A DNA stretch of 64,000 nucleotides, taken from positions 102,750-166,749 of the forward strand of contig NW_026516306.1 in assembly GCF_025602895.1 (NCBI RefSeq), written 5' to 3'. The stretch's first letter is position 1; each line of letters begins with the position of its first letter. The notes beneath the pieces are model-generated. The model ran no database searches. It was not told the DNA's origin and was given only the letters and a program-made list of their open reading frames with translations. Origin of the DNA: Polychytrium aggregatum. Lineage: Eukaryota > Chytridiomycota > Chytridiomycetes > Polychytriales. Shown in pieces: positions 1 through 64,000 of this stretch. The position numbers were made by a program, and so were the translations under genes.

Positions 1-1563
1 CTCATGCCCCGCCACATTCGCGTAAGTGCTCCACCGATCCAGAGCAACTCGCATGGCTTCAGCCACTGCTCGATTCTATGATTATGCCGGTATTCCAGCC
101 CTCAGCTTGCCCAGTGGGCTCTGTCTTGGACAGCGATCGCGCCCATACTAATGCCGGCCTGGAACGACATGGGCACTATGGATCGGCAAAGTTTGCTCTC
201 AGTGTCATCAGTCCGATCGGGTCCATGACCACGGGATACGAACCGGATCGTGAGTCTGCTCTACTCAGCTATTTGGTCGGCCAATCGACTCACGCGGGTA
301 GTTCAGGTACGGGCACTCACAAGACTGGGTGCGGATATGTCTCCAGTGCGGCTGCCTCCACTCTGATCCGCCATTGAGCATCTCTCGGTGTGCCCAGCTG
401 TATTCTCGACCCCCCCGGGCTTATCCAAAATCCATCCTGACTCGCTGGCCGTTGGTACACCTTGCTTTCCAGAATCCGTACCAGCCGATTACAAACTTCA
501 CGCCATCCGATTCGTCAAGACTCTGTCGACAATTTCGCGATATTCGGGCGCCAAGCTGACGACGCTACTCCCAGCCCTCATCCCTCTCATAACTTTTGCA
601 TACCAAAGCCATTTGGTGGGTTATTGCTTGAGCTGTCTCTGGCATGCGCGAATGGGTGACGGCTACTTTGACAGTTAACGCACCGTGTGAGCTCACACAC
701 TATGGAATGCGGGCACATGCCGGCGATCGCAGCACGAGCCACTTTTGTTTTTCATCCAGACCCTGAAGCAGCTGCTCCAAGCATGTTCGAGTGTCCGAAT
801 GTGGGTGGTTGAGCGAATCGGTAGGTTTCCTTTCAGCCGGCAAGCGTTGGCAATGCTATGTTTGGCGTGACACTCGGGGCCGACTGGTGCTGACTGCGAC
901 AACAGCACTCGATCAGGCAACCCAAGATACCCCTTGCAGCATCGCCTCCACAATCCGAAATATGGTTGACCAACTTTGGTGTCGCGAATCGAAACAACAG
1001 CGGGACAAAGACGGTCTCCACGGGATTGTTGAGGATCTGATGGCGATCCTGAAGATCCTGGCCGCAGAGAGCGCATTTTTTTCCGTGGACGAGAGGTACG
1101 TTGGCCTTGGCCCGAATGACTTTGTGTTCGTCCCGAGACTGACGGTCCCGTAGCCATGCACTACCCCCCCCCGAGCGTGCTTCTACCAAGCATGGAGCGC
1201 TGTCCCGCACCAGCAGCACCGACCCTTCCCAGCCACGCTCGCCACAACGCTTCCCGTCTCAGTCGGCGCATTCCTCGACAACAATTAACGCACGGACTTT
1301 GCCATTCCTCAATCCAAGACATCGCTTGCTCATCCCTGTGCAAAGCATCCGTGACCTGACACACCCCAAGCAACCCTTGTTCGTTCTCGCACCGTCGTTG
1401 GAATGGATATCGCTCCTAGCTAAATGTGAGTGTCTCAGACAGATATGTTTGCCCTCCCGGCAGCTTTCGTCGCACATCAGGGACTGATACGGGTACAAAG
1501 AGTTGCACCAGAACTCTCTGCAAATGCGATGGCATGCCTGATGTGTGCGAACGTGGCTCGTTG
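1..1563. other. Unresolved region, possible upstream exons
   Basis: No complete gene can be drawn here. Two plus-strand stretches read like coding exons: about 750-820 (a helix-like segment) and about 898-1090 (a helical, charged segment containing IRNMVDQLW and LMAILKILAAE). Both are followed by plausible donor sites. They could be 5' exons of the gene that ends at 2605, but joining them would be guesswork. The remainder shows nothing I recognise. Confidence 0.25.
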
Positions 1564-2605
1564 AGTGCAGATCCCGTGGTGCTGCAAGATTTGATGGGCA
1601 CCGACAGCCAGCTTCTCCTCAAGCTGCTGGGTCGTGCACAAGTTGAAAACGACACAGCCGATGTAAGTACCGTCATGATCGACGGGAGAGCCTTTGTATC
1701 AATCGCGTGGACATCCAGCCTCAACACCTTTGGTTCCTGCTCCCTGCTCCCTGCTCCCTGCTCCCTTTAGCCGCAACGCATCAGATTCAAGAAGGCTGTG
1801 CTGAGTCTCGCTCACTCTGCGCTCGAATCGCACTCACACATCGACGATCCCACCCAGCTGCAAGGCGAGGTATGTCCAAGACAGCCTCTCACAGCCACTG
1901 TCGTTGTAACCACTGCTGCCATGCTGACGATATCATTCCGTCTCAGGTCCTCGTGCATCTCGTTTCGTTGCTGCAACGCGAACATACCGATCTTGTGCAG
2001 TCGGGGTCCACCGGGTAGGTGCTGTGCGGACCGGGTGCTCGGACTTGGTCACCGGCCATGGAACATGGCTGACCCAGAGTCACTTTCCTTTTGCACAGCG
2101 GCTCCGTGGTCCTGGAGATGGTTCAGCTCTTCCATACACTCGCTGCTGCGCGGCGACTCGATGCGTTTGTCATTGGTCGCTCGTCGCATGTGTATGCCTT
2201 GATATCAATCATGGGTCGGATCGTCGGAGAAACAGAGGAGCACCGGCATCTGCCGTCGGCAACAGGCAAGTCCAACCAGACCAAGTGTGTCGCGGCATCT
2301 GTTCCGTGGCATGGCATGGCATTGTGGCGATCCTCGCTGTTGGCCACTGATCCGTGCATTGGCGGCATTATAGCGATCTCGCCATTAACCTGCAATTGCA
2401 ATTCAATCTTGGTTTCATCGCTCCTACTCATGGGTTCTACCTCATCGGTTGTGCCTTGTCGGTTGTGTCTTGATGGGCGATAGTGGAGTTGGCCCGAGAG
2501 GTCCTCGACCAGATTGCGCACGGCGAATGGGAGTCCATTGCCCAGACTGTCTTTCCCGAGGCCATGATTATCACACACTCTCAGTCCATCCAACTCCCAA
2601 TATAA
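1564..2605 (+). CDS. Uncharacterised multi-exon protein, 3' part
   Basis: Family not recognised. The pieces that join cleanly are an exon ending at 1662 (donor gtaagt), 1771-1869, 1947-2005 and an exon starting at 2099. These encode leucine-rich helical sequence such as FKKAVLSLAHSALES and VLVHLVSLLQREH. The final exon starts near 2486 and ends with a TAA at 2603-2605 after QTVFPEAMIITHSQ. Splicing between about 2200 and 2486 is uncertain. One possible donor there is GC rather than GT (gcaagt, near 2267). The pattern resembles a helical-repeat protein, but no domain is identifiable. The 5' end probably lies further upstream, and the stop codon is the most reliable point. Confidence 0.35.
1737..1768. 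repeat. CTCCCTG heptamer repeat in intron
   Basis: About four tandem copies of a 7-bp unit form the pyrimidine-rich end of an intron, just before the acceptor at 1769-1770. Confidence 0.7.
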
Positions 2606-2612
2606 CACATGC

Positions 2613-2689
2613 ATGAGTGATTGAGTGAGTGAGTGAGTGAGTGTGTGAGTGTGTGAGTGTGTGAGTGTGTGACTGTGTGTGTGTGTGGT
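2613..2689. repeat. TGAG/TGTG microsatellite
   Basis: A TGAG tetramer run passes into GTGTGAGT and then TG dinucleotides. It lies in the 324-bp spacer between the unknown upstream gene (stop 2605) and the alpha-COP start at 2930. Nothing else was seen in that spacer. Confidence 0.85.
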
Positions 2690-2929
2690 GGTAGGCTTAC
2701 GTAAGCCGCCTTCCTGGCGAGATGCTCGAGATTCCGACCCAGGCGTCGCCATCTCTTTTCGCCTTCGTCCCTGCCAGCCGCCAGCCCGCTGCACCTTCTC
2801 CTTCAACAGGATTAAGGGTAAGTATCGGCTGCTGCGCCAACGATACAGCACCGCCGCTGCTCGTATGCGCATCACCACTATCTTCGGAAGCACCCGGCAC
2901 CAGCCCTGTCGCCCGCTCACTCTAGCTCT

Positions 2930-5900
2930 ATGGCCCAGCTTCCAAAGATGCTTTCCAAATTTGAGACCAAGGTAGAAATCCGCTGCGTTCGTTTCGCTTC
3001 TTGCTCCAGGGCTGGCCATGGAATACGAAAAAAAAATCCATATATCTATTTGGATGCCGTTGTTTCCACAGAGGATCGCAACACATATACTTTCTTCTTC
3101 CCGGAGGAAGGAAGAGAGAGAGAGGATTCCTGATCGCTGATCTCCTCCATTCCTTTGCCGGTCATCCTCGGCTGATCGCTTCCAGTCGAATCGAGTCAAG
3201 GGTCTTTCGTTCCACCCGAAACGGCCGTGGATCCTGGCCTCGCTGCACAATGGCTCGCTTCAGCTGTGGGACTACAAGATGGGGACTCTGATCGATCGCT
3301 TTGATGAGCATGAAGGTAGACGATCCGCCGTTGTTACGGATAGCAACCTTGCCAGCAGTCCGTTCGGCGAGCAGCCTTGAAAGATGCGTGAACCAAGGGT
3401 GTCCCTTCAATATCGACTCATCCTAACTGTCTATTCCTCGATTGCCTCTCTCATATCCCAATGCATCCAAATACGCACACGCATCCCAGGCCCTGTCCGC
3501 GGCATCGCCTTCCATCCTACTCAGCCCCTCTTCGTTTCCGGCGGCGATGATTACAAGATCAAGGTCTGGAACTGGAAGCAGAGAAAGTGCCTGTTCACCC
3601 TCAACGGCCACATCGACTACATCCGCACGGTGTTTTTCCATCACGAGCAGCCCTGGATCATCAGCTGTGCCGACGACCAGACCATCCGTATCTGGAACTG
3701 GCAGTCTCGCACCTGCATTGCCATCCTCACCGGCCACAATCATTATGTGATGTGTGCCCAGTTCCACCCCAAGGAGGACCTGGTCGTCTCGGCCTCGCTT
3801 GACCAGACGGTCCGTGTCTGGGATATCTCGGGACTTCGCAAGAAGCAGTCGTCGCCCCAGAGCGCAATGCCCGAGGACCGCATGGGTCCCGGCCAGCAGC
3901 CGGATATCTTTGGCTCGACAGATGCAATTGTCAAGTATGTCCTCGAGGGCCATGATCGCGCCGTCAACTGGGCCACCTTCCATCCCAACCTGCCCCTCAT
4001 CATTTCCGGTGGCGATGACCGAAACGTCAAGCTCTGGAGAATGAACGGTAAGATATGGCAGCTTCGAGCCGCCCAAATACGCATTTCGCCATGTCTTTTC
4101 CTTCACATTGAGGTTTTCTTCTGCGTCGAGTGTTGACCTTGCGTGCTTGTACGAACACTCCATGCAGAGAGCAAGGCCTGGGAGGTCGACACCTGCCGTG
4201 GCCACTACAGCAACGTCTCCTGCGCCATCTTCCACCCCCGGCAAGAGCTCATCATCAGCAACTCGGAAGATAAAACCATCCGTGTCTGGGACATGACCAA
4301 GCGGACCGTCCTCCAGACTTTCCGTCGCGAGCACGACCGATATTGGGTCCTGGCTGCCCATCCCGAGCTGAATCTCTTTGCGGCCGGTAAGCCTCCGACT
4401 GTGCTCATCCCCAATGCCGGCGCGATGCTGACAGCTCACATCCCCTCGGCAACACACAGGCCACGACAATGGTCTGATTGTCTTCAAGCTGGAGCGTGAG
4501 CGGCCGGCTCACTCCGTCCACCAGAACACCCTGTTCTACGTCAAGGACAAGTTCCTGCGTGCCTATGACTTCTCCAACTCGAACGATACGCCCCTCGTGT
4601 CAATCCGTCGCCCTGCCGGGCTTTCCACAGCCCCTCGCTCGCTGTCGTATAACCCTGCGGAGCACAGTGTTCTCCTCACCACGGTGCGTCGAGCATGTTT
4701 GTCTTGAATCGTGCACTGCCGAACCATCTCGAATGAGCTATGAGAATGAGGCATATGCACGGACTCATCCCCCTCGGCCCACGTTTATCCTCTCCCCACG
4801 TACCCAGGCTGTTGATGGAGGCACCTATGAGCTCCACAACCTGCCACGCGACGCTCGTGGCGAGCCTCGAGATGCCGTCGTCGAACCCAAGAAGGGCCAG
4901 GGCAATGCGGCCGTCTACATTGCCCGTAATCGCTTTGCGGTGTTTGTCAAATCGAGTCAGGTATGCTCGATGACTATGGAAGTGAACAAGCCAAGCACCT
5001 GGGCAAGACCATCCGTCCACCCCTCCGCTGACCCGAGCCTGATAAAGCTATACGACAAGCCATGCACCGAGAACGGGCCAGTGTCGGCAGCGTGGCTTGG
5101 CGTCGTATCACCGCTCCGAGTTTGCTCGCCGTCGACTGACGCAAATCCCGCCTTGCTTGCTCACTTTCCAGCAAATTATCATCAAGGATCTGGCAAACGA
5201 AACCAAGAAGACGTTCAAGCCCCCTGTTGCTGTCAACGACATCTTCTTCGCTGGCACCAAGAACATCCTGCTGACCACCAGCAGCTCGGTTATCCTGTTC
5301 GACACAGAGTCCTCCTCCAACATTGCTGAGCTCCCTGCCTCCGGCGTTCGCTACGCCGTATGGTCGTCGGATATGAGCATGGTCGCCCTCCTGAGCAAGC
5401 ATTGTGAGTAGCATCCAGCCGCCTGTACATCCGCATTGATCCATCCCACGTCCTGGGTTGCTCGTCCTCCCGGCAATGCACATCACTCTGTCCTGTGCGT
5501 TGGCATTGCTATTGGAGTGCGAGCCACCATCCATGATCGATGGCTATGGCAAGGAAAACGCCCGAGGCGACTCGTATCAGCATACCGATTTACGCACGCC
5601 ACTGCTTCAGCCATCATCATCGCCACAAAGTCGCTTGAGCAGCTTTCTGTGATCAGCGAAACAATCAAGATCAAGAGCGGCGCCTGGGACGAAAACGGTA
5701 TCCTGGTCTACTCGACTCTCAACCACGTCAAATACGCGCTGCCTCAGGGGTAAGCTCCTCCGCCTGTCCTCTTGCTGCCATCGGCCTGACACCATAGCGC
5801 GGCAGTGCAGTAGTCGATTATGGGCAGCCATCGCACCGCGTTCGGGTCGCTGTTACTTGAATAGCAGCCCCGCAACTGCCCTTCAGTCTCGTTGGTATGC

Positions 5901-8478
5901 AGTCGTGCTCACTTCTGATTTTTGCAATCGTATCCAGCGACCACGGCATCATCCGCACTCTCGAGCAGCCCGTGTACATTACCCGCGTCAAGGGAAAGAG
6001 CGTCTACTGCTTGGATCGCGATGCCAAGGTCCGCGTCCTCAGCGTCGATCCAACCGAGTACCTCTTCAAGCTTGCACTCGTTCGCCGCAACTACAGCGAG
6101 GTTCTGCGTATCATCCGCAACTCCAATCTCGTTGGCCAATCCATCATTGCTTACCTCAAGAAGAAAGGCTACCCGGAGATTGCGCTGCACTTTGTCAAGG
6201 ACCCCGTCACCCGATTCGAGCTGGCCCTGGAGTGCGGCAACCTCGAGGTCGCCCTTGAGACCGCCAAGGTCATGGATCGCGAAGACTGCTGGACGCAGCT
6301 GGGCGCGGAGGCCTTGAAGCAAGGCAATCACCAGGCAAGTCCTTGGCATGGTAGCTGTGTGCAAGACCAGCCCGATGACGACTGTGGTTGCCCGGCCGGC
6401 GCTGACTCGCCATGCCCCTGGATCTCTGTTGCCGCAGGTTCTTGAAATGACCTACCAACGCATCAAGAACTTTGACCGCCTGTCGTTCCTGTACCTCATC
6501 ACGGGCAACGTCGAGAAGCTCAAGAAGATGCAGAAGATTGCTGAACTGCGCAACGATGTCATGTCGCGCTATCACAACTCTCTCTATCTCGGCGACATCC
6601 AGGAGCAGATTCGTATCCTGAAGGACGCAGGACAAGGTACCGCTGTGGCACCAGTAGCGCATTCTTGGCCATGGCTCAGTGGGATGGGGCTGGACTCTTC
6701 TTGAAACGCGTCCATGGCGTTGGCAATGCGCTGGCGTATTTGTCTGAGTGCCGGTCGCTTTGTAAATCCTTCGGGTACTGACCCCCGTCTCGTTTCGTTG
6801 ACGGGAACTGCGTTGCTGGCTTGGATCCGGCGCTCTCCGTATGATAGGTCCGCTGGCCTATCTCGCTGCTCAGACCCATGGTCTGACTGAGGAAGCCGAC
6901 TCGATCCTCGCTGCTGCTGGCCTCGAGAGTCGCCCCGAGCTTCCCGACGGCGGAGAGCTGCTCAAGACCCCAACGCCGATCTTCAAGCAACACGAAGTCA
7001 ACTGGCCATCGCTGACTATCTCGCGCGGCATCTTTGATGCTGGTCTGTTCCAAAGCGACAACCCGACTGCTGCGCCGGTGCCTATGGATATCGATCCGCT
7101 CAACGAAGACGTCGGCGACTGGGGTGACGATGCCGACCTGGATATCCCAGAGCTTGGCACCAGCTCCGCCAAGCCCAGCGCTGCTAAGGCCGCAGTCGAT
7201 GTCCCGATCGACCTCGGCGAGGGCGAAGGCTGGGACTTGGACGCCGACCTTGATATCCCCGGCGAGCTCATGGATGCGTCCCTTGCCGGCGCTGCCGCAT
7301 CGCAGTATGTGCCGCCCACTGCTGGAACACCCATTGGGGAACACTGGCTCCGCAACTCTGGCCATGCTGCCGATCACATCGCCGCCGGCTCCTTCGAAAC
7401 CGCCATGCAGGTACGCCACACTCCTCGTTAGTCTGAGTCTGTGCCTCGACAGCCCAAGCAGTGCGTTCAGCTCGATACATTCTGACCACGGCGGATCATA
7501 TCGCATAACCTTTTGTGACCCATCAACAGCTCCTCAACCGCCAAGTCGGCGCCGTCAACTTTGCCCCGCTCAAGCCGTGGTTCATGTCCATCTACCAAGC
7601 GAGCCACAGCTACCTCTCGGCCAACGCCTCCGTGCCCCCGCTTGCTCTGGCCAACCGTCGTGTGGTGGATCAGGACCTGACCAAGTCGCTGCCCTACTCG
7701 GCTGTGTCGGCTCAGCTCGCTATGAACACCCTTCAGGAGGCGTATGCCGTCACCAAGGCCGGAAAGTAAGTCCCCCTCTTGTCTGTCCCCATCAATGCCC
7801 CTCGCCGAGCCCAGTTTAACGTTCGTGAGAGTTTCGCTGACGCTCGCCCACCTGCGCTCACGGCTTCTTGACAATAGGTTCAACGAGGCGCTCAATCTCT
7901 TCAAGGTCATTTTGCAACAGGTCCTCTTCGTGATTGTCGAGCGCCGTGAGGCCGAAGAGGTCCAGCAGCTGGTCTCGATCGCCCGCGAATACATCCTGGG
8001 TCTGCGCATGGAAGTCGCCCGCAAGGATGTCAGCATCGAAGCCAACCCCAAGCGCGCCGTGGAGCTGGCTGCATACTTTTCACACTGCCAACTGCAACCC
8101 GCTCACTTGCAGCTGAGCTTGCGATCGGCCATGTTGCTCGCCTTCAAGATCAAGAACTATGCCACCGCCGCCATCTTTGCTCGCCGGCTGCTTGAGCTCG
8201 GCCCCGTTCCGACCGTGGGACAGCAAGCACAAAAACTTTTGGCTCTATGCGAGCGCACCCCCACCGACGAGATCCAGCTGGACTACGATCAGTACAATCC
8301 GTTTGTTGTCTGCGGCTCGTCGTTCTCGCCCATCTACCGCGGCAGCCCGAGTGTGCAGTGCCCTTACTGCAAGGCCTCGTACAAGCCCGAGTTCCAGGGC
8401 CAGCTCTGCGAAGTGTGCGAGATCTCCCAGATCGGCGCCTCCGCCAGCGGCCTCCGCTCGACGACCGAGAACCGCTGA
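2930..8478 (+). CDS. COP1: Coatomer subunit alpha (alpha-COP)
   Basis: This is the largest subunit of the COPI coat, which forms vesicles for Golgi-to-ER and intra-Golgi transport. Thirteen exons: 2930-2971, 3186-3315, 3490-4047, 4168-4386, 4460-4683, 4808-4960, 5172-5403, 5611-5749, 5938-6334, 6438-6636, 6848-7410, 7530-7765, 7878-8478. Together they give 1230 aa, the normal alpha-COP length. Six to seven WD40 repeats occupy about residues 1-330 ([30 protein letters not shown]). A second beta-propeller and a helical solenoid follow ([26 protein letters not shown]). The C-terminal epsilon-COP-binding domain ends with paired CxxC-like motifs. Two starts are possible; MLSKFETK at 2948 matches the usual family start, while 2930 is the first in-frame ATG. 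Intron 9 (6335-6437) has a GC donor. Identity is secure. Confidence 0.96.
6335..6437 (+). other. GC-AG intron in alpha-COP
   Basis: The exon ends in codons for GNHQ and is followed by GCAAGT rather than GT. The acceptor is GCCGCAG, and the frame resumes with VLEMTYQR exactly as the family alignment requires. GC-AG introns with a strong gcaagt donor are a known minor class spliced by the major spliceosome. Confidence 0.85.
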
Positions 8479-8968
8479 AGCTGCTGCGATGATGTGCACA
8501 AGGCTGCATCCACGGCCGGGTAGCATCTCTGCCCTGGGTCTCAGCAGCCCATGCAGAGAGCCGCCGGCACGTCCGCAAACTCTCTCCCGGTGCTGTGGCA
8601 TCTTTGCTGAATATATTTGATTTGGAATGCACGACCGGGTGTTGACCGAGCCGACCCATCGTGCCCGTTGCATGCGGCTGTCCCGTCGCCCGTCGCTTGT
8701 CTCGCACCCGGGCTGCCCAGGCCCCCATGATCTGTTGCTGCGGGAACTTTGCTCCCCATCAAAACCCATGGACACCGCCGATTTCCCCGTGGCTGCCAGC
8801 CCCCTGTGAGCCGCATTCCCCCCCCCCACGCGAATCAGCGGCTTCTTGCCCGAGCGTCTTGCATCGCACCCCTCAGCCGTGCTCTGCTTGCACCGGGGTC
8901 TTCGCTTTGCATCGTCAGCGAGCTGCTCCGACCCGGACTTGATATCCCCATCTCACCGAGCAGCTGCC
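8479..8968. other. Intergenic spacer
   Basis: 490 bp between the alpha-COP stop and the acetyltransferase ATG, in tandem orientation. It is C-rich just before 8830. No further gene, clear terminator or promoter motif was recognised. Confidence 0.5.
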
Positions 8969-10495
8969 ATGAGCACCTCACTCTGTCTCCCCAGCCTCGG
9001 AGGTTTCTGGACCGAGGTCCCTGAATCGCAGATCCAGGCCGAACTGGCCCATTTCCTGGCCAGGTACCTTAACATCGACCCCGCTGTGCTCGACAGCAGC
9101 TTGCCAACCCCAGTTGTACAGCCGCTGCCGAGCTCGATTATGCTCGGGTATCTCTTTCAGGGGCCACTGTCGGCAAGAGAAATACGTCGGATCTTTGTTG
9201 AGCACACGGCCGAGCAGCCCATCGACAACGTCCTCGCCAACTCCCCCGAACGGATCCGGGTCGTCGCCGTCTTCACCTGCCACATGCCGTCTGGATCCGA
9301 GCAGGCTAAGGAAACCGGCAGGCTGCCTGACCACCATCTCCATCTGTGGAGCACACAGCCGGCTGGTCCTCAGGATGCATCTGTCGTCCTTCCCCTCCTG
9401 AAGCACATCCACGAACACTACTTCAATCGGCGTTGCGGTAGGTCTGCGACGTGGATGCGATGCGGATGTGATATGGATGCGATATGGATGCGCTGCGGGC
9501 GTCTCAGCACAGATGCTCCACTCACCGGCCCTCTCACCGACCATGACTGCGACTAACGACCATGTGCAGGTGACGGCGGTCTGAATGTGTATGCCACCAA
9601 CTGCTATCTCCACGCCATGCTCAACGAAAGCGTCCAGACGACATTCTGGAGCTCCCCCGAATACAACATGTGGCTCGCACCCACCATCTCGGAGGCGCAG
9701 ATGGACGAATATCAGCGCGGCTCCGAGCCTGGCTCGATCTTTGTGCTCGAGTCTACCCAGGAGCGGTTCATGTACGACTACTTGAGACTGGCCGACATCC
9801 AGCCGGTGAGTTCTCCGGGCGATCCATATGCGGCCTGGCATCGCGGCTCAATAGACACCGGTCCTGGACAGAATCGCTCACTCTCGGTCTCGGTTGCGTC
9901 GAATATCTCGCCTAGATCCTCGACAACAGCACGGTGGAGTAGTATGTGTCGTGGCTTTGTCATCTTGGCCATGCGGGCGGAATCGAACAGGGCCCCCATT
10001 GTCCTCCGATTTCCCACCGAAAGCACGCTGATCGCCGCTAACAACGATCGAATTCTCTGCGTCGCCAGCTCAACAGAGTACATCCGCATGCTGATTACCC
10101 GAAACCCAATGTCCAAGATTCATCGGGTCCTGCGCAAGATTCCTGACGACACCCCGGCCTCGGAAACACAGCTGTCTCTCGCAGACCACCTCGAGCGATT
10201 CAGTTCACAAGCCCCAGCGGCCTGGTGCCTGTCGCACATTGATCAGTCGATGGGTCTGCTCTCGACACTGGCTTCGATGCGTCGCCGGGGCCTCGGCAAT
10301 CGTGTGGCCGTTGCATGCTGGGCACACCAGCGCAAGATCCTCCAGAGCATCCTTGGAAGCTGGGGCATCAGCGATCCATGGACGTCGTTCTGCTTCATCA
10401 AGATCGGCAACGAGGCCTCGGAGCGCCTCTTTGCCAGTCTGGGATTCCGTCCAATTCACAAAGTTGGCTTCTTCTGGCAGGGCGTCCAGCCCTGA
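8969..10495 (+). CDS. GNAT-type acetyltransferase with FR47/GLYAT-like C-terminus
   Basis: Predicted 410 aa from exons 8969-9437, 9570-9805, 9916-9938 and 9991-10495. The C-terminal part has the FR47/glycine N-acyltransferase pattern: AAWCLSHIDQSMGLL, then a RRRGLGNRV-like acetyl-CoA loop, then NEASERLFASLGFRP, the usual GNAT end motif. The N-terminal half (YATNCYLHAMLNE) may correspond to the GLYAT N-terminal region. The substrate cannot be told. The 23-nt third exon is inferred: reading straight through the 9806-9915 intron with its strong gtgagt donor, or using only one intron, breaks the frame or yields non-protein-like sequence. The family call is moderately sure and the middle splice sites less so. 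Confidence 0.65.
9451..9492. repeat. GTGGATGCGAT-type minisatellite in intron
   Basis: Imperfect 10-12-bp units built on gtggatgcgat lie in intron 1 of the acetyltransferase gene. A very similar motif recurs at 60605-60651. Confidence 0.7.
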
Positions 10496-10665
10496 AGTCC
10501 GCCCCATCTCGACATGTGGACCCAGCCATCGGCGCACTTGCGATATCACAGGCGTCATTGAATGCAACTGTATAGAAAGCAAAACAGCGTAATCGCCATC
10601 GATCGCTTTAAGGCCGTTGCCTAAATACACTCCAATGTCCGTCTCGGATCAAGCGCACCGCCTGC

Positions 10666-11852
10666 TCATCGTTGGCCGGGTTGTCTGGTCGAAAGAGCGT
10701 CGCGCATGAGAACAACAATCCGTCGGTGTCGCTCGATCTCCTTGCCGTGGAAGGTGTGCTCGGCACCATCGATGGGTATTTCGTGAGTGTAGTTGTAACG
10801 AACCGAATCCCTGGCGATGGGAAGCATCGTCTGTCAGCTGGGTCTGAAGTGCCTGCAAGGCTCGGCGGAGCGGACACCAAGTGCAGCAGACATAACCGAG
10901 ATGCAGCTGCATAATGCTGGAACGGGTATGCCTTTGGCGAGCGGCTCCCATCTGCAGGCAATCGCACCTTTGAAAGTACAGACATCCGGGCATCAGCAGG
11001 GTCTTGAAGTGCTTTGATGGAGTGTCCCTTCTCCGGAAGATCATGACAGCCGGTGTCAGAAGACAGATCCCTGCTACGATCCGACCCGAAGCCTGGAAGA
11101 ACCGATGAGTATCGATGGGTATACCGATGAATGTCGATGAACATACCAATGAGTGTCGATGAGCATACCAATGGGCATGTCGATGAGCAGGTCGACCGGC
11201 GAAAACACCGAATGGTGTCGTTAGGATATGCTCAGCTCATCCTTACACCAACCCCAGTCCGCAGCCGCTCGTCATCACCCTCCGTTGATTTCGAATTCAG
11301 TGTCGGATCGTGCTAGGCAGCGAACAAGCGATACACTACCGTTAGATGATCGACATGGGCACCAATGCCGCTGTTGCCGTCTCGAAGCTCAAGAAGGTGC
11401 GGATCCATCCATCGCTTTCGCTGTTCGCCCACAACTTGCTCGATTCTTCGTTCTGCTCGGCCGATGATCTCTCTGCACCAGATATCGTCTTGGTTATCTG
11501 ATGTCGACGATGACAGATCTGGATTCCATCCCGAAATGGTGCACTCCTTGTAGCCTTTGATGACTCCGTCGTAATGTCCGTCCTGATAGCCGTCGCGGCA
11601 GAGCCGCTTCAGCTTGCGGTTGCAGAGTTTGGCAAGTCGCTCCTGCTCTTCGGGCGATAGAAACGACGGCTCCACAAACAGCTCGAGCTCTCCAGGGGGC
11701 TCGGGATGCGATGCATTCAACTCCAGGAAAGCGAGGCGGCCGGGCGACGACGGCCCTAAGAGGGCACCGGATGCTGTTGAGAAGGACGCCCGAGGCCGGG
11801 CTTGGCTGGAACAGAGCCTCAGACGAGGCAAGAGACGAGCCGGTGGCAGCAT
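10666..11852 (-). CDS. ALKBH7: AlkB homologue 7-like Fe(II)/2-oxoglutarate dioxygenase, mitochondrial
   Basis: Predicted 260 aa from three exons read downward: 11852-11340, 11092-10968, 10810-10666. The N-terminus (MLPPARLLPRLRLCSS) is arginine- and leucine-rich without acids, typical of a mitochondrial presequence. Family landmarks are FLSPEEQERL, the HVD metal site (H166, D168), the stretch RIVAGICLLTPAVM matching the family's core strand, the distal metal His in RYNYTHEIP (H222) and the 2-oxoglutarate-binding arginine region ERHRRIVVLMRDA. All metal ligands are present, so it should be active. Animal ALKBH7 is a mitochondrial protein linked to programmed necrosis and fatty-acid metabolism; a fungal role is unknown. 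It converges on the acetyltransferase gene with 170 bp between stops and is divergent from the CRT10-like gene. Confidence 0.85.
11103..11193. repeat. 22-bp imperfect tandem repeat in ALKBH7-like intron 1
   Basis: About four degenerate copies of a unit like tcgatgagcataccaatg, inside the 11093-11339 intron of the minus-strand gene. Plus- and minus-strand open frames across it are low-complexity shadows. Confidence 0.75.
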
Positions 11853-12143
11853 GGCTCGCAGTGCGCTGGGCGGGATCAGATGCCTGCAGGAGGCTGCGGG
11901 CAGGCCGGTTTTTGAGCTCGATGGCCGGCCGCAAGCGTCAGCCCAGTCGCAAGCGTGAGCCAGGGCCGATGCGCTTTCCGTCGATCTGACTCGCCGCCCG
12001 GCTTGCCGATCCGACTCGCCCAAACCAACCGCCAACCCCGGGCCATCACCGGCCAGCCGTCCGTCCGTACCGAGCCTGCAGCAAGGCTCGACAGATACGA
12101 AGTCTCCGTCCAAGCATCGAGTTCTCTGGCCAGCTCGCGACTC
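11853..12143. promoter_or_regulatory. Divergent promoter spacer, ALKBH7-like / CRT10-like
   Basis: 291 bp separates two divergent start codons and should hold both promoters. No TATA box was recognised. Open frames of both neighbours extend through it, so the exact start codons are not fixed by stops. Confidence 0.5.
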
Positions 12144-15100
12144 ATGACCGCCTCGACCTACCACCGAGACTATACCCCGGTCGATATCCATGCGCTCTTC
12201 GAGGCCGTCGAGTTCCCGTACCCCAACAGCTATCAGCTGTGGAAGATGAATCTGGTGGCTTTGTCCAATACACGGTCTCCGGCGTCCGGAGTCGACGGCA
12301 CCCACCTCGACGACCACAGCGGCAGCAACAGCAACCGAATGACTCTGTTTGTCGCTGTCGACAGCCGAGTGCATGTGCATTCGATTGAGATTCCGGTCGT
12401 GGCGGTGACCGACGAGCACCGTCCGCATATATCGCTGGAAAGAGTGCTTGATGGAACAGGAGTAAGTCAAGTGGTGCGCTTTCTCCTCGTGCTGGTCTGT
12501 CGCTTTTGCTCTCTGGCGATGCTTCCAACGTGTGTCTGGCAAATGCCCCCGACCACCGCCAACTCATCACCCGCTCCCACTGCCATGAACAGATCATCAA
12601 TGCAATCCACCTTGGCCACGCCGGGAACCTCGAGATTCTGGTCGCAGCCGACGACGACGGCAATGTCATTGTGTGGTTCACATCGGATCTGGATCGCCCT
12701 CCGCTCAAATTCACGTATGCCCTTGGCCTTTGTACTGGCGCTGTTTTGGATTCGGAACGATCTGCCGCCGACAGACTGGCTGCATTTCATGCATCTGCCT
12801 CATTCGCAATCATGGTGCGGAGGCATGAGTGATTGGCCCTTGACCCTCGTGTCATCTATGCACCCACTTCGTCATCCACTCGCTCCCCCAACTGCACAGC
12901 AACGACATTTCGACATGGGGCATTGCCACCCACGGTCCCAACTACCTGCTTGGAGTGTCCTCCAACGCCCATGTTATCACAGTCTGGGACATCTTCAGCG
13001 AACACATTGGCGAGACACACTATCGCCGGTCGACGAAGGATCCTCTTGGAGGAACCAGCTTGCGGAGACTTCACGGCCACGACCACAACATTCCCTCCAT
13101 TGCCTTCACCAGCTGTGGTCGCCGGCTCTTGTCCTGCTCTATTGGTGGGTGGCCGAGCGCAAACAGGAGTGGCGATACTGCCATTTCGTCGATACAGCTC
13201 GTATTGCTCGGCACTCATCCACCACAAGCGGTGCTGGGCTCGCAGTCATAGTGGATCTGGCGGTCTGGTCGCTGAACGGCATTGCGGAGCTTCTGGCCAG
13301 CGGCTCTCAATCCGATGGACAAGGCCCGCTCACTTCGTCAGACCCATATGCTGACACACCATCGCACCCATCGTAGACCGGACTTGCAAGCTCTGGGATC
13401 TCAAGACCGGCGTCTGCCTAGCGAGCCATCGGCTTTCCCAACAGTGGTGAGTGGCAGGCTTGCTGGGTGATATCAGTCCGACCAGCTCGGGCTATCAAGC
13501 TTTCTGTATTTGATCCACAGATATGTGTTCCCTAGCTCACCACCCCTCCCTGGCTCTCCAGGAACTGGAGTATCGTCGCTATTCCCGCCAATGGGCTGAA
13601 GCACGTTCATTCTGCTTCGCCGCTGCGGTGTAATCCCTTTGTCAATACCGAGACGGCCGAGCCCAAGAGCTATCCAGTTGTTTGTGGGCATGGGCTCCCG
13701 GAAGCCAGACTCTGGCGGAATCAGTACCGAGCCAGAGCGGTTGGGCACGATGTCTATACAGACGAGCCATCGCTTGAATCTCAATCGAGTCCACTGTGTG
13801 ATTCCGATGAAGATTCAGGCCCAGAGTCGGCATCTGACACTGACCTGGACCAGGAGCAGAGCCCGCATCGGTGCTGGGAAGCAGACTCAAAGACTTCGAA
13901 ACGGCACAAAAACAATCGCGATCACACTTGGACAGGCCCAAACAGTAGTCCGACCTTGGCTCTTCCTCCTCCCATAGCACCTCCCGACTCCTGCCTGTCT
14001 CGACATAAGGCCATCGATATCTTCCCATCGTTTCTGCCGCACCAGCCGTATCAGCGCATTTTTTCGCTGCTCAGCGCCTTCAGCATCGCTGACTACGACG
14101 ACTATGAAGACGGGGAAGTGGACAGCGAAACCCACAGCCACAGCGAAGACGAGGAGGTCCAGGGCAGCAACCACAGCGGAACGGAGCAAGAAAGTCTCAA
14201 CGGCGATGCCGACGACACAGATGCCGACATATCGGCGAGCCAAGGGTCTGAGCATGAAGACATCATCTTACAGACGTCCGACCATGGAGCTTCTTTGGAA
14301 GACGTCGACAGCCCGTGGGAAGGTGCCACCGGTGGCGAGTGGATGCCGGTTGATCACAGCACCTCATCCAATGACGAGAACCGCGTCGATGGCCTCTTCC
14401 CCAGCAACGCTCCAACAGCTCTGACTCACGAACCCGGCTCAAGTTCATCAAACAGTGCCGTACAGGTCGAACAGAGTGGTCCAGAGGAAACGACCTCGAC
14501 CGAATCCTCGGGTGACCCAGGGTTCTTTACTCCGAGATCATTCATCACAAGCGATGTCTCTGGTCCATATGATGAGGATGCAGATGATCAGAGAAGTCGC
14601 GAAGGCTCCATCGTCGTCCAAAGCGGCCACACAGACCACCATGATAGTCTTGTTCATGGTGACGGTGACAGCGCTAGCAACAGCAACCCCAGTGACCATA
14701 TCAGCCAGTCGTTTCATTCGCTGGTCTCCTCGGCCGATAATTCGCCTGATCCCGGCGCCAGCCAGTTGGAATCAGAGCCACCTAACGAGATCCCAGATGT
14801 CTCTGCCGAAATGGAGAGCATGCGTGTCGCCGAAGAGGAGGAGCGGCATCCCGTTGCTGGGCTGCTCTTCAAGCGCAAGGAACTGTCTCGATCCTCACTT
14901 TTCTCGGGGCATAAGAAGCCCCGACGCGACACAAGCGAGGAAGGCTGCATCCTGACAGACACCCAAAGCTCGCCCGAGCCACTCGTCCTGGTTGCCACGC
15001 TTCGAGACCTTTATCTGCTGGATAGTGAGAGCCTTTCGCCGCTGTTTGTGATCAAGGAACTCGTTTCAAGAGCTGATATGCGACTTCATCCGCATATCCT

Positions 15101-15940
15101 CCCTTTCGAAAGTAAGCAATGAGCACTCGTTTCGTGAGCGGATTCTTGGTCGATGTACCCTAATCCTGCAATCACCAAACTGACCCACTGGATTGGCTTG
15201 CTCGATGCTTTGCCAGGGCTCTCCATCGTCGAGTGGGTCGAGGAACTCGGGGTCGCCTTTGTGGCGAGCCAAAAGGGATACGTTGCTGTTGTTCGTATTT
15301 TGACGTAAGTGTCTGGGGAATATGCCGCCATCGGTTGATGGAGCAAAGCTGCGAAGCCGCCGGTACTGGTCCGTTGGAATGACCGAGCCGATGCTGGTGA
15401 GATTTCTTCATCATTGGGTGGGTGGCCCGATGCTGACTCTGCCTGCCTCTCAAACCGGCTCTACAGATGGTGGAATCCGTCAAGTAACAAATACGAGTAC
15501 AGACTGGTTCGTGCTAATATTTGCACAGGAGCGTACGCTAGATGAGATCGAGTGTGCAACTTGATGAAAGTGCGACGGCCAGAAGGACAAGCCGTCTTGC
15601 TGTTGCAAGCATGGTCTCTCACTGAACTACGCTTTGTACAGCAAACGGAGGCATTTCTGCCAGAGACCACGCCGCCGACAATGCCGCTGTTGGGGATGTC
15701 TGTACACAAGCACCGTGAGCAAGGGCTCCTGGACTTTTTTTCGGCAACGCTGGGTAAGCTGACTTGCTCAGGAGTGACGGTGTTGGCTGTACATATTCTA
15801 TTACAAGCTGAGACAAAGCTGACACGACGCCATCTGACCAAACAGTCTTGATGTATCTTGACGGGACCACTTTCGCATACGAGATTCGGAAGGACACCAT
15901 GGCCAGCAGGGTCTTTGAGGGTCTCGACAGCGGATCCTAA
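12144..15940 (+). CDS. CRT10-like WD40 protein
   Basis: Predicted 879 aa from nine exons: 12144-12461, 12593-12714, 12900-13144, 13378-13447, 13562-15111, 15217-15304, 15467-15506, 15642-15753, 15846-15940. The N-terminal part reads as a CRT10-type propeller: LEILVAADDDGNVIVW, STWGIATHGPNYLLGVSSN, then a WD repeat SCSIDRTCKLWDLKTGVC. A long acidic Ser/Asp/Glu-rich insert (about residues 290-700) follows. The propeller closes with SIVEWVEELGVAFVASQ, TMPLLGMSVH and LMYLDGTTFAYEI, as in fungal CRT10 proteins. Yeast Crt10 represses ribonucleotide reductase genes; the role here is inferred. Phases agree throughout. The 15507-15641 intron has a weak donor (gttcgt) and is the least certain junction. 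Confidence 0.7.
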
Positions 15941-16208
15941 CCTTCGACCAGTTCAGGTCGATTATGACGTTCAACTACCGTGTCAGTCAAGCGGTCGTCG
16001 TTATTTAGCATTGGTGTGGGCTTAAACGGTACCCCGACCTTGGCAGGTGCATGGGAGCGTCATCTCCGTATTCCATGTGTATTGAGAGGGTGTCGCCGGT
16101 ACCATGAGCAGCACAACCAATTCAACCCGAACGGGCTGAGATGCCAGAAAACGAAGGCCAAGGGTAGGCACGGGCAGCAGGATGATGCTGAAGCCAATGA
16201 GGCGGCAA

Positions 16209-17773
16209 TCAAGAGGCTGCAGCATCGTCGCCACCCTCGGGAGCTGGAGCGGCAGTGGGCACCGAGTAAGGCAGCGGCACTCCGGGTGTCGGTGTCGTGG
16301 GGGTTGTTGCGGCAGAGCTGTTGTGAAACCGGCGAGCTTCCGCAAAGAGCCGCTCCTGGTCGGCCAGCAACTCCTCGGGGGTTCTTCCAGAATTCAGGAG
16401 TCGTTTCGATCGCTTCTCCCGATCCTCTTGGTCGACCTGGCAGAACAGACATATACACCACTAAGCCGAAGATATCCAACCAACATCCGCCACCGCAATC
16501 GCAGGCGATGTGATCGGGCATCCTCTGGTCGCCCTCGACAGACCACTGGGCGGCAGTGAGGGGCCAGAGTTTGCGCCTGTACCTTCATTTGATCCTGGTG
16601 CTCCTTGTAGACACCCCGGACCTCGGTCACATATTCCTCGAATCCCAGCGTCTGACATCCATCGATCGGACGGTAGTGGCGCAGGACGTCCAACATGTCG
16701 GGTGGTTGAGTCCGATATGATACAAGTTCATGTTCCAAGAGCGACACACCGATTGTCATCACAGCAGTAGTTCGATCAAGGAGAGGTTCGCCATTGTATG
16801 GGTCCATGGGTTGTGTCCAAAGCGTTGGAGCCGAATAGTTAGTAAGCATTGAGCGGTGGGAACGAGGTGTAGCCCGATTGGCTCGCTCCCACAAATACTG
16901 GCTTGGAAAGCGGGTACCTTCAGGGCCGCCAGGATGTGGTCGCCAAGGATGGTTTTCTTCTCCTCCTTCTCGCAAATGTCATTCGCTGTGTCGCCCGTTC
17001 AACCAACGGTTAGTGATCTGGTTCGATCGGCGAATAATCCAGACCGGCTGCTGTGCGGTTCCAAAGGCCCTGGTCCCAGAGCCCTGTTACGAGAAAGGCA
17101 GATCACGCAACAGTACGTTACCCTCGGACGAAACCAGATGGATGAACTCTGCATGAGTGAGAAATTGAATGAATGATGCAGCTCGCACTACTGTCGCCAA
17201 CTGTCGCTTTGTTCCCCGGGCAGGATCACCGCTGGGAGCGACTGTGGCTACCAACAGGGTGATCAGCAATGGCCTTGACGACGGAAACAATAGTTACCCA
17301 CACAGCATTCCACCAGCAGATCGCGGGTCTCTTTGGCGCAGACCACATCGGCGGGCATCATCTCTTGGATTAGCTTGGCGACTGTGGCTAACAGCGCAGT
17401 CAGATAATCCGTTAGTTGGCTGAATTCTCTGGTCTTGCTGCGGGATCGTCAAGGAGCTCCAGGGAACTCCCAGGAGCTCGTCTGAAATCGCTGTCGCTGT
17501 GCAGAGATCGCCTTGCGACGAACGAAGGATTGACCAACGCGATCGCTCGGGTTGGCGACATGCTGCGGCTTGGGTCGCCGGATCGGCAACAACACAATGC
17601 CTTCGGCTCCTCTCATCAAGTCGTGATCCATTCAGGAGTTATCCGCTCTTGAACCATCGCCTGCAGGCTTGGCGGCAGGCCGTGAAGCTGCCCCAAGATA
17701 TCGCACCTTTGGGCAGGGTGAGATCCTCGTCGCCCATTCCGCCCGAGGCTCCGTCAAAGTCGTCGTCGGCCAT
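16209..17773 (-). CDS. NCB2: Negative cofactor 2 subunit beta (Dr1-like)
   Basis: This is the histone-fold subunit of NC2, which binds TBP on DNA and blocks or redistributes preinitiation complex assembly. Six exons read downward: 17773-17707, 17387-17298, 17148-17122, 16985-16918, 16651-16583, 16436-16209, giving 182 aa, close to Dr1 proteins. The N-terminus MADDDFDGASGGMGDEDLTL leads into the fold: ATVAKLIQEMMPADVVCAKE, VEFIHLVSSEAND, KEEKKTILGDHILAALK and TLGFEEYVTEV. The tail has the family motif RTPEELLADQERLFAEAR, then a TP-rich end. The 27-nt exon 3 and the 319-nt first intron are notable. It converges with the CRT10-like gene over 268 bp. The partner NC2-alpha is not in this window. 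Confidence 0.92.
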
Positions 17774-18143
17774 GTCGTCACTTGCAGCACGGTGCGTCGT
17801 GGTTCGGATATAGGCAACAGCAGCACCGATTGTAGTGGCAGTATCAGCGAAGAGCTTTGGCCGGCGTCCGCTTGATCTGGGCCAGAGCGGGAGTGGGTCG
17901 GTGCAGAGTCCCAGCCGTGGAGCTGATTGTCGGTTACGGGTTCTCGGCTGCTCTCGGCTGCTCTCGGTCTATCGAGATCGAGAGCGAGAAACACCCCATG
18001 TCGTTCGCCACCAGGACCAACAACCAGCTTCATTCATCCAGAGAGCGACTTGATCCCTGTCCAAGGACTCTGCCCGAGACATTGCCGACGGCAGATGGAA
18101 ATCGCCACCATTCCAAGTTTATTGGCCCGGTGGGAGGCCGGGT
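17774..18143. other. Intergenic spacer
   Basis: 370 bp upstream of NC2-beta and downstream of the phospholipase-like gene, both on the minus strand. It contains a short ctgctctcgg direct repeat near 17940-17965. No gene was seen. Confidence 0.5.
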
Positions 18144-19022
18144 CTACTCCAGAACAATCTCGACGTTGGGAAACGACGACCCGACGACCCGAAAGCGGTC
18201 CAGCTGCTCAAACCCGCTCGAGCCCAGCCTTTCCCAGATCTTTGCCCACATCGAGGCGATATCCCGGGCCGAGTGCAGCACGCCTCCGGTTGCGTTGTAG
18301 TAGTTAGCGGTGGCCCAGGGTCCCTTGCGCTTGGCTGGCCCATACAGCGTCCGTGCCAGCGCTCGCTCGTCCCGAAGGGTTTGGTGCATCAGCTTGGTGC
18401 GGATGTCGAGTTCGGTGCGAGAGACTGTGACGTTGCAGTCGAATAAGATCTTTTGGAGTTCCAGCGTCGGCGCCGATCGGGAAGGAATGGCCGTTTCTCG
18501 TTTCCAATCCACCATTGCGACAAGATCGACTCCTTGATCAGCAAAAGAATGCGCTGCTCCATAGTCGCCATCAAAGTCGTGGTCAGCAACCTGACTGACA
18601 AACTCTCGATGGAATGTGCAGTCGCTGACGCCGTGAGCCAGCGAGCCCAGGAAGAATGAGAGTAGCTCTTCGCACTCGGTCGATAGGGGGAAGGCGCAAC
18701 TTTCGGCCAGGAAACGCACAAAGGCATTGTCAAAGTCGGTCCAGTGCACGGTCTCTCCGTAGGTATCTTTCCATATGTATCCAGAGTCCGGGAAGATGGC
18801 GCCGTTGCGCAGGGCATTTTGGTTGCGGATCAGGAAGGCCTGCTGGTCTGGGGCTTCGGTGCAGCGCACGGCTTCGTCGACCATGAAGATGTGCACAACG
18901 CTTCCTGCGGCCCGGCATGGGGATGGAGCCAAGGCAATCAACACTGCCAGCGTTGCCAGCACAAGAGCGCCGGCTGGGCGGCAGGAGGGACGGCGATACT
19001 TGCGGGTCCGGTGGCAGACCAT
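18144..19022 (-). CDS. Secreted zinc-dependent phospholipase C/D-domain protein
   Basis: A single exon of 292 aa. Residues 1-39 look like a signal peptide: a basic start, then a hydrophobic core VLATLAVLIALA, then PCRAAG. The mature part resembles the zinc-dependent phospholipase C domain shared by bacterial PLCs and the N-terminal domain of eukaryotic GPI-specific phospholipase D: HIFMVDEAVRC, QNALRNGAIFPDSGYI, and FLGSLAHGVSDCTFH with a candidate metal His/Asp pair. It lacks the C-terminal beta-propeller of GPI-PLD. The substrate and activity are not shown by sequence. It is the only clearly recognisable gene here with no intron, which may hint at a different origin. Confidence 0.75.
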   Translation of the reverse strand: MVCHRTRKYRRPSCRPAGALVLATLAVLIALAPSPCRAAGSVVHIFMVDEAVRCTEAPDQQAFLIRNQNALRNGAIFPDSGYIWKDTYGETVHWTDFDNAFVRFLAESCAFPLSTECEELLSFFLGSLAHGVSDCTFHREFVSQVADHDFDGDYGAAHSFADQGVDLVAMVDWKRETAIPSRSAPTLELQKILFDCNVTVSRTELDIRTKLMHQTLRDERALARTLYGPAKRKGPWATANYYNATGGVLHSARDIASMWAKIWERLGSSGFEQLDRFRVVGSSFPNVEIVLE

Positions 19023-19228
19023 CGGTGCCTGTCGAGAGAGATGGGATGCTCAGGTGCAGACGAGGCAGCGGGGCTGGGCGCCCGAACCCAAGTGCAAGTC
19101 CCGCGGCCAGGTGCAAGAATGCCAGCAATCCACTTGCCGGGCCGTCGTTGTCGAGCCAGGGCCCCCCACCAGCATCCAAGTCAAAGACGCATCGCTCCCT
19201 GGAATCGACAGTCAACGATGGACCTGTT

Positions 19229-19487
19229 GTACACTTTATTCAGGAAAAAAACGGGACAACACAGCCGTTTCCATGAACATGTAGTATGTGATGGCATGCG
19301 TCAAGCAAAGCCATAAAAATAAACCAAATCGACCTGCGCACTGTGATCATGTTGCGCGCCGCAATGACGTCGCGATTCCACACCGTCTGGCGAATGGTCA
19401 TGGCCAGCGCGCGATAACATTGGGTAACAATATATTCGATGAATGGTCAAAAACACGGGTGTCCCGGTTTTTATTGGATACACTGTA
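19229..19487. mobile_element. MITE-like element, candidate Tc1/mariner type
   Basis: The right end (19391-19487) closely matches 61476-61565 in the same orientation, including gtgtcccggtttttattgga. The left end carries an imperfect inverted copy: aaaaaacgggacaacac at about 19246-19262. Read inward, both ends begin TACA followed by a TTTAT/TATCC-like stretch and then AAAAA-CGGGACA. The element is about 260 bp with no coding capacity. The TA at each end fits TA-target transposons, but no transposase is present. It lies in the divergent spacer 19023-19822, which otherwise shows no gene. Confidence 0.5.
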
Positions 19488-19822
19488 AAAATAATCAGCA
19501 TTTGCCTGCCGCTGGCTCATTGTTATGGTGGAATGATTGATGGTGGCGCCCGGCAATTTCGCCGGAGACCAAGGGTCTTGCCCTTGTGGAAGAGTTGGCC
19601 AAGAAGTACTGCTGTCTCGGATCAGCATCTGCTCTCCGACAGCCCAAGTATCCTCTGTTCCGTCGTTCCAGTGCTCTATCTGGCGCACCGACACTCTAAA
19701 TCTACTTTCCTGTCCTGGTCCCTCTTGTCATTTGGTGAACCAAGCCGCTTGCGGCCCAACTCATCGACCACCCTGCATCTTTACACCGCTCCTTCAGCTT
19801 AACAACTAATCCAGGCAGTGAA

Positions 19823-22471
19823 ATGGAATTGAGTAGAGACGACGGTGCCTCCCGACAAGATCCAGGCTCTGGTCGCCCGTTCAACCTCAAGAACATGCCT
19901 GGAATGCAGGAATCCAGCACCAACTCATCTCCGTCGCGTGCGGCGTCCACCAAGCAGAATCCCCTCAAGAAGATCTACGAAAAGAACCACCCGGATCTTC
20001 CGGACGAGAATCTGTATCAGGATGGCAGCAACATGGACAGGCTTCCAGAAATCGGACAGCGGAGACGCCTTTCCGTGCTCACCCATACTGCAGCGCCGCT
20101 GCCGGCGTTGCCAGGATCCGCCAGTCGGCGCATATCACTCGGCTTTGGTGGTGGAGAGACCGACCCACCTATCCAACAGAGGGCTCGCGCCCGCAGCGTC
20201 GTCGCTGCTCCTACCCATGAGCCTGAAGTACCAAGTCCGCAGCGGTTTCGCGGGCGGCGGGCCAGCGCCTCCGTTTTCTCCAAGAATGAGAAGCCAATGT
20301 TGTCTCTCGATCCAGATATAGCACAGCGTGCGTCCATATTGGCATCAAAGGGCCCGCGGCTTGTCCCAGATGCGGGCGAAGACCCCGGTAATCCAAGACT
20401 GCCAAAGATGAGGTCCAGGACGGTTTCGGGCGAAGATGGCGTTGGGCTCGACAGCAGGCTCTTCGGCAAACTCAAAAAGTATGCCGATGCACTCGAGTCT
20501 GATGACAGCGTCCCGCGCTCGGCTTCGGATGCCGTGGAGCAACCTCCTTCAAGTGACAGGCCAACCTTTACACGGCGAAGGTCCATCACGGCTGACATAC
20601 TGGATTTTGCGCTGCCGCCCAAGCCGACAATATCATCCCGCCTCCAGAACCTCGGCATGTCCATTCGTCAGTATTTACAAGAGTCCATCATGGCGAACCA
20701 GCGATCCTCGGCGACAATCAAAAAGTTCAAGGCGGCTGTGCGGCGAGCCATCATAATATGGCTCACTGCCCGGGCATTCAAGTGCTCGCTCCAACATGAC
20801 GGCGCCGAAGTCTGCCATGGGTTATCGGGAATGTGGGAAAGCACGGTGCTCTCGACGGAGGTTCGAGCGCTGTTTGCACGGCCCCAGTTTACATGGACAA
20901 ACGAGGACTGGAAGAAGCTCAAAGACACTCTCAATGCCATTCCAGGATGGGCTCTCCGGTTCACGGACGAGATCAGGGAGATGCTGATTGCCCGGATGAC
21001 GCTCGAAATGCACACGTCTGGGACGGTGCTGTTTCGCAAGGGCCATCGCGCTGATGGCTGTTATCTGTTGATCAAGGGACAGGTATGCGGATGGCTGGCG
21101 TGGCTCAGGTGGGAAATGGATGCGGTGCGAAGGGAGTCATGCTGCTGTTGTGGTTGATACTGATGCTTGGACCACAGTGCAAGGCTGCCGGAGCCGACAA
21201 CAAAGACTTCTTCCGACCCGGCGACATGATCGGCGAGACCGAGTTCTCGGTCGAGGACAAGACGGTAAGTCGCCACATGACAAGTTCATGCACCACCATG
21301 CACCACTATATACTGCCATACACCACAATATACTGCCATGGATCACCATGCACTGCTACTACTCGAAGCTTGTCCACATATCAGTTGTGTCAAGTACACG
21401 TCACATATCACACGATTCTCCTGTAGGTCCGCAGACGCCCAAACACCATCGCTTGCCAATCCGACTGTGCCATGATGCACATTGGGGGCGACGACTTTCT
21501 GGAGATCATGGACATCGAGGGCAATACGGTCAAAAAGGCCGATCTCATCATCGAGCTCTTCCAGACACTGCCGTTGTTCAGCGGATGCTCGCGGAGGACC
21601 ATGTCGTTTTTCGCCCAAGCATGCGAGACCGTCTTTGTCGATGCCAAGCAAGTTGTTTTGACTCAAGGTGCTGATTGTTCTGGCAATGGTTCTCCGCTTC
21701 CTAGACCTTTGCGATGCACAGATGGCAGTGCATGACGTCGATTCGATGCACGGCCCTGACCATCGGCGTCGATCTTGCGACCCCACAGGCGACCCCATCC
21801 GGTATCTGTACATCATTCTCACAGGAACCGTCGACGTCATCAAGGTCATATATCTCACCCGCCACGACGACAACTACCAGCTGGTCAGGCTTCGCAGCGA
21901 TGAATATCAGTCGCTTTACAGGGACTCAGGCCATGTCAAGGAGAAGCTGCTCAGCATCCGATCTCTCAAATCGGGCGACTCCTTTCCGTATATCTCGCCG
22001 GACATCCATGCGCCCACAGACGTTTCGTTTGTCGCTGCAATGAAGGGCGAGTACCTCAAGATCAAACTGGTGAGCATGCTGGCAAAGAATCTTGCATCGG
22101 CAGCAGGAAGCCGGGCTAGCGAACGAGGGTGTCTCAGTACGGTGCACGTTCTCACCCAGCCTTGGATGGTACTGCTTCACATATCTTCAACCGACCTGTG
22201 GAGCCAGTCCGACATATATGACGAGGACGAGGGTGCTGAGCTCCGTGCTCGTTTGGCCGACCAGCACGCCGAGTCAGAGGCACAGATAGCCCTGATCGAG
22301 GAGACATACTGTCTGCAGAAGAACAAGGAGATTGCCAAGCGGAATCTCAGGAAAGATCTGCTGCCCGACCTCTCGACTCTGGCTGAGAGCGAGTCCAAGA
22401 CGGAGCGCCTCCCTGACCTCGCCACGGCCCTTCCCCATGGAGACCTCAGTCGCCGTCGGGCCGGCTTTTGA
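19823..22471 (+). CDS. Tandem cyclic-nucleotide-binding-domain protein, copy 1
   Basis: Predicted 710 aa from exons 19823-21082, 21178-21264, 21427-21667, 21789-22069 and 22208-22471. Residues 1-280 are disordered and rich in Ser, Arg and Pro. A conserved helical block (about 280-370, RRAIIIWLTARAFKC) precedes two cNMP-type beta-rolls. The first has SGTVLFRKGHRADGCYLLIKG and FFRPGDMIGETEF; the second has DAKQVVLTQG and YLYIILTGTVDVIKV. There is no kinase, channel or membrane segment, so it is not a PKA regulatory subunit of standard layout, which carries an inhibitor motif. The phosphate-binding cassette keeps GE but has RPN where R-A/T-A is usual, so cAMP or cGMP binding is uncertain. The tail is helical and charged. 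Confidence 0.8.
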
Positions 22472-23077
22472 GCATTTGATATGGAGTACCCTTGTGCGGA
22501 GATGGGCTCTCTGTTGGATGAATGCATTCCGAACTCACCAATACATGTTCATCCGATACAACACCCATCTGGTCCAAGGGCCATATGCAATATCCCATCA
22601 GCAGCCACTCGCACACAATGCCGCAACCATCCTCATCGCGAATAGGTTCAGGAGTAGTGCGAACAGCAATTTGCCAGAGTCCCTCGAGGCCGTCGTTGTT
22701 GTACTGTGAGCATCAATCAACAGGCGTTGGTGACAATGCACCATCCGCACCAATCAGTCTGATGCTTGGGTGTCTCTCCCTTAAACAATCTCTAGCACTT
22801 TCTATGCCCGGAGCTGGTCCTGATACATCCGCCCCCGAGAAGCTCCGGTGGATTGGACCCAATCAACAGGCTTTGGCTGTGACATGCGGGAATCCTAGTG
22901 ACGAGCGGCCTGTCGAACACTGAACTTATTCTCACACAATGGTTCTTGGATGGGATAGTGCGATTGAAGGTGCGATGACAGGCGGAGAACAGGCGAGGAA
23001 GTCGCAAAGGCAAGCTTTCGCGTTCTTCGCCCTTCTCACTACTCAAGCCGACCGCCAGCTCCAACAGCTTTAGCTGA
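22472..23077. other. Intergen between CNBD paralogues
   Basis: 606 bp containing the 3' flank of copy 1 and the promoter of copy 2. Open frames here are short and unsupported. No repeat or TATA box was recognised. Confidence 0.45.
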
Positions 23078-25829
23078 ATGAATAGTCCAGCTGCCCTTCG
23101 ACAACAAGTGTCGATCGGAGGGTTGCCCTCGCCGCATCGGCCCACCGGTAGCGACGGCAAGATTCAGAGCTCCGAGGGTGCGCTCACACGGCCGCGAGCT
23201 TCCAGCGTTCAACTCCAGCGTCTCTTTGAAAAATGGAAGCAAAAAGAGTCCGGAGAGGGCCCGGTCCCGGTCTCGGTACCAAACGTTGCCCTCCAGACTT
23301 GGGGAAGCTCGAGCTCGGCCGCCAGCTCATCATTCGCCCGCCAAAGGCGCTACTCGCATGGCGATCGGCGCCACAGCTTCGAGCGATATTCGAGCAAAGA
23401 GCATCATTCAAGCTCGGAGCGTCATTCTAGTGGCGATCGGCATTCGAGCGGCGATCGACTGCCCAGAGTCCCAACGATCACCAAATGCACTCCCGATGGC
23501 AATCTGGTCTGTCCGAGCGCCTTCCCACACATTTCGACCCGTCGTCGAGCCAGTGCCCCCGATAATATGCTGCCGGCCCTGGGTCTACTATCGGCTCCGC
23601 TACCGACCGTTGTGGGTGGTTTGTCGAGTGGGAGCCTCAGCAACGAGTCGTCTTCCAGCTCCCGGTCCAAGATCGGCCCAGACAGCTGGAGCAGCCTCGT
23701 TTCCGGGAAGTCGGATAACTCCAAAGCCGATACCTCGGCCTTCAGCTTCGAGGCATTTGGAACTACTTCGGCACGCTCCAGGTCAAGCAGCGTGGTTGAT
23801 ACCCGGCCTGTGGATTCAAAGGATTGGCCCAAGCTCGCATGCATTTCCAACCTCAAGGAGCCGATCCAAGTCTACCTAAGCAAGCGACTCAAGAACGACG
23901 ACACAATGAGTCCACATTGCCGGAGGTTCATTGCATGTATTCGCAGGTTGATGATGCTGCAGTGGTCAACGCGGCTCTTCCAGGAAGTCATCCAGTACGC
24001 CGACGACACCGATGCCCCTGAAACGCTTGCCATGAAATGGGAGGGCATGATCAATACGGCGTCCGTCAAGAGCTTGATGACCAAGCCGAGGTTCATGTGG
24101 GCTGACAGGGACTGGATGCGTCTCCGGACTATTTTGGAAGGACTTCCTGGCTGGACCATTCAGTTTCCAGCGGACGTACGGGACCTGTTGATCAACTGCG
24201 TATCGCTCGAGAGTCATCGAAAGGGGGCAACACTGATTCGAGCCGGACAATCTGCTCTGAACTTTTATGTTCTCATCAACGGAAAGGTCAGTTGGTGTAT
24301 CGATCCAGCCATTTCATTCGACTGTGGGGTCTCTTGTGTCGATATGTCAGATCATGTCTTGCTCGGCTTACAAACCTGCGAGCGGCTGCTTCTCGTTTGG
24401 CACCTCCAAAGTGGACACATCGATTGGGCCGAGCGACTGGCTCCTCTGACGCCGCAGTTTTCTGTTTCTCATCATGGCATGGCTTGATGTCGCTTGTCTG
24501 AACCCAGTGTGAATCCAAAGCACCCGACAGCTTGATTGTACGGCAATACGCTCCGGGCGACGTCATAGGCAAGGACGAATTTCTGGCCGCTGAGTGCAAG
24601 GTACAATCGCAGGCACAGTCATATATTTGGGCAGGCTTGCAGGGCAGCGATCAAGAATCTAAACTAAGGACTGCAACCGATTTAACAGACGCTCGCTAGG
24701 AAGGAGACGGTAACATGCCTCATGAACTGCGAGTTCGCCAGCGTTTCCAGCGCCGACTACTTTGAAGTCATAGCCGAAGCCAAGCAAACCAAGGACATGT
24801 TGATTGTCGAGCTGTTTGAGCGTCTGCCGCTATTCGAGGGCTGCTCGCGGGCCAATATCGAGTTTTTTGCATTTACCAGCGAAAGTGTGGTCTTTGATCG
24901 CAACCGAGTGATTGTAGCTGAAGGTATGGCCGTGAAATGCGATTGAGGCCCATGGCTTCTTGGTGGCTGCTTGGATCGAGCGAGGTCCGTTTCTTCGTCC
25001 GAACCCACTGCTGACTCCGGCACAGGCGGCGTCATCGACTCGATATTCGTGCTCCTGACGGGGTCCATCAAAGTATTCAAGGTCATCACAACCCAACAGA
25101 AGGGCGACACCATCACGATCGCGAACGAAAAGCCGCGCATCCAAAAACACGGCAGTTACAAGGAAACCATCGTCGACATTGTTGCCCTGAACTCGGGCGA
25201 CACCTTTCCGCATGCGGATCCGAGTGCGCCGCTGCCAGCAGGAGCATCCTATGTAGTCTCCGGCAGCTCCAGTTCCGAATGCCTCCGAATCGACCTGGTA
25301 TGCACCAGCAACCTTGATATTCTCCTACGCTGTCTTGACAGGTCATCGGACCCAGCCGGCAGAGTCGAGCATGAGTCAAGCGTCGCCCGCACTCAGTTAT
25401 CGTCCGCTTCTGTTCCAGGCGCGAATCAGGGAAGGGCCTCCTGAAATCCGGGTCAGGCTCGCTGATCTCTTCAAGACCTTTTCTTCCGACATCATCGGTA
25501 TCGAGCAAAGTCTCTGTTCCAAGCAAAACTGGGAGCTGTACAAAAAGCAGGTTATCCGAGACGTTCTCCCAAGCCCCGACGACTCTAGCGATCGATCCAG
25601 TCTTCCGCGCCTGCCTAGTTTAAACGAAGGTGTAGATCGAAACAGCCTCAGCAGGAGAAGTCGGCGCTCCACGACTGGGGCAGCCGTCGAGACTTCGACT
25701 CTGTCGCCTCACCCACCGCAACAGGGCTCTCCGAATGACTGTGGAACATGGCCACGACGAAGACGCTCGACGACAGAGCCGCCAAAGTCCCCAAGGGACA
25801 GTGCATTCCTGCCGCCTCTGGTGCCATAA
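23078..25829 (+). CDS. Tandem cyclic-nucleotide-binding-domain protein, copy 2
   Basis: Predicted 739 aa from exons 23078-24286, 24508-24600, 24689-24923, 25026-25297 and 25419-25829. The layout equals copy 1: a Ser/Arg-rich disordered N-terminus with runs of RHSSGDRHSS, a helical block (LMMLQWSTRLFQEVIQY), a first beta-roll (KGATLIRAGQSALNFYVLING, then YAPGDVIGKDEF) and a second beta-roll (NRVIVAEGG, SIFVLLTGSIKVFKV). Intron phases (0,0,1,0) are identical to copy 1, showing tandem duplication. The phosphate-binding GE of copy 1 is GK here, so ligand binding by the first domain is doubtful. The C-terminal helix (VRLADLFKTFSS) aligns with that of copy 1. The stop lies 112 bp from the convergent golgin gene. 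Confidence 0.8.
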
Positions 25830-25941
25830 GAACGCGACGTGTAAATCCATTCATACAACTAGGGCTACTGTGGAGGCAGCAATAGAACAGTTATGTAGAG
25901 CTTCGATACAAGGATGATGGGTACTCGTTCCATGTCACGGA

Positions 25942-28900
25942 TCAAAAGAATCCAAAATTATAGCTGGTCAGGGGCTGTTCTTGACTTGATGCCACTGCTT
26001 TCTTGAGCCTAGAATCGAGCCGATGAATATATTTGCGTGAGCGATCCGTACGTGGCTGCACTGTCTGTCTGCATATTTGACATGTGCCCTGGATACTAAT
26101 CATCGACTCCTCCGTGGGCCTACCTTGCCACCTCCTCAGACGAAAGATGGAGCAGATTCGATATGACTGGGATCAAGGGCTGAGGGAAGCATCAGTAACT
26201 CAAGTTGCTGACAGACAACCAAGCGGCCGCCACCGGGCGCAGATATAGCAACGCCCTCGAACGAACACCATGCGCCTCGCGCAATCACTCTCCCAACACG
26301 AACAGTACCCAGTCTCTGTGATTAGTACACGCGGGCCAGAAATACAAACCTCTCGGGCTTCGGACTCCAGAAATGACATGACGATATTCTTCAGGTATTC
26401 GCCACTGAGATTCTGCCTCTTCTCGAACCGATCCAACCTTCGCAACTCTTCCTTTAGGACCTATTGAATAGCGAGCACAGCAAGTTCAGTCACCACATAT
26501 ACTCGGCGGAACTTGGACAGGAGCACCCATGCTTCCTTGGTTGTGGGGGGGGGGAGGAGACCAGGGCAGCGACATACCGCTTCTTGATTCGTCAGTTGCT
26601 TGACGGTCGTTTCACTCTCATTGAGTAGTTCGGCCATTTGTTCCAACTGGAGCTCAAGCTCCTTTTCTTTGAATGACTTTGATGTGTTCTTGAAGGAGCT
26701 GTTGGGGGTGTTGATGGAGACGCTGAGGAGATCCAACAACGATGACGAGGCTGACAAGCAAGGCGACGAAAGGGTCGGATTTTTAGCATCATACATTATG
26801 CTTGATAGCGCGACTGCGGTCGGCTTATGATCCATGCAGAGCGCCACATTCGCCAGTATGGCTGCGTGGAGACTCGACACGCACAAGCACGTGCTCAATA
26901 AATCCGATACCTGTGTTCATTCTTTCGCTTGTGGTATCATCCAGGTGGCCGTTCGGGTCTCTATAGTCGACTGGAGAAGTCACGATGGACGAGCCGCGAG
27001 ACAAGTCACCTCCCTGTGGCTCTGGGACAGATACGGCAGCGGCGTTGGGTGCAGATTGAAGGTCCAGGAGCTGCTTTGCCTGGCGCTCGTGCTGTTTGCG
27101 GAGAGCCGAGAGTTCGCTGCTGAGGGTCTGAGTGAATCGCCGGTGAATCGCCGGTGAATCGCCGGTGAATCGAAGGGTGAGAAGATGCTCAGACAGTGCG
27201 CCAATACAGCAAGTCGTATCTAGATAGAAGCAACGTGGGCTTGGGCAGCCAGTTGCAGCAGGAAGCAGATATACGCCCGGTAACGATGCGAGATGGATCC
27301 AGCGTGGGAACAGCGCCGGGCCATGGCCAAATACCTCAGATATTCGCTCCAACGATTCGTATTCGGCCGTTTTTTGCGCAAGCTGCTCCTCCAGTTGCTC
27401 CTGGAGCTGCACAAACCCTTGTTTCGTGGCAGCGATATCGGCTTCCATTGTTGCTTGGGCTGCGTCATGTTCTGGCCACCACGGGAGGAGTCTGAGTCTG
27501 TGATTCGTGAAGCCAGTCCCAAAGTATCTCGGAAGCAGCAAGGCAGACACATACCTCCCGCGAACCTTTCGTTCTGCTGTGATAAATCATTGATCTTCTC
27601 GTTTAGGCGCGCTATGTGTAGACTTGCCGAATGGAGCTCGTCTGTCAGTTTGCTCGCCTTGGCCTCGAGAAACTGCGCTCTTGTTGATGCTGCATTGGCA
27701 TCCTCCTCAAGCGCTTGGATTTGGACGTTGGCGTGAGAGAGTCTGCTCAGAGCGGCGCTGTCGTTTGTCGCACGATTATAGCAGAATCCGTATCAGTACG
27801 GCATGGCCGATCAGAGTCCAACTACGACGGACGGATATCACGCCGGGGCTCGAGCCGGAGGCGGCCACTGCTGCTCATACGTTTTGGTGACCTCGAGATC
27901 CAGTTTGTCCTGTTCCAGTTCTGCAATACGCGCTTCCGACGACGACCCGCTGATTGCCTTTTGCAGCGCAACGTGTGCCCTGTTCTTATAGCTGGAGAAT
28001 TCGGTTTTGAGGTCGGCGAGCTCCTGCTTAGTGACCAAGTAGTCCTTTTCCTAGTTCCGCACAAGCCATGGTTTCAGTGTGGTGAGTAAAATCGCCATGT
28101 CGTGGGCAGCACCAAAGCGGGATCCTGCAGCAAAGCGTCTGCATGATCGACACACGCAAAGGGAACTGCTGCCGATACGCTCATGCCGAGCACCGGCTCC
28201 ATCCACAGAGAGCTATGACTCATTCCAGCCACGATGTTTTGTGTTTGATAGCGGGCATCAAAGCGACGGCCGGACGCTTGGCAGGGGCATACGCCTGTCA
28301 GGCATGTCCACTTTGTAACTACTCGTACCAGCTGGATCTGGGATGCTTTCGCTGTTTCTTTCTCCAGAGTAACAGCCTGATCAAGCCTATCGACCGTTGC
28401 TGATGGGTGGTTGACGGCAGGGATCAGAAACATATGTGTGCATGAGGTGTACGCTGATTCACAACGGCCAAAGCAGTTGTACCTTTGAGCTCTGCATTTT
28501 CTTCCCGGAGCGACTCCAACTCCCTCTGTAGACATTGAGTCTGCGTATCCTTCTCCTGTGCAAGCGCCTCGCCTGTAGCGATCGTCTGTTTGTGCTCTGC
28601 AAGCGCTTTTGTCGCCGATGCCATCATGCCCTTCATTCGCTTCAGCTTTTCCTCGTACTCCTTGCGGATCCTGGCGTTGTCGGCTTGGCCCACGAAGATA
28701 GCAGGTGTGTGGATCAGGGCGCCGTTTGGGAATCCCAGCCCTTGCACCCATCCGGTCCAGAGGTGTGTGCGGACATTCATGACACTTACCTTTCTGCAAA
28801 GCCAGCTGCTCGGTGGCCTGGGCCAGCTCACTCGATCTTGCGGCGAGCTGCAGTTTGACATCGAGAATCTGACGGACAAGGAGAAGCCATCAGTGACGAT

Positions 28901-29474
28901 TGATGCTAGCGAGTCTGAACAGCTTCCAGCCTGGAAGGCGGGAACAGAGTGAGAGAGAAAGACAGCGTTGCTTGGAGCGGCAGCCGATAGGCCCCACTAG
29001 CGTACCTGCTCCTCAACCGAAAATTGGATTTCCATGGCTTTTGCGGCTAGCATGCCGACCGAAGCTGATGCCAAAGCTAACTCTGGGGCCTGGACTGGCT
29101 CATTGCCGTGCGCCGGCCCGGCATCTTGGACAGGCTCGCTGGGCCGTGGTGTTTCAGCACGCTGCGCTGGTTGAACTTTCGCTGAGGACTCGGCGGCCCT
29201 GGTGGATTCGATATCCGGGATTGCCTCAGCTTCCACTCCGGGTACAGCATCCTGTGCGTTCTGAATGTCAGGCAACGGCCCTGGTTCCTCCTCGGAAACG
29301 TCGATCCCTGGCAGTGGGTGGCTATATGGAAGGAGGGACGATGGAGGTGGTTGGCGAGGAGCTGCTGGATGCCAAGTCTCCGAGAACGGCCAGTACATAC
29401 GATACACTAGCCTCGGGCAAGGCTTCGTCATCTGGGGTCTTGGCTGCGGACGACTCTGGCGTGGGCTCGCTCAT
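25942..29474 (-). CDS. GRIP-domain golgin (634 aa)
   Basis: A coiled-coil tether of the trans-Golgi. Thirteen exons read downward: 29474-29408, 29307-29006, 28868-28790, 28683-28483, 28399-28329, 28050-27881, 27757-27555, 27459-27335, 27127-26911, 26813-26578, 26460-26350, 26179-26124, 26008-25942. All phases agree. Residues 1-120 are acidic and Pro-rich; about 125-560 is predicted coiled coil (RIRKEYEEKLKRMKGMM, ELEQDKLDLEV, GFVQLQEQLEEQLAQK). The C-terminus is a GRIP domain (about 573-625): GEYLKNIVMSFLESEARE and LIPVISNLLHLSSEEVA, with the invariant Tyr at about 579 that contacts Arl1-type GTPases in known GRIP proteins. The exon 1 donor (gtgtat) is weak. A second, larger GRIP golgin lies 12 kb away. 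Assignment to a golgin subfamily was not attempted. Confidence 0.85.
27132..27172. repeat. 11-bp tandem repeat in golgin intron 8
   Basis: Nearly four copies of gtgaatcgccg lie just upstream, on the minus strand, of the exon 9 acceptor. Confidence 0.8.
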
Positions 29475-29972
29475 GGTGCGGGCCAGATTCAGGAGCGGCG
29501 CTGCTGCTGTCGGTGCGATGGGATGCACTGCGGTGCGATGTGGTGCGATGTGGTGCGATGTGGTGTGATGCGACAGAGCGAGGGGTTGATCAGGAACTGC
29601 GATTGCCTTTGCCCGCTTTGTGGCTGCATCTGCGACACGGCCCGACCAGGATGTGGCATGTTGTGGCCGGCCAGCGTAAAGCCGGGAGCGATATTGGCTC
29701 GAGCCGGACGCCCTCTCGGTGCCAGCGAGAATCAGGCGAGAGCCACGCGAGAGCTGCACGAGAAGCCGCCGGCTTCCCACACCGATTTCGATCCAGTCGT
29801 CTTGTGGCAACCAAGCATCCGTTCGCATCCTCGATCTCGCAAAACATCACCCGCCTGCCCGCCTGCCCTTCCCGGCCCCAGCTCCCCTGCCCGCACAGCA
29901 GCCTCGACTCCCTTTCCTCTTGTTTAAATAACCCGCCGCTCCCCTTGCTCCCCATTGCACGAAGCCAGTTTG
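29475..29972. promoter_or_regulatory. Divergent promoter, golgin / Nudix-CCCH-W2
   Basis: 498 bp between divergent starts. A TATA-like tttaaataa at 29923-29931 lies about 45 bp before the plus-strand ATG. A 10-bp repeat (29531-29570) sits nearer the golgin start. Reading frames across the repeat are artefacts. Confidence 0.5.
29531..29570. repeat. 10-bp tandem repeat (GGTGCGATGT)
   Basis: Four near-perfect copies, the last with one change. It lies 57 bp upstream of the golgin ATG, so it could affect that promoter. Confidence 0.85.
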
Positions 29973-32900
29973 ATGGAGATCTCCCAGTATGCTTCTTTGC
30001 TCATCTACAGATTCAACCGGAACACCATCGAGTTTTTGTTAGTTAACGACTCCTTCTCGAACAAGCGTCACTGGTCGCCGCCACGAGGCAAGATCATTGG
30101 CCAAGAAGACCCGCTTCCCTGTGCCCTCCGCGAAGCCATTAACTTGACCGGGCTTTCCCACAAAGACCTAATTCTGGCCGACACCCAGAGCCTGACTCCG
30201 GCCCACCTGTTCAAAGAAAGCCCCTCCTCACCCTCGCCTTCCGCCCTCCGTCTCGAGATCAAGGTAGGTCCTGCTGAGGCCGGCTCTCTGACTGCCAAAC
30301 TCAGGGCCGTTGGGTCCTCGCTCCGCGGCATCCGATCGGACCAGCTTATCTCGCGGTTTTTGATCTTGTCGCAGTATCTCTCCGGTGCCAACCGCCCCAA
30401 GTCCGTCGTCCACTTTCTCGCACAAATCTCCCCAAATGCCCACATTCATCCAGGCGGCCTGGCCGGGCTGCACTTTGCTTGGCTCCCGCTCCAGCAGGTA
30501 GGCGGTCGTGTGGCCAACTCTGTCCGCTTTGCTGCATTCGGCATCGTCCAGCGGTCTGGCCAACCTGCGGAGCTGCGCCGTCGCTACGCCGTCGCTGCGA
30601 AGGCGATTATTTGACAAATCCAATGACTCACCGTCCGTCGATCCTGGGCGGAGGGCTATTCCAGGCTTGCGAAAAGTGCGTCTACAAGTCGATGCAGGAT
30701 GTTCTCCGTCATGCACACACCTTTATCGAGGAGAAGCGGCCCAAATCGACCTCGTCTCCCCCTGCTCGTGCTCCTTTGGCCTCCGCTGGCGCTGGCACCG
30801 GCCCTGCGTCTGGTGGCGCCATGAACTCACCGACATCGTCGCTTCCCCTCAACCTCCAACGACTGCAACTCGAGCGATCGTCCCGTCAAGATCGAGGTGG
30901 TGATAGCCACAGCCCACGAAGGTCGGAGCGCTCCGTCAATAGCCGTGAGCACGTATTTGCCCCGAATGGCGTGCATCCCAAGAGAACTTCGCAGGATGAA
31001 CGCCCGACTTTGCCTCAGTCCGAGACTCGTGGTGGCAGCGGCCACGCCAAACAGCGCTCGGGAAAGGAACCAGTCCACGAGGCCGATGCCCCGCTGTACA
31101 AGACCCGTCTCTGCGAGCGGTTTGAAATCGAAGGCAACTGCCCATACGGCAGCCACTGCACCTTTGCCCATGGCACGGTAAGTCGCTTCTTGCAGCGTCA
31201 ACAATGGAGAATGGACAGGCTTGTAACCGTCCATGGACAAATGTCTGTTGTTTATTGGACCCTTGCTGGAGCTCGCCTGTGCGTTTGCATAGTCGACGTG
31301 CGTATTCATGCCTCTTCTCCCCTCCTGGTCTCAGATCGAACTGCGCGACCGCAAGACTTTTGGTGGCGAGACGGACAAGAAGGAGGGTCCCGAGAACCCA
31401 CTCTACAAAACCAAAATGTGTGAGCGATATCTGAACGACGTGGGTATCTCTACATCGACGTTCTTAAATGTGCTCGTGTTCTTTAGTTGCCAGCCTGCTG
31501 ACCAGATGCTTTTCATCCTGCTCCTTTCTCAGAACTTTTGCCAGGTACCGCAGCACGGCTCGAGGCTTTGTTCATGTTTTAGTTGTCCGAGGGCAGTGTG
31601 TATGCCCGAGATTGTGTTGCCTGATCCCGGGTGATCGCACCAACTGCTCTGTTCCTGGTCTGGCCATGGGCAAAGTTGATTTGCTGGCGGATCATTTGAC
31701 TAACGGCATTGCAAACCTCTACCTGCCTTTGCCACAGTATGGCCCTCGATGTAACTTTGCCCATTCGTACGTAGAAGCTGTGTGGATTCTGTTGCTGCGT
31801 GGATTCGGTTGCTCCATGGCTGTAACGCACAGCAGCTTACACATACTCTATCTTCCGTCCCTGTCATCGTATGATATCGCTGAACGGCTGCGCTGATACC
31901 AGGCCCGAGTAAGTGGTCTGTTGGATAGATGACGCAGCGCCAAGTACGTCCGTCTTCGCCGTCCTTGCGTTTCGCTGATCCTTGCCACCATTGTACTCTA
32001 CCAGGGAGCTCCGCGTACGACAGTCTGCGACCCCGACCGCCTCTGGCATCAATGGAGACCCGTCTCTCGCTCTGCCCACAGAAGGACCGCTTCGGCGAGA
32101 GCGCCACGCCACACATGATCGCAAACCCACCCACGACCGCAAGCCGTCGCACGGCGACTCCAAGGATGCCGTCGAGAGAATCCATGATCCTGAGCGGAAG
32201 TCGTCCTCTGACCCAGCGGACTCTGAGCGACCAAAGGAAACCCTGGCGACCCATACCTCCCCGTAAGCGCCAGCAGCTGCAGACTTGTATCAGATGGTGT
32301 CGCATTGTTGGAGTGTCATCCGTCCAGTGCCAACGTTAATTCTTGCGTCCCGGCTCTGCACAGGCTTGCTGAGCGATCAGGCTCAGGTAAAGGCTCACCA
32401 ACGTCGGTCAGTGGTGGCGCTGGCTTTGGTGCCGGTCATGGTCATGGGACGGCCCATCCGCCGCATCCCAAGCCGCAAGCTATCAAGATCCAGGAGATCG
32501 GCCTCTCGTCGAGTCTGGGATTGCCCCACGCTCATCATTCCCGCGCGACAACACCCGAGCCGCGCGAAGAGCATAAGCAGTGGCTCAATCTCAAGGAGGT
32601 AACTAGACTTGCGCTCACGTTGCGGCGTGGCCTCTCGGGTGTGGAAACTGATAGCCATGTGTGGACACACACTCATCCGCAAACGCCTCAAACACCAGGA
32701 CACAAACGATAAGGCGTGGATGAAGGTTGTTGACATCAGCGAAAGCGATGTGCAGATGCTCCAGGCAGTGTAAGTGCGCACATACTGCTGCTCTTATCGC
32801 TATAGTGCAGAAAGGCGCCTCGATGTGTGGGCCCATGCGCCTGACAACACCGGTCGCTGTGATCTTGCAGGAAAAAGGCCAGTGATAAGCCGACTGTGGA

Positions 32901-33508
32901 CAAGAACGAGGCGGCAGAGGCCAGTCTTGTGAAGGAGTTTTGCGATCAGGTCAAACCCATACTCTCAAGGAGTGGAGACAGTGCTGCCGATATTGCAGCC
33001 CAAGTCAAGCACATCACTCGCTTCGAGTTCCGCCACGATCTCCCCAAGCAGAAGCTGCTCAACGTGCTCGTCCGCGGGATCTTTGAGGACTGCGACGGCA
33101 TCGTCAAAGTCGTTGCTGCCACTCAGCCCCTGTTCCAGAAGGTAGGTTGCTGTCCGCAGCGGTAGGCTTCACGCTCCTCCGACGAAGGGGCTGCATCAGT
33201 CGGGCTGACACATATCTTTTCCGTCCCATTCGTCTCACCCATCGACCCTACGCATCCAGTTCATCAACAGCGCTGCAGATCAGATGTGCCTGCTTCGCTC
33301 GTGGGAAAAGTTCCTCGCCCGGCCCACTGGCCAGCAGCACGCCAGAAAGGCGCCGGCGTTGTTCAAGCAGCTGTACGATCTGGATCTGATTGACGAAGAG
33401 GTGTTCCTGGAATGGTACGGCGCCCAGGGCGACAACGACGTGAGGGCCAAGTGTAAAGCCTTTGCGGAATGGCTCCAGACTGCCGAGGAAGAGTACAGCT
33501 CCTCGTAG
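29973..33508 (+). CDS. Pseudo-Nudix / tandem CCCH zinc finger / W2 domain fusion protein
   Basis: Predicted 720 aa from twelve exons: 29973-30263, 30375-30497, 30665-31177, 31335-31439, 31533-31544, 31738-31766, 31903-31908, 32005-32262, 32364-32598, 32699-32769, 32871-33141, 33260-33508. Residues 1-165 match Ap4A-hydrolase Nudix proteins (HWSPPRGKIIGQE, RPKSVVHFLAQ), but the Nudix box ends REAINLTGL, so two catalytic Glu are Asn57 and Leu58. Exon 3 carries both the last Nudix helix and the first finger, proving the fusion. Fingers are C288-x8-C-x5-C-x3-H307 and C338-x8-C-x5-C-x3-H357, each led by YKTRL or YKTKM as in TTP/Zfs1 proteins that bind AU-rich mRNA. Residues about 560-720 are an eIF5/5MP-type W2 domain (VFLEWYG, AFAEWLQTAEEE). 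Inferred role: mRNA-specific translation or decay control. Exons 5 (12 nt) and 7 (6 nt) are microexons. Confidence 0.82.
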
Positions 33509-34255
33509 AACCTCGGAGCCTGCAACAGTCGTGGTCGCCGCTGTGATGAACGGATTCTGCGCACAGCCGCGGTGCTCCTGGACTTGATGTCCGCTGCTGT
33601 ACTGGGCTGCGAGCACAGCACCCCACGTGAAACAGGATGCCCAGTGACGATCGTCGGCAACCGGATGGGAATGCACGATCGTCGGCAACTGGATGGGAAT
33701 ACACAGTCATCCATCACCCTCCATGACAGGTGGATCCTCGGTACCATAGGCGCTGCGACATCGCGGCATGCGGGATCGCTGGATCTCGGCGTTGCCGCAA
33801 CCCGGCCGCTCGCCACATCAGCGCGGCCCGTCTGCGGGACTTGTCCCTTTCGCCTTCTGTCCCGCATGTCCGCACGTCCATCCCAGCGCCCGCACCATGT
33901 CCCCGCTCGTCCATTCCCCACTCGCTCCGGCGGACCTCGGCTGGGACCGACGTGTCCGCGTCACGGGATGCTGCGCAGTTCACAAGATAAGAGCCCGTTC
34001 TGGCCACCAGATCAGGCCGCAACAGATCATCTCGATCGCCGCCCAACGTCGCCCAGGTCATCGCTTCGACGCCCGTCGCCAGTTGCCTACCCAGGTTTGC
34101 ATCTTTCGGAGCCACCCCTGCTGTCCGTCCGCTGTTGCCTTCGGTGCAGAGCCGCACCCGCCCCCTTGAAGCCGGTCTCTAATCTCCTGCTCCCATCTGC
34201 CTTAGCCGCCGCTGTTGACCCTCGCTCTCCTGCACAAAAGCACCAGTCTGTCACC
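33509..34255. other. Intergenic spacer with 28-bp duplication
   Basis: 747 bp before argininosuccinate lyase. It holds one tandem 28-bp duplication (33647-33702). The lyase frame stays open upstream to 33572, but that stretch is not protein-like and is treated as 5' flank. Confidence 0.5.
33647..33702. repeat. 28-bp direct tandem duplication
   Basis: Two adjacent copies (33647-33674 and 33675-33702) starting acgatcgtcggcaac, differing at two positions. Confidence 0.85.
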
Positions 34256-36284
<2,029 letters not shown>

Positions 36285-36621
36285 CTACCCTGTGGCAACC
36301 AGCGCAACCAGGAGTGGGCACCCTCTGAGACGGAGTGGTGTCGTCGAAAGATGGTTCGATTGGCGCCGTTGCCCTAAGCAGCCGAGAATCCAAGTGCCGA
36401 AGGACCAGCCTCCGGCTGTTGTTCCTAGTAAATACTTCAATATCATTTGGTCCACTCAGTGGTTCAATCTGGCAATCCGCCGCCCGAGCTGACCAGATCC
36501 AGTCGGCGATCAGCCGAGCCAGAGTCGCAAGGGTGTTGTAGCTTTATTGCCATTCTCAAGAGTCATGAGGGTACGTACGGACAAGGACAAATCAAGGACA
36601 AACCAAGTCCGCTGCGACCAA
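36285..36621. other. Intergenic spacer
   Basis: 337 bp between the lyase stop and the end of a small minus-strand reading frame. No gene, repeat or clear terminator was recognised. Confidence 0.4.
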
Positions 36622-36906
36622 CTAGACTCGGAATTGATTCAGAAGTGCCTGCAGCTCGGCCAGTTTGTCTTCGACCAGCTTCCTCTTTGCCTCGGGGATC
36701 TCCAGCATCACATCCTCGCCGGTTTCGTCGTCGCGCATGGTGAACCGCCGCCCGCCGGCATCGGCTGGAGCTCGTGCCAGAGGAGTCTGCGGCAACATCA
36801 GGCGTTCGTAGTTGATTTTGGGAGTCTCTGGAACGACAGGCTGCTTGCGCTGCTGCTGCTGCTGCACGGGGCTTGTCGGTACTGGCAAAGCGGTAGGCTG
36901 GGCCAT
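36622..36906 (-). CDS. Small uncharacterised protein or terminal exon (94 aa)
   Basis: Family not recognised. The frame starts MAQPTALPVPTSP, contains a short glutamine run (five Q), then the motif PETPKINYERLMLPQTPLAR, and ends in a charged helix KRKLVEDKLAELQALLNQF. Composition and the strong C-terminal helix suggest real coding sequence. The upstream frame stays open, so it could be the last exon of a longer gene that also uses 37210-37334 and 37390-37740. No phase-compatible joining was found. Confidence 0.4.
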   Translation of the reverse strand: MAQPTALPVPTSPVQQQQQRKQPVVPETPKINYERLMLPQTPLARAPADAGGRRFTMRDDETGEDVMLEIPEAKRKLVEDKLAELQALLNQFRV

Positions 36907-37389
36907 GCAAGCAAGGAGCGACAATGATGATGAGACAGAGGCGAAGTGGCCATCATCGTCGCCGGCGAAGCAGCGCGATAAAATGCGCTGCGAGTCATTC
37001 GGCAATGGCTCTGACAAACCTTCATCCGCGAGACCGTTTCTGCTGTGAATTGGTCATGACTCTCCATGGCTGTGACAGAGACAAGAGATAAGATGGCCCA
37101 TTATTGATGCTGCTGGCTGTAACAGCGGAGCTGATTGTCTGCCCTCAAAGCATGGTCCCAGCAGCAGAATGTTCTCTGGAGGTTGGACTAGGAGGCCCAT
37201 GGAGCATACCTCTCTTCTTTGCCACAATCCCCGGACCGGCCGGAGCATCGGGCATTTCGGATTTTCGCTTCCTGTTCGATCAGCCAATGAATCAGCAAGT
37301 GTCGCAAGTCCCAGGCAGCGTCCCGGACCAGATGCTGTCCAGGAGGTTTTGCATCAGCCACAAGAGGGATTCCAGGTCATAGTATCGAC

Positions 37390-37740
37390 CTACCGGGAGG
37401 CGCTGCTTTCTTCTGCTGTCGCAGATGAGCCTGTCGCTGGCTGGCTGTTTTTGGATCGAGAAAGTGGAGCGCCAGGCTTTGGACCGGATTTGCGGAGATC
37501 TTGACTGCGAGCGGATTTTGGGGTCGAGCGTGTGGCGGCTTCGGAAGGAACATGGGCACTATCGTCATCGTAACGAATCCAGAGCTTTCCGGAATCGACA
37601 CGGGCGTCCTTGAGGATGTCTCCGAGAGGCCGGTTAAGGACTGGCCTGGGATAGATCGATATGAGCTGCTCGATCGAGAGCCGATCCTGCGCTTGCGATG
37701 CGAGGAGGCAGTGTTTGAAGACCTGAGCAACTTTGAGCAT
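37390..37740 (-). CDS. Uncharacterised protein or exon (116 aa)
   Basis: Family not recognised. The ATG at 37740 opens with MLKVAQVFKHCLLASQ, a helix, followed by SIEQLISIYPRPVLNRPLGD and KLWIRYDDD, then a Ser/Ala-rich tail. A donor-like cccg|gtaggt sits at the stop codon, so translation may continue into a further exon. Downstream on the same strand, 37334-37210 reads HLVRDAAWDLRHLLIHWL with proper splice borders and is probably another exon. The relationship among the pieces is unresolved. Confidence 0.35.
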   Translation of the reverse strand: MLKVAQVFKHCLLASQAQDRLSIEQLISIYPRPVLNRPLGDILKDARVDSGKLWIRYDDDSAHVPSEAATRSTPKSARSQDLRKSGPKPGAPLSRSKNSQPATGSSATAEESSASR

Positions 37741-39173
37741 GCGGTGCACATATTAGGGGCCAACGAATGCCAAACGTATCAACCCGAGGCGAGGGCTGCT
37801 CGATAGGCGCCAGGGTAACCGAGGGAAGCAGACGACCCACTCGGGGCAACTGGCCAACGATCCTGTGCCATGCAGTCGGAACAGCAACCGCGGAGACAGC
37901 CCGAGATGCTAACCTGCTTCTATCAGACCATCCTTGCTGTTCAGATCGCTCACGCCATGATCAAAGGAGCTGATGATCCCAAACGGGTTCATCGGGGCGC
38001 TTGTGTCCTCGATCTTCATTGCGGCAGGACAGAGAGATCGAGTTTGGGCGGGCTGCTTGCTTGGGCCGCACGAAACCAGGACGGCGTCTCATCTGGCCGA
38101 GAATGGAAGGATGGGGGCCAGAGAGCCGCAACAGGTCTGCGCTTGGTTGTGGTGGCATGGTTCCCACGCAGGCACGGCGCCTGAGACGAGCAGAAAGCCA
38201 TGGCGGCTGGCTCTGCAACCGAAATCCCCCGCGGCTTGCGTCGTCGCAGCCTTGACCTGCGATGGATGCGTGTGCCTGTGGACTCCTCAGCCGTCGCTTT
38301 GGAGGTTGTTTCATCTGGGTGGATTGTTGTGGGTGTTTCTTCAGACAACGCCTCACGGTGGAGGCTTCGCTACGAGAACAGCGACTGCCGGATGGGCTGC
38401 GAGAACAATGCAGCCAGGCCACAGCCCAGACAATGCCCGATGCAAGCAACTCTGCCGACCACACCAAGGCATTGTCGGCCAGGCAGCTTCGAAGACGAAC
38501 GCAATCCTGCAGCCGTGCTGGAAATCCCGCTTGTGATCGGCGCTCTTCGAGGCTCTTCGAGGCTCCTTGGGATCCGCACCCACTCGGTGGAGTCGTCGGC
38601 CCATTGTCGCAGCTGACTACAAGCCGCCTCCTACCTTTGATGCCAGCTAACAATCGGCAGGAAAATGTGGCAAAGTTTGTGCTGGGATTGCTGTTGAGGA
38701 AGGCGCGCAGCACAATCAAGGCTCGTGCGATCGCCGATCTCCCATGCCAACAGCAGCCCGTCGGACGGGAGGGACAATGGAGCAGCCTTACAATCAGGTT
38801 TTTTGGGGGTGGGGGTGGAATGCCTGCGCCAGAAGGTTGCCTTGATCAGCAATGGGTCCATTCTGACCTGCTTTGATCAGCGATGAGACCATTCTGACCA
38901 AGAGCGCAACGCTTTGTGGCCGGCACAGCCGATCTGGCAGAGGTTGCTGTTTCCCAAGCTCTGAAGTGGTCGTGGCCATTGCCGAGTGGAGGCGGTCGGG
39001 CAGGATCTGAGATTGTCCAGCCCGCACAATCGATTGCCTTGCTGCACGAGGCGACCGGGTATAAATCCGGGGTACTCGGCAGCCTCCGTCTCTGCTCACC
39101 ACCACCTCCTCTCGGGTCCCACAGTCAAAGCTTGCCTCAACTACCAAGCACGCAGCGCCTGCATCAGCCCGCC
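37741..39173. other. Long region without a supported gene
   Basis: About 1.4 kb. Long open frames exist on both strands around 37961-38719 (-) and 38262-38876 (+), but both are rich in Arg, Ser, Cys and Pro, carry no motif and overlap each other. It includes the chitinase promoter at its right end. Confidence 0.4.
39060..39065 (+). promoter_or_regulatory. TATA box of chitinase gene
   Basis: A perfect TATAAA in a GC-rich context, 109 bp before the chitinase ATG at 39174, followed by a pyrimidine-rich leader. It is one of the few clear TATA boxes in the window. Confidence 0.65.
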
Positions 39174-41361
39174 ATGAAGATCAACTGGTCTCCCTTGCTC
39201 GGCTTGGCCGCCGTGCCCTTGGTCCTGGCCGATTTTGCTGCCTATGTGCCCAACTGGGCTGTCCGTACCGGCGTTGATGTCGGCACCCTGAACTACCAGA
39301 ACGTCAACGAGATCCTCTACGGTAGGTTGCGTATGCTTCTTCTGCCAATGGCGATGTGTCTGTGGATGATCCATCCACTACCCCAACCGCGCCGAATCAC
39401 TGGCGAGGCTTCTCAGGCCAAGCCCCAGGCCTGTGCAAACTGCTCTGCGATGCTCGGTGTGCTGCCTTCTCTTGCGCTGATCCCGTCATTTCCTCTCAGC
39501 CTTCTTCACCGTCGACGGCAACGGAAACGTTGTCCCCACCAACAAGGCGTGGGACGACATCAACATCCCCAAGATCAACGCCCTCAAGGGTCGATACGGC
39601 TTTACCTTGGTGTAAGTGCATCGACGGTCTTGTCGCAGCCAGCTGCGTGCGCTTATGTCAGCGCAAAGTGTTGTTCCTCCGTTTGCGTTGCCGTTGTCGG
39701 CTGGCATGGGCTGACGCCTCGGTCCAACCTGTTCTGTCCTGTTCTGTTACGCATGGGACCATGGCTCTCAATTAGTGCTTCTATTGGAGGTATGTACACC
39801 GTCATCGCTGCAGCCTCCAGGTGCATGATGACGGAATGCACCGGCGAACATGATGTGTCCATACTAATTCGGTCGGCTTCTGGCAATCAAACTCGCTCCC
39901 GCAGGCTGGACCAACTCGACTTACTTCAGCCAGGCCTTCTCGACCGCCCAAGGCCGCCAGAACTTTGTCAACTCGGTCTGGACCAATCTCATCACCAGCA
40001 ACTACGCCTTCGACGGCGTCGACATTGACTGGGAGTGTGTATCTTGTCGTCCCGCGTGCATCCTGCCTCTCGAGTCGCCCAGTTCGCTCGATGTACCTGC
40101 GCCGAGCCCCTCGACACTCCTTGGCAAGACCACTGCAACGTACTAACAACCTTGCTCGCTTCAGATACCCCGGCGCATCCGGCTATGGCTGCAACACCAT
40201 GAGTAACTACGATTTCCAGAACTACAACCTCGTCCTCCAGCTCCTTCGCCAGAAGCTCGGCTGGGGTCGCCCCATCACCGTTGCCCTCGGCGCTACCGTC
40301 AGCGTTTACCGCGATGTCAACGGCACCAACTGGATTCCTGTCTGGGCTCAGCAGCTGACCCACATCAACAGTAAGCCGGCGGTGCACCATCGAGTCTCGC
40401 ATCCCTCGTTCTGTTCGCTGTCGAGACACCGTGCTGATATCTGCCTCCCTCGCTGCCGCACGGCTGCAATGGCTTGCTCCACCGCTCGCCAAACCAGTCA
40501 TGACCTATGACTACTCTGGCAACTGGAACCCCTTCACCGGCATCGGCACCCCGATCTACCAGAACCCCTCCGACCCTCTCCACATCATTTCCATCCAGGA
40601 CACCCTTCGTGACTACGTCAAGACCCTCAAGGTCGACCGCAGCAAGCTCCGCCTGGGCCTCGAATTCAACGGCCACTCATTCTATCCCATTCACAGCGAC
40701 GCCAACCACCCCGACGGTCTCTACCAAAACTGCCCCCTGACCAATGCCAGTGATATCACCTCGGGCGCCTGCACCGTCATTCAGGGCGACTTTTTGGACG
40801 ATCTCGAGTATGACGGCTGCAACTGGCCCGCCACCAACACCGGCGACTGGAGCTGGAGAGGTCTGCGTACCCGTGCGCGCGGCGGTATTCTGTCGTCGGC
40901 CACGACTCCCGTTGCTGGCTCTGGCTGGGTCCGCACCTGGCACTCTGATGTTCTGGTAGGTTGGCGATTGGGCTCCTCATGTGCTGCAGCAGTGCAGCAC
41001 TGATGTAGGCTGGCCTGTGACGGCGATGGTGCTGGACAGATGCTGTTGTTTGACCCAGACCCAACTTGGCTTCCCTGATCGTGTCTAGGCCCCGACTCTG
41101 CTCAACAACAACACCGGCGTCTTTATCACGTACGACGATGTCCAGTCGATCGCCGCCAAGGTCAAATTTGCCAAGCAGTGGAACCTGGGTGGCGTTTTTG
41201 CCTGGGAGATGAGCGAGGATTACTACGATCCTTCCTCCGGCATCAACGGCGAGCTCATCACTGCTGCCGTGGCCCAGTACCAGGGCATCACCAAGCGCTT
41301 CATTGACGATGGCAACGCTCCGGCCGGCACTGTCTGCCGTGGTGCCAACCCTGACTGTTAA
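39174..41361 (+). CDS. Secreted GH18 chitinase
   Basis: Predicted 446 aa from exons 39174-39321, 39500-39611, 39776-39789, 39905-40034, 40165-40370, 40498-40955 and 41089-41361. The N-terminal 19 residues (MKINWSPLLGLAAVPLVLA) are a signal peptide. GH18 landmarks: NVNEILYAFFTVDGNG, the SxGG motif ASIGG encoded across the 14-nt exon 3, the catalytic DGVDIDWE (Glu135 the proton donor, codon split by intron 4), MTYDYSG, and GGVFAWEMSEDY near the end. It hydrolyses beta-1,4-linked N-acetylglucosamine by substrate-assisted catalysis. No chitin-binding module or GPI signal is seen. It is likely involved in wall remodelling or chitin use. Confidence 0.93.
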
Positions 41362-41924
41362 AGTGGACGTGTGCTCCACTAACGCCCAAGAGGTACAACC
41401 ACTGGGCCGCACGAATCTGCGCGCATAGCTGCATCCGGATCGTGTCAACTGTTCTTCTTCTCTATGATCCGGGAGGGCGAGATGCAGTGCTGTGGTCGGA
41501 TGCCATGCGATGTCAGTTGCAGCCGCTCTCTGATATCGACACGGACGCCATGGTCCTTCTCGCTGTCTATGAACCCAATATACTCGATTTGTATTCTGGT
41601 AGCATCGATCAATTGAAGGAGATATGTTGGAGAGAGCAGCGACGCAATGACCCAAAGAGAAATAGAAGAGGAGAGCGGGGATCAAGTGTCTGTATTTTGG
41701 AAGCAGTCCCGAGCGCAGGCAAAAACAGAGTGCAATTACAGCTATCGAACGATTCATAGCGCGGACCAGCGATCACAGTGGGCAGGTATGGACAGAGCCG
41801 TTGGGCGGAAATGGAAATGATGCTCACTCGGCACCAGGCACCCGCGTGCCGGCTATACTAGTGCAGGCAGGCGGGGGGGGGCAAATCGATATTGTGTGAG
41901 AGAGGGGAGGGGGAGCCAAATTTA
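41362..41924. other. Convergent intergenic region
   Basis: 563 bp between the chitinase stop and the golgin stop, convergent. It contains a poly-G/purine tract at about 41872-41920. No gene seen. Confidence 0.45.
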
Positions 41925-44900
41925 TCATAGGTATTTCTGCACTTTCTTCAGTTCATCCGGAGTGAACTTCAAGATCATTCCCAGGACCTGGAGCAGCTGA
42001 GCCTGCCGTACGTCCAGACCATCCAGCCCACGAGCGAGCAATCGACAAGAGTAAGCGATCTGAGACACACTTGCGGGGGGGGGTTCCCCAGCACCAGCGC
42101 GAGGCGCCCGCCCAGTCGCGCTGATCCAGCGCTTCATGCCTGCTGTTTGCCTTCTCTCTGCTCATTCTCGTTGGGCAACCCTCCGCTGGACTGCAGCACG
42201 AGATACGTACCCGCTTGTCCTTGAACTCGAGGAACTTGATAATGATGTTTTTGATGTATTCGGTGTTGGGGTCCGGGAGCGACTCCAACGAGCTCGCTGC
42301 TGATCCAGGCTGGCTTGGATTCCGGCCCGATCCCATGCTGTGGTTCGACGTCGTTGATCCACGCCGCTCGATCGGGGAGCTGGCGCTTGAGCCGTTTGCG
42401 CCTTGGTTCAGGTTGGTCTGGGAGTTGCTGTGGCTCAAGTTGCGGGAGAGTTTTCGCACCTCTTCCTTGAGGGCCTGTCCAAGATGTGCAGAGAGTCCAG
42501 CCCCAACAGGGATAATAAGCATAAGGCTGCTTTGGAAACGAAGAGCAAGGAGCTGTGCGAGCCGTGGACGGCCACTCAGATGCCCCAAGAGACACTTCGT
42601 GTTGCCAGGCAGCCACCACGAGAGGAAGCAAGAGTCCCTATTGATCGAAACCCGCCACAAAACCGATATGCAACCCACCTTGTTGAGGTTCTTGAGCTGC
42701 CCTTCTCGCATGCGAAGCTCTGACACGGTGTCTTCGTGGGAAGCTGCGATGCTGCGGAGCTCCTCCTCCAGCGCCAGGATCTTTTCTTCGAGGAGGCCGG
42801 ACTTTTGCTGTGCGACGGAATGCGTGGGGACACAACCGTGGATGGGTCAGAGTGCAGTGGGAGGGGATAGAGTGTAGCAAACTGGTGGGCTAAGCCAGCA
42901 GGCAATGTCGGCGGCAGGATCAGGATGCTTGGACACATACCCTTTCTTGCTCGATTTGGGCTTGCCACACGCCGTCATTGAGCTTAGCCTCCTGCAGCGA
43001 CGCAATCGTGTCGGACAGATGGCGATTAGATTCCTCAAGCTCGGCCATCTTCTCTTCGAGCTCGACGATTCGCTCGGTGGATTTGAGGGTTTCGGTCTTG
43101 AGGTCGTCGTCAAGCTTCTTGAGCTCGTTCTCGCGAGAGTTGAGCTCGGATTTGAGGTCGCGCTGCTCGCGCTTGAGTGTCTCGCGTTCGTCCTTGGACA
43201 CCTTGGCCGCTTGGTTGGCGTTGTAAACCTCGGTCTCGAGCTCCGAAAGTTTGACCTTGAGGCCGTCGTTCTCGATGCTCTTCTTCTGGAAGAGCTTTTT
43301 GCTCGTGTCGAGTTCGTCGTCCAGGGTGGCGAGCCGCTCCTCCATCTCCCTCATGCGCGCACTCCATTGGCGCAGTTGATCGGCCTGGGCCTCGACGATC
43401 GCCTGGCTGGTGGTGAGGTTGGCTTGCTGGGCCCGGAGAGACTGCGCTACGGACACCTGGTCCCTGAGACTGGCCTCGAGTTCGGTGATGCGTCCACGCA
43501 GCTGGTCGGCCACGCTCGCGAGCTCGGCCTTCTTGCTCTCGTTTTCGGCGTCGGTGGCTTCGTGGCCTCGCAGCCTCATGTGCATGTCTTCGAGCTGCCG
43601 TGTGACGGTCGCCATCTGGCCCTCGCGCTCGCGGAGGTCCCGTTCGTGGAGTGCCTGCATTTCAGCGATGCGCTCCTGTAGCTTCGCGGCTTCGTCTTCC
43701 TTGAGCTTGAGGTCGGCCTCGAGCTTGATGATTCGATTCTTGCTGCTGCGCAGGAGCTGCACCACCTTGATCTTTTTCTCTTCGGTCTGCTCGTACTGGG
43801 TCCGTAGCTCGCCCAGCTCGGCGGTCAGCTGTCCGATCGTCTCGTCGCGTTGGTGGATGGTCTGTTTGGCAAGGGCCAGCGACTCCTCCGCGCTGTTGAC
43901 CCGGTGCACAAACTCCTGCTTCTCGCTGGCTCGCTGCTCCAGGCTCTCCTGCAGGACCGTGACCTGGTCCTGCGACTCGGTATACCGCCGTGTCAGCGAA
44001 TCGACCTGCGCCCGAAGCATCTCGGCCTGCACGACCTGGACCTGGAGGGTTTCCTTTTCGGCAGCGAGCTTGTCAAGCTGGGTCTGGAGCTCGGCGAACT
44101 TGGCACCATCGACGGTGCCCTGATCCAACTGTGTGGTGAGTTCCTCGATGCGCTGCTGCAGGGCTCGCTTCTCTCCCTCCAGCAGCTCGGCGCCGCGCTT
44201 CGAGGCCTCTTGGAGCTGCTGGTGTTGCTCTTGAGAGGTCTGCAGACGCTTCTCGATCTCGGCGCTCTGGTTGGTGGCAGTCTGGACAGCCGCCTGGAGC
44301 TCGGTCAGCTGTTTCCACTCGCGCTCGGCCTTTTCAGCAAGCTCCTCCGACTTCTTAGTGGACTCTTCAAGCGCAAGCTCCAGCTCGACGACGCGGGCTT
44401 TGGCCGCCTTGAGGTGCTCCTTGGCCTCACGCGCCTTTTGCGCAACATCTTCAAGCTCGCCAAGCTTGTCTTCCTTTTCGGAAAGCGCCACGCGGGCCGA
44501 CTCGAGGTCGCCACGGACCTGGACGAGCTCGCCTTGCAGCACCGAGAGGCGCTTGGTATGGTCTGCATCCGCCTGCTTGAGAGCACGGACGGCAGCATCG
44601 GACTCATTCAGCTGCTGAGCGAGGGCGGCTGCTTTCTGCTTGGCAGCGGCTTCCTGATCCTCAAGTGCGCTGGTTTTGGACCGAAGATCTTCGAGCTGCT
44701 CGCCCAGGACACGAGCCCGCTCTTCTTGCTGCGTGTGCAGGTCCCTGAAAGGCTCCAGAACCTTGATGTGCTCGTTTTGTTGCTCGATCGTTTGAGCAAG
44801 TTGCTGGATCTGCGAACCGAGGCTGGTCTTGAGTGACTCGGCTGCATGCTCCAGCTCGTGTTGCCGGTTGTGGGCGTCTTCGATCTGCTGTTGGGCTGCC

Positions 44901-47900
44901 ACACAGTCGGCGCGAGCCGCTTCGAGCTCGTGCTGGAGACGATCCGCCTGCTGCTTCAGAGCCTCGTAGGCGGTGCTGCGCTCATCCAGGGCAGCTTGGC
45001 GGGAGGCGGATTGCTCCTGAAGAGAGACGAGCTGCAGATCGGCCTGCTTCTTTTCTTCTGCCAGGGCCTGATACTTGATCTGGCGCTGCTTCTCCTCCTC
45101 GTGCGCCTGGAGGCTCTTGGCATGGATCTCTTCCAGATCCAGGTGCAGCTTGCGCAGCTTGGCCTCGGTTTCGACCAAGCGGATCGAGGCGTCAGAGTGG
45201 TCCGAACCGTCAAGCTGCTGCTTGAGATCGGCTACTTGTCCGTTGAGGAGATGGATGCTGGTGTCGCGCTCGCTCAGGGAGCTCTCGAGACGCCGGATCT
45301 TGATGTGGGTTTCAGACTGGAGGCTATCCAGCTGGATCTGCAGCTGGGCAGACGAGGTGTTCGCAGTTCCGAGTTGTGCCTGCAGATCCTTGACCTCGGC
45401 TTCCAGCGCTGTGGCCCGGGAGCTGCTGTTGCCCAGCTCGATCTCGAGCCTTTCGACGGCAGACTTGAGGGATCCTTCGCGCGAAGCACTCTCAGACAGA
45501 TCCGACTCGAGTTTTTTGGTGATCGTGGCAAGCTCCGACTGAGTGGCAGCAAGCTTGTTGGTGATTTCGGTCAGCTCCCGCTGATGCTGATCAAGCGACG
45601 CCTTCAGACGAGAGCTCTCCTGCTGCGACTCTTGGAGAGCAGCAGAGACAGTGTCGTGTTGCTTCTGCAGGGCATCGATGTTCTGCTGAGCAGCTGCAAG
45701 TTGCTCGGATGCCGTTTTCTCAGCATCTTGGTGGAGTTGGCGTGCATGCTCGAGCTCGGAGCGGTGGCGCTCGGCCTCGTCAGCGAGACTCTGGAGTTGA
45801 GCCGAGGACTTCTCTCTCTCCTCGGCAGCGAGCTTCTGCAGTGACTCGAGCTCGGCGATCCGATCCGTGAGCTTGGTCGCCTCGGCAGCTAGTTGAGCGC
45901 GCTCTTGGCGAAGACTGTCGGCGTCCTTGGCGTTGTCCAGAGCAGCAGCAAGCTCGGACGCCAGATCGTCGCTCCTCTTGCCAAGGTCGGCAACGCTGTT
46001 CAAGGCCGATTGGAGCTGGGACTCGGAGGAAGCCTTGGCGGAGGAAAGCTGGTCCAGCCTGTCATTCAGTTGAGCGATGGACTGTCCCAGGCGGGAGAGC
46101 TCCTCCTGGTGCACCCGCGATTCTTCGGCCAATGCTAGCTCGCTAACGCGGATCTGATCGACGAGGTGCAGCTTCTCAGTCTCCAGGACGGATTTCTCGC
46201 CCGAAATCTCGCTGAGCTGGAGCTTGAGCAACGAGGTCTCATTTTTCAAGGCAGTGAGTTCGGCGTCCTGAACTTCGACTTGCTGCTTGCGCTGGACGAG
46301 CTCTTCGTCAAGACCGCGGCACTGCACCTCGAACTGGGACTTTTCCTGTGAGACTTGAGCAAGATCCAGCTGCAGCTGGGCCAGCTTGGCATCCTTACCG
46401 CGGCTGGTCTCGAGCTCCATCAGAATCGTAGTGGTATCGGTCTTGACGGGTGAGGTGGCCGAAATGGTGGGCGAGAGCGGCGTCTCTTTGATGACGGTGT
46501 TGACATCCGAGTTCATGAGCTTGGCGACCATTGCCTCGTTCTCGACACGCAGCTCTTCACACCTGGCACTGGCTTCGTCGCGCTGCTCGGCCATCTTCTT
46601 GACCGAGTTGGTGAGTTCGCGGATCTTGAGCTTGAGTTGCAGCGTGCTCTCGTGGCCTGTGGCGGCAAGGGGGTCGCTGAACGAGCTTCGGGGGGAGACG
46701 ATCTCTTCGACAGGGGCCGCAGGGGTCGCAGGGGCGGTTTGCTGCTGCTTAAGAACCTCGATTTCCTGAGGTTGGGATTAGATCCCAGGTCAGCGGCGCC
46801 GACGGAAGAGGGACCACACAATATGGAGAACGTGATGGGCGCTGTAATAGCACCATGATGGACGCTACGATGGGCGCCATGGTGGACACTGTGACGGGCA
46901 CTACGGTGGGCATTATGATTGCCATGCACAAACCTTCTCTCGCTCATCCAGCATGGCCTGGAGGCTGCTGAGCAGTTCCGTCTTTGAGGTGATGTCTATT
47001 CGGTGGGCTTCTCTGGACTCTTTGAGCTCGCGGGTCAGTTTGGTGAGTTCCTCGGCCGAAATCTAAATGGATTGAGCAGAAGACGATCGAGTCAGTGGCT
47101 CTGTCGATCCGCTGGCACAAGCTCAGAAGAAGGAGCCTCAAATGGCGATGATGCTAAAGCAAGCTGCGTTGAGGGCGATGTCGTATTCTGTCGGTGAATG
47201 AATCATGTGAGGACGAGTGGGCGAGCAAGGCGGGCCTACATCGTTTCTCTGGCGGATGCTCTTGAGATAGGTATCAAAGGCCTCGACATCATGCGTGTTG
47301 TTGATGGCGGCGATGGGGGTGTTGCTCCGGATGATGGACTCGATCTGTGTGTTCTTCTTTTGCATGAGCTTGTATGCCTTGACCAGGTCTAGCGGCCACA
47401 TGGAGTGCCAGTACAGAAACGACGGCAAGTACATGGTCGAGGGAGCGAATCGTGCAGGGGGGGGGAGTCGCAGGCAGTTGCAGGCAGTTGCAGGCAGTTG
47501 CAATATAGAACCAGGGAAAGGCAGCGAAGCGTTGGCGGAGCAGCGAGCACGCGGAGGACAGTAGGGATGGTGGAAATATTAGTCTGCGGACCCGAAGGAG
47601 GAGGAGGGGTATGATCAGGGCGGCAATGCCGATTGAAATAAGGACGAGTTTCACGATGGCCAATGGGAGCCGATAAAGGAAATCGACAAACTCGCTGCGC
47701 CAGCAAGCTTGCAGGGAGAGGGGGAAGCGAAGGACCGGGGATTGCGAGAGGGAAAATAAGGGCACCCTATTGGAGGGATGGCGAGTGCGTGTGGACGATG
47801 CGGGGAAGGAGACAGAGCCGATCCTGCATCGAAAGCGTACCCGTAAACTTGGACTCGTACTTCTTGAGCCGCGAGAGCTTTTCCTGGATCTCGCCTGGGG

Positions 47901-48141
47901 CCAGATCCATCTGGCTGATGATCGAGTCCATGGAGGCTCGCGGGGTATCCGTGAGCGGGTCGTCGACCGAGGGCCGGATAGATGAGTCGGCCATGGTGGG
48001 CAGCGATGCGCTGGACTGGGAGGGCGATTGGGAGCCGGACGTGGCATCATACTTGAGCGAATGCTGGATGGAGGCGACGGCATCGCGGGACGCACCGACG
48101 GCCTTGTTGAGCTGGGACTGGAACGACGATAGCATGGACAT
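41925..48141 (-). CDS. Large GRIP-domain golgin (1624 aa)
   Basis: Long coiled-coil tether of the trans-Golgi network. Seven exons read downward: 48141-47841, 47388-47240, 47062-46934, 46765-42941 (3825 nt), 42807-42679, 42474-42211, 42002-41925. All phases agree. The N-terminus (MSMLSSFQSQLNKAVGAS) is an amphipathic, possibly membrane-sensing segment. Residues about 110-1500 are almost unbroken heptad coiled coil rich in Leu, Glu, Gln and Lys. A Ser/Asn-rich linker (about 1525-1575) precedes the GRIP domain (about 1578-1624): TEYIKNIIIKFLEF and QLLQVLGMILKFTPDEL, with the invariant Tyr at about 1584. The stop follows VQKYL. GRIP domains bind Arl1-GTP. Its length resembles yeast Imh1 and the animal golgin-245 and GCC185 class. 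The antisense strand of the giant exon is also open for long stretches, a composition effect. Confidence 0.92.
46838..46924. repeat. Degenerate GATGGGCGC/ACGGTGGGC repeat in golgin intron
   Basis: About seven imperfect 12-bp units (atgatgggcgct, acgatgggcgcc, atggtggacact and similar) in the 46766-46933 intron. Confidence 0.65.
47471..47500. repeat. 10-bp tandem repeat in golgin intron 1
   Basis: Three perfect copies of caggcagttg within the first intron of the large golgin gene. Confidence 0.9.
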
Positions 48142-49767
48142 GGTCGGCGGTGGGGAAGCAGCCGGCCAAGGCGAAGGGCAGGCCAAGGAGGTCGGTTGAG
48201 GCGTTGGGCGATCGGCTTGATGGAGGCGAAACGACCAAAGAGCCAACCACGAGTGCGGCACTGTTGTGTGTGGCCCGGTGTGCTGCGATGCGCCGCGCCG
48301 AGCGACCTGCCTTTTGCGGTGCTGGTGCGACCGACGGGACTGTTGGCTCGATTTGGCGGTGTGAGGGAGATGTGACACAGAGCCTCGACTGGTCGCACAT
48401 GTGTGCCGGAAGCAACCGCGACAGCGCTGTTTCTGTGGCTGCAGCCCGAAATAGCGATGTCGATGTCGGTGTTGGTGTCGATGTCGATCGTTTTGACGGT
48501 GCTGTCGATGCCGATGTCGGTGTCGGTGTCGACGGCGTCTGTGCACGAGCGAGGGATACAATCGGCGGCGTTGCTGGCCAGCCCGCCCTGCACGTTGGCC
48601 TGACGGTTGTCGGCAGCATCCATGGGTGCAGGATCGGGGGTGCTGGCAACGGCCCAGGGTGTCTGTGCGATGCCTTGCATCTGCCAGACGGACCGAGGTG
48701 CGGCTGTCGCTTGCGCACCAGCACCAGTACCACCACCAGCACCACCACGATAACCACCATCACGATCACCACCACGCTTCCAACCAGGGCCCACGGGCCG
48801 AGATGCGCTCCGCTCGCCACTGGGGATCGCAGCGCCGGCCCGCCTCGACAAGCACCGCCGATGTCGATGCCGATCACAACACCACCAACATCGCAACAAC
48901 AACCGCATCAGCACCACCGGCGACAAAACCAACCACAGCAAAGCAGCACCACTAACACAAGCACTGCTTCCCCGCAAGCGCATGGACCGCAGCGGCAGTC
49001 CGCGCAGTCGCCGGCCCAAGCATATCGCCGGTGCAGAACATTGCCCTTCGGCTGCCCGCACAAGCTCGTCATGCTCGCACAGGCTCGAGCCCACAGCCCG
49101 TGCACACCCTATTGCCCACAGCGTGTGCGCTCTGCCGCCGGCCGCACGGCCGTGTGCCCCAGTCCTGTGCCCAGCGCCGGCCGCGTTGTCGGCGTGCGTC
49201 TGATCCATAGACCGCCGTCGGCCGTCGCCGAAACGTGCCGCTGGCCTTGCGCCGCGGCCCCAAGATGCCGTCATATGCATTGGACAACCGGCGCCTCGGG
49301 ACAGGGGGCGGCCTGCGGTGCGCTTTTTCTTGGGCCCACCTGCCCGCGAGGGGGGCAGGCAGGCTTTTCTCTTCGGCAGCGTTTGCCTCTGCCTGCTCGC
49401 TCCTCTGCGCTTTGGCCGTTCGCTCATCCGCGCTTGGGTCTCGGCCGACACCCTGTCAAGTCGCTGTTGCTGTCAACCCTCTTCCAGACGGCGCCCGCAT
49501 TATCCGTTTGACATTGCCTCCCAGACTTGCGTCCCAACCCCGCTTCGCCAGTCCCCGGTCGCATTGCCCAATCCCGCGGCACCACTTTCGTCCCCCCTCG
49601 GTACTCTTTTCTCTGTCCAAGACCCCCTTTTCCTCCTGCGGTCGATCCCGCAATCGATCCCACAGTCGTCCCCGCAGTCGACTCCACGCTCGCATTTGCC
49701 TCCACGCCTGTCTCTGCTTCTGCTACACAATCTGCTCCCGCGCTCGAGTCGAATGCTGCCTTGAGAA
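48142..49767. promoter_or_regulatory. Long divergent spacer, golgin / membrane protein
   Basis: 1.6 kb between divergent starts. It contains GTCGATGTCGGTGT-type degenerate repeats (about 48455-48535) and CAC/CCA triplet-rich DNA (about 48715-48780). Open frames of 453 aa (+) and 720 aa (-) overlap each other but are low-complexity and have no recognisable motif. It may hold promoters, leaders and first exons that I cannot define. Confidence 0.4.
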
Positions 49768-50784
49768 ATGTTCCTGGACTTTGCCCTCCTCGGTCTCGAC
49801 GCCGCCTCCAATGGCACCTCAGCGTCCCCCTCGGCATCCCCTTCGGCATCCCCTTCGGCATCCCCGTCGCCCAGCGCAGACTCCAACTTCAATCTGACCC
49901 TCCCCGTCGCCCTTGTTGGCACCGCCGTGGTTGTCGTGATTCTGCTGGTCATTATCCTCCCGCCATGTCTCGCCCGCTCCTCCCTCAAGCGCGAGATGCG
50001 GTCCTTGTCGACCGCCGCCCTGCAAACAACCCCTGCCTCTGAGCCCCGCAGCCCGGCGTCGCTCCACGACCTCCTGAGCTACTCGACTGCCAGCAACGGC
50101 CTGTCCGACCACCGCAGAACCAGCTCGACGTCGTCGACATCCTCCGCGCCCGACCCATCTCTCCACAGCGATGCAGCCACCGTCGTCTTCAGACCATCTC
50201 AGTCCCTCGAAACAGAGTACCGGCGCCATCTCCAGGCAAAATCTCTGCCAAAACCCCAGTCACTCGAGGACACCGCCACCCTGTATTCCTCTCGCCGCTC
50301 GGCGCACCACTCGACACACGCCTCCATCGACCGCCTCAAGGCATTTGGCTCGCCACCAGGCTCGGCACCGGGCTCGGCACCGGGCTCGGCGCACTCGTCA
50401 CCGAAGCACCCCACCGTCCCTTCGCCTCATCTCTCCTCTCACCTCTCTCCCAAGCCTCCACATGCCGCTGCTCAACCCTCGAACCTCTCGTCAATGCCCT
50501 CGCAGGGCTCGCTCAAGTCCCGAGACGAGGGCCAGGTCCTGAACTACAACTATTCGCCCTTCAGTATCCGGAGCCCTTCGCCATCGCTGACCATGAGTGG
50601 CTCGCTCCCGCGCCAGGAAGACCAGCAGTACCGGCTGCTCAGCGCCCAGGAGATTGCCAAGGGCCAATCGGCGTTCCGTCTCAACCACGCTTCATCCAAG
50701 GCGTCGCTCAAGAATCGTCCGCTGTCGCCAAGCAATGCCATGGTTCTGCCGGTCTACTCACACGATGCCTCGTCCAGCGAGTAG
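49768..50784 (+). CDS. Single-pass membrane protein with Ser/Pro-rich cytoplasmic tail
   Basis: 338 aa in one exon; family not recognised. There is a short N-terminal part with SASP repeats (12-bp DNA repeat at about 49825-49870), then one hydrophobic segment LPVALVGTAVVVVILLVIIL (about residues 46-65), then a basic stop-transfer patch and a 270-residue Ser/Pro/His-rich tail with PGSA repeats and likely phosphorylation sites. The layout recalls fungal wall-stress sensors of the Wsc/Mid2 kind in outline only, because no cysteine-rich domain or signal peptide is visible. An upstream exon carrying them could exist. Codon pattern and the stop right before a microsatellite support a real gene. Confidence 0.55.
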   Translation: MFLDFALLGLDAASNGTSASPSASPSASPSASPSPSADSNFNLTLPVALVGTAVVVVILLVIILPPCLARSSLKREMRSLSTAALQTTPASEPRSPASLHDLLSYSTASNGLSDHRRTSSTSSTSSAPDPSLHSDAATVVFRPSQSLETEYRRHLQAKSLPKPQSLEDTATLYSSRRSAHHSTHASIDRLKAFGSPPGSAPGSAPGSAHSSPKHPTVPSPHLSSHLSPKPPHAAAQPSNLSSMPSQGSLKSRDEGQVLNYNYSPFSIRSPSPSLTMSGSLPRQEDQQYRLLSAQEIAKGQSAFRLNHASSKASLKNRPLSPSNAMVLPVYSHDASSSE

Positions 50785-51773
50785 TCGCCGCCATTATCAT
50801 TGTCATTGTCATTGTCATTGTCATTGTCATTGTCATTGTCATTGTCATTGTCATTGTCATTGTCATTGTCATTGTCATTGTCATTGTCATTGTCATCGCC
50901 GTTGCCACCACCCTTCCCCTCCGTCCTCTTTGCCACCACTTTATCCATCTATATACCAGAATTGCTGGTCCCGGTCCCCTCCTGCAACTCTACTCTCCCT
51001 GCCACGCCGTGCGAGAGGACCGTGGTATCTTCCAGCACGTCGACGCCCCCCCTCCCAACAACAACCCTCAGCCATCGTTCCACCCAAGCATGATGTGTCA
51101 AGCATCTCGGAGCCAACTGCACACTCACTCGCCATGGCCATCACATCATCGCAAACACTGCATACGTGTGTCCCCCACTCCATCGAATCGACACTCAATC
51201 AACCATTCTTTCCTTCCCCCGTTCTGGTTCGCAGCGTATCTCTTCCTTCCACTCTGCGTCTGTACAAAATTTCCCATCCCTCATCTCGTCGCCGTCGTCT
51301 GCGAGCGTCTTGATAGATACAAGCAAATATACTGCTATGTGATACAGCCCGTGCAGCCGACATCAGAGAATGCAGGATTCGAGGATGCGGAGACAGTCGC
51401 CAGCTGTCACGCAGACCCACTGCGACGCCATTGTCGCGAGCGCTGTGCTTGGTCAATATATGTGGATACGTGTATTCAATGTCCAAGGGGTGGTTCAAAA
51501 GCAATGGAGGCATGGCGAACTCCGTTTCGGTATGCAAGCGCCACAGACCGAACGGCATGCTCGTCACATGAAGCTCGCCCGTCCGCATCCGCAGACTTTG
51601 ATCAGCCAGCACATGTCCGAGAGCATGTCAGAGCACATGTCGGAGCACATGCCGCGCCGATGGCTTCCATGCGGAAAGCAGCGACCCATTCAACCGGGGC
51701 TACAGCGAACTTATCTTGAAGCGAGACACCTTCACACACGGATGGCCACGGTCGCCTCAGACAGCACTGGCTA
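50785..51773. other. Convergent intergenic region
   Basis: 989 bp between the membrane protein stop and the HAS1 stop. It includes the TCATTG microsatellite and, at about 51611-51650, four imperfect copies of a gagcacatgtc unit. No gene was recognised. Confidence 0.5.
50797..50892. repeat. (TCATTG)16 hexanucleotide microsatellite
   Basis: Sixteen perfect tandem copies beginning 13 bp after the membrane protein stop codon, in its presumed 3' UTR. Antisense translation gives Asn-Asp repeats, which are not real. Confidence 0.97.
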
Positions 51774-54397
51774 TTATCGGTTCCATTGTCGACCATCAGC
51801 ACCCCCCGCCTTGCGCTTGAAGTGCTCTTCGTTGGGCTTCTTCTTGGCCTGATATCCGCCCTTGCGCTCCTTCCGGTCCGTCTTGCCGCTTGCCCCGATC
51901 GTGATGTTGACTCTTGGGGGCACAGTGAATCCAAAGGCTCGGGCAACCTTTTGCAGATCCAAGTTGTTGATGTTGAAGATTTGCTTCAGCGAATGTGACG
52001 CGTACGCCTGCAGGTACGAGCGATAGCCATCCTTGGCGCTCTTGTTGAGATAGTAGTTCTTCTCCACCAGTTTCTCGAGTTGAGACTGCACGTTCGCTAT
52101 CTTGGAGGACGGGAACTGGTACTCGTTCAGCGGTACACGCGCTTGCTTCAGGAACCGCAGGAATCCGAGCTCCTGGGGAAGCAGGAAAAGCAGAGCCTTG
52201 CCACGACCGCCAGCACGAGCGGTGCGTCCGACTCGGTGAATGTATTCCTGATACGGGTAGCAATGGTGGGTCAGCGATTCATCAGGCAACACGAACCATT
52301 CCGGGACAGCGCCATCACTGCATCTATCCCATCTCATCCCATCCGACTTCCGCCCATTCGCCAGCTGCAAGGGGTGGCGGCACTCGTCCGCGATGCTTAC
52401 TCTGGGATCATCCGGAGGATCGTACTGGATGATCCAGTCGACAGCAGGGATATCCAGGCCACGAGCCGCGACATCTGTACACAGCAGGATGCCGGTCTCC
52501 GCATTCACAAACTCAAAGAAGGTGTTTGTGCGCTTCTGCTGCTTTTGGCGGCCCTGTTTGAAGGAGCAAGAAAGCGCTTTGAGCAAGCCTGTCCAATGCC
52601 ATCACAGCAGCTGTCTACATAGCAGAGCCTCATTGCTACCGTCACCCTTCGCCATACGCTGCATATCGGACCCTCTTGCCCCCTCCCACCAGCACGACGC
52701 TGTCGCCAGCAGACTTACGTGCAAATCCAACACGGGAATGTCAATGTAATTCAGCAACTCGGCATAGTACTTGACCGAGTTGCAGCTGGACATGAATACA
52801 ATCATCTTCTTCTTCAGGTTTTTCTTCAGGAAGGTGAACAGCAGCAGGAACCGGTTCTCGCTCGGGCACACGACATAGCCCTGCTCCAGACCCTCGGCCG
52901 TGGCATTAACCTTGTGTTCGTCCACGTTGATGTACAGCGGCGACTTTTTGAGCGAGACGCGCGCCAGATCGTCGACCTTGGTGGTCTGAGTGGCAGAGAA
53001 GAGCATAGTCTGGCGCTCTGGAGAGGGCGATGTGGGAGGACACAACACAAACAACAACGAGATGGGTCAATCCGGCGTCCCGAGCTGGCAATGCAGAGAG
53101 AGATCGTCGCTCGACCGGTCGAATCCAACAGAGTGCTGACCTTTGGGCAGGAGCTTGATAATCTGATGCATTTCCTCCTCGAAACCGACTTCCAATATCC
53201 GATCGGCTTCGTCAATGATCAGACACTTGAGGTTTTTCACGATAAAGCCTTGGGTGTTCTGTCATGCAAAATGCAAAAGTCGGCAGGTCAGTGTCGACGC
53301 CAACGGTCCGAGTTCAGATGGTTGCCATTCTTTCGTCCATGACCGTTGGTAGTCATCCGCCACTCCTACACGGAAGTAAGTCACAAGGACCAGTAGAGTG
53401 CTCAAGCAAACGTGGCGGGTCTTCCAAACGCACCTGGAGATGATCCAAGAGTCTGCCCGGGGTGGCAATGAGCAGGTTGACGCCCTTGGTGAGCTTGTCG
53501 GCCTCAGCCTTGCGATTTGCGCCACCCATGACGATGCCGAACGTCTGGCTGTGGTACTTGAGAAGCTCCTTGGCGACGCCAAAGATCTGGAGGGCAAGCT
53601 CGCGTGTGGGCGAGATGACCACGACTCCGGTTCCGTTTCGGGGCTTGAACTTGAGCTTGTGCAGCAACTCGATCGCCGGGATCAGGAAGGCCAGCGTCTT
53701 GCCGGATCCGGTCTTGGCGGCGCCGAGGATGTCGCGGCCCGTCATTGCTGATGGGATCGAGCGGGCCTGGACTTCCGTCATCTGCGCAAAGCCCATGTCG
53801 GCGATGGCCTTGGCCGTGTTCTCGGACAGGTTCAGTGACTGGAATTCCTTGCTCACGGCCTTGGACAGATCAGTGCCTTTGGTGGGCGGCACAAAAGTCA
53901 GTCATCTGCAAAGGTGGACAGCGCATGGTTGCGTTGTCACTCCCAATGCGCCTTGGCTCTGCCATGGAGCACCCGCATGCCTACCTTCGAGGGCGCTGAC
54001 GGCGTCATCACCACTGAGCCGCGAATCAACTGCGCCTTGAGCATCCGTCTCTTCATCGGCACCATCGTCTTTGTCGTCATAGTCGGCGGCTTCATCGTCG
54101 TCATCTTCATCGTCATTGTCATCCTCATCCTCATCGTCATCGTCATCCTCATCGTCCTCATCCTCATCGTCGTCAGGAATGTCTTCAACCTCCTCAATAA
54201 CGACAGTTTTCTTGGGATTCACACGGACCTGTCCTTCTGCTGAGATGACGGCTGCAGGCACATCATTCGATTGTCAGATCCACTGCCAGCGAAGGTGTTC
54301 GCTATTCGTCTCCTTGACCGGGCCGCCAGGCTCGATGCCTACCTTGCTTCTTCTTGGCTGGCTGAGCCAGCTGCTGCGAGTTTGACCGCTTCACCAT
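51774..54397 (-). CDS. HAS1: DEAD-box RNA helicase HAS1 (DDX18)
   Basis: Nucleolar ATP-dependent RNA helicase needed for 40S and 60S ribosome assembly. Seven exons read downward: 54397-54343, 54239-53985, 53876-53434, 53258-53141, 53017-52719, 52553-52401, 52247-51774, giving 598 aa. The N-terminus is basic ([17 protein letters not shown]), then a long Asp/Glu stretch. Core motifs in order: Q motif region [88 protein letters not shown], and [10 protein letters not shown]. The HAS1-type C-terminus ([17 protein letters not shown]) and a basic tail follow. All catalytic motifs are intact. It is divergent, 310 bp from the PUS-PrmC gene. Confidence 0.95.
54036..54180 (-). repeat. GAT/GAC codon-rich acidic tract in HAS1
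   Basis: Within HAS1 exon 2, a purine-rich run of GAY/GAR codons encodes an almost uninterrupted Asp/Glu segment. It is the length-variable acidic region common in nucleolar proteins. Confidence 0.8.
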
Positions 54398-54707
54398 GGC
54401 GAGTACTCGGGCCGCGAGAGATGCTCTGCTTGCTGGGGGGGAGTGGGCGGATGGGCGGATGGGCTCTCCTTCGTGCGGGTTGACCGGCTCGCGGAGACGG
54501 GGTGGTGGATCGCATCGCAGCCCAGAAGAAAAACAAAAAAAGTTGCACACGGGCCGCAAATGAAATTCATATGCCCTATTCGGGGAGGCTGCGCGTCGCA
54601 CGGTCGGAGCTTGGGCCCAAGCCAGGCCACAGCCATATCCCAGCACCACACGTCTTGCCCAACTCCCCCATCGTCAGCTGCTCGCATCCTGTCCCCCGAG
54701 TGCATTC
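54398..54707. promoter_or_regulatory. Bidirectional promoter HAS1 / PUS-PrmC
   Basis: 310 bp between the two divergent ATGs, with an A-rich tract at about 54528-54542 (gaagaaaaacaaaaaaag). No TATA box. Shared control of two translation-related genes is an inference. Confidence 0.5.
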
Positions 54708-57148
54708 ATGAGCGACGATGGCGACGGCGGCGATACAGCCATCCCGCAGGCGATCCGGCCCTGTCCGGCTGCTCTGGTAGCCGGCGGTGATATCGCTCAA
54801 GCGCATCGGTCCCGGACCACACACACCGCCGTCGTTTCGGAGCAGTACAACAACACCCGTCTTCCCCGATTTATGCGGCATGCATTTGCCGACATCATCA
54901 CGTCCAAATCGCAAGCGCACGCCGCCTTCACCCAGGGCATCGTTCTCGTCAACGGCAAGGCGCCGACCTCGGAGGCACGCCTTCTCAAAACTGGCGACGC
55001 TGTCACGATCCTCGACCGCACCTGTGACGACGTTCGACGAGACCAGGAGTTTATGGATCTGCAGGTATGTCGCGGGCATAGGAAGCACATGCAGGCGTTG
55101 TAAAACCGATCCCGCTTTCAGGCATATTTATGGCACCTTGGTGCTGCAAGTGCACCAGTGGCTGCGGTCGTCACGACCCTCAAGCACAGCAACTCTCGGT
55201 CCAGTCTTGAACACCAACTCGGCGACCTGCCACGGCCGACAGCTGAATTGGATCTCCCTCTCGTCGCCTGACTAGGTGCTCTACGAAGACGACGATATCG
55301 CAGTTGTCTGGAAGCCCAGTGGGGTCACCGTCTCCCGTTTCGACGCCAAGACACTCGAGACGGCCCTGCGACATATCCTCCAGCCAGTCCCGAGCCAATA
55401 CCCCCGAGCCGCTCTAGCGATGCCTTCCTGCATTGTGTCTCTCGACAAAGCCACTCCCGGACTTGTCCTCTGCCTCAAGACGCAAGAAGCAGAGACGGCG
55501 GTGCGCCAAATGGTTGCCGATGGGCTGGTCGAGTTCCGCTGGACGGCTCTCTGTCTCGGCGATCTGTCTGCACATCCGCTTGTACAGACTGGGGACCATC
55601 CGACAAGCTTTATAGTCAGCGAGCCACTCGATGGTGAGTGGCGGCTTTCCAGATCCCACACGCTTGTCGGGCGCATTTTGAGTCAGGCTTATTCGAGCCT
55701 CAACCAACACTGAAACCTCCCGATGTCGCCATTCTTGTCTGCAATTCACCGCCGATGCAGGGGTAGCTGCCGCAACCAAGTGTGCCATCATCGCAACCGT
55801 CCCGACTCGCAACCACCCTTCCGGCTACTTGACCCTGGTAGAGCTCACGCCCCAAAACGGCATGCTGCCGCAAACCAAGTATCAGGTCCGCCTGCACCTC
55901 GAGTGCCTCGGCCATTCCGTCATTGGAAACGGCAAACACACGGCGGACTTTCGCACAGCCCGAGGCAAGGGGATCTTCCTCGCTCTCGTCGGTGTCTCGC
56001 TGCAGCATCCCTTCACGCAGCAGCGCCTTGATGTCGAGCACGGTCCGCCGGCCAAGTTCGAGGCGCTTTGCTCGAGAGAGGAACAGACCGTCCGCAAGAA
56101 GCGCGAGCTGGAGCTTGAGGAGCTGAAGCAGCATCGGGAACAACTTGAGGCCCAGGGACTGAGCATCTCCTCAGAGCACCCGACGCTCCACTCAAACGGC
56201 ATCTCGGAAGTTCCTCTTGCTTACATCACCGGGACCAAGGTAGGAAGCCAATTATTGTCTAGGATGGCAGCACTTGTGACGAGGAGTAGGGAGAGAGGGC
56301 AGATGAAGCTGCTGAAGGGTGTCGAGAGTGCGATCTGCCATGACACTCCGTTTCCAATCCACCGCGAGCTCGGCCAACCATGGTCCGAGCACATCCTGGA
56401 CCCCATTTGTTGAGCGCACCTACAGGCCGAAGCTAACTACGATCACCGGAACTCGCAGCGTTTCTTTCGGCACAACTTCCATGTCAACTCCTCTGTGCTG
56501 ATCCCGCGTCAAGGCACCGAGACTCTGGTCCAAGCATCGATCGAGCTGCTCCAGCCAAGATCCGACGCTGGTCAGTCCGTGCGCGTCCTCGATCTGGGCA
56601 CCGGATCAGGGTGTCTTCTCATCTCGATCCTGGCAAGCTTGGCTGGCTCGGTAGGCGTCGGGCTTGATATATCCCCAGAGGCCCTCGACATTGCCCAGAG
56701 AAACGCCCAGGACAACGGCGTTGCATCGCGTGCCCGGTTCGCTGTCGGTACATTTGAAAGGATCTACGAGTCGCTCGAGCCTGATGGCGCGCAGAATCCG
56801 ATGCCCTTTGATCTCGTTGTCTGCAACCCCCCGTACCTGTCCCATCGCAAGGCACGGCTGCTGGAGGGCCGCACACTGAACGCCGAGCCCGCCGAAGCAC
56901 TTGTCAGCGGCGCGACCGGAATGGAGGCCTACGAAGCCATCATCGCCGGGCTGGACGCACTCCATCGCAACTCTGGTCTGAGCTCGGATGCCATCCTGGT
57001 TCTGGAGATTGGACATGGCATGGCGCATGATGTCGGGGCACTCTTCAGCCGCACACCAATATGGTCGCTCACGGAGTGCCGGACTGACGCAAATGGACTG
57101 GATCGCTGTCTGGTTTACCGGCTTATGCCTTCAAACCTGTGCCTCTGA
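54708..57148 (+). CDS. S4 / RluA-type pseudouridine synthase / PrmC-HemK methyltransferase fusion
   Basis: Predicted 627 aa from exons 54708-55064, 55276-55633, 55761-56239 and 56459-57148, one frame throughout. Residues about 50-105 form an S4 RNA-binding unit (RHAFADIITSK, FTQGIVLVNGKAP). Residues about 120-345 are RluA-like: VLYEDDDIAVVWKPSG, the catalytic-Asp motif as CIVSLDKATPG (Asp176; HRLD is usual, so the Arg is lost), and QVRLHLECLGHSVIG. A charged helix (KKRELELEELKQHREQ) links to PrmC/HemK: PLAYITG, FFRHNFHVNSSVLIPR, the SAM loop DLGTGSG (443-449) and the glutamine-binding NPPY (521-524). PrmC enzymes N5-methylate the GGQ glutamine of release factors; RluA enzymes modify rRNA or tRNA uridines. 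Each half is a known family; the fusion is the oddity. Confidence 0.85.
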
Positions 57149-57922
57149 GCTCGACCAAGCCGATCCAGCTTTGGGACGAAGAGCCCCGGTTGCTGCTCCG
57201 AGGATTCTGTGGCTCCATGGCTCGCTCAAGACAAGCGACTCTGTCAAGTTCCAAAACACACGATGCATCAACAGGTGTGTTTGGAATGGACAACGCATCC
57301 TTATTCCCGAACATCTCTGTTCATCCAATCTATCGACGAGTGCCGCTACACATCGATGCCAATGCGCGCTTAGAGCAGTTGACACAATCCAGAGCAGCGA
57401 CACAATCCAGAGCAGCGACACAATCCAGAGCAGCGACATCAATGGAGCCAAGGCATGCACAAGATGACCAAGTCAGTTGCAACACGATGAGCATGCGATC
57501 GGTGTCCAATAATGCCGATGGTAGCCATGGTCGATCGATGGCTGTCCGTCGTTTCCATGCTTCTCCTAGAAATGAACATCGTACGGAGATCCGGTGAAAC
57601 CGACGGCGCACTGCGGATCGGAATTGTATCTCTAATATAAGCTGTCTTGTCCGATACATGGAAATATCGTCTATCTATGCACAACGATACGATCAAAGAC
57701 ATCAAATGGACAAAGAAGGGTCGGTGGCACTCTATGCGGCTAAGAGCAGAGGCGAGGGATCCGTAAATGAGTGCGTCGAAATGTCTGAAGATTGGCATGT
57801 GGCAGCGAGACAGAAAGTGAGCCGACTATGAATGGACCGCACATCGAGGTGACAGAAGAAATGACTGCAGCGACTTGGCCGAGAGCCCCCGGTGCTCCCG
57901 CCCACCACGCACAGCTGCGAGG
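57149..57922. other. Convergent intergenic region
   Basis: 774 bp between the PUS-PrmC stop and the Cdh1 stop. It includes a three-copy 18-bp minisatellite. The open frames overlapping it are repeat-driven. Confidence 0.5.
57381..57434. repeat. 18-bp minisatellite, three perfect copies
   Basis: Unit gacacaatccagagcagc repeated exactly three times (57381-57398, 57399-57416, 57417-57434) with a partial fourth copy after it. Confidence 0.95.
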
Positions 57923-60558
57923 CTATCTCATTGGGGCAAGTGCCGAGAATCCGCTGCCGTATCCTGCCTTGGGCTTCATCTTGTTGAAGACGTTCCAGAA
58001 CCGCAGGGTCTCGTCGCCAGCCCCGGTGACGATATTTTGGCCGTCGGGCGACATGGCCAGATAGAGGACACGATAGGTGTGGCCCGTCAAGATCGCTATC
58101 TGCTCCATTTGCGGCGCTTTCCATATGACGATTTGGTTTTGGGAGTAGCCGTGGGTGCTGACGAGCTCGTTGACGTGCTTAGCCCAGGCCAGGTTGCACA
58201 CCTGCGAGCCCGTGTCGATGCTGCGGATGTGGGTGCCTGTCAGGGTGTTCCAGAATCGGATCCGGCGGTCGGCCGTTCCACCGCCAGAAGCGAGCAGCCC
58301 ATGCTGTTGGCAAGAAGGAAGCGAGGGAGGGATGGGGTGCTTGTGGGTTAGTCCTGGGAAGTCGAGTGCGGCTGGTGCTGGAGCTGTGTGGGCGTCCGAG
58401 AGTCCTGGCGCTACATGTTTCATCTCAACAAGCACCGCAGCAATCTCGCCGAGCAGCCAGCCTCAGTTGGCCGAGACCGACCTGGTGCGGCGACCATGCA
58501 ATCGCCTTTACGGCCGCAGTGTGGTCGCTGAAGGAGCACAGCGGGGTCTCGCAGCATCGATCCCAGACAAACAGATTGTTGTCGTTTCCACCAGAGGCAA
58601 GATACGAGCCATCCGGACTCCATTTGAGGCCGCACACCTGAGACCCAAACAAAGATGTGTATGCGCTTTAGGCCAGCCGATCTTCACTCAGCGGTTGCGA
58701 TATCGAGGGTGGTAGTGGATCCCAGCGATGCGCCGCATATGAAACATTCCCGGGCTTGCCAGAATCGGTCGTCGGCACAATGGGATATTCGCACCATCTG
58801 TCCCCCGAAACTCTCTATGGCATATGCTGGACGCTTCTGAACTCGACGAACCTCCTGGACGTGTGCCTTCAGGCTCTTGGTGTAGTCGCTCGGCATCCGC
58901 ACGTCTCTCTGGAAGATGTTGCGGTCGCGGCTGCCCGAGGTAAGTGTGTCCCCGTTCCAGGCAAGCGAGCCGACCCTAGCCGAATGACCCTTCATGCTTC
59001 GGACCTTCTTCCCCTTGGCGGCATCCCAGATCTGGACGATGCCGGTGTTGGTTCCGATGGCGATGTGCGAGCCGCGCGGCGACCACGAAACCGATGTAAC
59101 CAGATCCTCGTGGGAGCCCAAGTCGCAAAGCTTGATGACCTGCAGCAACAGCGGTCAAGTTAGGACAAAGAGAGAGGGAAGGGCTGCCATGCTGGTCCCA
59201 CAACGCTCGATGGTTTACCAACAACGGGGTTACGGCGAATGGGCGAGCATCCGTTGCACCCCACGACCAGGGATGGCAATACGACGGCGATTGCTGCCCC
59301 AATCCGCGAGCCACCGACCTTGCTGTTTCCGGCGTTCCAAAGATATACGCAGCTGCCGAGACCGACCCCGAGGTAATTGCTTGTGGACCAGTCCAAAAGA
59401 TTCAGATAAAAGTCGTCCTGTTTCCATATTTGCCCGGTATCATTGGACAAGGCACATGGTTGGGACTCAAAGAAGGAGCAAGGCCGATTCATAGCGGCCG
59501 CGCAGCCAGATGTCGCCCCCCTCGTTTGATGCAGTGCGAGCAGCGTGAGCAGTACCCGAGAACAAACCACCCGCCCGTTTCATGCAGCCTCGCTATTATA
59601 CCTGAAGATCCGGCGCATCCAGGACCTTGTATGGCACTTTTGGTATCTTTCGAATCGGTTTTTTCGGAGAGGAAAGGATCATCTGAGACTCGGGCTTGAT
59701 CGGGGTCGTCGAGTACTTTGGCGCGCGCGGATGGTCCAGGATCTTGAGGCGATTGGGGTTCGACGGCGACCTGTAGGTCAACAGGGTCTTGGTCTTTGTC
59801 GGAGTCGAGGGACACATGGCCTTGCTGTAATAGGCGAGGCTCGGTGGCGGCTCGTTGGCCAGTTCAGTTTGGAGCACGGCAGCATATGCTTTACCGGCCT
59901 CCTCTGGTCAGAGACGAGGCACGAGGGTGGTGTGAATCAGCGGAGAGAGCAAGCATGGTTGCTGGTCCTTGGTCGATCGATTGCACCAATCACCCTTGCA
60001 AACTTTGGACGGCCGGCTTACCGCGATGGAGATCGAGCTCGGCTTGTTGAGAGTGCTTCCGCTTGCAGCCGACCTCGCCCTCGCGGTGCAAGTTGAACTT
60101 TGCCACGGGCTCTTCGTTGCGGATCGGCATCAACCTGGAGGGGCAAGCATGAGTCACCCAGGGTCGAATCCCGATCTTGCATCAGAGTGGGAACGACGGG
60201 AGGGGAATATCTTGGATCCGCGAGGAACCAAGACCGCATACCTATCTGAATATTCGCTGCAGCCGCTGGATCGCCGCCGCATTGATAGCGGGGAGAGTGC
60301 CAGCAGAGCATAGTCAACGGGCGAGTGCGACAGTGGCGGGCTGACAGGCCGGTTGCCGGATGGCTTGACGAAAGCCATGGCCAAAGGTTTGACCAAAGGC
60401 GGTCCGACCGGACGATGCATTGCGCCTGTTGTTACCGACATCGAGTCCGGAGGGGATATCCCAGCGGCTGGAGCGATAGGCGGTGCGACAGTAGGATCCG
60501 ACCCAGTGCGCTGAAGCAGCGGCAAGCATGTCGCAGTGCGGTTGCTTGGGGAGCTCAT
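57923..60558 (-). CDS. CDH1: APC/C activator Cdh1 (Fizzy-related)
   Basis: WD40 co-activator that recruits substrates to the anaphase-promoting complex in late mitosis and G1. Seven exons read downward: 60558-60242, 60134-60022, 59903-59602, 59417-59319, 59139-58852, 58637-58482, 58303-57923, giving 551 aa. The C-box, split by intron 1, reads DRLMPIR (residues 105-111; DRFIPSR is usual). It is followed by the [19 protein letters not shown] entry to the propeller and Cdh1-type repeats: [51 protein letters not shown] and [13 protein letters not shown]. This pattern is Cdh1 rather than Cdc20. The protein ends in Met-Arg instead of the usual Ile-Arg tail that docks on Cdc27/APC3. The frame is open upstream of the chosen ATG. 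Confidence 0.93.
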
Positions 60559-60604
60559 CTCACAGAGGCTATGCAACGGGTATGAATGCTCTTCAGATCG
60601 GAAA

Positions 60605-60651
60605 GTGGATGCGATGTGGATGCGACGTGGATGCGATGTGATGTGGATGGT
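60605..60651. repeat. GTGGATGCGAT minisatellite
   Basis: About four 11-bp units just upstream of the Cdh1 ATG. The same unit is found in the acetyltransferase intron at 9451-9492. Confidence 0.75.
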
Positions 60652-61176
60652 GGAAATTTCACACAGCCCACAGTCGAGGCAGCGATCGGGTTGGCTGTTG
60701 GTGGAACAGGATCGCAGTCTCGGAAGGGCAGGAGGCGAGTGTCCCTTGTGATACGGTACACCCCTTGACAAAGACAACCCCTTGACGAGCCCTACTGGCG
60801 GCTTGCTACCCCTGGATCGGCCAGATGGAGAATGCGCCGACTTGTGGATGAAGGGAGCGATTATGATCAAGCCGGATCTGGATGCAGTCAGGGCGACACC
60901 TCGGGGTGTCGGTGGTCGCTTGACGGTGCGCTGGAGCAAGCGATGCTCAAGGCCTTGGGTGAGAAGCAAGGGTTGTAGATCGGCGAGGATGGGAGCGAGA
61001 AACGTCTGCAAACCGAAGGAGCGATGACCAAGAATGTCGGCAAAGTTGGAGGGTGTCAGGATGCGGCAGGGCGGATGCTGCAGCATATCGGCGGAGGGGC
61101 AGGACGAGTGAGTGAACCAGCGGGCAGGGTCGGGCTGCTGACGTTTTGGCGCCAAAATTGCCAGGTGGCATGGTGG

Positions 61177-61260
61177 ATCAGGAGTGTAGATCAGGAATGC
61201 AGATCAGGAGTGCAGATCAGGAATGCAGATCAGGAGTGCAGATCAGGAATGCAGATCAGG
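61177..61260. repeat. 13-bp minisatellite with 26-bp alternation
   Basis: About six and a half copies of atcaggartgcag in which the variable base alternates G, A, G, A. This shows growth by duplication of a 26-bp dimer. Confidence 0.93.
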
Positions 61261-61475
61261 TGGGAATGTGGTGGATGCATTCACTCGACCCTCTGAACAA
61301 TTCCATACTAACTCGATATCAAGATACTCGGGATTCTCGAGTCGCTTGGCTTCCCGGCACTGAGCACACCTGGTGATCGAGTCGCTTGAATCGCCGCCGC
61401 CTGGGTGGTGCCTTTCGCTTGCGGGGAGCCATCTGAGTGAGAGAGCGTCCTTGGTTCAGGTCCAGAATTGCATCA

Positions 61476-61565
61476 CTGAATGTTCATGGCCAGTGTGTGA
61501 TGTTTTGAGGTAGCAAAATATTTGATCAATGCTCAAAATCCGGGGTGTCCCGTTTTTATTGGATT
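61476..61565 (+). mobile_element. Solo end of dispersed repeat (related to 19391-19480)
   Basis: About 90 bp align with the right end of the 19.2-19.5 kb element: shared tcatggccag, a middle that differs, then ggtgtcccg and tttttattggat. No matching left end was found nearby, so this is a truncated or solo terminus. Confidence 0.6.
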
Positions 61566-61690
61566 GTATTTAGTGCCTGGGGAAGAGTGGCCGATGGCCA
61601 TAGATACAGCATGAAAACGATATAAAGAGAGGGGCGGCGCGGCACGGCGCAGCGGATTCTCAAAGGGGAGGAGGGTGTATCACGGCGCAT

Positions 61691-63742
61691 TTAGTGGCGG
61701 AGAGCAGCAGGAACAGAGCTGGGGTCGAAGCCGGGCATGGGGAACGAGTGGGCAAAGGCCTCGACCTCGGCCTTGAGGGCCTTGACCTCCTCGCTGGACT
61801 CGGCAGCAACGATAAAGTCCTTGAGCAGCTTGCCGGCGGTGGACTGGAGCTTGATGGCAATCTCGACACCGCGGTGCAGGAACTCGGCAACCTTGACAAA
61901 GTCGGCCTCCTTGAAGCTTCTGGAGGTCAGGGCCGAGGTGCCGAGACGGACACCACCGGGGGTGAGGGCCGAGGAGTCGCCGTGGACGGCGTTCTTGTTG
62001 AGGGTGATGGCGAGGTAGTCGCACAGCTTCTCCATCTTGGAGCCGGTGATGCCAATGGGACGAAGGTCCCAGAGGACGATGTGGTTGTCGGTACCGTCGG
62101 TGACGATCTTGTAGCCTTTGGCCTTGAGAGCGTCGGAGAGAGCGACGGCGTTGGCACGGACCTGCTTGGCGTAGGCCTTGAAGGCGGGGCTGGCGGCCTG
62201 CTTCAGGGCGACGGCAATGGCGGCAATGGTGTTGTTGTGGGGGCCGCCCTGGTTGGAGGGGAAGACGGCAAAGTTGATGCGCTCCTCGAGGTCCCAGTTC
62301 TTCTCGCCCTTGGGAGCACGGCGGAAGAAGATGAGACCAGCACGAGGACCACGGAGGGTCTTGTGGGTGGTGGTGGTGACGACGTCGCAGTACTCGAAGG
62401 GGTTGGCGGCCTCGGAGGAGGCAACGAGACCACTGATGTGGGCAATGTCGGCCATCAGGTAGGCACCGTGCTGGTCGGCGACCTTGCGGAGGCGGGCATA
62501 GTCCCATTCACGGGCATAAGCACTGGCGCCACAGATGATGAGCTTGGGGCGGAAGAGGCTGGCGTTCTGCTCGAGCTTGTCGTAGTCGACGTAGCCGGTG
62601 GTCATGTCGACCTGGTAGGGGAGAGACTCGAAGTAGATGGCCGAGGACGAGACCTTCTTCTTGGCGGTGGCATAGCCGTGGGTCAGACTGGACACGGATG
62701 ATGTGGCCGGTAGGGTCAGAATGCGTATTCAGCCGATCTCGATTGCCTATGAAGTTGCGGATCGGAAAGGTTGTGCGGATGGGAAGGGCAAGAGACTTAC
62801 TGGCCGCCGGAGGGGAGATCGAGACCCATGATGCGGTCGTGAGGAGCGAGGAGACCAGTGAGGGCCGAGAAGTTGGCAGTGGAGCCTGCAGGGACAAACC
62901 AGCCGAGCAAGTCAGTGGGGGGGGGGCAAATGCAGATGGATCGGCGTGGGAGGATATCTGCGGAAACTGCAGCACGGGACTTACCGGAGTAGGGCTGGAC
63001 GTTGACTCCCCACTTCTGGGCATCGAGGTTGAAGGCAGCGAGGGCACGGGTACGGCAGACGTTCTCGATGACATCAATGTGCTCGTTGCCGCCGTAGTAG
63101 CGAGCGCCGGGAAGACCTGGAAGGAAGGGCGGATGGCGAGCGGATCAGCCGGACGCCAGATATCGCAGCGCGAGCCCGATGTGTGGCGAAGAGCAGAGCC
63201 GAGACTGGGATCTGCTACACAACGCGAGATTGGGCTGCCAGCGGTACCAACCCTCGGAATACTTGTTGGTCAGGGCCGAGCCGTTGGCCTCCATGACAGC
63301 CTGGGAAGTGAAGTTCTGCAGTCGGACGGAGAGGCGACCCAGGGTCAGCACACAGCAACGCGCAGAGGATCGGTGCGAGTGCCAATGACCTGCGCCGATG
63401 GTCCGCGTGCTGGCGAGTGGATTGGGCCATTACCTCCGAGGCGATGAGCTCGAGGCAGGAGTACTGTCTCCACTTCTCCTGCTGGATCAGCTCATAGATT
63501 TCCTTGTCCTCGACCTCGAGAGGGACGTTGAGGCAGGTGTTCTGTGTAAAAGAGAAGCGAGAGTGCAAGTGCGAAAGCGAGTGAGCCAGTGCACGGGCGG
63601 GACGGCAGAGCAGCCGCTGCATGGCCGATGATGAACGCAGAGTGGAACGGAGGGAGTGCGGCGAGACGGCATCAGGGTCGATGCACGCTCCGTGCAGACA
63701 TGCAGGACCGCAACTCACCCAGGAATCGACAGTGTGCGACAT
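61691..63742 (-). CDS. SHM: Serine hydroxymethyltransferase
   Basis: PLP enzyme converting serine plus tetrahydrofolate to glycine plus 5,10-methylene-THF, the main entry to one-carbon metabolism. Six exons read downward: 63742-63719, 63541-63434, 63315-63252, 63116-62985, 62885-62801, 62687-61691, giving 469 aa. Motifs: [50 protein letters not shown], the PLP-lysine motif [15 protein letters not shown], and [11 protein letters not shown]. The N-terminus (MSHTVDSW) is short and has no mitochondrial presequence, so a cytosolic isozyme is likely. The first coding exon is only 24 nt. Strong codon bias (CTC, ACC, GGC), also visible as an open antisense strand, suggests high expression. Confidence 0.95.
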
Positions 63743-64000
63743 GATGCGATTGGAGGGCAAGTGGGACCGACGGTGCTGGGCAGACGAGGGGATGGCGGGG
63801 GAATAGCCTGACCAGAGGGGCGCTTTTATCGGAGGGTGCGGAAGACGAAAAAAAAAGATTGCGCACCAGACGCCTCTGCGCACCAGGCGCGGCATCACGC
63901 GGCGGGCCAATCGGCGGGCCAATCGGCGGCGCGGGCGCACAAGGCCGGGCTGGCGCGGCTCGAACCGGGCGGCGGGTGTTTTGGGGGGCCGCTGACATAA
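63743..64000 (-). promoter_or_regulatory. SHMT promoter with paired CCAAT boxes
   Basis: Upstream of the SHMT ATG. Two CCAAT pentamers on the plus strand (63907-63911 and 63919-63923) lie in a 12-bp direct repeat gcgggccaatcg. CCAAT elements work in either orientation through the HAP/NF-Y complex. An A-rich tract lies at 63848-63857. The window ends inside this region. Confidence 0.5.

Follow-up and report, generated by a model that had tools for sequence, protein, structure and literature searches.

A single fungal gene very probably encodes a protein that combines an Ap4A-hydrolase-like Nudix domain with a pair of RNA-binding zinc fingers and a domain known from translation factors, and this protein very likely belongs to the published fungal Nudix subfamily A. 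The gene occupies positions 29973-33508 on the forward strand of the window, by which we mean the whole stretch of 64,000 nucleotides that was analysed. Twelve exons separated by GT..AG introns join without a stop codon and in one frame into a protein of 720 amino acids, as proposed in the initial annotation, which had also named the three domains and called for a profile search. Pfam recovered all three in the order NUDIX, two zf-CCCH and W2. The zf-CCCH and W2 profiles scored above their cut-offs in the whole protein, NUDIX did so when its part of the protein was searched alone, and the Nudix part also matched human NUDT2.

The exons divide among the domains as follows. Exon 1 (29973-30263; residues 1-97) carries the start codon and the first half of the Nudix domain, and exon 2 (30375-30497) carries the second half, including the ligand-pocket tyrosine at residue 98 and the motif RPKSV at residues 104-108. 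Exon 3 (30665-31177; residues 139-309) is a single open exon that encodes the last helix of the Nudix domain, ACEKCVYKSMQDVLRHAHTFI, a low-complexity linker and finger 1. Because both domains are encoded within this exon, the link between the Nudix domain and the fingers is firm; the NUDT2 match itself runs through exons 1-3, and the view that one gene encodes both Nudix and CCCH was supported. Exon 4 (31335-31439; residues 310-344) contributes the linker between the fingers, the lead-in LYKTKM and the start of finger 2. The second cysteine of this finger comes from a micro-exon of 12 nt (exon 5, 31533-31544) and its end from exon 6 (31738-31766). Exon 7 (31903-31908) is a micro-exon of 6 nt that yields FAHSPEELR, spaced as is FAHGTIELR after finger 1. 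Low-complexity linker makes up exon 8 (32005-32262), whose donor is overlapped by an in-frame TAA at 32264-32266, and exon 9 (32364-32598). The short exon 10 (32699-32769) leads up to the W2 domain, and the acceptors of exons 9 and 10 are provisional. The N-terminal half of the W2 HEAT domain is encoded by exon 11 (32871-33141), which contains no methionine, and the C-terminal half, with both of its acidic-aromatic stretches and the stop codon, by exon 12 (33260-33508).

On the basis of splicing controls, we rejected a chance assembly of the exons in the Nudix and finger parts. Intron 1 (111 nt) is open in frame, and its retention was likewise rejected: with this intron alone retained, the NUDIX score of the Nudix part was 21.0 bits, compared with 23.6 bits when spliced, and the alignment to NUDT2 was interrupted. 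Reading through introns 1 and 2, which ends at a stop in intron 2 and leaves out exon 3, gave 32.2 bits to NUDT2 in comparison with 52.8 bits for the spliced form. With exon 5 in place, finger 2 scored 32.7 bits to zf-CCCH; without it the score was 18.2 bits, under the cut-off. Exon 7 gives the H-x3-ELR that is also found after finger 1, but it is weakly supported, as PF00642 scored the same with or without it and only PF25427 fell (from 24.3 to 19.7). We regard the gene model as shown, although exons 7-10 are on less firm ground. A second, near-identical copy of the region is present in the assembly and is probably the other haplotype (contig C408; 99.88% over 7501 bases). Within the gene, this copy differs at 5 of 3536 positions, one of them exonic and synonymous and four intronic, which is too few to prove coding constraint. 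In the context of the start codon, position -3 is T and position +4 is G. According to the text available of PMC5823381, a poor context with T at -3 is conserved and autoregulatory in BZW/5MP, and G at +4 is never present in BZW, so the resemblance to BZW/5MP is only a hint.

The Nudix domain is most clearly seen by comparison with human NUDT2. The NUDIX profile reached 19.6 bits in the whole 720-residue protein, under its cut-off of 21.1, and on the 162-residue Nudix part alone PF00293 was barely above it at 23.6 bits; a search of the same part against NCBIfam listed two families, both far too low, with 14.6 bits (cut-off 103) and 12.9 bits (cut-off 116). When phmmer was run against the PDB, the best match was 3u53, human NUDT2, covering residues 9-159 (E 4.3e-13, 52.8 bits). 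The whole domain aligns, although NUDT2 is a single-domain enzyme, whereas the Nudix domain of the fusion protein has about 20 extra residues and is followed by two further domains. The Nudix box (30087..30155, forward strand; residues 39-61) is degenerate. Its formula is given as GX5EX7REUXEEXGU in PMC5389931, and here GX5EX7RE is present as G39-x5-E45-x7-R53-E54 and is followed by A-I-N-L-T-G. Human NUDT2 reads RETQEEAG where the fusion protein reads REAINLTG; the box glutamates E45 and E54 are kept and the later E-E pair is replaced by N57-L58.

Most of the pocket residues, by contrast with this pair, are common to human NUDT2 and the fusion protein. Among the ligand-holding residues of Ap4A hydrolases that are given in the available text of PMC4734340, human Tyr82 (chain numbering) aligns with Tyr98 here and Lys89 is kept, within RPKSV, while the stacking Phe128 is changed to Tyr and Lys42 to Arg. 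A pocket histidine directly before a tryptophan is also kept; we placed it by means of the parasite pair His43-Trp44, and its human counterpart is printed as His32 in the same source. With the E-E pair lost and most of the pocket retained, ligand binding without catalysis is the simplest prediction for this domain, and the Nudix domain of this member probably does not hydrolyse its ligand. As two box glutamates are retained, some metal binding or activity is still possible.

The zf-CCCH profile (PF00642) matched two stretches of the whole protein with 57.5 bits (cut-off 20.5). Finger 1 (31112..31171, forward strand; residues 288-307; lead-in LYKTRL) and finger 2 (residues 338-357, forward strand, exons 4-6) both follow the pattern C-x8-C-x5-C-x3-H. 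They share this pattern with the two fingers of TTP/TIS11 proteins (ZFP36, Zfs1 and Cth2), along with the YKT lead-ins and the stacking or intercalating Tyr and Phe, which are kept in both fingers. The initial annotation had assigned to them the spacing of TTP/Zfs1 and binding to AU-rich mRNA, and this part of its reading did not hold. The linker between the fingers is 30 residues long, compared with 18 in TTP/TIS11 proteins and in the TTP of the same genome. TTP also differs in the residues that recognise U and A. Where it has the Glu of YKTEL at lead-in position 5, finger 1 has Arg (YKTRL) and finger 2 has Lys (YKTKM); its Leu at position 6 is replaced by Met in finger 2, and both fingers carry Glu instead of its Arg at position 8, which follows the first Cys. 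The account of TIS11d RNA contacts in PMC3616968, as far as its text is available, places a basic residue at lead-in position 5 in MEX-5 and ZC3H11, a feature that is shared with the fusion protein. It would be unsafe to assume that these fingers read UUAUUUAUU as TTP does, and judged by their residues a looser U-rich preference appears likelier. A looser U-rich preference is known from MEX-5, and we know of no finger protein of the MEX-5/ZC3H11 type that has a Nudix or W2 domain.

The W2 domain (PF02020; 59 bits in the whole protein, cut-off 30) is a full two-part HEAT domain that spans exons 11 and 12, and both of its halves match the C-terminal domain of eIF5 (E 1.6e-6). It keeps DLIDEEVFLEWYG and FAEWLQTAEEE, matching the stretches of eIF5 that we take to be its acidic-aromatic stretches; the same HEAT domain with both stretches is found in eIF5 and in 5MP/BZW. 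The domain is divergent, with 31 bits to the solved eIF5 compared with 127 bits for the eIF5 C-terminal domain gene that is separately present in the same genome. Unlike eIF5, the fusion protein has no N-terminal eIF5 domain: the Pfam matches of the 720-residue protein include neither the eIF5 N-terminal GAP/zinc-binding family nor MA3, and its W2 is tethered to RNA-binding fingers. Further W2 genes were found in the genome (64.7 Mb in 418 contigs), of which L002/L003 match eIF2B-epsilon and eIF5 in the PDB and presumably resemble 5MP. The genome is fungal by its 11 matches to Fungal_trans, all above the cut-off, and one of its contigs has matches to RIB43A, a flagellar protein, as would be expected of a fungus that forms zoospores. 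When viral contigs were scanned with exon 3, patterns matched in five places, and tblastn identified none of these as a relative.

The combination of domains has already been described. The initial annotation considered it undescribed and stated that this architecture, if shared by many annotated proteins, would refute the claim; such proteins are reported by Pasterny et al. (2025, BMC Genomics 26:606, PMC12210691), whose survey of Nudix proteins covered 183 fungal proteomes, and the claim of novelty therefore fails. In the available text of this survey, subfamily A comprises 84 proteins (Table 2), is found in fungi only, is distantly related to human NUDT2 and mostly carries W2 (PF02020) and zf-CCCH (PF00642), with expression in Glomeromycota, Mortierellomycota and Mucoromycota. 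The fusion protein shares with it the PF00293 Nudix domain, the kinship to NUDT2, zf-CCCH, W2, low-complexity regions and a fungal host, and zf-CCCH and W2 both exceed their cut-offs in the same predicted spliced protein as the Nudix domain. Our assignment to subfamily A sets the protein beside the published description of the family. According to the survey, the Nudix motif is well preserved in all of its new subfamilies, which retain two or more of the metal-binding glutamates; the fusion protein keeps E45 and E54 and lacks the E-E pair. In docking, NADPH, NAD+, Ap3A and Ap4A ranked best for the new subfamilies, and nuclear localization was predicted for most of their members. The text available of the survey proposes only that the proteins may act in stress or in nucleotide metabolism and does not discuss a joint action of the fingers and W2. 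Outside this survey, none of the literature matches listed describes the Nudix-CCCH-W2 architecture, some of them being judged by title or the start of the abstract. What is known, then, is the domain combination as reported in 2025; new here are one further member and its features at the level of residues, among them what looks like a broken Nudix box with a mostly intact ligand pocket.

We give about an even chance to what we consider the best explanation of the whole, namely that this subfamily A member is an mRNA-tethered mimic of eIF5 in which the Nudix domain acts as a ligand or docking module. An adaptor that binds mRNA and initiation factors, as suggested by the initial annotation, is a reasonable reading of the domain identities. 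These identities and the residue states are features of the protein model itself, and binding to RNA and to eIF2-beta is predicted from homology. The two fingers would hold the protein on U-rich or AU-rich single-stranded mRNA, and the C-terminal W2 domain would engage the lysine boxes of eIF2-beta in the manner of the W2 domains of eIF5, eIF2B-epsilon and 5MP, which bind and compete for these K-boxes (PMC12224906, in the text available). Like 5MP, it could interfere with eIF5 or eIF2B, and would do so in cis on the bound mRNAs. Initiation on these mRNAs would be altered, perhaps more likely down than up, a direction that is conjecture. The Nudix domain may bind a dinucleoside polyphosphate or the cap, or may serve as a docking surface, and its control by a ligand is likewise conjecture. 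Several observations count against this mechanism: the W2 domain is divergent from the solved eIF5, the nuclear localization predicted for most members of the new subfamilies fits poorly with cytoplasmic control of initiation, and the join between the fingers and W2 is not proven by reading frame. The glutamates kept and the Ap3A and Ap4A docked in the survey, together with the two box glutamates present here, count against a non-catalytic Nudix domain.

Alternatively, the protein could be an active Ap3A/Ap4A or cap hydrolase that the fingers and W2 merely position at mRNAs or initiation complexes, which seems unlikely to us. Its kinship to NUDT2, the kept pocket residues and the high docking rank of Ap3A and Ap4A in the new subfamilies (PMC12210691) all speak for such an enzyme, and NUDT2 has some decapping activity in vitro, for which the text available of PMC4856261 gives no evidence in vivo. 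The genome also yielded no clearer gene of the NUDT2 type: with human NUDT2 as the query, the fusion gene was the best match at 26.6 bits, by a small margin over the next (C168/C362, 25.2 bits), in a search that ran exon by exon and may miss split genes. We rejected C168/C362 as a second NUDT2-type gene, its Nudix box reading by eye as that of a CoA diphosphatase. Hydrolysis is opposed by the Asn and Leu that replace both glutamates of the E-E pair, and by the role in hydrolysis that is credited to a conserved glutamate, without its position being specified, in the available text of PMC4734340. A role in mRNA decay similar to that of TTP, with the fingers selecting mRNAs, the disordered parts recruiting deadenylation factors and W2 providing a minor contact, would suit the TTP-like kind of the fingers and the long low-complexity linkers (114 and 194 residues, with boundaries by our own cut). 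However, a separate TTP with the 18-residue linker is encoded in the genome, and it scores 94 bits to both TTP and TIS11d in comparison with 51.5 and 48.9 bits for the fusion protein; the lead-in residues of the fusion protein differ from those of TTP and its W2 domain keeps the acidic-aromatic stretches. We regard a decay factor as distinctly doubtful.

A different kind of objection concerns the gene itself, as the link between the fingers and W2 is likely, on a weaker basis than that between the Nudix domain and the fingers. If there were two adjacent genes, the TAA at 32264-32266 would end a Nudix-CCCH gene and the ATG at 32720 would start a second gene for a small W2 protein, and the overlap of this TAA with the donor of exon 8 is in keeping with such an arrangement. 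Under permissive splice rules, 49 in-frame chains lead from exon 8 to exon 11. We dropped this closure as proof of the join after a null test: of 53 comparable places drawn at random from the window, 24 closed in frame as well (800 draws, of which 53 passed the filters, with a donor rule slightly looser than that used for the 49 chains); closure of the frame is thus no evidence for the join, a result that favours two genes. We also scored the exons with a codon model trained on 56 long open reading frames (20,948 codons). For every one of exons 8-12, the model ranked the proposed frame first among the forward frames. Its lead was small in exon 9 (5.8 bits; -8.2 and -3.8 for the other two) and in exon 10 (4.4 bits; -7.5 and -1.5). 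Reverse frames reached up to 3.9 and 3.7 bits in these two exons, and the best intron frame, at 3.5 bits, comes close to their scores, as would be compatible with two genes. The arrangement is opposed by the codon usage of exons 9 and 10, which among the forward frames prefers the proposed one, by the lack of a methionine in exon 11 and by the presence of Nudix, zf-CCCH and W2 together in most of the published subfamily A proteins (PMC12210691, in its available text). As the published subfamily mostly has all three domains together, a single gene that continues through W2 is by far more likely, and two adjacent genes are highly improbable.

For the mRNA-tethered eIF5 mimic that we prefer, this member adds points that can be tested: an Ap4A-type pocket that is probably non-catalytic, a reading of AU-rich sequence that would differ from that of TTP, and a W2 domain of the eIF5 type. 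A more specific proposal, and in our view a long shot, is a translation switch that is specific for certain mRNAs and gated by Ap4A, in which a dead Ap4A hydrolase would read a stress dinucleotide or an Ap4A-like cap and control the capture of eIF2 by W2. Were this true, there would be a direct line from an alarmone to initiation in fungi. If our preferred reading is right, the family would link the sensing of dinucleotides or the cap to mRNA-specific control of initiation.

The fusion gene, which joins Nudix, CCCH and W2 domains, is followed on the same strand by a lyase-like gene (34256-34921, +), whose ATG lies about 750 bases beyond the fusion-gene stop codon. Pfam Lyase_1 scores 155 bits on this neighbour, and we take its start to resemble argininosuccinate lyase. 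Among the ten long stop-to-stop frames of the window that were scanned, the lyase frame was the only one with a Pfam match at E 1e-5. Four long frames with no match at this threshold, at 42923-46777 (-), 47292-49472 (-), 50043-51716 (+) and 13536-15119 (+), span 528 to 1285 amino acids.

Short tandem repeats were observed on both sides of the fusion gene. A 10-bp unit, GGTGCGATGT, is repeated 5.9 times at 29512-29570, some 400 bases 5' of the start codon, and a 28-bp unit is repeated 2.1 times at 33647-33704, about 140 bases past the stop codon.

The gene model includes two micro-exons, one of 12 nt inside the second CCCH finger (31533-31544) and one of 6 nt just past it (31903-31908); we consider two such micro-exons unusual in a fungal gene. 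Intron 1 (30264-30374) is exactly 37 codons long and contains no in-frame stop, so that if it were retained, translation would continue and yield a Nudix domain with an insert.
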